Shown: piece by piece, positions 1 through 38,837 of the stretch
Position numbering within the stretch: the stretch's first letter is position 1
Layout of the letters: every line of letters starts with the position of its first letter
From: a bacterium
Lineage (GTDB): Bacteria > Vulcanimicrobiota > Vulcanimicrobiia > Vulcanimicrobiales > Vulcanimicrobiaceae
NCBI GenBank assembly: GCA_028869385.1
Contig: JAGWSR010000024.1
Coordinates: 1 to 38,837, forward strand
Reading direction: 5' to 3'
Length of the DNA: 38,837 nucleotides
Position numbers and translations under genes: made by a program
Notes under the pieces: model-generated
Told to the model about the DNA's origin: nothing
Databases searched by the model: none
Seen by the model: the letters and a program-made list of their open reading frames with translations, nothing else

Positions 1-613
1 TGAGCGGATGATCGCTCGGATTGCTGCGCGCGACCAGGTGCACGCGATGACCTTGCGCGCCGCTCTCGCAGGTGGCGGGACCCTCGTCGTACACGCGGTA
101 GAATCCGGAGCCAATCGCCTGTTCGATGGCGATCACGGGAATCGCGCTCGGACTCGGCGCGGGCCTCGCACCCTTCGCGTCTGCCGGCGACGGCGTGTCG
201 GGCCGGCCCTCCCAGCCGTAGCGCATCGTATCGTAGGCTCCGCCCCACGTCGGATTCACGAAGGCGAAGTGGCTGACCGCGTGCGTTCCGTCGGGCATCA
301 AGAGCGAGATCAGGTCGTCGGATGCGCGCTCCATACCCGGATACGCTTGATCGTTCTGGCGGGAACTCCCAATGAACAGCGCGATTGCGAGCCGTCCGGT
401 CTTTGGAACGCGACTCGCCTCGATGTGCGCGCCGTACGAGTGCAACCGTGCCGAGTAGGCCACGAACGCCGGCTGCGGCAGCGCCTTCATGTGCGCGACG
501 GCCTCTTCGTAATACGTCGTGGCTGAGGGCGCTGTGCCCGATGCAACTGCCGGGAGCGCGAGCGAGCAGGAAGCGACGGCCGCGCAGAGCGCGGAGAGTA
601 GCGTTGACTTCAT
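1..613 (-). CDS. secreted or lipoprotein of unknown function, truncated by the window edge
   Basis: An open frame runs leftward from an ATG at 613 and is still open at base 2, so about 204 residues are visible and the C-terminus is missing. The N-terminus MKSTLLSALCAAVASC is a signal peptide. V-A-S-C fits a lipobox with C16, while a type I site after A-V-A near residue 24 is also possible. The mature part starts with TYYEEAVAHMKALPQP and later holds a Pro/Ser/Ala-rich linker. I do not recognise the family. It starts 41 bases after the stop of the TraB-like gene on the same strand, so the two may be co-transcribed. The plus-strand frame over the same bases looks like a shadow, because it lacks a signal peptide and protein-like composition. 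Confidence 0.7.
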   Translation of the reverse strand, partial: MKSTLLSALCAAVASCSLALPAVASGTAPSATTYYEEAVAHMKALPQPAFVAYSARLHSYGAHIEASRVPKTGRLAIALFIGSSRQNDQAYPGMERASDDLISLLMPDGTHAVSHFAFVNPTWGGAYDTMRYGWEGRPDTPSPADAKGARPAPSPSAIPVIAIEQAIGSGFYRVYDEGPATCESGAQGHRVHLVARSNPSDHPL

Positions 614-654
614 GCTCGCTCTACGCCTCACGAGCGCCGCGTGTTTCGCGGGGC

Positions 655-2052
655 TTACGGTGCGCAGAGCGAGTATAGCGCGCGCAGCGCGGCCGGATCA
701 TCTTTGACGTTTTTCGCGTGCACGTATTGCGCCATGTAGAAGTGGTCCGACATCGCTACGACGACATCTTCGCGTACCGCCTTGAGCGTCACGGCCGTGA
801 AGAGGCCAGTCTGCTTGCCGCCGCAGAGTTTGACGCGGCGCGAAGGCGCAACGCCCTTCGCGCCCGCGGCGGCGATCAAGCCTTGGCGGTAGAACGGTTC
901 GAATGCGTCTAGGCTCCCGATTGTCGCGGCGTCGATGGGGAGATGCGCGGTGAAGATGATACCGGACGCTTGCGGGCTCGTCCACATGGATTCCACGACG
1001 AAGGTGGGGCCGGAGGCGCCCGCAGGCGCGCGCTTCCAGCCCTGCGGAGGCACGAGCGTGGCGGGCGGGATCGGCGAGGCCGTCGCGCTCGGCGATGCGG
1101 CCGGTGACGACGACGGCGACGGCGACGGCGATTGCGAGGCCGCGGTCGTCGCTCCAGGCGACGGGTCGGCAATGGGCACGCGGGTGACCGTGTAACCGAG
1201 GCGTTGCAGTTGCGCGGGCAGCCCGTCCGCGCCGATCATATGCGCGGCACCGACGGCGACGAAGGTTGTGCCCGGCTTCGAGAGCACGGTCGCGAGCGTC
1301 TTCAACCACGCGGCGTTTCGATCGGCGATCAGCGGCGCGTACACGGGCGTGTGTTGCATCGCGGAAAATTGGAGCGCGCTTGCGAGTGCGTCTTGATCGC
1401 CCGATTGCCACGATGCGATCATGCGATCGAAGCCTTCACCTTGGTTCTGCTTCGCATGAAGGGAGGATTCTAAAATCGCGATTTGCGTTGCTTGCGGCAT
1501 ATCGGAGAAGATGTGCGTTTGGCTTTCGAAGCTCTCGAAGCCGTGAATGGGTTTGCCCGCGTCGCTGAACGCCTTGCGGATAACTAAGTCCACGCCCCCC
1601 GTCGAACCTGCACCGCTCTTCGAGTGGCGCGCATCGAGCGCGGTTAACGAAAGAAACGCAAGCCACGGACGCATCGGCTCGAACATCGTCGCGCCGGGCA
1701 GCCCGTCTTCGCGCGCTCGGGCGTCGAGCAACGCAAGATCAGACTTCGAGAGCAAGGTCGAGAGCGGGTGGTGGGGATCCCAGCCGTCCTTCAACATCGC
1801 ACGGGCCGCCGCGTTGCGGTCGTTCGCGTCGGCGATCTCAAGGTAGAGATCCTGACTTGCGGCGAGCGCCGCATCGAGTTCGGGGGAGTGCCACTGCACG
1901 TCGTTGCTGATGATGTGCACGGTGCCGAACAGGTACACCTTGCTCGTCGGCGATTGCACGAGCCAAAGCGCGGGCGCGGCAACGGCCGGCCCGACGAACA
2001 GCAAGAGATTGGCCGCGACGAGGAGCGTCGCGAGAAACATGCGGCGGAACAT
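655..2052 (-). CDS. TraB/GumN (PrgY-like) family protein with an extra C-terminal domain
   Basis: This encodes about 465 residues from the ATG at 2052. A longer frame to 2154 would overlap acs and place basic sequence ahead of the signal peptide, so I prefer 2052. The N-terminus MFRRMFLATLLVAANLLLF is a signal peptide or membrane anchor. The next 260 residues look like a TraB/GumN domain: it opens with W-L-V-Q-S and the G-T-V-H-I motif, and closes with F-V-A-V-G-A-A-H-M and L-G-Y-T-V. The family is proposed to be metalloprotease-like, but its reaction is poorly known. From about residue 290 there is a Ser/Pro/Ala linker and then about 130 residues unlike TraB, with two cysteines (in LCGGK and YSLCAP). 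Gap to the acs stop is 55 bases, which suggests an operon. Confidence 0.82.
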   Translation of the reverse strand: MFRRMFLATLLVAANLLLFVGPAVAAPALWLVQSPTSKVYLFGTVHIISNDVQWHSPELDAALAASQDLYLEIADANDRNAAARAMLKDGWDPHHPLSTLLSKSDLALLDARAREDGLPGATMFEPMRPWLAFLSLTALDARHSKSGAGSTGGVDLVIRKAFSDAGKPIHGFESFESQTHIFSDMPQATQIAILESSLHAKQNQGEGFDRMIASWQSGDQDALASALQFSAMQHTPVYAPLIADRNAAWLKTLATVLSKPGTTFVAVGAAHMIGADGLPAQLQRLGYTVTRVPIADPSPGATTAASQSPSPSPSSSPAASPSATASPIPPATLVPPQGWKRAPAGASGPTFVVESMWTSPQASGIIFTAHLPIDAATIGSLDAFEPFYRQGLIAAAGAKGVAPSRRVKLCGGKQTGLFTAVTLKAVREDVVVAMSDHFYMAQYVHAKNVKDDPAALRALYSLCAP

Positions 2053-2107
2053 CGGCGCTTCACTTCTGCGAGCGCCCGTATGTTCCGCCGGGAGCGGGGC
2101 TTTCGGA

Positions 2108-4063
2108 CTACTCTTCGCTCGTGACTTCGATCTTTGCGCGCTCCTGGAGTTCATTCACGATCGAAGAGTCGGCGAGCGTGGTGGTGTCGCCGAGGCTGCG
2201 TCCTTCGGCGATGTCGCGCAGCAGGCGCCGCATGATCTTGCCGCTGCGCGTCTTCGGCAGCTCTTGCGTGAACGTGATGTACTTCGGGCGCGTGAACTTG
2301 CCCAGCTTTTCGGCGACGTGATCGCGCAATTCATCGGCGAACTCCGGCGTGCCGGCGACGCCGCCTTTGAGCGATACGAATGCATAGATCGCCTGTCCCG
2401 TCACGTCGTCCACCTTGCCGCACACAGCGGCCTCGGCGACCTTGGGATGATCCACGAGCGCGCTCTCCACTTCGGTCGTCGAGATGCGATGGCCGCTCAC
2501 GTTCATCACGTCGTCGATGCGGCCCATGAACCAGAAGTTGCCGTGCGTGTCGCGTCGGCAGCCGTCACCGGCCAGATACATGTGCTGGAATTTCGACCAG
2601 TACGTCTGCGTGTAGCGCTCGTCGTCGCCCCAGATTCCGCGCAGCATGCCGGGCCACGGTTTCTTCAACACGATGAAGCCGCCGCCGCCGAGCGGCACCG
2701 ATTCGCCCTTGTCGTTCACGATATCGGCGTACACGCCGGGAAGCGGGTGTGTCGCCGAGCCCGGCGGCGTCGTCGTGACGCCCGGCAGCGGCGAGATCAT
2801 GATGCCGCCCGTCTCCGTCTGCCACCAGGTATCGACGACCGGCGTGCGGTTGCCGCCGATCCATTCGCGATACCACATCCACGCTTCGGGGTTGATCGGT
2901 TCGCCGACCGAGCCCAAGAGACGCAGCGTGCTCAGGTCGTGCTTGGCCGGATACTCCGTGCCCCACTTCATGAACGTGCGAATCGCGGTCGGGGCGGTGT
3001 AGAGAATCGTGACTTTGTAGCGCTCGACGATCTCCCACAGGCGATCCTTGTCGGGATAATCCGGTGTGCCTTCGTAGATGACGCTCGTCGCGCCGTTCGC
3101 GAGCGGGCCGTACACGATGTACGAATGCCCCGTCACCCAGCCGATGTCGGCCGCGCACCAATACACATCGCTCTCGGGCTTGTGATCGAAAACGAGGTGA
3201 TGCGTCGCCGTGACGTGCGTGAGGTATCCGCCCGTGGTGTGCTTGATGCCCTTGGGTTTCGCGGTGGTGCCGCTCGTGTAGAGCAGAAAGAGCAGATCCT
3301 CGGCATTCATGCGCTCGGGCTCGCACGTCGTCGGCTGGTTCGCCATGATCTCGTCGAACCAGTAATCGCGGCCCTCGTGCATGAACACGTCGTCACCCAC
3401 GCGCCGCGCCACGATGCAATGCTTGATGGATGGCGTCTGTTCCATGGCAACGTCGCAGTTGCGTTTGAGCGCGACCTTGTTGCCGCGTCGCCAGCCCCAA
3501 TCGGCGGTGATGAGCGCGACGCATTGCGCGTCGTTCACGCGGTCCACGATCGAGTCGGGTGAGAATCCGCCGAAGATCACCGAATGCGCCGCGCCGATGC
3601 GCGCGCAGGCGAGCATCGCCACGGGCAGTTCGGGAATCATCGGCATGTAGATGGCGACGCGATCGCCCTTCTTGATGCCGAGGTTGCGCAGGCCGTTCGC
3701 AAAACGGCAGACGTCGTCGAGGAGCTGCCGGTAAGTGATCGTCCAGCGATCGCCCGGTTCGCCCTCGTAAAAGTACGCGATCTTGTCGCCTTTGCCGGCG
3801 CGGACGTGGCGATCGAGGCAGTTGACCGACACGTTGAGCTCGCCGTCGTGGAACCAGCGCGCGAAGGGCTCGTTCCATTCGAGAACCTGCGTGAAGGGCT
3901 TCATCCACTCGAGCTTGCGCGCCCATTCCGCCCAGTAGGCGAGATAGTCGGCGTTCGCGGTCTCGTAGATATCGGCTTTCGCGTTTGCTTGGGCGGCGAA
4001 TTCCGGCGATGGTGGGAACGTGCGGCGTTCTTCAAAGAGTGCTTCGATCGCGTGCGTATCCAT
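2108..4063 (-). CDS. acs: acetyl-CoA synthetase (AMP-forming)
   Basis: This cytoplasmic enzyme makes acetyl-CoA from acetate, ATP and CoA through acetyl-AMP. The 651-residue length is normal for Acs. An N-terminal ACAS domain is followed by the P-loop-like motif TSGTTAKPKG near residue 262, the acyl-site motif DTWWQTETGG, the hinge region GRIDDVMNVSGHR, and the C-terminal PKTRSGKIMRR. The last holds the catalytic lysine near residue 605 that is acetylated in regulated Acs enzymes (known for the family). The ATG at 4063 gives the usual N-terminus. The gene is divergent from the thioredoxin-like gene, with about 51 bases between the starts, so both promoters must be compact. Its product could feed the AccAD reaction encoded downstream. 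Confidence 0.97.
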   Translation of the reverse strand: MDTHAIEALFEERRTFPPSPEFAAQANAKADIYETANADYLAYWAEWARKLEWMKPFTQVLEWNEPFARWFHDGELNVSVNCLDRHVRAGKGDKIAYFYEGEPGDRWTITYRQLLDDVCRFANGLRNLGIKKGDRVAIYMPMIPELPVAMLACARIGAAHSVIFGGFSPDSIVDRVNDAQCVALITADWGWRRGNKVALKRNCDVAMEQTPSIKHCIVARRVGDDVFMHEGRDYWFDEIMANQPTTCEPERMNAEDLLFLLYTSGTTAKPKGIKHTTGGYLTHVTATHHLVFDHKPESDVYWCAADIGWVTGHSYIVYGPLANGATSVIYEGTPDYPDKDRLWEIVERYKVTILYTAPTAIRTFMKWGTEYPAKHDLSTLRLLGSVGEPINPEAWMWYREWIGGNRTPVVDTWWQTETGGIMISPLPGVTTTPPGSATHPLPGVYADIVNDKGESVPLGGGGFIVLKKPWPGMLRGIWGDDERYTQTYWSKFQHMYLAGDGCRRDTHGNFWFMGRIDDVMNVSGHRISTTEVESALVDHPKVAEAAVCGKVDDVTGQAIYAFVSLKGGVAGTPEFADELRDHVAEKLGKFTRPKYITFTQELPKTRSGKIMRRLLRDIAEGRSLGDTTTLADSSIVNELQERAKIEVTSEE

Positions 4064-4114
4064 GCGAGCGGTTTATCGGGGGTCGCGCGCGATGCCTGCC
4101 GAAAAGATCGCACG

Positions 4115-4618
4115 ATGCTCGCTGCGATCGTGCTCGCCGCCGTGACCGCGTCGCCGCTCCCGCGCGACGTGCCGCTGCACGTTCCGCCGCCGGATTTCGG
4201 CGTGCCCGCGACCGAAGGCACCGCACGCCTTCGCAACTGGCGCGGTAAGCCCGTCGTGCTGAACTTTTGGGCCTCGTGGTGCCATCCGTGCACCGACGAG
4301 CTGCACGTGTTCGTGCGCGCCGACCGCACCTTCGGCTCGCGCATCCATCTCCTTACGATTTCGTCGGAGCCGCACGACGTCGCCGCGAGCTATCTGCGCC
4401 TCTGGAATATCGATCTACCCCTGCTCGAGGATGTCGACGGCTCGATCTCGCGGGCGTACGCGGTGCCGCCGATTCCGGTGACGATCGTCATCGACGCGGC
4501 CGGCAACGTGAGCTTCGTCTCGGAGGGCGAGACGAATTGGCCCGAGCTCGAGGCCGCCATCCAGGCCGACCTCCCGCCCGCCCCGCTTGGCACTCCGGTC
4601 CCCAGAGTGCTAAGATAA
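4115..4618 (+). CDS. TlpA/ResA-like thioredoxin-fold protein
   Basis: This encodes 167 residues from the ATG at 4115. The open frame extends further upstream, but that part is antisense to acs and implausible. A short hydrophobic start (MLAAIVLAAV) suggests export or anchoring. The redox motif is W-A-S-W-C-H-P-C, with cysteines 56 and 59. A cis-proline loop (I-P-V-T) and D-A-A-G-N follow, as in TlpA/ResA proteins that reduce periplasmic disulfides. What it reduces here is unknown. Its last codons contain the CIRCE operator of hrcA, whose ATG is six bases past this stop. Read-through transcription into hrcA is possible, although the operator implies a separate promoter. Confidence 0.88.
   Translation: MLAAIVLAAVTASPLPRDVPLHVPPPDFGVPATEGTARLRNWRGKPVVLNFWASWCHPCTDELHVFVRADRTFGSRIHLLTISSEPHDVAASYLRLWNIDLPLLEDVDGSISRAYAVPPIPVTIVIDAAGNVSFVSEGETNWPELEAAIQADLPPAPLGTPVPRVLR
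4587..4613 (+). promoter_or_regulatory. CIRCE operator for HrcA
   Basis: The arms are TTGGCACTC (4587-4595) and GAGTGCTAA (4605-4613), separated by 9 bases. This matches the CIRCE consensus TTAGCACTC-N9-GAGTGCTAA with one mismatch. HrcA binds CIRCE to repress heat-shock operons. The site lies inside the last codons of the thioredoxin-like gene, 11 bases before the hrcA start, so autoregulation of hrcA-dnaJ is expected. TTGGCA (4587-4592) and TAAGAT (4611-4616), 18 bases apart, could form a promoter coinciding with the operator. That would give a very short or absent leader, which is inference. Confidence 0.93.
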
Positions 4619-4624
4619 GGGGCT

Positions 4625-5671
4625 ATGAAGGGCGGCGACGGACTCGATAAGCGGAAGGCCTACATTCTGGCCACCGTCGTGTACGAATATATCGCGACGG
4701 CGGAGCCGGTCGGGTCGAACACCCTAACGCAGAAATATAACCTCGGCGTGAGTTCCGCGACCGTGCGCAACGAACTCGCCGAGCTCGAGGCCGGGGGCTA
4801 CCTCGTGCAGCCGCACACCTCGGCCGGACGCGTGCCTTCGGATTCGGGCTACCGGACCTACGTCGATGCGCTGATGCGTCCCGAGCCGCTCGGGGCCGAG
4901 GATCGTCGCCGCATTCGCGACGACCTGCGCGACGCCAGCCGCGAGCTCGACGAGATCATGGATCACGCCACGCGCTTGCTCGGGCGCCTCTCGAACAACG
5001 TCGCGTTCGTCACCAAGCCGCAACTCGACGCGCAGATGTTCAAGCACATCCAGCTCATCTGGCTCTCGCCGCGTACCGGCGTCGCGATCGTGGTTACCTC
5101 GCTCGGGGTCGGCGCGCAGAGTCTCTTCGAAGTCGCGCGCGACCTCGACGCCGACGCGCTCACGCGCTGCTCGAACGCGCTCAATGCCCGGCTCAGCAAT
5201 CGCCTGCTTCGCGAGATCGGCGACTCCGATGTCGCCGCGGTCGTTGAAGAAGTGGGCCTGGGCGACGACGTGCGCGGCGCGGTGATGACGGCGCTACGCA
5301 ACGCGCGCCAGTCGGAGACGGCCGCGGTCGCCGCCTCGGGCGCGCAGCACCTGCTGGATCAGCCCGAATTCCACGACCTGCGTAAGATGCGTTCGATTCT
5401 GCGCATCATCGAGGAGCAGAAGACGCTCTACGATCTCGTCGCGGATTCGATGAGTTCGGATGCTCCGAGCGTAAAGATCGGCGGCGAACTCGGCGTGGAC
5501 GAACTCGCCGACCTTTCGGTCGTTACCGTGCCCTACCGCTTCGGCGACTCGGCGCTCGGCATGCTCTCGATTCTCGGTCCGCGGCGAATGCCGTACGCGC
5601 GCTTGCTCGCGCTCGCATCAGGAACCGCCGAGACGCTCTCCGAACGCCTCTCCGACGTCGAGATCAAATAG
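4625..5671 (+). CDS. hrcA: heat-inducible transcription repressor HrcA
   Basis: This is a 348-residue repressor of class I heat-shock genes. An N-terminal winged-helix segment (LDKRKAYIL, then T-A-E-P-V-G-S and S-S-A-T-V-R-N-E-L) is followed by the conserved [12 protein letters not shown] stretch. A GAF-like effector domain runs to E-R-L-S-D-V near the C-terminus. The start at 4625 has AAGGGG a few bases upstream. A CIRCE site immediately precedes it. In the usual arrangement hrcA leads grpE-dnaK-dnaJ. Here dnaJ follows after 34 bases and neither grpE nor dnaK is present in the window. Confidence 0.97.
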
Positions 5672-5705
5672 CACCTCCGCCCCACAAAGAAACAGACATC
5701 ACGGA

Positions 5706-6827
5706 ATGCCCACCAAGGATTACTACGAAGTCCTCGGCGTCGCACGCGACGCATCGCCCGACGAGATCAAACGTGCGTATCGCACGCTCGCGCGCAAGCA
5801 CCATCCCGACGTCGCCGACGATAAGGCGCAGGCGGAGCATCTCTTCAAAGAGATCAACGAAGCCTACGAAGTGCTCTCCGATCCGAACAAGCGCGCGCAC
5901 TACGACCGTTTCGGCACGGTCGGTGGCCCGGGCGGCGGCGGCGATGCCGGATTCGGGGGCTTCGGGCCGGGCGGCTTCGGCGACATCTTCGACATGTTCT
6001 TCGGCGACATGCGCGGCGGGGCGCCGCGGCGCAACGGGCCGCAGCGCGGTTCCGACCTGCGCTACGATCTCGAGATCACGCTCGAAGACGCATTCGCGGG
6101 CACGACGCGCGAGATTCAGTTTTCGCACCTCGCGCAGTGCGAATCGTGCAAGGGTTCCGGCGCGCAGCCCGGCACGCTCATCGTGCAGTGCGATCGCTGC
6201 GGCGGTTCGGGCGCGATGCGCTCGGTGCGCCAGACGCCGCTCGGACAGTTCGTCACGCAGTCGGTCTGCACGCAGTGCGGCGGCGAAGGCACCGTCATCC
6301 CGCAGCCGTGCGCGACGTGTCACGGCCGCGGACGCCACGAAGTCGAACGCAAGCTCACCGTCAAGGTGCCTGCGGGCGTTGACGACGGCTCGCGCATCCG
6401 CATCGCGGGCAACGGCGAAGCCGGCATCCGCAGCGGACCCGCGGGCGATCTCTATGTGTACTTGAGCGTCGCCGCGCACCCGATCTTTCGCCGCGACGGA
6501 CTCGACACGTACGTAGACGTGCCGATCAGCTATCCGCAAGCGACGCTCGGCGCCTCCATCGAGGTGCCGTCGCTCGAAGGCGCGCTCCCGCTCACGATTC
6601 CGGCCGGCACGCAGAGCGCGACGACGCTGCGCCTGCGCGGACGCGGCATGCCGAGCGTGCGCGGCTCGCAGCGCGGCGACCATCACGTCACCGTGCACGT
6701 CGTCGTGCCGACCAAACTCAACAAGAAGCAGAAAGAGCTGCTCGAGGAGTACGCGCGCATGGGCGGCGACGCGATCGAAGAGCGCAGCTTTCTCGATCGC
6801 GTGAAGGACGCGTTCCGCCCCGAGTAG
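5706..6827 (+). CDS. dnaJ: chaperone DnaJ (Hsp40, type I)
   Basis: This 373-residue co-chaperone stimulates the ATPase of DnaK and delivers unfolded clients to it. All type I parts are present: a J domain with H-P-D at 33-35, a Gly/Phe-rich linker at about 75-105, and four zinc-binding CxxCxGxG repeats ([32 protein letters not shown]). Two C-terminal substrate-binding domains follow. It lies 34 bases behind hrcA and should share CIRCE control. Its TAG stop overlaps the GTG start of rsmE by one base. DnaJ-RsmE adjacency is a common bacterial arrangement. Confidence 0.98.
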
Positions 6828-7558
6828 TGGGAGCGCGACGCTTCTTCGTCGAGAACGCGCACGCGCTCGGCGATCTGGTCCCGATCGTCGGCAGCGACGC
6901 GCACAAGATCGTGCACGTGCTGCGACTGCGTGACGGCGACTCGATCGAACTCGTCGATTCGAGCGCGCATGCGTTCGACGCGAAGCTCGAGATCGCAGGC
7001 GAACGCGTCGGCGCGCGCTTGGAGCGCGTGCGCGAGGCTGCGCCGCGCGACGGCGTCGTGGTCGACGTCGCACAGGGCGTGCCCAAAGGGCAGAAGATGG
7101 ATTTCGTCGTCGAGAAGCTGACCGAACTCGGCGTCGCGGAGATTCTGCCGCTGGTCAGCGAGCGAACGGTCGTGCGCGACGTCGGCGACGCAAAGCTCGA
7201 ACGGTGGCGGCGTCTCGCGCGCGGTGCCGCCCAGCAGTCCGGGCGGAGCGACATTCCGGCGGTTGCCGAGCCCATCGCCTTCGACGAACTGCTCGCCCGC
7301 ATGGGGTCGTACGACCTCGTGCTGCTCCCGTGGGAGGTGGCGGAGCCCGAGAACCTGCGCGAGCGCCTGGCACGCCTGCTCGCGGAGGCGAGCCGCGTGC
7401 TCGTCGTCATCGGTCCCGAGGGCGGATTCTCGCACGCGGAGGCCGAGCGCGCGCAGGCCGCCGGCGCGCAGCTCGTCTCGCTCGGGTCGCGCATCCTGCG
7501 CAGCGAGACGGCCGGGTTAGTGACCCTGGTCCTCGTTCGGCACCACACAAGCAAGTAA
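6827..7558 (+). CDS. rsmE: 16S rRNA (uracil-1498-N3)-methyltransferase RsmE
   Basis: This encodes 243 residues from a GTG at 6827 that overlaps the dnaJ stop (TAGTG). The enzyme methylates U1498 of 16S rRNA using S-adenosylmethionine. The N-terminal PUA-like domain starts RRFFVENA. The C-terminal SPOUT trefoil knot is clear from V-I-G-P-E-G-G-F-S and L-G-S-R-I-L-R-S-E-T-A. Length and motifs are normal. The one-base overlap implies translational coupling to dnaJ. Confidence 0.95.
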   Translation: MGARRFFVENAHALGDLVPIVGSDAHKIVHVLRLRDGDSIELVDSSAHAFDAKLEIAGERVGARLERVREAAPRDGVVVDVAQGVPKGQKMDFVVEKLTELGVAEILPLVSERTVVRDVGDAKLERWRRLARGAAQQSGRSDIPAVAEPIAFDELLARMGSYDLVLLPWEVAEPENLRERLARLLAEASRVLVVIGPEGGFSHAEAERAQAAGAQLVSLGSRILRSETAGLVTLVLVRHHTSK

Positions 7559-7594
7559 GCACGACTTTTGGCCCATGCCGCCGAAGGCTCGGCC

Positions 7595-9577
7595 GTGCCT
7601 GAACCGCGCTTTCGACGTCTCCGGGTTGTGGGCGTGGTATCCCTGGCAGTGCTCGCCGGTGTCGGAGCGCTGCAATTGGTGTTGCTCGCACTGCTGATCG
7701 GGGCGCACTACCCCGGCGGCGGACCGCTGCGCATCGCGTGCGCGGCGGGGGCGGCGCTCGTCGTGCTGACGGCTGCGATGCTCTATGCGGTCGTTTTGTT
7801 GCCGACGGAACGCCGCTGGCAGGCCATGGTGCTCGAAGCCGAAGGACGACGCGAGCGATTCGCCGCGGTCTTCGACGACAGTCTCGACGCGATGGCGCTC
7901 TACTATCCCGACGGTACGATCTCGCGCGGCAACGCCGCGGCGCAGGCGTTGCTCGGCGTGTCGGACGAGTGTATCGGCGAATCCTGGCGCACGCACGTCG
8001 CGGAGCGCGATCGCGCGATGGTCGCGACGTGCTTCGCGCGAGCGCTCGCGGGCGAGGCTTCGGAGTTCGAGGCGGTCTTCGTGGATCGTCGCGGCGGCGA
8101 AATTCCGGTGCTGTGCTCGCTCGTACCGATTCGGGTCCGCGGGCACGTACGCAGCGTCCTCGGCATGGCGAGCGATCAGCGCGATCTGCTGCGCGTGCAA
8201 AATGAGGTGACCGACGCGATGGATCGGCTGCGTTCCATCATCGACTATCACCCCGAAGCGATTCTCGCCATCGGTCTCGACGAACGCATCGAGCGTGCGA
8301 ACGATGCCGCACTCGCGCTCGGCGGGTACCGTCTCGAGGAGCTGATCGGACGCCCACTCGCCGAGTTCGCGCCGATGCACGAACAACTCGACCGGCGCGG
8401 CCTCGGTGCGCCGATGGTGAGCGAGCAGTCCGGCGTCTCGGTCGGTACGCTCGTGCGCAAAGGCGAACCGTCGATCCCGGTTGAGATTGCGCGGGTGCCG
8501 ATCTTCGTGCGCGGCGAGCTCGCGGGAACCTACGTCAAACTGAGCGACGTGAGCGAACGACAGCGCCTGGAGTTCAAAGAGTCGACCCAGCGTCAGCGTC
8601 TTGCGGCCGTCGCGGACGTACTCTCGCGCTACGCGGGCAGCGCGAACGAGCAGATCGCCCGCGTACTCGACTTCGCGCGTCACTCGCTCGGCGCGGATTC
8701 CGGCGCGGTGAGTTTGATCGAGCACGGACGGTTGCGGATCATCCATGCGACGGGGCAGGCGTTGGTCGGCGGCGACGAGTTCGCGCTCGAACGCACGTAC
8801 GCGCGCTGGACCTACGGCTCGGAGCGCGTGCTCGCAATCTCCGATACGCACGATCCGCAGTGGCGCAACGATCCGGCCACGCTCGAGCAGGGCTGGCGGT
8901 CGTACATCGGCGCCACGCTCTTTGCCGAAGGCGCGCCGGTCGGCATCGTCAGTTTCACGACCCGACGCGAGCGCGGAGCCCCGTTCGACCGCTCCGACGA
9001 AGACTTCTTGCGTATCGTGGCCGGCGTGGTTGGAGCCTCCATCGAACGCGCGAAGACCGAAGCCGAACTGAGCGTCAAGGCCTTCAGCGACGACGTGAGC
9101 GGTCTGCCGAACCGTAAGTACTTCGAGGACCATCTCCAAATCGCGATGGCGCGCGCGCGTCGCCACGGTGGCTGCGTGACCGTGCATTACGTCGACCTCG
9201 ACGGCTTCAAAGGCGTCAACGACACGTTCGGACACGCCGCCGGCGACGAAGTCTTGCGCGTCGTCGCCGCGCGTCTGCGCGGCGTCCTGCGCGACGACGA
9301 CGTTGTCGCTCGCATCGGCGGCGACGAATTCGTCGTGCTGCAGGGCGCCTGCCAAGACGACGCCGCCGCCGTGCGCCTCGGGGAACGTCTGGTCGAAGCG
9401 GCAAGCGAGCCGATTCTGCTTGGCGGCAGCCGCATCGCGGTCGGTGCGAGCGTGGGGATCGCGGCCTATCCTCGCGATGCCGACGACGCCGAGGAACTCG
9501 TGCGACGTGCCGACGCGGCGATGTACGCGGCGAAGAGCGCGGGCAAGGGGCGCAGCGTCCTGTATCGCGTACTATGA
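7595..9577 (+). CDS. membrane diguanylate cyclase (2TM-PAS-PAS-GAF-GGDEF)
   Basis: This encodes about 660 residues from a GTG at 7595, chosen because GAAGG lies 7 bases upstream. A TTG at 7568 in the same frame would add nine residues. Two membrane helices lie within about residues 10-70. Two PAS-like domains follow (about 85-200 and 210-345), then a GAF-like domain (about 355-490) and a GGDEF domain. The GGDEF motif is intact at 575-579. The product-inhibition site RxxD (RDDD) lies five residues before it, and the metal-binding D-L-D-G-F-K is present. It should therefore make cyclic di-GMP in response to a ligand sensed by PAS or GAF. No EAL or HD-GYP partner is in the window. The next gene is a shorter paralogue starting six bases later. 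Confidence 0.93.
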   Translation: MPEPRFRRLRVVGVVSLAVLAGVGALQLVLLALLIGAHYPGGGPLRIACAAGAALVVLTAAMLYAVVLLPTERRWQAMVLEAEGRRERFAAVFDDSLDAMALYYPDGTISRGNAAAQALLGVSDECIGESWRTHVAERDRAMVATCFARALAGEASEFEAVFVDRRGGEIPVLCSLVPIRVRGHVRSVLGMASDQRDLLRVQNEVTDAMDRLRSIIDYHPEAILAIGLDERIERANDAALALGGYRLEELIGRPLAEFAPMHEQLDRRGLGAPMVSEQSGVSVGTLVRKGEPSIPVEIARVPIFVRGELAGTYVKLSDVSERQRLEFKESTQRQRLAAVADVLSRYAGSANEQIARVLDFARHSLGADSGAVSLIEHGRLRIIHATGQALVGGDEFALERTYARWTYGSERVLAISDTHDPQWRNDPATLEQGWRSYIGATLFAEGAPVGIVSFTTRRERGAPFDRSDEDFLRIVAGVVGASIERAKTEAELSVKAFSDDVSGLPNRKYFEDHLQIAMARARRHGGCVTVHYVDLDGFKGVNDTFGHAAGDEVLRVVAARLRGVLRDDDVVARIGGDEFVVLQGACQDDAAAVRLGERLVEAASEPILLGGSRIAVGASVGIAAYPRDADDAEELVRRADAAMYAAKSAGKGRSVLYRVL

Positions 9578-9583
9578 AGCTCG

Positions 9584-11047
9584 ATGACGTTTCTCGCGGG
9601 CGCACTCGTCGCCGTCGCGCTCTGCGCGATCGTTTACGCATGTTTCGTGCGTCTTCGCGCGCGCCCCGCGGCGACTGAAGCGTTCGAATTTCGGGCCCTC
9701 TTCGAGCAGCATCCCGACGCCGTGGTCGCGATCGGCCTCGATGGTAAGATCGCGGCCGTCAATCCGGCGATGGAGCGCTTCTCGGGCTATCGCGCCGACG
9801 AATTGATCGGTCACGGGATCGCCGATCTCGCGCCGATGCCCGATCACTTCGAGCGCCGCGGACTCGCCTCGACCTTCATTCGCGACGAGCCGAGCGCGCT
9901 GCGCGGCACGCTCTGTCCCAAAGGCGAACCGACGGTGCCGATCTCGATCGTCACCGTGCCGATCGGCACGGGACGGAATTTGCGCGGCATCTATGCGATC
10001 CTCAGCAACGCGAGCGACCGCGTTCGCCTGGAGTTTCGCGAAGCGATGCAGCGCGAGCGGCTGGCGACCGTCGCCGAGGTGATGGCGCGCTATGCCGGCC
10101 GTCCCGACGAACAGGTTCAGGAACTGCTTCGCTTCGCCGTCACCTCGCTCGCGGCCGACGGCGGCGCCGTGAGCTTCGAGCACGCGGGAACGCTGCGCGT
10201 GGAGTTTACCTTCGGCGTCGCCCCGGCGGTGGGGCAGCGCGTCGAGTTCGCCAAAACGTTCGCGCGCCTGACCTACGGCTCCGATCACGTGATCGCGATC
10301 TCCGACACGCGCGAAACAAAGTGGCAAGAGGATCCGGCCACGCGCCTTTACGGTTGGCACGCCTACATCGGCCGCACGATCTACGCGCAGTCGCAGCCGA
10401 TCGGCATCCTCTCGATCGTCAACGCGCATCGACGTGCCTACCCCTTCGATCAAGCGGACCGCGATTTCGTGCACGTCGTCGCAAGCCTCGTCGGCGCCTC
10501 GCTCGAACGCACGCGCGCGGGTAGCGGGGAGCCCGCTCGTGCGCTCACCGACGATCTGACCGGCCTTCCGAATCGCGCGTTCTTCAACGATCACCTCGAC
10601 GCGACGCTCGCCCGCGTGCGTCGGACCGGCGGGCGCATTGCGATGCTCTACCTCGCGCTCGGGGGCGTGGAGGGGGTGCGCGCGACCCACGGCGACGAGG
10701 GCGTGAGCGAGATGCTGCGCATGGTCGGGGCGCGACTGCGCACCCTCGCGCGCGACGGCGAGTTCGTGGCGCACCTCGGTGACGATGCCTTCGCCGTGGT
10801 ACAGGACCCGTGTCTCGGCGACGCGGAGGCCGCGCGTCTGGCCGGACAGATGGTGGAGGCCGCGGGTGGGACGATGCTCTTCGACGGCGAGCGCATTCGG
10901 ATCGAAGTCGGCGTCGGTATCGCGATCTTTCCCTCCGACGCCGACGACCGCGAGCAGCTCGTCGCGCGGGCGCTCGCCGCTCTGTCGCCCGAGAGAACCG
11001 GAGATTCCCGGCACCGCGTCGTAAAAGGCTCGGTTGACCATGGCTAG
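9584..11047 (+). CDS. degenerate GGDEF protein (1TM-PAS-GAF-GGDEF-like), paralogue of the preceding gene
   Basis: This 487-residue protein has one N-terminal membrane helix, one PAS domain, a GAF-like domain and a GGDEF-like domain. It matches the upstream protein from its second PAS onward; A-I-S-D-T and Y-I-G in the GAF domain are shared. The catalytic parts have decayed. GGDEF reads GDDAF at 399-403, RxxD reads RDGE, and the metal-binding D-L-D-G-F is replaced by A-L-G-G-V. Cyclase activity is therefore unlikely, and a regulatory or partner role is more plausible (inference). The ATG lies six bases past the first cyclase stop, so the two are probably coupled. Its 3' end overlaps the glycosyltransferase by eight bases. 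Confidence 0.88.
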   Translation: MTFLAGALVAVALCAIVYACFVRLRARPAATEAFEFRALFEQHPDAVVAIGLDGKIAAVNPAMERFSGYRADELIGHGIADLAPMPDHFERRGLASTFIRDEPSALRGTLCPKGEPTVPISIVTVPIGTGRNLRGIYAILSNASDRVRLEFREAMQRERLATVAEVMARYAGRPDEQVQELLRFAVTSLAADGGAVSFEHAGTLRVEFTFGVAPAVGQRVEFAKTFARLTYGSDHVIAISDTRETKWQEDPATRLYGWHAYIGRTIYAQSQPIGILSIVNAHRRAYPFDQADRDFVHVVASLVGASLERTRAGSGEPARALTDDLTGLPNRAFFNDHLDATLARVRRTGGRIAMLYLALGGVEGVRATHGDEGVSEMLRMVGARLRTLARDGEFVAHLGDDAFAVVQDPCLGDAEAARLAGQMVEAAGGTMLFDGERIRIEVGVGIAIFPSDADDREQLVARALAALSPERTGDSRHRVVKGSVDHG

Positions 11048-11753
11048 TCTTCCGTTTTCATTCGTCATTCCCACCTATAACGAAGCGGGCGGCATCGAAC
11101 GATTGCTGCGCGCGCTCGACGCGCTTTTCAAGGAGCACGGGCTCGACGGCGAGATCATCGTCGTCGACGATAATTCGCCCGACGGCACCGGCGCGATCGT
11201 CGACCGCCTCTCGTCCGAACTTCCGGTGCGCTGTCTGCATCGCCCGGGCAAGCTCGGGCTCTCGAGCGGCGTCATCGACGGATGGAAGGTCGCGCGGCCG
11301 GAATCGCGCGCGCTGGGCGCGATGGATGCCGACTTCAGCCACGACATCACGATCGTCCCCAAGATGGTCGAAGCGCTCGCCTCGGGCACCTACGGGCTCG
11401 CGATCGGCAGCCGCTACGTGAAGGGCGGCGGCATCACCAACTGGCCCGCCAAGCGCATCATCACCTCGCGCGTCGCGTGTTTGCTCGCGCGTCCGCTCAC
11501 CAACGTCAAGGACATCACGAGCGGGTTCTTCCTCGTGAAACGCGAGGCGCTCGACGGCGTCACGCTCGATCCGATCGGTTTCAAGATCGGTCTCGAAGTC
11601 GTCGCCAAGGCGCATTACGGCCGCGCGCTCGAGGTTCCGTACGTCTTTACCGACCGCATCGTCGGCGAGTCCAAGCTGAATCAAAAAGAGATATTCAACT
11701 ACCTCAAGCAATTGCGCAGCCTCTACGCCCAGCGCCTCACCGGAAAGAGCTGA
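11040..11753 (+). CDS. family 2 glycosyltransferase, dolichyl/polyprenyl-phosphate mannose synthase-like
   Basis: This 237-residue GT-A enzyme starts at the ATG at 11040; a TTG at 11034 is an alternative. F-V-I-P-T-Y-N-E-A opens the nucleotide-sugar fold, followed by V-V-D-D-N-S-P-D-G-T and the metal-binding D-A-D in A-M-D-A-D-F-S-H-D. The C-terminal part carries T-S-G-F-F and K-I-G-L-E, typical of DPM1-like synthases that load a sugar onto a polyprenyl phosphate at the inner membrane. There is no C-terminal membrane helix, so it is the short DPM1 type. The sugar and acceptor cannot be told from sequence. Confidence 0.9.
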   Translation: MASLPFSFVIPTYNEAGGIERLLRALDALFKEHGLDGEIIVVDDNSPDGTGAIVDRLSSELPVRCLHRPGKLGLSSGVIDGWKVARPESRALGAMDADFSHDITIVPKMVEALASGTYGLAIGSRYVKGGGITNWPAKRIITSRVACLLARPLTNVKDITSGFFLVKREALDGVTLDPIGFKIGLEVVAKAHYGRALEVPYVFTDRIVGESKLNQKEIFNYLKQLRSLYAQRLTGKS

Positions 11754-11756
11754 CCG

Positions 11757-12608
11757 ATGCCGATGCCCGAATGGCTGCGCATCCGTCGCGGGAAGAACGC
11801 GGAGCAGCGCGACGCCGCGCTGTGGAGCAAATGTCCGAAGTGCGGCGAGGTGCTGTACCGGCGTGACCTCGCGACGAATCTCTTCGTCTGCACGAAGTGC
11901 GCGCACCACTTTCGGATGAGCGCGTACGATCGCATCAGCATGCTCATCGACGGCGACTTCACCGAGATCGGATCCGACGTCGCCACGGGCGATCCGCTGG
12001 GTTGGGTGGACAAGAAGACCTATCCGGTCAAGATCGCGGCCGACCGCGAGAAGGCCGGAATCAACGAAGGCGTCGTCTGCGGTATCGGCGCGATCGACGG
12101 CTGCGATGTCGCGCTCGGCGTGATGGACTTCCACTTTCGCGGCGGTACGATGGGCACCGTCGTCGGCGAGCGCATCACCATGCTGCTCGAAGAGGCGCGC
12201 AAGCGCGGTATTCCGTGCGTGCTCTTCACCGCCTCGGGCGGCGCTCGCATGGAAGAGGGCATGTTCGCGCTCATGCAGATGGCGAAGACGACCGCCGCGG
12301 TCGCGCGCTTCATGCAGGACGGTAATTTCTTCGTGACCGTGCTCACCGATCCGACCACCGGCGGCGTCTCGGCGTCGTTCGCGTTCGAGTCCGACGTCAT
12401 CATCGCCGAACCGAAGGCGATGATTGGCTTTGCCGGTCGCCGCGTAATCGAGCAGACCATCCGCCAGAAGCTCCCCGATCAGTTCCAGACCGCGGAGTTT
12501 TTGCTCGAGAAGGGGCACATCGATATGGTCGTGGAGCGCCACGAACTCAAAGCGACGTTGACGCGACTCTTGCGCTACGCGGCCGACGGCAAGAGGGCGC
12601 GCGCATGA
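11757..12608 (+). CDS. accD: acetyl-CoA carboxylase carboxyltransferase subunit beta
   Basis: This 283-residue subunit forms, with AccA, the carboxyltransferase that moves CO2 from biotin to acetyl-CoA, making malonyl-CoA for fatty-acid synthesis. The N-terminal zinc ribbon is intact, with cysteines at 26, 29, 45 and 48. The crotonase-like core includes F-T-A-S-G-G-A-R-M-E-E-G and L-T-D-P-T-T-G-G-V-S-A-S-F-A. GGAAAG lies upstream of the ATG. The TGA stop overlaps the accA ATG (ATGA), giving coupled 1:1 translation. accB and accC are not in the window. Confidence 0.98.
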   Translation: MPMPEWLRIRRGKNAEQRDAALWSKCPKCGEVLYRRDLATNLFVCTKCAHHFRMSAYDRISMLIDGDFTEIGSDVATGDPLGWVDKKTYPVKIAADREKAGINEGVVCGIGAIDGCDVALGVMDFHFRGGTMGTVVGERITMLLEEARKRGIPCVLFTASGGARMEEGMFALMQMAKTTAAVARFMQDGNFFVTVLTDPTTGGVSASFAFESDVIIAEPKAMIGFAGRRVIEQTIRQKLPDQFQTAEFLLEKGHIDMVVERHELKATLTRLLRYAADGKRARA

Positions 12609-13585
12609 ATCCCATCGTCGAACGCGAGAAGGGCCTGCTCGAAGTCGCACGCCGGATCGACGATCTGCGCGCGGCGAACGCGAACCAGCCGGTGGATATG
12701 TCGGCCGAGATCGCCGCGCTCGAACAGAAGTACGAAGAGCTGCAGCGCGAGCTCTTCGGCTCGCTCACGCCGTACGAAAAGATCCACATGGCGCGCCATC
12801 CGGAGCGCCCGACCGCCCTCGATTACATCTCGCAGGTCGAAAGCTTCGACGAGTTGCACGGCGACCGTCACTTCCGCGACGATCCGGCCGTGGTGGGCGG
12901 CTTCGCGACGCTCGGCGGCCGCGCCGTGATGCTCATCGGCCAGCAACGCGGTCGCGACACGAAAGAGAACATCAAGCGGAACTTCGGCATGGTAACGCCG
13001 GAGGGATACCGCAAAGTCAAGCGTCTCGCGCACACCGCCTCGCGCCTCGGCTTGCCGATCGTGACCTTCATCGACACCAAGGGCGCCGATCCCGGCATCA
13101 GCTCCGAGGAGCACGCGCAGTCCGAGGCGATCGCGATGTGCCTCTACGAGTTCGTGCAAGCGCGCGTGCCGATCGTGGCGACCGTCATCGGCGAAGGCGG
13201 CTCGGGCGGCGCGCTCGCGCTCGGCATCGCCGACCACGTGATCATGCTCGAACACTCCGTGTACTCGGTGGCCTCGGCCGAAGGCTGCGCGGCCATCCTC
13301 TGGAGCGACGCCTCCAAAGCGGAAGAGGCCGCCACGCGGTTGAAGTTAACGGCTGCGGATTTGCAGCGTTTCGGCATCATCGACGAGATCGTGCCGGAGC
13401 CGCTGGGGGGCGCCCATCGTGAGCCCTCGACCGTCGTGACGCGGGTGCTCGAATCGGTCCGACGCGCGGTGCAGAAGCTCTCGGCGATGACGCCGGAAGC
13501 ACTGCTGGAGGAGCGTTATCGGAAGTATCGGCGGATAGGCGCATGGGGAACCGAGCGCCGGGAGACCATCGGAACGATTCCGTGA
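12605..13585 (+). CDS. accA: acetyl-CoA carboxylase carboxyltransferase subunit alpha
   Basis: This 326-residue partner of AccD has an N-terminal helical segment followed by the conserved ELHGDRHFRDDPA. R-D-T-K-E-N-I and N-F-G-M-V-T-P-E-G-Y-R-K come next, then T-F-I-D-T-K-G-A-D-P-G and the oxyanion-loop motif GEGGSGGALALG. Length is typical for AccA. The start overlaps accD by four bases, and its TGA overlaps the GTG start of the DivIC-like gene (GTGA). Confidence 0.98.
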   Translation: MNPIVEREKGLLEVARRIDDLRAANANQPVDMSAEIAALEQKYEELQRELFGSLTPYEKIHMARHPERPTALDYISQVESFDELHGDRHFRDDPAVVGGFATLGGRAVMLIGQQRGRDTKENIKRNFGMVTPEGYRKVKRLAHTASRLGLPIVTFIDTKGADPGISSEEHAQSEAIAMCLYEFVQARVPIVATVIGEGGSGGALALGIADHVIMLEHSVYSVASAEGCAAILWSDASKAEEAATRLKLTAADLQRFGIIDEIVPEPLGGAHREPSTVVTRVLESVRRAVQKLSAMTPEALLEERYRKYRRIGAWGTERRETIGTIP

Positions 13586-13911
13586 AGCGACGCACGCGCG
13601 CACCGCTCGCCGTTCGCATTGTCGGTCGCCTCGCGGCGACTGCGGTTGCGCTCATGGTCTTTACTCTCGTCGGCATTCAATTCGCCCGCGTGATCGAGCA
13701 GAACGTCGCGCTTGCCCGCGAGCTCTCCTCGACCCAGCACGACATCGCGCGACTGGAAGCGCATCGGACGTGGCAGCGTCGCCAACTGCGTCGCCTCGAA
13801 GATCCCGACGGTGCGATTCCCGAGATCCACGAACGCCTGCGGCTCGTACGCAAGAACGAAGCGCTCATCTTCGTGAGCCCCGCGCCTTCGGCCGACCCCG
13901 CCTCTCCGTGA
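13582..13911 (+). CDS. FtsB/DivIC-like septum formation initiator
   Basis: This 109-residue protein starts at a GTG at 13582 that overlaps the accA stop. A longer upstream frame exists but would sit inside accA. A basic N-terminus (VKRRTR) precedes one membrane helix (about residues 15-35), then a coiled coil rich in Gln, Arg and Leu. The tail D-P-D-G-A-I-P-E-I-H-E-R-L-R resembles the end of the DivIC/FtsB domain. Such proteins join FtsL/DivIB/FtsQ in the divisome. As in Bacillus, where divIC is followed by the S1-domain gene yabR, the next gene here is S1-like, which supports the call. Confidence 0.8.
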   Translation: MKRRTRAPLAVRIVGRLAATAVALMVFTLVGIQFARVIEQNVALARELSSTQHDIARLEAHRTWQRRQLRRLEDPDGAIPEIHERLRLVRKNEALIFVSPAPSADPASP

Positions 13912-14273
13912 GCGAGACGGTCCGCGGCGTCGTTATCAATCTCAACGCCTTCGGCGCTGCCGTGCGCCTGGAATCCGGCGAATTGGCGAGCGCGCCGGCC
14001 GGCGATATCGAGAGTCACCGTCGGCAGTACGAGAGCGCCTTCGCGCATCGCAAGCACGTACATTTCGTTCGCCATCCCGGTGGGCGCCATCCGATGGTCA
14101 CCCTCGCGCCGCAGATCGACGAGCCGGAACTCGACGAACAGCTCGCGGAATTCTTCAAGAGCACCGAGTCGTGGGAGAGCGACGCCGACGGCGTGTCCGC
14201 CCACGAACGCCACTTCTTGCATAAGAAAAAGCGTGCCGCGCTCTTTGCGCCCAAGCAGAACGACGAGCGATAG
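13908..14273 (+). CDS. S1-like OB-fold RNA-binding protein (YabR-like)
   Basis: This 121-residue protein starts at a GTG at 13908 in a GTGA overlap with the DivIC-like stop. The first 45 residues (V-R-G-V-V, then F-G-A-A-V-R-L and G-D-I) have the G-x-V and G-A-x-V-x-L pattern of S1 domains. A charged tail ends HFLHKKKRAALFAPKQ. The function is unknown; RNA binding is inferred from the fold and from the position after divIC. The S1 match is partial, so the family call is less certain than the reading frame. Confidence 0.7.
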   Translation: MSETVRGVVINLNAFGAAVRLESGELASAPAGDIESHRRQYESAFAHRKHVHFVRHPGGRHPMVTLAPQIDEPELDEQLAEFFKSTESWESDADGVSAHERHFLHKKKRAALFAPKQNDER

Positions 14274-14288
14274 CGAAGAGCAGGCTTC

Positions 14289-15230
14289 TTGAGCAAACAT
14301 CACGCCGTCATCTCGATCGGTACCAACTCCACGCGCGTGCTGCTCGCGGATATGGCGCCCGACGTGCCGCACGTCGATCTCGCACGTTCGATCGGCACGC
14401 GCATCGGCGAGGGCCTGCGCGAGAGCGGGCATCTGGGCATCGAGCCGATGGCGCGCACGCTCGACGCGGTGCGCTCGCATCTGCGCGCGGTACGCGGGCA
14501 CTACGTGCGCCTCTTCGCCATCGCGACGAGCGCGGTGCGCCGCGCGGAGAACGGCCCGCAATTCACCGCCGAAGTGCAGAAGCTGCTCGGCGTTCCCGTG
14601 CACGTGCTCTCGGGCGATGAGGAGGCGACGGCTTCGTATCGCGGCGCGATCAGCGCGCTCGGGCCGATGCACGGTGAGGTCGGCGTGATCGACACGGGGG
14701 GCGGGAGCACCGAGTACGCGATCGGCTCTTCGCCGACGCCGGCGCGAACGGTCTCGTGTGAGATCGGCGCCGTGCGCTTGACCGAGGCGATTCCGGCGCT
14801 CTCGGGACGCGAGGGCATCGTCGATCTCGACACGATCGAGCGCGCGCGTCGGCTCGCGCGCGAGGCGCTCGCGCCGCTTGCGGAGTTTCCAGCCGTCGAG
14901 CGCTTGGCGTTCGTCGGCGGCTCGGCGACGACGGCCGCCGCGATCGTGCGCGGCAAGAAGAACAAGATCGACCGCTTCGAGCTCACTCGCAGCGATCTGC
15001 AGCGCGCGCTCGTGCGCCTATGCGCGCTCTCGTACAAAGAGCGCAAGGACGTGCCGGGGATAAAGCCGCAACGCGCCGACATTCTGCCCGCCGGGATCAT
15101 CGTGCTCGAGACGGTTCTGGATCTCGTCGGCAGCGATCGCGCGGTCGCGACCACGGCCGATCTGCTGCTCGGCTATCTGCTCGCGCAGCGCGATCAGCAC
15201 CCGATCGCGGCGCCCGCGATCCCCCACTAG
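14289..15230 (+). CDS. ppx: Ppx/GppA-family phosphatase (exopolyphosphatase-like)
   Basis: This encodes 313 residues of the ASKHA fold. The phosphate-1 loop is S-I-G-T-N-S-T-R, the phosphate-2 loop is D-T-G-G-G-S-T-E, and F-V-G-G-S-A-T-T lies in the second half. Members cleave terminal phosphate from polyphosphate or the gamma phosphate of pppGpp. The short form lacking the HD-like C-terminal domain leaves the substrate open. Translation must start at the TTG at 14289: an in-frame stop (that of the preceding gene) lies 18 bases upstream and no ATG or GTG intervenes. Confidence 0.9.
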   Translation: MSKHHAVISIGTNSTRVLLADMAPDVPHVDLARSIGTRIGEGLRESGHLGIEPMARTLDAVRSHLRAVRGHYVRLFAIATSAVRRAENGPQFTAEVQKLLGVPVHVLSGDEEATASYRGAISALGPMHGEVGVIDTGGGSTEYAIGSSPTPARTVSCEIGAVRLTEAIPALSGREGIVDLDTIERARRLAREALAPLAEFPAVERLAFVGGSATTAAAIVRGKKNKIDRFELTRSDLQRALVRLCALSYKERKDVPGIKPQRADILPAGIIVLETVLDLVGSDRAVATTADLLLGYLLAQRDQHPIAAPAIPH

Positions 15231-15276
15231 GCCCGCGCGAGCAGGACGCGCGCGTTCGTTCCCCGGAGCAACGGGC

Positions 15277-15519
15277 ATGAACGACCAGAGCATCCACGAG
15301 CACATCGAGTCGCTCGTCGCCGAGGAGCATCGGCTCCTCGAACACGGCGAAGCGGGCCGACTCACCGCCGACGACAAGGCACGCCTCGACGCCGTCCAAG
15401 TCCAGCTCGACCGCTACTACGACCTCTTACGTCAACGTCGCGCGCGCCGCGATGCAGGCCAAGATCCGAGCACGGCAAAAATGCGCTCGGCCGATACGGT
15501 CGAAAACTACCGACAGTAG
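15277..15519 (+). CDS. DUF2630 family protein
   Basis: This 80-residue soluble protein is mostly helical and charged. The pattern L-V-A-E-E-H near the start, L-D-R-Y-Y-D-L-L-R-Q-R-R-A-R-R-D-A-G in the middle and V-E-N-Y at the end matches DUF2630, a short family of unknown function common in Actinobacteria. The length is complete for the family. It ends 13 bases before tRNA-Leu. Confidence 0.85.
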   Translation: MNDQSIHEHIESLVAEEHRLLEHGEAGRLTADDKARLDAVQVQLDRYYDLLRQRRARRDAGQDPSTAKMRSADTVENYRQ

Positions 15520-15532
15520 CGACGACCACCGA

Positions 15533-15616
15533 GGGACGGTGGTGGAACTGGCAGACACAGCAGACTTAAAATTTGCCGCTCGCGAGAGCATGCGGGTTCG
15601 ATCCCCGCTCGTCCCA
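15533..15616 (+). tRNA. tRNA-Leu (anticodon UAA)
   Basis: A class II tRNA of 84 bases. The acceptor strands GGGACGG and TCGTCCC pair with a terminal G-U, and A is the discriminator. The anticodon stem GCAGA/TTTGC encloses CTTAAAA, giving anticodon UAA. A long variable arm precedes the T arm (GCGGG-TTCGATC-CCCGC). The 3' CCA is not encoded. Confidence 0.95.
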
Positions 15617-15638
15617 ATGTGTAAAAGCGAGCACCACG

Positions 15639-15719
15639 CTCCGTGTCACCCTGAGCCTGTCGAAGGGCGCCGGGATACCTCGCAGGGGCGCCCTTCGACA
15701 GGCTCAGGGTGACACGGAG
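15639..15719 (+). repeat. 81-bp perfect inverted repeat (REP/MITE-like)
   Basis: Two 33-base arms (15639-15671 and 15687-15719) are exact reverse complements around a 15-base loop. Their core is TCACCCTGAGCCTGTCGAAG. No T-run follows and the stem is much longer than an intrinsic terminator needs. It sits 22 bases after tRNA-Leu and 44 bases before the old yellow enzyme gene. Perfect arms suggest recent insertion or active maintenance. It appears once in the window. Confidence 0.9.
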
Positions 15720-15763
15720 TTGCCGCGCAACTCCGCCGCCGGCTGCGAGGTCCTTATCCTGCG

Positions 15764-16837
15764 ATGAGCAAGCTGTTTTCACCGATTTCGCTGCGTGACG
15801 TGACCTTCGAGAACCGGATCGTCATCTCGCCGATGTGTCAGTACTCGGCGCAGGACGGCACCGCGAACGACTGGCACGTGGTCAACCTCGGACATATGGC
15901 GCTCTCCGGCCCGGGCCTCGCGATCTTCGAAGCGACGGCGGTGAGTCCGGAAGGGCGCATCACCGATCGCGACCTGGGCCTCTACAGCGATGAGAACGAA
16001 GCGGGCATGGCGCGCGTCGTCGCGTTCATCCGCACCTACGCGCGTGCGAAGATCGGCGTGCAACTCGCGCATGCGGGCCGCAAGGCCTCGACCATGCCGC
16101 CGTGGGACGGCGGCGGCGCCGCGACCGGCGAGCATCGCTACCCGACCGTTGCGCCCTCGGCGCTCGCGTATGAGGGCTACGACGTGCCGCACGCGCTCGA
16201 CGACGCCGGGCTCGAGAAGATTCGCCGCGACTTCGTGCTCGCGACGGAGCGTTGCGAGCGCCTCGGCATCGACACGATCGAATTGCACTTCGCGCACGGC
16301 TATCTCGGCCATCAATTTCTGTCGCCGCTCTCGAACGTGCGCGAGGACGCATACGGCGGCTCGCTCGAAAACCGCATGCGCTTTCCGCTCGAACTCTTCG
16401 ACGCGGTGCGCGCGGTGTGGCCCGAACGCAAGCCGCTCGGCGTGCGCATCTCCGCGAGCGACTGGGTGCAGGGCGGCTGGGATCTCGCGCAGTCCATCAC
16501 CTTCGCGCACGAACTGAAGGCGCGCGGGTGCGACTTCATCGACGTATCGAGCGGCGGGCTCTCGCCGGAGCAGAAGATCGCCGTCGGACCGGGCTATCAG
16601 GTTCCGTTCGCAAAATCGATTCGCGAAGCATCCGGAATTGCGACGATGGCGGTTGGTGCAATCACCGATCCGCAGCAGGCCGAGGCGATCGTCGCGAACG
16701 GCGAAGCCGATTTCGTTGCGCTCGCGCGCGGCTTCATTCGCGAACCGCGCTGGGTGTGGGACGCCGCCGATGCACTCGGCGCCGAGGCGTTCGTGCCGAA
16801 TCAATATGCGCGAGGGCGTAAGACGCGCGTGAGGTAA
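15764..16837 (+). CDS. old yellow enzyme, YqjM-type NADH:flavin oxidoreductase
   Basis: This 357-residue FMN-dependent ene-reductase has a TIM barrel. YqjM-class marks are clear: S-P-M-C-Q-Y with C25 and Y27 (equivalent to C26 and Y28 of YqjM), Q-L-A-H-A-G-R-K-A, and the paired substrate-binding histidines H175 and H178 in HFAHGYLGHQFLSPLSN. The phosphate-binding end is F-V-A-L-A-R-G-F-I-R-E-P. These enzymes reduce activated C=C bonds with NAD(P)H; the physiological substrate is unknown. It is apparently a single-gene unit, between the inverted repeat and the metal-box promoter. Confidence 0.93.
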   Translation: MSKLFSPISLRDVTFENRIVISPMCQYSAQDGTANDWHVVNLGHMALSGPGLAIFEATAVSPEGRITDRDLGLYSDENEAGMARVVAFIRTYARAKIGVQLAHAGRKASTMPPWDGGGAATGEHRYPTVAPSALAYEGYDVPHALDDAGLEKIRRDFVLATERCERLGIDTIELHFAHGYLGHQFLSPLSNVREDAYGGSLENRMRFPLELFDAVRAVWPERKPLGVRISASDWVQGGWDLAQSITFAHELKARGCDFIDVSSGGLSPEQKIAVGPGYQVPFAKSIREASGIATMAVGAITDPQQAEAIVANGEADFVALARGFIREPRWVWDAADALGAEAFVPNQYARGRKTRVR

Positions 16838-16879
16838 CGAAGCGACCGCATGGCGTGCGTGAAACGTCGTATCGGCGTC

Positions 16880-16899
16880 AATTTAGGTTAGCCTAAATT
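16880..16899 (+). promoter_or_regulatory. DtxR/IdeR/MntR-type operator before the beta-barrel gene
   Basis: The palindrome has 8-bp arms AATTTAGG (16880-16887) and CCTAAATT (16892-16899) around TTAG. Its core, TTAGGTTAGCCTAA (16883-16896), matches the first 14 positions of the DtxR/IdeR consensus TTAGGTTAGCCTAACCTAA. It ends six bases before the ATG, where a bound repressor would block transcription or initiation. A core identical at 13 of 14 positions precedes the Nramp gene. Confidence 0.82.
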
Positions 16900-16905
16900 A
16901 AGGCA

Positions 16906-17775
16906 ATGATCCACGTTCTCGTTTTCGCGGCGACGCTCGCTGCTGTCTCGCCAACACCCGCACCCGCGGCGCCGCCGTCGTCGGCACCCATGGCATCGCC
17001 GGCGCCCGCGGACGATCCGTGCGATGGTCCGGGCCGATTGCTCGCCACGCTCGATCGTCCCACGGTGGGATTCAGCCCGTGCGCGGTTGCTCCGGGCATG
17101 CTCCTCCTCGAAGAGGGCTACCAGTCGCAAATCAACGGCACCAACGAGAGCGGCGCGTCATATCTCGATCAGTATCCGCAGAGCATCATCCGTTATGGCC
17201 TCGCGCAGCGCTTCGAATTTGACCTGATCGGCCCGAACTACGTGCGCGCGGCGGCTCCCGACGGTAAGGGCGGGCTCGCGCGCACGCAGGGATACTCCGA
17301 CGGCGGCCTCGGCATCAAGGTCGAGTTCGCGCCGCGCGGCCGGACCACGGTCGCTGTGGACGGGCTCTACACGGCCCCCAACGGGTCGCCCGGCTTCACC
17401 GCCGGCGGTGCGACCGAGACGCTGAACCTCGACGCCGGCTACGCGCTCAGCGACACGGTTGGGATCGGAACCACGCTCGCGCTGCAATCCACGAGTGGGT
17501 TCGACGCGGCGGGCAATCGGGCGCGCTACGGCGTTTTTCTGCCCTCGGTTGTCGTGACCAAGCAGTTGCCGCGCGCGACGCAGCTCTACGGCGAGTACGT
17601 CTATGCCTCGAAGCTCGCGCCCGACCAGAGCGGCCGAGCCTTCGTCGACGGCGGCGTGCAGAAGCTGCTCGGGAGCCGTTTTGAGCTCGATGTCGAGCTC
17701 GGCCAGTCGCTCATCGGCGACCCCTCCAAGCGCTTCCACTACCTCGGCCTCGGCTTCGGCGTTCGACTTCGATAG
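16906..17775 (+). CDS. outer-membrane beta-barrel protein (transporter, PF13557-like)
   Basis: This 289-residue protein has a signal peptide (MIHVLVFAATLAAVSPTPAPA) and a Pro/Ala/Ser linker. A barrel-like region of alternating polar and hydrophobic strands joined by Gly/Asp/Asn turns begins near residue 60. Repeated patterns such as F-E-F-D-L-I-G and L-Y-G-E-Y-V-Y, and the end Y-L-G-L-G-F-G-V-R-L-R, resemble the 'MetA-pathway of phenol degradation' transporter family. Substrate is not deducible from that family. The DtxR-type operator immediately upstream points to metal-controlled expression and perhaps metal passage across the outer membrane (inference). Two cysteines (in DDPCDG and FSPCAV) precede the barrel. 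Confidence 0.75.
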   Translation: MIHVLVFAATLAAVSPTPAPAAPPSSAPMASPAPADDPCDGPGRLLATLDRPTVGFSPCAVAPGMLLLEEGYQSQINGTNESGASYLDQYPQSIIRYGLAQRFEFDLIGPNYVRAAAPDGKGGLARTQGYSDGGLGIKVEFAPRGRTTVAVDGLYTAPNGSPGFTAGGATETLNLDAGYALSDTVGIGTTLALQSTSGFDAAGNRARYGVFLPSVVVTKQLPRATQLYGEYVYASKLAPDQSGRAFVDGGVQKLLGSRFELDVELGQSLIGDPSKRFHYLGLGFGVRLR

Positions 17776-17797
17776 GCGGCCTGCGATAGTACCCGTG

Positions 17798-17850
17798 GAC
17801 CCCGCCCGGGCTTTCTGATAAAAATATCAGGTATTGCCCGGGCAGGGGTC
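17798..17850 (+). repeat. nested inverted repeat before etfB
   Basis: Inner arms CTGATA (17815-17820) and TATCAG (17825-17830) surround AAAA. Outer arms GCCCGGGC (17804-17811 and 17836-17843) extend to GACCCC/GGGGTC with one bulged base. The complete stem is long and interrupted by a 3/5-base internal loop. It lies 23 bases after the barrel gene and 62 bases before etfB. Without a T-run it is not a standard terminator; it may be an operator or a structured leader. Confidence 0.7.
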
Positions 17851-17912
17851 GGTCTCGCCGAACCCCAATAGCGCCGGGTTCCGCCCCACGTTAGAGGAGG
17901 TCAAGACTCCAC

Positions 17913-18701
17913 GTGAAGATCGTGGTCACGGTCAAGCTTGTGCCGGATCCGAACGCCGAAAAGCGTATCGATCCCGCAACCAAGCGCCTGGTTCGCACCG
18001 GCGTCGAGACGGTGCTCAATCCTTACGACGAATACGCGCTCGAAGCCGCGTTGCAGCTCAAAGAGCGCATCGGCGGCGATTCGACGGTCACCGTCTTCGC
18101 CATGGCGCCCGAGGCGCTCAAAGAGACGCTGCGCAAGGCCCTCGCAATGGGTGCCGACGACGCCGTGCTCCTGAGCGACGCTGGCCTCGAGGGCAGCGAC
18201 GTGTGGGGAACGTCCTATGCGATGGCGCACGCGCTCAAGAAGGTCGGCTTCGACCTGTTGCTCGTCGGCGGACTCTCCGACGACGGTTCGACCGGCGCGA
18301 CGCCCGGCGCGATCGCCGAGTACCTGCAGATGCCGCTCGTCACGAATGCGCGCAAGGCCGACGTGGTCGACGGCGCGCTGAAGATCGAGCGCGAGACCGA
18401 CACGGGATATCAGATCGTCAAGGCACCGCTTCCGTCGGTGATGACGACGGCGCTGACCTTCGGCGAGCCGCGTTACGCCTCGCTCAAAGGCATCATGGGC
18501 GCGAAGAAAAAGACGATCGCCGCGATGACGCTCGGCGACCTCGGGCTCGAACAGCCCGTCGGTGCCGCGGGCGCCAAGACCGAACTGCTCGCGTTCGCTC
18601 CGCCGCCGGTGCGCGGCAAGGGCCAAGTGGTCGAGGCCGCCGACGGTGCGCAAGGCGCCCAAGTGATCTTCGATTTCCTGAAAGAGAAGAAGCTGGTCTA
18701 A
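17913..18701 (+). CDS. etfB: electron transfer flavoprotein subunit beta
   Basis: This 262-residue subunit forms a heterodimer with EtfA. It carries electrons from acyl-CoA or other flavin dehydrogenases to a quinone reductase. The N-terminus K-I-V-V-T-V-K-L-V-P-D-P-N and the segment N-P-Y-D-E-Y-A-L-E-A-A are typical, and L-L-L-V-G-G marks the nucleotide-binding fold. The GTG at 17913 has GAGGAGG (17894-17900) upstream. The TAA stop shares a base with the etfA ATG (TAATG). Confidence 0.95.
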   Translation: MKIVVTVKLVPDPNAEKRIDPATKRLVRTGVETVLNPYDEYALEAALQLKERIGGDSTVTVFAMAPEALKETLRKALAMGADDAVLLSDAGLEGSDVWGTSYAMAHALKKVGFDLLLVGGLSDDGSTGATPGAIAEYLQMPLVTNARKADVVDGALKIERETDTGYQIVKAPLPSVMTTALTFGEPRYASLKGIMGAKKKTIAAMTLGDLGLEQPVGAAGAKTELLAFAPPPVRGKGQVVEAADGAQGAQVIFDFLKEKKLV

Positions 18702-19678
18702 TGCAAAACGTCATCGTTTACGTTCAACACAAGAACGGCTCCACGCCCAAGGTCACCTTCGAGATGGCCACGCTCGCGCGCAAACTCGCCGATCAGCTCG
18801 GCGGCAAGGCGCACGCCGTCGTCGTCGGCGCGGGCTCCTCGCAGCTCGCCGACACGCTCAAGAGCTATCCGCTCGACGCCGTGCACGTCAACGACGACGC
18901 GCAGGTCGACGGCTTCCTGCTCGATCCGATCGTGGATTATCTCGAAGCCGCCGCACGCGCGGTCGGTCCCTCGCTCGTCCTCGTCGCCAACACGCTCGGC
19001 GGGAAAGACGTCGCCGGACGCCTCGTCGCTCGTTTGAATGCGGGCATCGTCGCCGACGCGACCGACTTCAAGATCGAGGGCGGCACCGTCGAGGCCGTGA
19101 TGCCGAAGATGGGCGGCGCCGCGATCACCACGGCCAAGCTCAAGTCGGCCGACTACGGCATCGCGACGATCCGTCCGAACGCGTTCAGCGCGCAAGCGGG
19201 CGGTGCCGGGGCTGCGGTGCAGCCGATCGAGAAGCCGGCTGGAAAGAGCTATGCCGTCGTCGTCGAGAATGACGTGGAAGAAGGCACGGGCGAGCTCGCG
19301 CTCGAGGAAGCTCCGGTCGTCGTCGCGGGCGGCCGCGGCCTCGGTGGCCCGGATCCCTTCGACCAGCTCCTCAAGCCACTCGCGAAGCTCTTCGGCGGTG
19401 CCGTCGGTGCCTCGCGCGCCGCGGCCGATGCCGGCTGGGTTCCGTACAGCCTGCAGATCGGACAGACCGGCAAGACGGTCAGCCCGAACCTCTACATCGC
19501 CGTCGGCATCTCCGGCGCGATACAACACAAGGTCGGGATGCGTTCTTCCGGTACGATCGTCGCGATCAATAAGGACGGAGCCGCGCCGATTGCGGAGTTC
19601 TCGGATCTCGTGGTCGTGGGCGACGCGTTCGCGATCCTTCCGGAACTCACGAAACTCGTGGCCGCGTCCAAAGCATAA
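18701..19678 (+). CDS. etfA: electron transfer flavoprotein subunit alpha
   Basis: This 325-residue FAD-binding partner of EtfB starts at the ATG at 18701; the longer open frame upstream is the shadow of etfB. The C-terminal FAD domain is intact: V-V-A-G-G-R-G-L-G, then [36 protein letters not shown] and A-I-N-K-D. The last strands bind AMP/FAD in known ETFs. No dehydrogenase or ETF-quinone oxidoreductase gene is nearby, so its partners are encoded elsewhere. Confidence 0.96.
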
Positions 19679-19702
19679 CGCCAAGTTAGGATCCACAACA
19701 CG

Positions 19703-21214
19703 TTGAAACGTTTCGCCCTTCTCCTCACGATGGTAGCCGCGTTCTTCGCGGCTGCCGTCGTCACCACGCCGAGCGCACAGGCCGGTCTCTTCGGCCATAA
19801 GGCGGCGACACCGACGCCGTCGCCGTCACCTTCGGCGCTTCCCACCGCTTCGCCCGAGCCGCCCGATGTCGCGATTCCGCGCCTTCAGGCCAAGCTCAAG
19901 GCGAATCCGAACGATCAGCAAGCGATGATCGAGCTCGCGGGCCAGTTCCTCGGGATCAACCGTCCCGACTACGCCGTCGGCTTGACGCAGCGTCTGCTGC
20001 AGATGGGCGATAAGACCGCGCGGGTCTATACGTTCGACGGATATGCGATGTCTCAACTCGGCCGCCTCGATCAGGCGACGTCCGATCTCGAACAAGCGGC
20101 CAACCTCGATCCCGGTAACGAAGCCGTGCTCGGCCAGCTCGTCTCGCTCTACGTGCGCGCCGGTCGATTCACCGACGCGGAGCGTATCGCGAACCGGAGC
20201 ATGGTGCTCAACAAGTCCGACTCGCAGAGTCTGATGATGCTCGGCGGCGTGCTCGCCGCGGAGCAGAAGTTCGATGCCGCGCGCGCGGACTACGAGAAAG
20301 CGCTCGCGCTCGATACCAAGAATTCGGATCCGATCTTCCAGATCGCGCGCACCTACGCGGCGCAGAACAACATTCCGATGGCGATCTCGACGATCGAGCG
20401 CGCGCTCGCGCTCGATCCGCAGAACGTGCAAGCGCTGATCTTCAAGGCCGACGAATATGCGGCCCAGCACGACGATGCCAAGGCTTCCTCGGCCTTCGAC
20501 GACGCGATCGTCGCGGCGTCGAGCGACGAGCAGAAAGCCTCGATCTACGTGCGTAAAGCCAACTACTTCGCGAGCGAGAAGAAGTTCTCGCAAGCCGAAG
20601 GCATCTTCGACGAAGCGATCGCGCGCTATCCCAAGGAAAGCTCGCTGCACCTCGCCTTCGGCGACTATTGGGCCGCGCAGAAGAACCTCGTGAACGCGCA
20701 GAAAGAGTGGCTCGCCACGCTCGCGATCGATAAAGAAGATCCGGGCGCGCTCTACCGTCTCGGACAGCTCTCGATGGAGCACGGCAAGATGAGCGATGCG
20801 GTGGGCTACCTCAAACAAGCGACCGCGCTCGAGCCCGATCCGCGTGCGCTCGCGATGCTCGGTCAGGCGTACTCGTACGTTCACGACTACAAGAACTCGA
20901 AGGACGCGTGCAGCAAGAGCTTCCAAATGGACCGCAGCCCGGTCACGCTCGCCTGCATCGCCGGTGCCGATTTCGAGATGAAGAACTACAAAGAAGCCTC
21001 CGAGATCTTCGACGTGCTCGACGGCAACGCGAAGGGCTTCCTGGATCAGAATCCGCAGATGCTCTACATCGCGGCGGAGAGCTACGAGCGTACCAAGCAG
21101 AATCAGAAGGCGGTTCAAGCCTTCAAGCGACTGCTGCCGGCGCTGCGTAAGGGAACGCCCGAGTACGCGAAGATCCAAAAGCAGATCGCGGATCTCTCGA
21201 AAGTGAAGCACTAA
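19703..21214 (+). CDS. secreted TPR-repeat protein
   Basis: This 503-residue exported protein starts at a TTG at 19703, with AGGA upstream. The signal peptide MKRFALLLTMVAAFFAAAVV ends at A-Q-A. A short Pro/Thr/Ser linker leads into tandem tetratricopeptide repeats filling about residues 55-495, recognisable by A-x-x-x-Y-E-K-A-L-A-L-D and similar phrases. TPR arrays are protein-binding scaffolds; the partner is unknown. Its TAA stop is in frame with the next gene, and only one codon (CCG) separates it from the likely CTG start there. Confidence 0.9.
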   Translation: MKRFALLLTMVAAFFAAAVVTTPSAQAGLFGHKAATPTPSPSPSALPTASPEPPDVAIPRLQAKLKANPNDQQAMIELAGQFLGINRPDYAVGLTQRLLQMGDKTARVYTFDGYAMSQLGRLDQATSDLEQAANLDPGNEAVLGQLVSLYVRAGRFTDAERIANRSMVLNKSDSQSLMMLGGVLAAEQKFDAARADYEKALALDTKNSDPIFQIARTYAAQNNIPMAISTIERALALDPQNVQALIFKADEYAAQHDDAKASSAFDDAIVAASSDEQKASIYVRKANYFASEKKFSQAEGIFDEAIARYPKESSLHLAFGDYWAAQKNLVNAQKEWLATLAIDKEDPGALYRLGQLSMEHGKMSDAVGYLKQATALEPDPRALAMLGQAYSYVHDYKNSKDACSKSFQMDRSPVTLACIAGADFEMKNYKEASEIFDVLDGNAKGFLDQNPQMLYIAAESYERTKQNQKAVQAFKRLLPALRKGTPEYAKIQKQIADLSKVKH

Positions 21215-21217
21215 CCG

Positions 21218-22219
21218 CTGCGTATCGTCAGCGACGCGATCTACGGCGACCATCTCCGCGGGCTCGGGCATCCCGAATCGCCCGACCGCGTGGAGGTGGT
21301 CGCTTTGCGTTTACGGGAGCGCGGCATGCTCGATCGCGCGCTTCCCGCGCGTGACGCGAGCGACGAAGAGATCGCGCGCGTCCACACCCCGCGCTACCTC
21401 GAACTGGTCAAACGCGAAATCGGCGGCCTCGACGGGCCGCGCTATCTCTCGACCGGTGACGTCGTCGTGGATGCGTCGTCGCTCGCGGTGGCGCGACGCG
21501 CCGCCGGTGGGGCGATCGTCGCCATCGAGGCGGCCGTCGAAACGGGAGAAGCAACCTTCGCGCTCGTGCGTCCTCCCGGTCACCACGCGGAGTCGCGGCG
21601 CGGCATGGGCTTCTGCCTGTTCAACAACGCGGCGATCGCGGCGCGTGCGTATCAGGCGCGCCACGGCGGCCGCGTGCTCGTGGTCGATTTCGACTATCAC
21701 CACGGCAACGGCACGCAGGACGTCGCGGGCGAGGGGCTCTCGTACGTTTCCACTCACGCATCGCCCGCCTATCCCGGCACGGGCAGCGAACTCGCCACGC
21801 TCGGGCGCGACGCGATCGTGAACGTGCCGCTTCCGGCGAGCGGCATCGCGACCGAAGGCTTCGTCGCGGTGTGGGAGCGCCTACTGCGCGATGTCGTGGC
21901 CTACGTGCGCCCCGATGCGATCGTGGCGAGCGCCGGATTCGACTACGTCGCAGGCGATCCGGTCGGTGATCTCGGCGTCGATGTCGGCGCGGCGACCGCC
22001 CTCGCGCGGGCGATCAACGAGGCGGCGTTCGATGCGTGCGGCGGAAGGGTCGCCTACGTGCTCGAGGGTGGGTACGATATCGACGCGCTCACCGCATCGG
22101 TCGAGCAGATCGTGCGCGCGAGCGATGCACGCGCGTCCGCGGAGCGCGCTGCCGACGAGGCCGCGATCCCGCGCGTGGTGCGCGAGCGCCTCGCGCGCGT
22201 CGACGATCTGTTCGCTTAG
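21218..22219 (+). CDS. histone deacetylase-family protein (acetylpolyamine/acetoin deacetylase-like), probable CTG start
   Basis: This is a zinc hydrolase of the HDAC fold, about 333 residues if started at CTG 21218. Active-site features are present: paired histidines 122/123 in R-P-P-G-H-H-A, zinc ligands D159 and H161 in D-F-D-Y-H-H-G-N-G, D242 in S-A-G-F-D, and Y286 in L-E-G-G-Y. The conserved N-terminal phrase R-I-V-S-D then G-H-P-E-S-P-D-R is encoded before the first GTG (21290) and follows an in-frame stop at 21212. CTG is therefore the only start that keeps it. Bacterial members deacetylate small amines or lysines; the substrate is unknown. The stop overlaps the stop of the convergent ACT gene. 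Confidence 0.85.
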   Translation: MRIVSDAIYGDHLRGLGHPESPDRVEVVALRLRERGMLDRALPARDASDEEIARVHTPRYLELVKREIGGLDGPRYLSTGDVVVDASSLAVARRAAGGAIVAIEAAVETGEATFALVRPPGHHAESRRGMGFCLFNNAAIAARAYQARHGGRVLVVDFDYHHGNGTQDVAGEGLSYVSTHASPAYPGTGSELATLGRDAIVNVPLPASGIATEGFVAVWERLLRDVVAYVRPDAIVASAGFDYVAGDPVGDLGVDVGAATALARAINEAAFDACGGRVAYVLEGGYDIDALTASVEQIVRASDARASAERAADEAAIPRVVRERLARVDDLFA

Positions 22220-22632
22220 AGGATCTTTCGCGCCGTCTGCGCGCTCAACTCTTCGAGCACATGCAGCGCCTCTTCGCCGCGATCGACCGGGACGAAGAGG
22301 TGATCGTGATAGAACGCGCTTACCGCGTTGACCGGAAGCGTGTGCTTGGCGAGTTCGCCGCAGAGCGCGGCGAGAAATCCAACCGACTGCAGATCCGAGT
22401 GGACGCGCAGCGTGATGTGGCGACACGGAAACGCGTAGGCGAGGCCGTGCCGTTCGGCGGCGTCGCGCTCGATGATAAGCGTCATCCCTTCGCTTTCGCG
22501 AAAGCAGAGCAGCGGATCGAGGTCCGCCGCATCGAAGCCGCGCTCGACGCGACAGAAGACCCACTCGCGCGGGTCGAGCGCCGGCTTCATCGAGACGAGC
22601 AATGATGCGAGGTCGCGTTCGGGTTCGTTCAC
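22216..22632 (-). CDS. ACT domain protein (COG3602-like)
   Basis: This 138-residue soluble protein has the paired ACT-like layout of the COG3602 family. It includes L-L-V-S-M-K-P, W-V-F-C-R-V, R-E-S-E-G-M-T-L-I-I-E and I-T-L-R-V-H-S-D-L-Q-S-V-G-F near the middle, then Y-H-D-H-L-F-V-P. ACT domains usually bind small ligands such as amino acids; this family's role is not established. It converges on the deacetylase gene with overlapping stop codons, and lies four bases past the RseB-like stop region on the opposite side. Confidence 0.9.
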   Translation of the reverse strand: MNEPERDLASLLVSMKPALDPREWVFCRVERGFDAADLDPLLCFRESEGMTLIIERDAAERHGLAYAFPCRHITLRVHSDLQSVGFLAALCGELAKHTLPVNAVSAFYHDHLFVPVDRGEEALHVLEELSAQTARKIL

Positions 22633-22636
22633 GCGC

Positions 22637-23674
22637 TTACGGTACTACGGACGACGCGATTTTTCCCAGCTCCGCGAGCGTGAGATCGCCGACGAGGGTG
22701 AAGTGCAGTCCGGCCTCGGACCACGTCAACAGCGTGGTCGGTCCGTCGGTCACGTATCGCGCGGATTGACCGTCGATCTTCGTTTCGCTGATGCGGTATC
22801 GCGAAAGATCGACCGCCGCATTCTGTTTGTTTTGGAAGAGCGATACGGTGCGAATGCCGTCGGAGTAGAGCAAATGGAGAGTGCGCACGCCTTTGACGTC
22901 GGTCACGTCGCCTTCGATCGGGGTGAAGCCTTCGGGGAGATACTTCGGGCCCATCGCTTTGAAGCCGGCGCTGCCGACGACGTGCTGCAAATCGATCGAA
23001 GGGAGCGAGCGCGCGGGACCGGCGACGTGCGCGAGGTCTTGCGGCACGTCGAAGATCTGGCGCGGAATGTTCGCGGTGTAGCGCAACTGTTCGAAGCGCG
23101 TCTGCGCCACGAGCGAGCCGTCGGAGCCGTAGATCTCCTTGCCGACGACCAGGTCGGTCTTGGCGTCGATACGCACGCGCATCGTCGTCTCGCCGGTGTA
23201 TTTGTTGTTCAAGATGACGACGTGCACCGGGCGGCCCTCGACGGTTTCGTCGGGCGCGTACTCGGCCGTGTAGTTGGCCATCAACACGCTGAAGTTATCG
23301 TCTTCGGCGACTTGGTCGTCGATGGAGTCGTCCTGCGCCACGATGACCCGATCGCGCTTGACGTCGATGGAATAGGTCTTCTCGCCGCGCGAGATCACGG
23401 AGTCGCCATAGAATCGCTGCGGTGCGAGGTACCATCGCCGCGTCAGATCCGGCGCGAGATGCTCGATGCGAAAGATGGCCGCCTCGGATTTCTCTTCACC
23501 GATACGCAGCACTTGAACTTCGCCGACATAGGAGACGTGGCGCGGAGCCGTCATCGCGCGGCGAAGGAGCTGATCGGCGGGCGGCGGCGAGCCCGACGCG
23601 TTCGCCCGCGCGATGGGTGCGAACGCGACGATCGCGGCGAGGAGCGCGACGCTCGAGCGGCTAGCGATATGCAT
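22637..23674 (-). CDS. MucB/RseB-like periplasmic sigma-factor regulator
   Basis: This 345-residue exported protein starts at the ATG at 23674, overlapping the anti-sigma stop by 14 bases. The frame extends upstream to 24028, but that part is antisigma shadow. The signal peptide is MHIASRSSVALLAAIVAFA with A-R-A-N-A after it. The first 200 residues resemble the LolA-like half of RseB (Y-V-G-E-V-Q-V-L, R-W-Y-L-A-P). The C-terminal part has Y-L-P-E-G-F and W-S-E-A-G-L-H-F-T-L-V-G, typical of MucB. RseB proteins sense envelope lipids and protect the anti-sigma factor from cleavage, and the position third after sigma and anti-sigma fits. Confidence 0.85.
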   Translation of the reverse strand: MHIASRSSVALLAAIVAFAPIARANASGSPPPADQLLRRAMTAPRHVSYVGEVQVLRIGEEKSEAAIFRIEHLAPDLTRRWYLAPQRFYGDSVISRGEKTYSIDVKRDRVIVAQDDSIDDQVAEDDNFSVLMANYTAEYAPDETVEGRPVHVVILNNKYTGETTMRVRIDAKTDLVVGKEIYGSDGSLVAQTRFEQLRYTANIPRQIFDVPQDLAHVAGPARSLPSIDLQHVVGSAGFKAMGPKYLPEGFTPIEGDVTDVKGVRTLHLLYSDGIRTVSLFQNKQNAAVDLSRYRISETKIDGQSARYVTDGPTTLLTWSEAGLHFTLVGDLTLAELGKIASSVVP

Positions 23675-24188
23675 AGACGGAGACGGTGCGTCCCGATGTC
23701 GTGGCGACGGTTTGGAGATCGGATGCGGCGCTCTGCTCGAGCGTCGTCGGCAGCACCGATCCTTCGCCGAAGGGAACGGTGCCGGTGAGTGCCGCGTGAT
23801 CGTTGAGATAGTACGCGGCCTCGATCGTCGGCCCGCTTCCGTGCGAGCGTAGTGCAAAACCGATTGCGATGACGGCGACGAGGGCCAGCGCGGCGGGAGC
23901 GAGGATCGCCGGACGCAGCCACGCGGCGATGCGTTCGCCGAGCGAGGGAGCCGTTGCCTCGCGTTCGACGGCATCCCAGATGCGATGCACGACGCCCTGC
24001 GGCAGATCGCGCTCGCTCGCGCGAGCATAGCCGCGGAGCGCGTCGCTCAGTCGAGCCTCGGCTTCGTAAGCGGCGCCGCACGCCGCGCACGTTTCGAGGT
24101 GCGCGAGCATGCGCGCGTCGTCGCCGGGCGCGAGTTCGTGGTGGAGGTAGTCGATGATCTCGTCGTGGGAGAGATGTTCGTGTGTCAT
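23661..24188 (-). CDS. zinc-finger anti-sigma factor
   Basis: This 175-residue single-pass inner-membrane protein carries an N-terminal ZAS motif (H30, C34, C37 in H-L-E-T-C-A-A-C) that binds ECF sigma factors. A membrane helix follows (about residues 93-113, P-A-A-L-A-L-V-A-V-I-A-I-G-F), then a short periplasmic tail. The ATG overlaps the sigma stop (ATGA), the usual arrangement for a sigma/anti-sigma pair. It should hold the sigma factor inactive until an envelope signal releases it. Confidence 0.92.
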   Translation of the reverse strand: MTHEHLSHDEIIDYLHHELAPGDDARMLAHLETCAACGAAYEAEARLSDALRGYARASERDLPQGVVHRIWDAVEREATAPSLGERIAAWLRPAILAPAALALVAVIAIGFALRSHGSGPTIEAAYYLNDHAALTGTVPFGEGSVLPTTLEQSAASDLQTVATTSGRTVSVYAYR

Positions 24189-24751
24189 GTTGCCGCCGAA
24201 AAGTGCTCTACGAGTTTGCGTAACTGCAGTCGTGCGCGATGCAGTCGTGAACGTACGGTGCCGATGGAGCAGCCGACGATGTCGGCGATCTCCTGATAGC
24301 TGTACTCCTCGACATCCGCGAGAACCACGACTTGTCGTTGATCCGGTGAGAGCGCCGCGAGCGCTTTGGACATCGTCTCGCCGACCTGCGACTCGACCAT
24401 GTCCTCGATGGGCTCCACCGCGAGCGGCCGGGTGCCGCCATACTCCTGGAAGGCGTTGTCCTCGGGGATCTCTTCCTGATAACGTCCTTTCTGCCGCCGA
24501 AGTTCGTCGCGGTGGAGATTTGTGACGATCCGGTAGATCCAGGAGAGGAACGAGGTGCCGGGTGTGAAGCTGCGCCAGGCCCGATAGACCCGGATGAAGG
24601 CCTCCTGGGTCAGGTCGCGCGCGTCGGCCTCGTTGTGCGTCAAGCGAAGGGCAAAGGTATAGGTCGCTTTGCCGTACTGCTCGATCGCTCGTTCCAGAAA
24701 TGCCGTCTGCTCCGGTGAAGGCGGCTCGAACGGCTTACGCGGTGCTGCCAT
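24185..24751 (-). CDS. ECF (RpoE-type) RNA polymerase sigma factor
   Basis: This 188-residue sigma-70 family protein has region 2 (D-A-R-D-L-T-Q-E-A-F-I-R-V-Y-R and S-F-L-S-W-I-Y-R-I-V-T-N) and region 4 (A-L-S-P-D-Q-R-Q-V-V-V-L, Y-S-Y-Q-E-I-A and G-T-V-R-S-R-L-H-R-A-R). There is no region 1 or 3, which defines the ECF class. It is followed by its anti-sigma and an RseB-like protein. TACAAT ends 12 bases upstream of the ATG and could be a -10 box, with no clear Shine-Dalgarno; read-through from the SCO genes (31 bases upstream) is equally possible. Confidence 0.95.
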   Translation of the reverse strand: MAAPRKPFEPPSPEQTAFLERAIEQYGKATYTFALRLTHNEADARDLTQEAFIRVYRAWRSFTPGTSFLSWIYRIVTNLHRDELRRQKGRYQEEIPEDNAFQEYGGTRPLAVEPIEDMVESQVGETMSKALAALSPDQRQVVVLADVEEYSYQEIADIVGCSIGTVRSRLHRARLQLRKLVEHFSAAT

Positions 24752-24782
24752 GAGTTGAGGGGAATTGTACCCGCCTCGCCTG

Positions 24783-25739
24783 CTAACGGCCTTCTGATTT
24801 GGCTCCCCACAGGACGCTTGCTACCGACCACAATCCGGCGACGACCGCGATCAAGATGATGAAGAAGAGGCCGAGCTCGAGCAGGACCACGCCCGCGAAC
24901 TGGCTGCCGCCGCAGAGCGCGACGACACTCGCGATGAGCGAGAGCTTGAAGCGCTCAATGGGGTTGCTCGCCATCCCCGCGACGGAACGCGCCTCGGCGA
25001 TCACGCCCTGCGGATCCCATCCGGCCGTCTCGATGACGTAGGCCACGCGCCCGGTGGGTTCGACGATGAAGAGCTTGTCGTTGTGGATGAAGTCGGCGTC
25101 GTTGACCTGCAGCGAGTTGATGCCGAACTCGTCGAGCACGCGTTGGATCGTGGTGCCCGTCCCGGTGAGCAGCGTCCACACGCGCGGATCTTGCTCGTAC
25201 TGCGCACCGTAGGCGCGCAGCACGGCGGGCGAATCGTACGGCGGATCGAGCGTGATTTCGAGGATTGCGAAGTGCTTCGGGTCGAGCGCGCGCTGCACTT
25301 GCGTGAACTTGCTCGATATCGCGGGGCAGACGTCTTTGTCGGGGCATCGCGTGAACGCAAAGCTCAACAGGACCGTTTTGCCGCGGTAGGCGCGCCCGAG
25401 ATCGACGATCGCGCCGTCCTGCGTCACGAGTTGCGCGCTCGGGAGCGGCTTGCCGACATCGACCGATTCGACGCGCCCTTGCTGAGGCAGTCCGGGCGTA
25501 AACGGCGCGGCGGGGATCGCTTCGTGCAGCGTCCACGGTGTCGTGGAGCGATCGAGCAGTCCATCGACGCCGGTACCGGGTTTGAACGGGGCGCTGCCTT
25601 CGAGGCGCATGCGGTACGCGCCGGCCGGGAGCATGTTGGTGATCGGGTTGGCGCGGACGATCGCCGCGCCGCCGGCGACCGGCGAGACGAAGACGCCGTG
25701 GAACGGCGCGACGAGCGCGGCGAGGACGAGCGCGATCAA
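24783..25739 (-). CDS. SCO1/SenC-like protein with a CX5C metal motif
   Basis: This 318-residue thioredoxin-fold protein has an N-terminal signal-like helix, about 80 residues of leader domain and a SCO domain. A C-terminal membrane helix (about 280-305, F-A-G-V-V-L-L-E-L-G-L-F-F-I) follows. SCO proteins deliver copper to the CuA site of cytochrome oxidase or act as thiol reductants, using a CxxxC pair plus a distant histidine. Here the pair is C132 and C138 (C-P-D-K-D-V-C), so two residues have been added, while H219 is kept in D-F-I-H-N-D. The ATG overlaps the stop of the upstream SCO gene. No oxidase subunit gene is in the window. Confidence 0.85.
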   Translation of the reverse strand: MIALVLAALVAPFHGVFVSPVAGGAAIVRANPITNMLPAGAYRMRLEGSAPFKPGTGVDGLLDRSTTPWTLHEAIPAAPFTPGLPQQGRVESVDVGKPLPSAQLVTQDGAIVDLGRAYRGKTVLLSFAFTRCPDKDVCPAISSKFTQVQRALDPKHFAILEITLDPPYDSPAVLRAYGAQYEQDPRVWTLLTGTGTTIQRVLDEFGINSLQVNDADFIHNDKLFIVEPTGRVAYVIETAGWDPQGVIAEARSVAGMASNPIERFKLSLIASVVALCGGSQFAGVVLLELGLFFIILIAVVAGLWSVASVLWGAKSEGR

Positions 25740-26317
25740 CGCATCACCGAGCGCACGTTGGCCGCAATCTCGGCTACGCGTTCGTCGTCGTTGTGCACGG
25801 CGCGCTCGCGGCCGTTGCGGTCGATGATGTAGAACGCCGCCGTGTGCATGAAATCGTAGCCGTTACCAGCATGCTCGGCGGCGCTCTTGCGTGCGTAGAT
25901 GTGATAATCGCGCAGCACGCCGTCGATCTGCGCCTGCGACCCCGTGAGGCCCACCATCGGCGCCCCGGGGAAGCGCTGTAGGAATCGCGCGAGTTGCCGC
26001 GGGTGGTCGCGCTGCGGGTCGATGGTGACGAAGACGATCTCCGCATCCTTCGCGCTCGCGTGCGCTTGGCGCAGCGCCTGCGCGAGTTTGGCCGCAGTTG
26101 CCGGGCACGTATCGCCGCAGTGCGTGTAGCCGAAGAAGAGCGCGAGCGTCTTGCCGCGCTGCGCGGCGAGGTTCCAGGCCGCTCCCGTGCTGTCGGTCAA
26201 GGTGAAATCGGGCGCGGGCGTCGCGAGCGAACTCTGCGTGCTCGTGGTGGGGGCGTGCGAGCACCCCGCGGCGAGAAGCAGCGCGGCGACGACGGCGAGG
26301 TGGCGCATGCGGGACAT
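25736..26317 (-). CDS. SCO1/SenC/PrrC-family lipoprotein
   Basis: This 193-residue lipoprotein has lipobox L-A-A-G-C with C19. The SCO domain is canonical: C67 and C71 in T-H-C-G-D-T-C-P, and H158 in D-F-M-H-T. AGGA lies six bases before the ATG at 26317, favouring that start over the Met three residues later. Copper delivery to cytochrome oxidase or thiol redox work in the periplasm is expected from the family. It forms an overlapping pair with the atypical SCO gene downstream, ahead of the ECF sigma module. Confidence 0.93.
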   Translation of the reverse strand: MSRMRHLAVVAALLLAAGCSHAPTTSTQSSLATPAPDFTLTDSTGAAWNLAAQRGKTLALFFGYTHCGDTCPATAAKLAQALRQAHASAKDAEIVFVTIDPQRDHPRQLARFLQRFPGAPMVGLTGSQAQIDGVLRDYHIYARKSAAEHAGNGYDFMHTAAFYIIDRNGRERAVHNDDERVAEIAANVRSVMR

Positions 26318-26342
26318 CAGGATCCTAGTGTACCGCGCCGGC

Positions 26343-27581
26343 TCATGACCCGGGGTGGAGAATCGTCGTAATCGCCATCCAGACCCCGAGCGCGACGATG
26401 ACGCCGGAGAGGGAGAAAGCGATCGCGTTGCCGAGCGCTCGGTTGCGCCGTTCGCCGATGACGCGCGGGTCGTTCACGAGCACGAGCAAGAAGCCGAGCA
26501 CGACCGGCAGCACGAAGCCGTTGAACGCTTCCACATTGACCGTGATCTGCACCAGCGGCAGGTGCGGAATGAGCACGATGCCCGCCGCGAGCGCGACGCA
26601 GGCGGCATAGAGTCCGGTGAAGCGTTTGGCCCGGAGGCCGTCGTTGAGCGAGCAGCGCCAGCCGAAGGCTTCGCCGAACGCCCACGCCGTCGCGAGCGAG
26701 ACGACAAAGGCGCCGAGCAGCGACGCGCCGATCAACGCCACCCCGAAGGTCACCCCGGCCAGATGCCCCACGAGCGGCTCGAGGGCGATCGCGGCTTGCG
26801 CCGCATCGACGACGGGAATGTGGCGCGCGTGCAGCGTGGCGGCCGTGGTGATGATGACCGCGCACATGATCGCCTGGGTGACGACCGCGCCGAGGGCGGT
26901 ATCGAGCCGCGCGAAGGGCAGGTCGCCGAGCGTGAGGCCTTTATCTACCGTGGCGCTCTGCTGGTAAAAGATCATCCACGGCATGATGACCGCTCCGATG
27001 TTGGAGGCGATCAGGAGCAGGTAGACGCCGTCGTGCAGCGGCTGGTTGCCAAAGAGACCCTGCGCGACGACTTGGTGCGTCGGCGGATGCGCGGCGAAGG
27101 CGGCGGGGATGAAGAGCAGCTCGAGGAGGCAGAGGCCGAGGGCGAAGGTCTCGGCGCGCTTGTACGAAGCGGTAAGGATGACGACGACGAGGAGCAGCGC
27201 GGCCCCGACGACGAGCGGAACCGGGTCGAGCCCGAAGATCAGCGCCGCCCCGGCGATTCCGGCGAATTCGGTGACGAGCGCCGCGACGTTGGTGACGAGC
27301 ATCGTTCCGAGCGAGACCCACGTCCAGCCGAGCCCGTAGTGCTCGCGAATCAGGCGTGCGTGGCCTTTGCCCGTCACCACGCCGAGGCGAACCGTCATCT
27401 CCTGCACGACGAAGAGCGGCACGATGAGCAGCAATTGCAGCAGGATCAGCTTGTAGCCGAATTGGGCGCCCGAGGTGGCGGCCGTCGTGATACTGCCGGC
27501 CTCGGTATCCGCGAATGCAACCACCAGCCCGGGGCCGACCACGGCGAGAAAACGCACGAGACGAGAGCGGAGCGCGAGCAT
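26343..27581 (-). CDS. Nramp-family divalent metal transporter, divergent in the first helix
   Basis: This 412-residue inner-membrane protein has about eleven hydrophobic helices and the SLC11 fold. The usual D-P-G-N motif of helix 1 is replaced by D25-T-E-A, although G-P-G before it and G-A-Q-F-G-Y after it are kept. Helix 6 keeps A197-V-I-M200-P, holding the metal-coordinating Met and Ala of known Nramps, followed by W-M-I-F-Y-Q-Q rather than H-N-L. The ion may therefore differ from the usual Mn2+/Fe2+; relatives transporting Mg2+ are known to have altered sites. A DtxR-type operator sits seven bases upstream of the ATG, which favours a transition metal. Probably monocistronic. Confidence 0.9.
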   Translation of the reverse strand: MLALRSRLVRFLAVVGPGLVVAFADTEAGSITTAATSGAQFGYKLILLQLLLIVPLFVVQEMTVRLGVVTGKGHARLIREHYGLGWTWVSLGTMLVTNVAALVTEFAGIAGAALIFGLDPVPLVVGAALLLVVVILTASYKRAETFALGLCLLELLFIPAAFAAHPPTHQVVAQGLFGNQPLHDGVYLLLIASNIGAVIMPWMIFYQQSATVDKGLTLGDLPFARLDTALGAVVTQAIMCAVIITTAATLHARHIPVVDAAQAAIALEPLVGHLAGVTFGVALIGASLLGAFVVSLATAWAFGEAFGWRCSLNDGLRAKRFTGLYAACVALAAGIVLIPHLPLVQITVNVEAFNGFVLPVVLGFLLVLVNDPRVIGERRNRALGNAIAFSLSGVIVALGVWMAITTILHPGS

Positions 27582-27587
27582 CAGTAA

Positions 27588-27601
27588 TTAGGATAGCCTA
27601 A
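27588..27601 (-). promoter_or_regulatory. DtxR/IdeR/MntR-type operator before the Nramp gene
   Basis: TTAGGATAGCCTAA has 5-bp arms TTAGG/CCTAA around ATAG. It differs at one base from the site at 16883-16896. It lies six bases before the Nramp ATG (minus strand) and 74 bases before the divergent MauE-like gene, so it could affect both. The matching placement next to two start codons argues against chance. Confidence 0.82.
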
Positions 27602-27675
27602 CTCGTGGGCCGACCTCTGCGAGAAAACCCAATTCAAGCGGTATTTCCGAAAATTCGCCCGAACCCAAGCGCGCG

Positions 27676-28110
27676 ATGAACGCTCTCGCCCTCGCGGTCC
27701 GTCTCGCGCTCGGTCTCGTCCTCGTGGTGACCGGAGCGCTCAAGGTGGGGCACGCGCCCGATCTCGCGGCGGCGATCGCCGGTTTTCGTCTGCTGCCGGG
27801 CGCGGTCGTGGCGCCGATGGCGCTGATCTTGCCGTACTTCGAACTCTTGCTCGGCGGCTATCTGCTCGTGGGACTCTTCACGCGGGCGGCGGCGTGGATT
27901 GCCTGCGCGCAGTTCGCGATCTACGCCGCGGCGATCGCCTCGGCGGTGCTGCGGCACATTCCGGCCAACTGCGGCTGCTTCGGCCCGCACGACCAAGCGA
28001 CGGCGGATTGGCCGCACGTCGCCTTCGATCTCGCCCTCGCGCTGCTCGCCGCGTTCGTCGCGCGTCGCGGCGCGGGGTTGCTCGCTCTCGATGGGAGACT
28101 GAACCCGTAA
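27676..28110 (+). CDS. MauE/DoxX-family membrane protein
   Basis: This 144-residue protein has four predicted membrane helices. Helix 1 contains G-L-V-L-V-V-T-G-A-L-K, typical of DoxX/MauE. The N98-C-G-C-F-G motif on a loop is the MauE signature. MauE works with the thioredoxin-like MauD in disulfide formation or reduction during methylamine dehydrogenase maturation. Here a TlpA-like protein starts immediately after its stop, so a general redox pair is likely, and no methylamine genes are visible. Confidence 0.85.
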   Translation: MNALALAVRLALGLVLVVTGALKVGHAPDLAAAIAGFRLLPGAVVAPMALILPYFELLLGGYLLVGLFTRAAAWIACAQFAIYAAAIASAVLRHIPANCGCFGPHDQATADWPHVAFDLALALLAAFVARRGAGLLALDGRLNP

Positions 28111-28683
28111 ATGAACCAGCGTCAACTCGCGGCGATCTCGGTCGCCGTGCTCGTCGTGCTCGTCGTCGTGGGCGTGCTCTACGTTCGCCTGCACCCCTCG
28201 CAACAGTTGCAGAACGCCTCCGTCGCGCCGGTCAATGCCACGGCGGAGATGGGGCAACGCGCGCCCGAATTCGTCACGGCCTCGACCAACGGGCTCTTCG
28301 ACCTCGATAAGACGACGAAGCCCGCCTTCATCGAGATCTTCGCGACGTGGTGTCCGCACTGTCAGCGCGAGACGGCGGTCATCGAAAAACTCTACACGCG
28401 CTTTGGCAATCGAGTCGCATTCATCGCGATTCCCGGCAGCGACACCGGCATGGACGGCACGTCACCGGAGTCGCAGCTCGACGTGCTCACCTTTCAAAAT
28501 CGCTTCGGCGTGAGCTACCCGATCGGAGCGTACGATCCGAGTCTCTCGATCGCCAAGCAGTATCTCAAAGGCGGTTTTCCGACGATCGCCATCGTGGACG
28601 CGCACAAGACGATCGCCTATATCAACAGCGGCGAGATCCCTTACGAGGAACTCGCCGCTGTCTTGGAACGAACGCTGAAGTAG
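28111..28683 (+). CDS. membrane-anchored TlpA/MauD-like thioredoxin
   Basis: This 190-residue protein has an N-terminal membrane anchor (about residues 8-25), a linker and a thioredoxin fold with F-A-T-W-C81-P-H-C84. The cis-proline stretch is G-G-F-P-T-I-A-I-V-D. It begins directly after the MauE-like stop. The likely role is thiol-disulfide exchange on envelope proteins, with electrons passed through the MauE-like partner (inference). It converges with the His-rich gene, with three bases between the stops. Confidence 0.92.
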   Translation: MNQRQLAAISVAVLVVLVVVGVLYVRLHPSQQLQNASVAPVNATAEMGQRAPEFVTASTNGLFDLDKTTKPAFIEIFATWCPHCQRETAVIEKLYTRFGNRVAFIAIPGSDTGMDGTSPESQLDVLTFQNRFGVSYPIGAYDPSLSIAKQYLKGGFPTIAIVDAHKTIAYINSGEIPYEELAAVLERTLK

Positions 28684-28686
28684 CGC

Positions 28687-29454
28687 TTAGTCGTTCGGCG
28701 GGAACTCGTAGTTCGGCGGCGGCACGACCGGGGTGCCGACCTCGAGCACGATCTGCTGGTGCGAGAGCAGCGCGATCGAGCGCAGATCGCCGTCGTACTT
28801 CACGCCGTTGACGAACGCGGTGACGGGGCCTTTGAGTCCGGCGATGTTGTCGCGCGTGAGCGGCTGTCCCCAGATGTCGAAGAAGATGCCCAGGGTGTAA
28901 CCGCTGCCGCCGGGCGGCGCGAGTTCCGGCGCCTCGACGTGAATGATGCCGTCGGGATTGTGCGTGTGCACCCAGTAGAGACAGCCGCCGCTCGGGCTCG
29001 GCGCCGCGCCGATGAATTTCGGCACCTGCACCTGCACGCCGTGGTCGAAGATCGCGAGGTGCGGATGCACGTGCAGCGTCACGTACTCTTGGCTCGCGCA
29101 CGGAATGCCGTCGACGTTCTGGCCGCGTCCGCCGGTCGGCGAATCGGCGATCGTGCCCTTTTCGTAGAGCGAAAATTTCTGCTTGCCGAGCGTCTCGCCG
29201 TCCATGAGCGGAATCGGCGTCGGCGTCGGAGCGCCGCTGGTGGCCGCGCTTGGGGCGGGCGTCGGCGTCGCGTATGCGGCAGCGAGTTCGCGATTCTGCT
29301 GCCAGCGGAGGAAGGCGAACCCGGCGACGATCAGCACGACGGCGATCGCGACGCCGATGTACACCGTGGTCATCGGATCGCGCGGGGGCGGAGCGCCGGC
29401 GGGGCCGCCGCGTTGGTTTTGACGACGCGCGGAGCGCGGGTTTGGCTGTGACAA
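28687..29454 (-). CDS. membrane-anchored His-rich conserved protein
   Basis: This 255-residue protein has a Pro/Arg/Gln-rich cytoplasmic start, one membrane helix (about residues 30-50), a Pro/Thr linker and an exported domain. Striking motifs are H-V-H-P-H-L and W-V-H-T-H-N-P-D-G-I-I-H-V-E, with cysteines in I-P-C-A-S and G-G-C-L-Y-W. They resemble a recurring but uncharacterised bacterial family. The histidines and cysteines suggest metal binding, unproven. The TTG start at 29454 has AAGAGG five bases upstream; the ATG at 29373 lacks one and would drop 27 residues. It lies nine bases behind hldD and converges with the TlpA-like gene. Confidence 0.85.
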   Translation of the reverse strand: MSQPNPRSARRQNQRGGPAGAPPPRDPMTTVYIGVAIAVVLIVAGFAFLRWQQNRELAAAYATPTPAPSAATSGAPTPTPIPLMDGETLGKQKFSLYEKGTIADSPTGGRGQNVDGIPCASQEYVTLHVHPHLAIFDHGVQVQVPKFIGAAPSPSGGCLYWVHTHNPDGIIHVEAPELAPPGGSGYTLGIFFDIWGQPLTRDNIAGLKGPVTAFVNGVKYDGDLRSIALLSHQQIVLEVGTPVVPPPNYEFPPND

Positions 29455-29463
29455 GCGAACCTC

Positions 29464-30489
29464 TTAAGAGGGAGAGAGTGCGGGTGCGCCGTGCTCCGAC
29501 GGATCGAGAACGCGGCCGGGGATCAGGTAGTTGACGACGTAGTCGCTCACGGCCTCGGCGAGCGGCGTGACCGCCGCGTCGTAGCCGCTCGCGCGCAGAC
29601 GCTCGATGCGCGCCTGCGTGCAGTATTGATATTTCGGACGCAGCGACTCCGGCATCTCGACGAACGCGATGCGCTCGGGAACGTTCATGGCACGGAAGAT
29701 CGGCCGCACCAGATCGAGCCACGTGTGTGCGTGGCCGGAGCCGACGTTGAGCAATCCGTTCGCACCGGATTGCGCGGCATGGATCGTCATCTCGACCGCA
29801 TCTTTCACGTAGATGAAGTCGCGCCGTTGCTCGCCGTCGCGATACTCGGTGCGGTAGCTCTTGAAGAGCTTGACTTCACCGGTCGCGCGGATCTGTTCGA
29901 ACGCCTTGACCACGATGCTGCGCATGTCGCCTTTGTGATCTTCGTTCGGACCGAAGACGTTGAAGTATTTCAGGCCGACGCATCGCTTGGCGAGGCCCGT
30001 GCGTTCCGCATAGAGGTCGAAGAGGTGCTTCGAGTACGCGTACATGTTGAGCGGACGCAGCGAGCGCAACTCGAGTTCGTCGGAGAGCCCGTCTTCGAGC
30101 GCGCCGTACGTCGCGGCCGACGAAGCGTACACGAAGCGCGCGCCGAGGTCGATCGCCCAATGCGCGAGATGCTTCGTGTACTCGTAGTTGTTGCGCATGA
30201 GGTAATCCGCGTCGGTCTCGGTCGTGGCGCTGCAGGCACCCAGGTGAAAGACCGTCTGGACCTCACCGAAGTAGTTCCGGTGCTCGCCGACCACCTCGAT
30301 GAAATCTTCGCAGTCGACGTACTCCTTGAAGCGCAGAGGCACCAGGTGCTTCCACTTCTCGGAGCTGTCCATCGCGTCCACGACGATGATATCGTCGAAC
30401 CCGCGGCGGTTGAGCGACCAGATGAGGGCACTGCCAATGAGGCCGGCGCCGCCCGTCACGACGATGGGGCCAGATTTGAGATCGTGCAT
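29464..30489 (-). CDS. hldD: ADP-L-glycero-D-manno-heptose-6-epimerase
   Basis: This 341-residue SDR-family enzyme starts at the ATG at 30489; the open frame extends further upstream but through non-coding sequence. T-G-G-A-G-L-I-G-S binds NADP and S-S-A-A-T-Y-G carries the serine. The catalytic pair is Y-x-x-x-K in Y-A-Y-S-K. G-L-K-Y-F-N-V-F-G-P-N-E is conserved in the heptose epimerases. The enzyme makes the heptose donor for lipopolysaccharide core, so its presence supports an outer membrane. Related NDP-sugar epimerases cannot be fully excluded. Confidence 0.9.
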   Translation of the reverse strand: MHDLKSGPIVVTGGAGLIGSALIWSLNRRGFDDIIVVDAMDSSEKWKHLVPLRFKEYVDCEDFIEVVGEHRNYFGEVQTVFHLGACSATTETDADYLMRNNYEYTKHLAHWAIDLGARFVYASSAATYGALEDGLSDELELRSLRPLNMYAYSKHLFDLYAERTGLAKRCVGLKYFNVFGPNEDHKGDMRSIVVKAFEQIRATGEVKLFKSYRTEYRDGEQRRDFIYVKDAVEMTIHAAQSGANGLLNVGSGHAHTWLDLVRPIFRAMNVPERIAFVEMPESLRPKYQYCTQARIERLRASGYDAAVTPLAEAVSDYVVNYLIPGRVLDPSEHGAPALSPS

Positions 30490-30722
30490 AATGGCGAAAC
30501 TCGCTATTCCCCGGCGGCGCGCGGTGACCCTCGATAGGGTGCTCTTGCGGGGAGGGTCGGTGCGCGCAGAGGTACCCGACCGCACCGGTACGCGCTTCGC
30601 CAGGGGCTCGCTTGCTCGCTTGGGGCAACCGCCGAAGCGCGAATCGGGTTAGGACTGCAACAAGACGCAGGGGGCTCTTCTGGCCCGCGTCGTACTGAGG
30701 GGGCCCGCCCCCCCGAGATCTT
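30490..30722. other. 233-base intergenic region with three potential hairpins
   Basis: Between divergent hldD and the unknown 183-residue gene. ACCCGA (30574-30579) pairs with TCGGGT (30644-30649), and CGCGCTTCG (30591-30599) with CGAAGCGCG (30633-30641). A second hairpin uses GACGC/GCGTC with GGGC/GCCC inside (about 30667-30694). A third, GGGGG-CCCG-CCCCC, lies just before the start codon. No known RNA family was recognised. It could be a structured leader, a promoter region, or both. Confidence 0.45.
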
Positions 30723-31274
30723 ATGATGAACAGCCGAGTACCCGTCGAAAATGCCGATACCGTGAGCCTGGTCTGCGCGCTTCTCGTGCGCTTTCCGGAG
30801 CTGGCTTCGATTCGCTCGATGCCCGCCGATCGCTCGGTGCGGCTCACCTTCGCACTCGGCGCACGCCTGGATAAGAACGCTCAGAAGGCGCTGGCGGAGG
30901 CGATCGCCGATCACGTCGCCGGGTACCTGTTGCTCGCCAAAGACGAGCCGCGGGTGCTGCGGGTCGAGTGCGAGAGCGATCGCGGAACCACGTTCGTACA
31001 CGTGACCCGCGACACGGAGAGCTTCTCTAAAGAAGAGCTCGAACTGCTGGTCGCGCTCTTCGCGGAGCGCTTCCCCGAGGCGCTCGTGCGCAACCCGCAG
31101 CCCGAGGATCATCTCGACGCGGATCCGGTCGCGCAGGATGAGGCGGCACTCTACGCCATCGAGGCGCTGCGCGATCCGACGCGATCCAAGAGTTTGGTCG
31201 GCTTTCGCGAAGAGGCTCGCGTGCTCGTTTACTTCTTGAAGTCACGGAAAGCGAAGGCCTCGTCTCGCCGCTAG
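30723..31274 (+). CDS. conserved-looking protein of unknown function
   Basis: This 183-residue soluble, charged protein has no signal peptide or membrane helix. I do not recognise it. The first 90 residues alternate hydrophobic strands and helices (V-C-A-L-L-V-R-F-P-E-L, then R-V-L-R-V-E-C-E-S-D). A helical second half ends in a basic tail. ATG codons at 30723 and 30726 both lack a strong ribosome site. It starts the group with ymdB, spoVS and a PHP phosphatase, and the ymdB start lies within 15 bases of its stop, so a functional link is likely. Confidence 0.7.
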   Translation: MMNSRVPVENADTVSLVCALLVRFPELASIRSMPADRSVRLTFALGARLDKNAQKALAEAIADHVAGYLLLAKDEPRVLRVECESDRGTTFVHVTRDTESFSKEELELLVALFAERFPEALVRNPQPEDHLDADPVAQDEAALYAIEALRDPTRSKSLVGFREEARVLVYFLKSRKAKASSRR

Positions 31275-31288
31275 AACCTCTCAAGCTG

Positions 31289-32065
31289 TTGCTGATCGGT
31301 GATGTCGTCGGATCACCCGGTCGCGATACGCTCAAACGCTGCCTTCCGCTCGTGCGGGATCAACACCACGTACATGCCTGCATCGCCAACGGCGAAAACG
31401 CCGCGGGCGGCTTCGGGCTTACCGCGCAGACGGCCGACGAGATGTTTGCGACCGGCGTGGATTTCATCACGAGCGGCAATCACATCTACGACAAGCGCGA
31501 TTTCAAGGGATACTTGGAGTCGAGCGACCGCGTCATTCGCCCGGCGAACTATCCGCCGAGCGCGCCCGGGCGCGGCTACGGAACCTTCGAGGCCGACGGG
31601 GTGACCGTCGGCGTGATCAACGTCATGGGCCGCACCTTCATGCCGCCCGTGGACGATCCGTTTCGGGTAATCGATCCGCTGATCGACGATCTGCGCGTGC
31701 AGACGCCGATCGTGGTCGTCGACGTGCATGCGGAGGCGACGAGCGAAAAGGTGGCGCTCTCCCGCTTTCTGGACGGCCGCGCCTCGGTGATCTACGGAAC
31801 GCACACCCACGTGCAGACGGCCGACGAGCAAATCCTCGCGGGCGGCACCGCGTACCTGACGGATGTGGGTATGACAGGTCCGAGCGACGGGGTGATCGGC
31901 ATGGAGCAGGGGGCCGTTCTCGACCGCTTCTTGACGGGGATGTCGGATCGGTTCAATGTTCAAAAGACCGGTACCAAGCAATTTTGCGCGGCGGTCGTGA
32001 GCATCGATCGGAGTACCGGCCGGGCGCTCGAGATCAAGCGCATCTTCTTGCGAGGCATTGCATGA
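31289..32065 (+). CDS. ymdB: YmdB-type metallophosphodiesterase
   Basis: This 258-residue two-metal phosphoesterase has I-G-D-V-V-G-S-P-G-R at the start, then A-N-G-E-N-A-A-G-G-F-G, S-G-N-H-I-Y, D-V-H-A-E-A-T-S-E-K and G-T-H-T-H-V-Q-T-A-D-E. These are complete YmdB signatures. In Bacillus, YmdB cleaves 2',3'-cyclic nucleotides and affects biofilm and sporulation choices. The TTG at 31289 gives M-L-I-G-D. CTG at 31286 or upstream codons would restore the first strand (K-L-L-L-I-G-D), so the true start may be nonstandard. spoVS overlaps its stop (ATGA), as the two genes are neighbours in Bacillus. Confidence 0.95.
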   Translation: MLIGDVVGSPGRDTLKRCLPLVRDQHHVHACIANGENAAGGFGLTAQTADEMFATGVDFITSGNHIYDKRDFKGYLESSDRVIRPANYPPSAPGRGYGTFEADGVTVGVINVMGRTFMPPVDDPFRVIDPLIDDLRVQTPIVVVDVHAEATSEKVALSRFLDGRASVIYGTHTHVQTADEQILAGGTAYLTDVGMTGPSDGVIGMEQGAVLDRFLTGMSDRFNVQKTGTKQFCAAVVSIDRSTGRALEIKRIFLRGIA

Positions 32066-32352
32066 ATGAGGATCCGGAACGCGTCGCACCTGGAACGCTG
32101 AAAGTCTCCGCGAAGAGCAATCCGAACGCGGTTGCGGGCGCGCTCGCCGCGGCCTTGCGCGAGCGGGATCGCGCTGAGATTCAAGCCGTCGGCGCCGGCG
32201 CCATCAATCAGGCAATCAAAGCCGTCGCGATCGCCCGCGGATACGTCAAAGACAGCGGGATCGACCTCATCTGCACGCCCGCGTTCATCACCGTCGAAAT
32301 CAGCGACCACGAACGCACGGGCATCGCGCTCATCGTGGAACGGCGCGGGTGA
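32062..32352 (+). CDS. spoVS: stage V sporulation protein S-like (SpoVS, Alba-like fold)
   Basis: This 96-residue protein has the SpoVS core L-K-V-S-A-K-S-N-P-N-A-V-A-G-A-L followed by Q-A-V-G-A-G-A-I-N-Q-A-I-K-A-V-A-I-A-R-G. SpoVS shares the Alba fold, likely binds nucleic acids, and in Bacillus is needed for spore assembly. Homologues also occur in non-sporulating phyla. The first eight residues before V-A-P are extra. The ATG overlaps the ymdB stop and its TGA overlaps the GTG of the PHP gene, so the cluster is tightly coupled. Confidence 0.96.
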   Translation: MNEDPERVAPGTLKVSAKSNPNAVAGALAAALRERDRAEIQAVGAGAINQAIKAVAIARGYVKDSGIDLICTPAFITVEISDHERTGIALIVERRG

Positions 32353-33149
32353 TCGTCGACTTTCACTCCCACACCCACGAGAGCGACGGAACGCTCCATC
32401 CGCAGGCGCTCGCCGACTTCATGGCCGAGCGCCGCGTGGAGGTCTTCGCGATCAGCGACCACGATACGCTGAGCGCCTACGGCCAGTTCGCGAGCGGCGC
32501 GCGCGTCGTGACCGGTATCGAGATCAACACGACCTATCGCGAGAACGAAGTCCACGTACTCGGATACAACGTGCCGCTCGAAGGCTCGCCGCTGCAAACG
32601 CTCGTCGAGCACAACCGCGACGAGCGCGCAAAGCGCGTCGAGAAGATGGTCGCGCAGCTACGCCGCGCGGGATACGGCATCACGCTCGATGACGTGCTGC
32701 GAGAAGGGCGCGAGGCAAAGGCGCTCGGCCGGCCGCACGTCGGAAAAGCACTCATTCGCCTGGGCATCGCGCCCGACATCGAGTGGGCGTTTCGCACGCT
32801 GCTGCGGCGCGGCAAACCGGGATACGTGCCGTCGACGCACGTCACGCCGCACGCGGCGATCGCGGCGATCTCGGCGGCGGGCGGCATCGCGGTGCTCGCG
32901 CATCCGGGGCGCTTGAAGGACCGCGCGATTCTCGATGAACTCGCGCCCGTGGGCCTGCGCGGGCTCGAGGTGTTCTATCCGAGGCACGACGCCGGCGACG
33001 TGCGCTACTTCCGCGAGAAAGCCAAACACTACGGGCTCGTCATGACGGCGGGTTCGGATTTTCACGACATCCGGTATCACGTGCAGGGCGTGGGCGTCGA
33101 GGTCGACGCGGACGACATCCGTCCGTTTTTGGAACTCGCCGGCGCGTAA
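32349..33149 (+). CDS. PHP-domain phosphoesterase (YciV/RNase AM-like)
   Basis: This 266-residue enzyme starts at a GTG at 32349 in a GTGA overlap with spoVS. Metal-binding PHP motifs are F-H-S-H-T-H-E-S-D-G, S-D-H-D, T-G-I-E-I-N, L-A-H-P-G-R and G-S-D-F-H. Relatives such as YciV dephosphorylate 3',5'-bisphosphate nucleosides and trim 5' ends of RNA. The family call is secure; the exact substrate is inferred. It converges on the cyclodeaminase-like gene eight bases later. Confidence 0.92.
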   Translation: MIVDFHSHTHESDGTLHPQALADFMAERRVEVFAISDHDTLSAYGQFASGARVVTGIEINTTYRENEVHVLGYNVPLEGSPLQTLVEHNRDERAKRVEKMVAQLRRAGYGITLDDVLREGREAKALGRPHVGKALIRLGIAPDIEWAFRTLLRRGKPGYVPSTHVTPHAAIAAISAAGGIAVLAHPGRLKDRAILDELAPVGLRGLEVFYPRHDAGDVRYFREKAKHYGLVMTAGSDFHDIRYHVQGVGVEVDADDIRPFLELAGA

Positions 33150-33157
33150 GCGGCGCG

Positions 33158-35146
<1,989 letters not shown>

Positions 35147-35148
35147 AC

Positions 35149-36375
35149 GTGTCCGAATACAAGCGCCTCTTTACCTCGGAGTCGGTGACCGAGGGTCACC
35201 CGGACAAAGTCGCGGACGCGATTTCGGATGCGATTCTCGACGCGATGCTCAAAGACGACGCGATGTCCCGCGTCGCCTGCGAGACGTTCGCGATCACGGG
35301 CCAGATCCACATCGCTGGCGAGATCACGACCAAGACCTACGTGGACATCCCGCGCATCGTGCGCGAGACGATTCGCGAAATCGGCTACAACGGCTCGGTC
35401 GTCGGCTTCGACGCCGACACCTGCGGCGTGAACGTCTCGCTCGACGAACAGTCGCCGGATATCGCGATGGGCGTCGATCAGTCGCTCGAAGCGCGCGGCG
35501 GCGACCGCGACGAATTCGAGCTCACGGGCGCGGGCGACCAGGGCATGATGTTCGGGTACGCGTGCCGCGAGACCGACGAACTGATGCCGCTGCCGATCAC
35601 GCTTGCCCACAACCTGACGCGCCGCCTCACGAAGGTGCGTAAGGACGGGACGCTCGTGTATCTTCGCCCCGACGGCAAATCGCAAGTCACCGTCGAGTAC
35701 GACGGCGACAAACCGGTTCGCGTTGAGGCCGTCGTCATCTCGACGCAGCACGATCCCGACGCGACCCTCGAGCAGATTCGCAAGGACGTCACCGAGCACG
35801 TCATCAAGCCGGTGATCCCGGCCGCGATGATGGATGCGCAGACGCGCATCTACGTGAACCCGACCGGACGCTTCGTCATCGGCGGACCGATGGGCGATGC
35901 CGGCCTCACCGGCCGCAAGATCATCGCCGACACGTACGGCGGTATGGCGCGTCACGGCGGCGGCGCGTTCTCGGGCAAGGATCCCACGAAGGTCGATCGT
36001 TCGGCCGCCTATGCGGCGCGCTGGGTCGCGAAGAACGTCGTCGCGTCCGGGCTCGCGGATCGCTGCGAAGTGCAGGTCGCGTATGCGATCGGCGTCGCGA
36101 AACCGGTCAGCGTGCTCGTCGAGACGTTCGGCACCGCGAAGATTCCCGAAGAGCAGATTGCAAATGCCGTCATGTCGGTCTTCGATCTGCGTCCGGCGGC
36201 GATCATTCACTACTTGAATCTGCGCCGTCCGATCTATCGCCAAACGGCCGCGTACGGCCACTTCGGCCGCCCCGACCTCGATCTGCCGTGGGAGCGTCTC
36301 GACAAAGTCGAAGCGCTGCGTTCGGCGACCGGCTTCACCGGCGAGGCACTTCGCGTTCCGAACTTCGCCAAGTAA
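35149..36375 (+). CDS. metK: S-adenosylmethionine synthetase
   Basis: This 408-residue enzyme makes S-adenosylmethionine from methionine and ATP. It begins [28 protein letters not shown] and the signature [16 protein letters not shown] are intact. I chose the GTG at 35149 over the in-frame GTG at 35128, because the latter overlaps ahcY and GGAGG lies nine bases upstream of 35149. Operon with ahcY; a terminator follows. Confidence 0.97.
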
Positions 36376-36403
36376 CGAGCGCCTCGGCGCGTAATCCTGA
36401 GAG

Positions 36404-36436
36404 ACCCCGCGCAACGCTGCGCGGGGTTCTTTCGTT
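36404..36436 (+). terminator. intrinsic terminator after metK
   Basis: ACCCCGCGCA (36404-36413) pairs perfectly with TGCGCGGGGT (36418-36427) around ACGC, followed by the T-rich TCTTTCGTTCTT. The 10-bp GC-rich stem ends the ahcY-metK operon. Confidence 0.93.
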
Positions 36437-36492
36437 CTTGGGTAAGAAGCACCGAGATCAATTGATCCGCGATGTACGGAAAAGGAGTACTC

Positions 36493-37083
36493 ATGAGATT
36501 TCGAAACGGCCTGATGGCGCTCGCGGCGCTCGCGGCCTTCGTCGGCACCACGTTCGTCGCGTCGGCGCAGCAGACACTGACCCTCTACCAGGGCGCGCAG
36601 ATCAACGGACGCATGCGCACGACGCTCGACAGCGGCAGCGCGCACGTCGGCGACCGCTTCGTCATGGACGTCGTCCCGCCGTATCCGAGCGGAGATCCCT
36701 CGTTCCAGGGCGCGATCGTCTCGGGTGAGGTCACGAGCGTGCAGCGCGCGGGCCAGGGCACGAAGCCCCAGCTCGGCCTGCAGTTCGACTACCTGCGGCT
36801 CGCCGACGGCAGCACCGTGAACATCTCGGCCACGATGACGCAAGACCAGCGTCAGCAGCAGCAAGCAAACGGCGGCCACGTGGCGCTCACGACGCTCGGG
36901 GGCATGATCCTCGGCAACGTGATCGGGAAGACGATCTTCCATACGGGCGGCGGCGGCGTCGTCGGTGCTGCGGGCGGCCTGCTCTACGGCGTGAACAAGA
37001 AGACGAACTTCCAACTGCCGGCCGGATCGAACGTGCAGATCACGTTGAACCAAACGGTGACGATCCGCCGTCAGAGCCACTAG
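36493..37083 (+). CDS. secreted glycine-zipper-like protein of unknown function
   Basis: This 196-residue protein has a signal peptide (MRFRNGLMALAALAAFVGTT, ending near A-S-A-Q). The ATG at 36493 has AAAGGAG seven bases upstream; the longer frame from 36472 lacks one. The middle (T-L-Y-Q-G-A-Q-I-N-G-R) reads like an exported beta-rich domain. Near residues 130-165 there is a Gly-rich stretch (L-G-G-M-I-L-G-N-V-I-G-K, then G-G-G-G-V-V-G-A-A-G-G) that may insert in a membrane. A terminator follows. The function is unknown. Confidence 0.85.
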   Translation: MRFRNGLMALAALAAFVGTTFVASAQQTLTLYQGAQINGRMRTTLDSGSAHVGDRFVMDVVPPYPSGDPSFQGAIVSGEVTSVQRAGQGTKPQLGLQFDYLRLADGSTVNISATMTQDQRQQQQANGGHVALTTLGGMILGNVIGKTIFHTGGGGVVGAAGGLLYGVNKKTNFQLPAGSNVQITLNQTVTIRRQSH

Positions 37084-37097
37084 CGCTCGAGCACGCG

Positions 37098-37295
37098 GTG
37101 CAGCAAACGAAGCGGTCGGCGAAAGCCGGCCGCTTTGCATTCGGCGCGCTCGCGCCGATCGCGAACGCGTGGATGGAGCGCCTAGGCTCGCGCGTGCGGT
37201 ATCCCGCCGAGTTGAGCGAACCGGGGAGCGATTATGAGGGCGGCGAGTTCGTGCTCGTCGAGCAGCGCCCGCGGATGCAATCGCGCGGCGTTTAG
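37098..37295 (+). CDS. possible small hypothetical protein
   Basis: An open frame of 65 residues begins with a GTG at 37098, or with ATG at 37173 for a shorter form. The stretch A-P-I-A-N-A-W-M-E-R-L-G-S-R-V-R-Y-P is protein-like and codon third positions are GC-rich like real genes here. However, the first part overlaps the terminator hairpin of the preceding gene, and no good ribosome site is seen. Treat as doubtful. Confidence 0.3.
   Translation: MQQTKRSAKAGRFAFGALAPIANAWMERLGSRVRYPAELSEPGSDYEGGEFVLVEQRPRMQSRGV
37110..37141 (+). terminator. intrinsic terminator after the secreted protein gene
   Basis: AAGCGGTCGGC (37110-37120) pairs with GCCGGCCGCTT (37125-37135) with one G-U pair, capped by a GAAA tetraloop. 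The stem is followed by TGCATTC. It starts 26 bases after the stop of the glycine-zipper-like gene. The T-run is short. Confidence 0.75.
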
Positions 37296-37396
37296 CGCTT
37301 GGGGTCATCTTTCACAACGCCGACTAGGCCATTCGCATTACCGCGCCTTCCCTGATCCTTCTCGCCTGCTGCTCGCTGGAAGCGTAGGGTAAGTCC

Positions 37397-37666
37397 ATGA
37401 CCATACGTATCACGGGGTCTTTTACGTATGACCGAAAGGACGAGATCGATCGGTTCGTCGCCGAAATCGCCGGCGGTACCGACATCACGCTCGATCTTTC
37501 GGAGGTCAGCGACATCGATGCATTCGGCATCGGCGTGCTCGTCTCGCTGCGCAAGACGATGGCGCAGCGGTATCGAGAAATCGGGATTCACCCGGACGAA
37601 CCCGTCGAACGACTGATTCGAGTCCAGGGCATCGATCATCTGATGAAATTGATCGATGTTGCGTAA
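37397..37666 (+). CDS. STAS-domain protein (anti-sigma antagonist-like) lacking the phospho-serine
   Basis: This 89-residue single-domain STAS protein carries L-D-L-S-E-V-S-D-I-D-A-F-G-I-G-V-L, aligned with the D-S-S-G loop of SpoIIAA and RsbV. The serine normally phosphorylated by the kinase anti-sigma factor is absent: the loop reads D41-A-F-G. It could act as a constitutive antagonist or a scaffold. A sigma-70 gene starts 85 bases downstream on the same strand, but no HATPase kinase is nearby, so the link to that sigma factor is unproven. Confidence 0.85.
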   Translation: MTIRITGSFTYDRKDEIDRFVAEIAGGTDITLDLSEVSDIDAFGIGVLVSLRKTMAQRYREIGIHPDEPVERLIRVQGIDHLMKLIDVA

Positions 37667-37751
37667 CGTACGATAGCACAAAACGCGACATTTGTCGATG
37701 ACAAACCGTGCTTCGCGTTGATCGCGCGTTGCGCTATATGACGGGTGTATC
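37667..37751 (+). other. 85-base gap with a short palindrome before the sigma gene
   Basis: TTTGTC (37691-37696) and GACAAA (37700-37705) form a 6-bp dyad separated by GAT. It lies 46 bases before the sigma start and could be a regulator site. No convincing -35/-10 pair with normal spacing was found. Confidence 0.4.
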
Positions 37752-38642
37752 ATGCATGGCGATCGCGTAGAACATCACGAGCGTAACGATACCGGAGACG
37801 CGACGAACGACCCGGTTCGTCTCTATTTACGCGAAATCGGAAGTGTCGCGCTGCTGTGCCGCGAGGACGAGGCACGCCTCGCGCAGCGCATCGAACTCGG
37901 CGGCGACGACGGCAACTCGGCAAAGCGCGAACTCGCCGAAGCGAACCTGCGCCTCGTGGTCTCGGTCGCGCGGAAATATCTCGGACGCGGCATGCCGTTG
38001 TTGGACCTCATTCAAGAGGGCAATCTCGGCTTGATGCGCGCGGTCGAGAAATTCGACTACCACATGGGCTATAAGTTCTCCACGTACGCGACCTGGTGGA
38101 TACGCCAGGGCATCGCGCGCGCGCTCGCCGATCACGGCCGCACGATCCGCGTGCCCGTGCACATGGTCGAGCTGATCAATCGCGTGACCAAGTGCTCGCG
38201 CGAACTCACGATCGAGCTTGGACAAGAGCCGACCGTCGATCAGATCGCCGAACACCTCGACCTCACGCCCGCGCGGGTGCGCGAGGTGATGAAGGTTGCC
38301 CAGGAGCCGATCTCGCTCGACACGCCCGTCGGCGAAGAAGATGATGCACTGCTCGCGGACTTCATCGAGGATCGCGACGCCGTCGCGCCGATCGATGCCG
38401 TGGCGGAACTCGCGCTGCAAGAGAAGACGCGCTGCGCCCTCGCAAACCTCTCCGAACGCGAACAAGCCGTGCTCGCGATGCGCTACGGCCTCGACGACGG
38501 CCAGCAGCGCACGCTCGAAGAGGTGGGTCAGCGCTTCGGCGTGACGCGCGAGCGCATCCGCCAGATCGAAGCGAAGGCCTTGCGCAAGCTCCGCCACCCC
38601 TCGCGCGGCAAGGCGCTGCGCGAGTGCTGGCTCGGCGACTAA
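37752..38642 (+). CDS. sigma-70 family RNA polymerase sigma factor (RpoD/SigA-like, short form)
   Basis: This 296-residue factor has region 1.2 ([11 protein letters not shown]), region 2 ([21 protein letters not shown] and Y-A-T-W-W-I-R-Q), region 3 (R-V-P-V-H) and region 4 ([18 protein letters not shown]). The long region 1.1 and non-conserved insertion of E. coli RpoD are missing. It could be the housekeeping factor in a phylum with short sigmas, or an alternative (group 2) factor. The first 19 residues are a charged leader. Confidence 0.95.
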
Positions 38643-38716
38643 AGCCGCAGCCCGCCGCGGGAAGGGGCATCGCCCGGGGCGCAGAACCTGGCTCCCCGGC
38701 CCTGTGGCGATACGGG

Positions 38717-38745
38717 TTGCGCGAGCCGCCCGCATCGAGTAAAAT
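38717..38745 (+). promoter_or_regulatory. candidate sigma-70 promoter for tRNA-Asn
   Basis: TTGCGC (38717-38722) and TAAAAT (38740-38745) are separated by 17 bases. The -10 element matches five of six consensus bases. Transcription would start about ten bases before the tRNA. Confidence 0.55.
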
Positions 38746-38761
38746 CCCGCAGGTAGCGCGT

Positions 38762-38837
38762 TCCGGATTAGCTCAGTTGGTAGAGCAGCTGACTGTTAAT
38801 CAGCGGGTCGCTGGTTCGAGTCCAGCATCCGGAGCCA
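38762..38837 (+). tRNA. tRNA-Asn (anticodon GUU)
   Basis: A 76-base tRNA including the encoded CCA. Acceptor strands TCCGGAT and ATCCGGA pair fully, with G as discriminator. The anticodon stem GCTGA/TCAGC encloses CTGTTAA, so the anticodon is GUU. The T arm is CTGG-TTCGAGT-CCAG. It ends exactly at the last base of the window. Unlike tRNA-Leu in this window, its CCA is encoded. Confidence 0.97.

Follow-up and report, generated by a model that had tools for sequence, protein, structure and literature searches.

The transporter gene in the window (the whole 38,837-nucleotide stretch of DNA analysed here) encodes a member of an Nramp-superfamily clade that lies inside the NRMT-like branch and carries a metal site of its own, with D/E-x-x-S on helix 1 and A-x-x-M on helix 6. 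Judged from sequence comparison, the protein is probably an uncoupled importer with the LeuT fold, carrying Fe2+ and/or Mn2+, which arose within this branch and had its site rebuilt for transition metals. We also lean, a little less firmly, towards a broader reading, in which selectivity for Fe2+/Mn2+ would have evolved a second time inside a Mg2+-transporting branch: the helix-6 Ala and Met would have returned convergently, a Ser on TM1 and a Glu on TM10 would be new, transport would proceed uncoupled from protons, and the helix-1 Asp would have changed to Glu in Eremiobacterota. The superfamily, its fold and a Mn-carrying NrmT (2014, PMC4072509) are already known. Literature searches, one for Asp-to-Glu mutants included, found among the papers listed no description of the clade, its site or its regulation, and the clade may be one of the uncharacterised Nramp-related groups mentioned in Ray et al. 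2026 (PMC12873925). Placing NRMT site residues in a transition-metal Nramp reportedly gave no Mg2+ transport (PMC8806188), and evolution appears to have done the reverse swap in many bacteria; the clade offers a natural experiment on what determines metal choice and on whether proton coupling is required. The features discussed below are collected in Table 1.

Table 1. Features of the window (positions count from its first nucleotide)
Feature	Positions	Strand	Basis or remark
Nramp-superfamily (PF01566) transporter, NRMT-like branch, D/E-xx-S + A-xx-M clade	26343..27581	(-)	Pfam, structures, tree
DtxR-type operator TTAGGCTATCCTAA	27588..27601	(-)	Ends 6 bases ahead of the transporter ATG
D25 codon; taken for the DPGN Asp by the initial annotation; feature of the whole NRMT-like branch	27507..27509	(-)	Alignment
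E27 codon; aligned with the DPGN Asp on helix 1 (EleNRMT D55, DraNramp D56)	27501..27503	(-)	Alignments
S30 codon; place of the DPGN Asn (Gly in NRMT)	27492..27494	(-)	Alignment
E105 codon; conserved TM3 Glu	27267..27269	(-)	Glu in 89/89 clade sequences
A197 codon; helix-6 Ala (NRMT-like: Thr or Asn)	26991..26993	(-)	Site table
M200 codon; helix-6 Met (NRMT-like: Ala/Ser/Thr)	26982..26984	(-)	Site table
E351 codon; place of the TM10 Gln (EleNRMT Q379, DraNramp Q378)	26529..26531	(-)	Site table
SCO1/SenC protein, possible operon partner	25736..26317	(-)	Pfam; 25 bases downstream of the transporter, same strand
Second SCO1/SenC-like protein	24783..25739	(-)	Pfam; 4-base overlap with the first
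The other of the genome's two exact DtxR-type operators	16883..16896	(+)	Pattern scan
Secreted barrel-like protein behind the second operator	16906..17775	(+)	Pfam search, no match

Transporter fold and metal-site residues

The initial annotation had read the open reading frame as an Nramp transporter, and this was borne out. Its product of 412 amino acids is a genuine member of the superfamily, matching PF01566 (Nramp) with an E value of 5.9e-77 and 259.6 bits against a gathering cut-off of 29.8. The source is a soil bacterium with an Eremiobacterota-like genome of 3.08 Mb in 152 contigs, and the named relatives of the protein, among those listed, come from Candidatus Eremiobacterota MAGs (81 to 89% identity). 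Three PF01566 members are encoded in this genome; since the other two have D-x-x-G sites, the assembly lacks a canonical MntH. The query fell below the NCBIfam cut-offs for canonical Slc11/MntH (120.6, 64.4, and 39.9 bits versus 430, 272.5, and 50). By sequence, its closest solved structure in a phmmer search was EleNRMT, the Mg2+ transporter of Eggerthella lenta (E value, 3.8e-66), followed by BfraNramp (4e-19). An AlphaFold model (59 sequences; mean pLDDT, 91.3) had the Nramp LeuT fold, with predicted breaks at T26-E27 in helix 1 and at I199-M200 in helix 6; residue numbers in the model run one lower than the protein numbering. Ranking the model by fold placed EleNRMT first (7qji, Z 51.3; 7qia, Z 51.2; 35% identity), ahead of DraNramp (48.5) and BfraNramp (44.8).

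Residue statistics were drawn from a scan of genome contigs that yielded 514 relatives, of which 80 were used. These, together with PF01566 members from relatives, 16 carrier genomes, a Bacilli sample, and E. coli MntH, made up an alignment of 155 sequences. It comprised 89 sequences with [D/E]-x-x-[S/C] plus A-x-x-M-P-W (46 Glu and 43 Asp), 28 D-x-x-G types, 31 canonical sequences, and 7 others, a group into which incomplete rows were placed. The 89 unique sequences of the clade belong to Eremiobacterota, acidophiles, Clostridia, Alicyclobacillus, and Actinobacteria. Among 60 relative genomes, 24 carried a clade member, including 20 of the 37 from the same family (66 to 100% identity) and all 4 from the sister family (48 to 51%).

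The register of helix 1 had to be corrected. The initial annotation had equated D25-T-E-A with the canonical D-P-G-N, a pairing that is off by two and was ruled out by alignment to E. coli MntH, in which YIDPGNF pairs with DTEAGSI of the query, and to EleNRMT, in which the counterpart is GNDAGG. It is E27-A28-G29-S30 that stands at the place of D-P-G-N, and for these residues the claim of a half-rewritten metal site holds. Helix 6 reads A197-V-I-M200-P followed by W-M-I-F-Y-Q-Q, as had been described. In the numbering of the phmmer alignment, E27, S30, A197, M200, and E351 correspond to D55, G58, T224, A227, and Q379 of EleNRMT; the available text of PMC8806188 numbers D55, G58, T224, and Q379, not A227, as site residues.

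Position 27 was Glu throughout the E subclade (46/46) and Asp in the other subclade (43/43), the D-x-x-G types (28/28), and the canonical sequences (31/31); with Glu fixed in all 46, neither error nor chance accounts for the substitution. PMC8806188 states that the helix-1 Asp is universal; the Eremiobacterota members of the clade have Glu in its stead. At position 25, Asp was found in 85/89 clade sequences and in 25/28 D-x-x-G types, with Tyr or Phe in the canonical group. Position 30 held Ser in 85 of the 89 (Cys in 4 Alicyclobacillus sequences), Gly in 28/28 D-x-x-G types, and Asn in 31/31 canonical sequences. A change overlooked by the initial annotation is that of the TM10 Gln: position 351 was Glu in 82/89 clade sequences (the exceptions being six Met and one Gln), and Gln in 27/28 D-x-x-G types and all 31 canonical ones. 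In DraNramp, Q378 is reported to form with T130 and D56 a water network that closes the outer gate (PMC10185341), and the position aligned to Q378 suggests that this network is also rewritten in the clade. Trp replaces the helix-6 His in every clade sequence (W202, 89/89), and position 102 was invariably Leu (89/89; Asp in 25/31 canonical sequences). Other residues specific to the clade were A101 (86/89), V198 (89/89), and M239 (89/89).

Position of the clade in the Nramp tree

The initial annotation had considered the NRMT branch relevant, and the tree placed the query inside the NRMT-like branch, which it shares with EleNRMT; in every tree the query fell outside the canonical clade. In the tree of 90 rows, obtained by thinning the 155 at 78% identity, support was 100/99 for each of the canonical group (26 rows), the NRMT-like branch (60 rows), and, within the latter, the clade of the query (36 rows). 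The position of the root rests on the G-motif rows. The E subclade is defined by its Glu, yet it was also gathered by the tree, except for row L073.

Within the NRMT-like branch, helix 6 otherwise reads T/N-x-x-A/S/T, and the position of the query inside this branch therefore indicates that A..M was regained. The initial annotation was right that A-x-x-M-P is present, but its description of the motif as retained did not survive the tree. Inheritance of A-x-x-M from an ancestor common with the canonical Nramps was rejected in an AU test, in which joining the clade and the canonical sequences into one group, with groups named by motif, was 78 log units worse (p-AU, 5.1e-7). A quick tree from which the TM1, TM3, TM6, and TM10 site stretches had been removed, and two long-branch rows excluded, recovered the same groups, with SH-aLRT values of 94 for the clade, 97 for the canonical group, and 99 for the NRMT-like branch. 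A197 and M200 were the only positions common to just the clade and the canonical group, no other in 8-404 passing the same thresholds, a count that is partly circular because those same letters served to define the groups.

Further site variants occur in the NRMT-like branch, namely, E-N-D-x-P-S with A-x-x-T (L157 and L194) and D-x-x-G with N-x-x-A (L186, L187, L195, and L197).

Operators and riboswitches

A DtxR-type operator before the transporter gene, pointing to Mn or Fe, had been proposed in the initial annotation, and the site was confirmed. Exact TTAGGNTANCCTAA sites number only two in the 3.08-Mb genome, both inside the window, against 0.02 expected from window shuffles, and the pattern was found in 13 of 60 relative genomes, its own included. 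The DtxR consensus is given as TTAGGTTAG(G/C)CTAACCTAA, and the site of C. glutamicum cg3404 starts with the same 14-mer (PMC1382209). Since only 6 bases separate the operator from the annotated ATG, translation may in fact begin a little further downstream, or the ribosome site may be overlapped by the operator; in most relatives this distance is larger. The only DtxR-family protein of the genome is closer to IdeR/DtxR (1e-31) than to B. subtilis MntR (7e-11). In the alignment it has Glu at the place of DtxR Met10 (presumably the number of that residue), which makes the metal of the regulator unsure.

Regions of about 220 bases upstream of the genes were then scanned, with two short stretches set aside. 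Predicted DtxR boxes with at most one mismatch preceded 26 of 43 E-type genes and 7 of 43 D-type genes, the latter including Alicyclobacillus and Actinobacteria, compared with 0/27 D-x-x-G and 2/29 canonical genes; shuffled means were at most 0.05. The two canonical carriers are MntH genes of the Bacilli sample with a similar box, TTAGGTTGACCTAA. Fur boxes of the 7-1-7 type, scored at up to two mismatches from TGATAATNATTATCA, which we took to be the consensus, were predicted for 15/43 D-type genes (shuffled mean, 0.46; maximum, 2), 1/43 E-type genes, 0/27 D-x-x-G genes, and 1/29 canonical genes. The D-type genes concerned belong to Clostridia and acidophilic MAGs, with an exact box in Clostridium folliculivorans (L105), and the single canonical match is the positive control, E. 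coli mntH, a gene repressed by Fur according to the title of a reference. Either box was present at 48/86 clade genes, 0/27 D-x-x-G genes (Fisher, 3e-8, on related rows), and 3/29 canonical genes; after thinning below 78% identity, the counts were 16/34, 0/21 (1e-4), and 1/24. Neither box was found, at the thresholds used, for 38 of the 86 clade genes.

A Fur-family gene stood near the transporter in 6 of the 80 loci used from the 514 relatives, with Pfam checked for one. These loci (L080, L085, L086, L089, L092, and L094) belong to acidophile-type MAGs, and five of the six also have a barrel protein lying behind, a BBP2 porin in the one checked. In the query's own genome, on contig C151, a gene for a ZnuA-type binding protein directly follows a Fur-family gene, an arrangement suggestive of a zinc system.

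The M-box Mg2+ riboswitch was detected at 6 of 20 chosen NRMT-like loci (L031, L035, L149, L150, L162, and L184) and at none of the 41 clade loci scanned (14, 14, and 13; of the 80 used); none lies in the window. Two of these M-boxes (L031, 2848-3027; L035, 705-873) precede NRMT-type paralogs from the phylum to which the window belongs. In the Alicyclobacillus genomes G064, G065, and G066, a DtxR-type box on the clade gene (L106, L107, and L108) occurs beside an M-box on an NRMT-type gene (L184, L150, and L149). No riboswitch governing a clade gene was found in the 41 loci, the nearest, a NiCo riboswitch, being more than 4 kb downstream in L105. Cobalamin riboswitches lie on the strand opposite the clade gene in L086, L089, and L094; in L086 (at 1705-2969), the riboswitch is followed closely, in the same orientation, by the gene of a NicO-family transporter, not far from the Fur-Nramp cluster. 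A sigma-70 promoter scan found no promoter, and terminator-like sites were no commoner than in shuffles.

Substrate, mechanism and gene neighbourhood

In the mechanism we propose, helix 1 would contribute S30 and E27, the latter an Asp in the sister subclade, to the rebuilt metal site, helix 6 would supply the carbonyl of A197 and, as a soft ligand, the thioether of M200, and TM3 E105 and TM10 E351 may line the site or the outer gate. The DtxR-family repressor, of which the genome has one, would probably switch the gene off when metal is plentiful. Transport is probably not proton-coupled, as in EleNRMT; uncoupled carriage is expected because the helix-6 His is replaced by Trp and the TM3 proton-path Asp by Leu.

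Mutants of characterised proteins bear on the substrate. EcoDMT M235A is reported to let Ca2+ through (PMC8806188), which suggests that the helix-6 Met serves as a selectivity filter, and T224A alone abolishes detectable Mg2+ transport by EleNRMT (PMC8806188). M200, the Ala at the place of T224, and the operators combined make it much more likely that the substrate is a transition metal than anything else. The mixed hints on the substrate seen by the initial annotation have mostly dissolved: the helix-6 Met, the iron-type operators, and the lack of Mg2+ riboswitches at the clade loci scanned point to Fe2+/Mn2+, not to Mg2+ or Al3+. The canonical Slc11/Nramp proteins (E. coli MntH, DraNramp, ScaDMT, and clade B BfraNramp) share with the query A-x-x-M, the LeuT fold, the TM3 Glu, and a probable transition-metal substrate. 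They differ from it in having DPGN in place of EAGS, and hence the helix-1 D-x-x-N that the query lacks, MPH versus MPW, Gln versus Glu on TM10, and a separate branch; the query has neither the helix-6b His nor the polar proton path.

Between the two metals, Fe2+ is slightly favoured over Mn2+, on account of two unrelated iron-type regulators, the Fur-family genes nearby, the IdeR-like regulator, and the lack of FeoB. FeoB_C is absent from the genome itself, and FeoB was found in 4 of 60 relatives and in none of the 24 clade carriers; the transporter is a candidate for the main route of Fe2+/Mn2+ uptake in a group mostly without FeoB in our sample. However, most of the class lacks FeoB, carriers and non-carriers alike, which weighs against the argument for iron, and a Fur box is not proof of iron, because Fur also represses the E. 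coli Mn importer gene mntH. With similar boxes on MntH genes besides, Mn2+ is a possible substrate.

A stricter version of the latter, a Mn2+-selective importer under MntR-like control that substitutes for MntH and does not import iron, is the alternative that fares best, and we consider it rather unlikely. The missing canonical MntH and the TTAGGTTGACCTAA boxes of the two Bacilli genes speak for it, as does the NrmT of Acidobacterium capsulatum (Shin et al. 2014), which by its description belongs to the NrmT branch, has no M-box, and rescued a Mn-uptake mutant (PMC4072509); that gene, unlike the query, adjoins an MgtE fragment. Such a role sits poorly with the Fur boxes and nearby Fur-family genes of the D subclade and with a regulator closer to IdeR/DtxR, and an extra Mn importer would be redundant in the Clostridium and Alicyclobacillus carriers, which also have a canonical MntH. 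B. subtilis MntG (YcsG), of the "G-motif 3" group, is likewise Nramp-related and a reported Mn2+ importer under MntR. It was compared through the integrative model 9a52_A only (16% identity; Z, 41.7), and Ray et al. 2026 (PMC12873925) assign it to a different group.

That the protein is a Mg2+ transporter of the usual NRMT kind, the changes at its site being cosmetic, is very unlikely. EleNRMT (PDB 7qia/7qji) is indeed its closest structure and lies in the same branch, at 35% identity and Z 51, with a Trp for the helix-6 His and a TM3 Glu. However, the D-x-x-G and T-x-x-A/T motifs of the NRMT site, as defined in PMC8806188, are both substituted in the query: EleNRMT has DxxG, TxxA, and a TM10 Gln, and the query has ExxS, AxxM, and a TM10 Glu, with Ala at the very place where T224A is disabling. 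Regulation differs as well, with Mg2+ riboswitches at some NRMT-type loci, DtxR or Fur boxes at clade loci, and no M-box in any of the 41 scanned.

Copper, or another soft metal, transported in connection with cytochrome oxidase assembly, is suggested by the neighbouring genes. The SCO1 family occurs near the transporter in 25 of the 80 loci (of 514 relatives), with SCO1 neighbours in Eremiobacterota, and P-type ATPases bearing CPC and MxxSS, motifs that we take to be of the copper type, lie close to it in 4 of the 80 (L103, L109, L113, and L115). These SCO1 and CopA-like ATPase neighbours fall outside an Fe2+/Mn2+ reading and count against it. Even so, operators of the DtxR and Fur types, a site rich in carboxylates, and copper-related neighbours that vary between lineages render a copper transporter highly improbable. 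Least credible of all is a transporter of trivalent ions (Fe3+/Al3+), with the extra acid E351 stabilising the third charge as in plant NRAT, for although E351 is present in 82/89 clade sequences and several carriers are named as acidophiles, free import of either ion would be toxic and no trivalent-metal regulator is implied. NRAT did gain a negative charge near its site, but it has Thr for the Met that the query keeps (PMC10115441), and its DPSN plus AxxT contrasts with EAGS plus AVIM.

The second operator of the window precedes the gene for the barrel-like protein, which, from its sequence, could possibly be an outer-membrane metal channel or partner. This operator is exact in its own genome only, has two mismatches at L207 and at least four in the other 18 of the 20 loci compared, and the gene is kept as a lead only because of this poor conservation at its relatives. 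In L217 (G019:C51:73255-75394), the gene for a homolog of the barrel-like protein and an NRMT-type Nramp gene lie on opposite strands, with about 50 bases between them.
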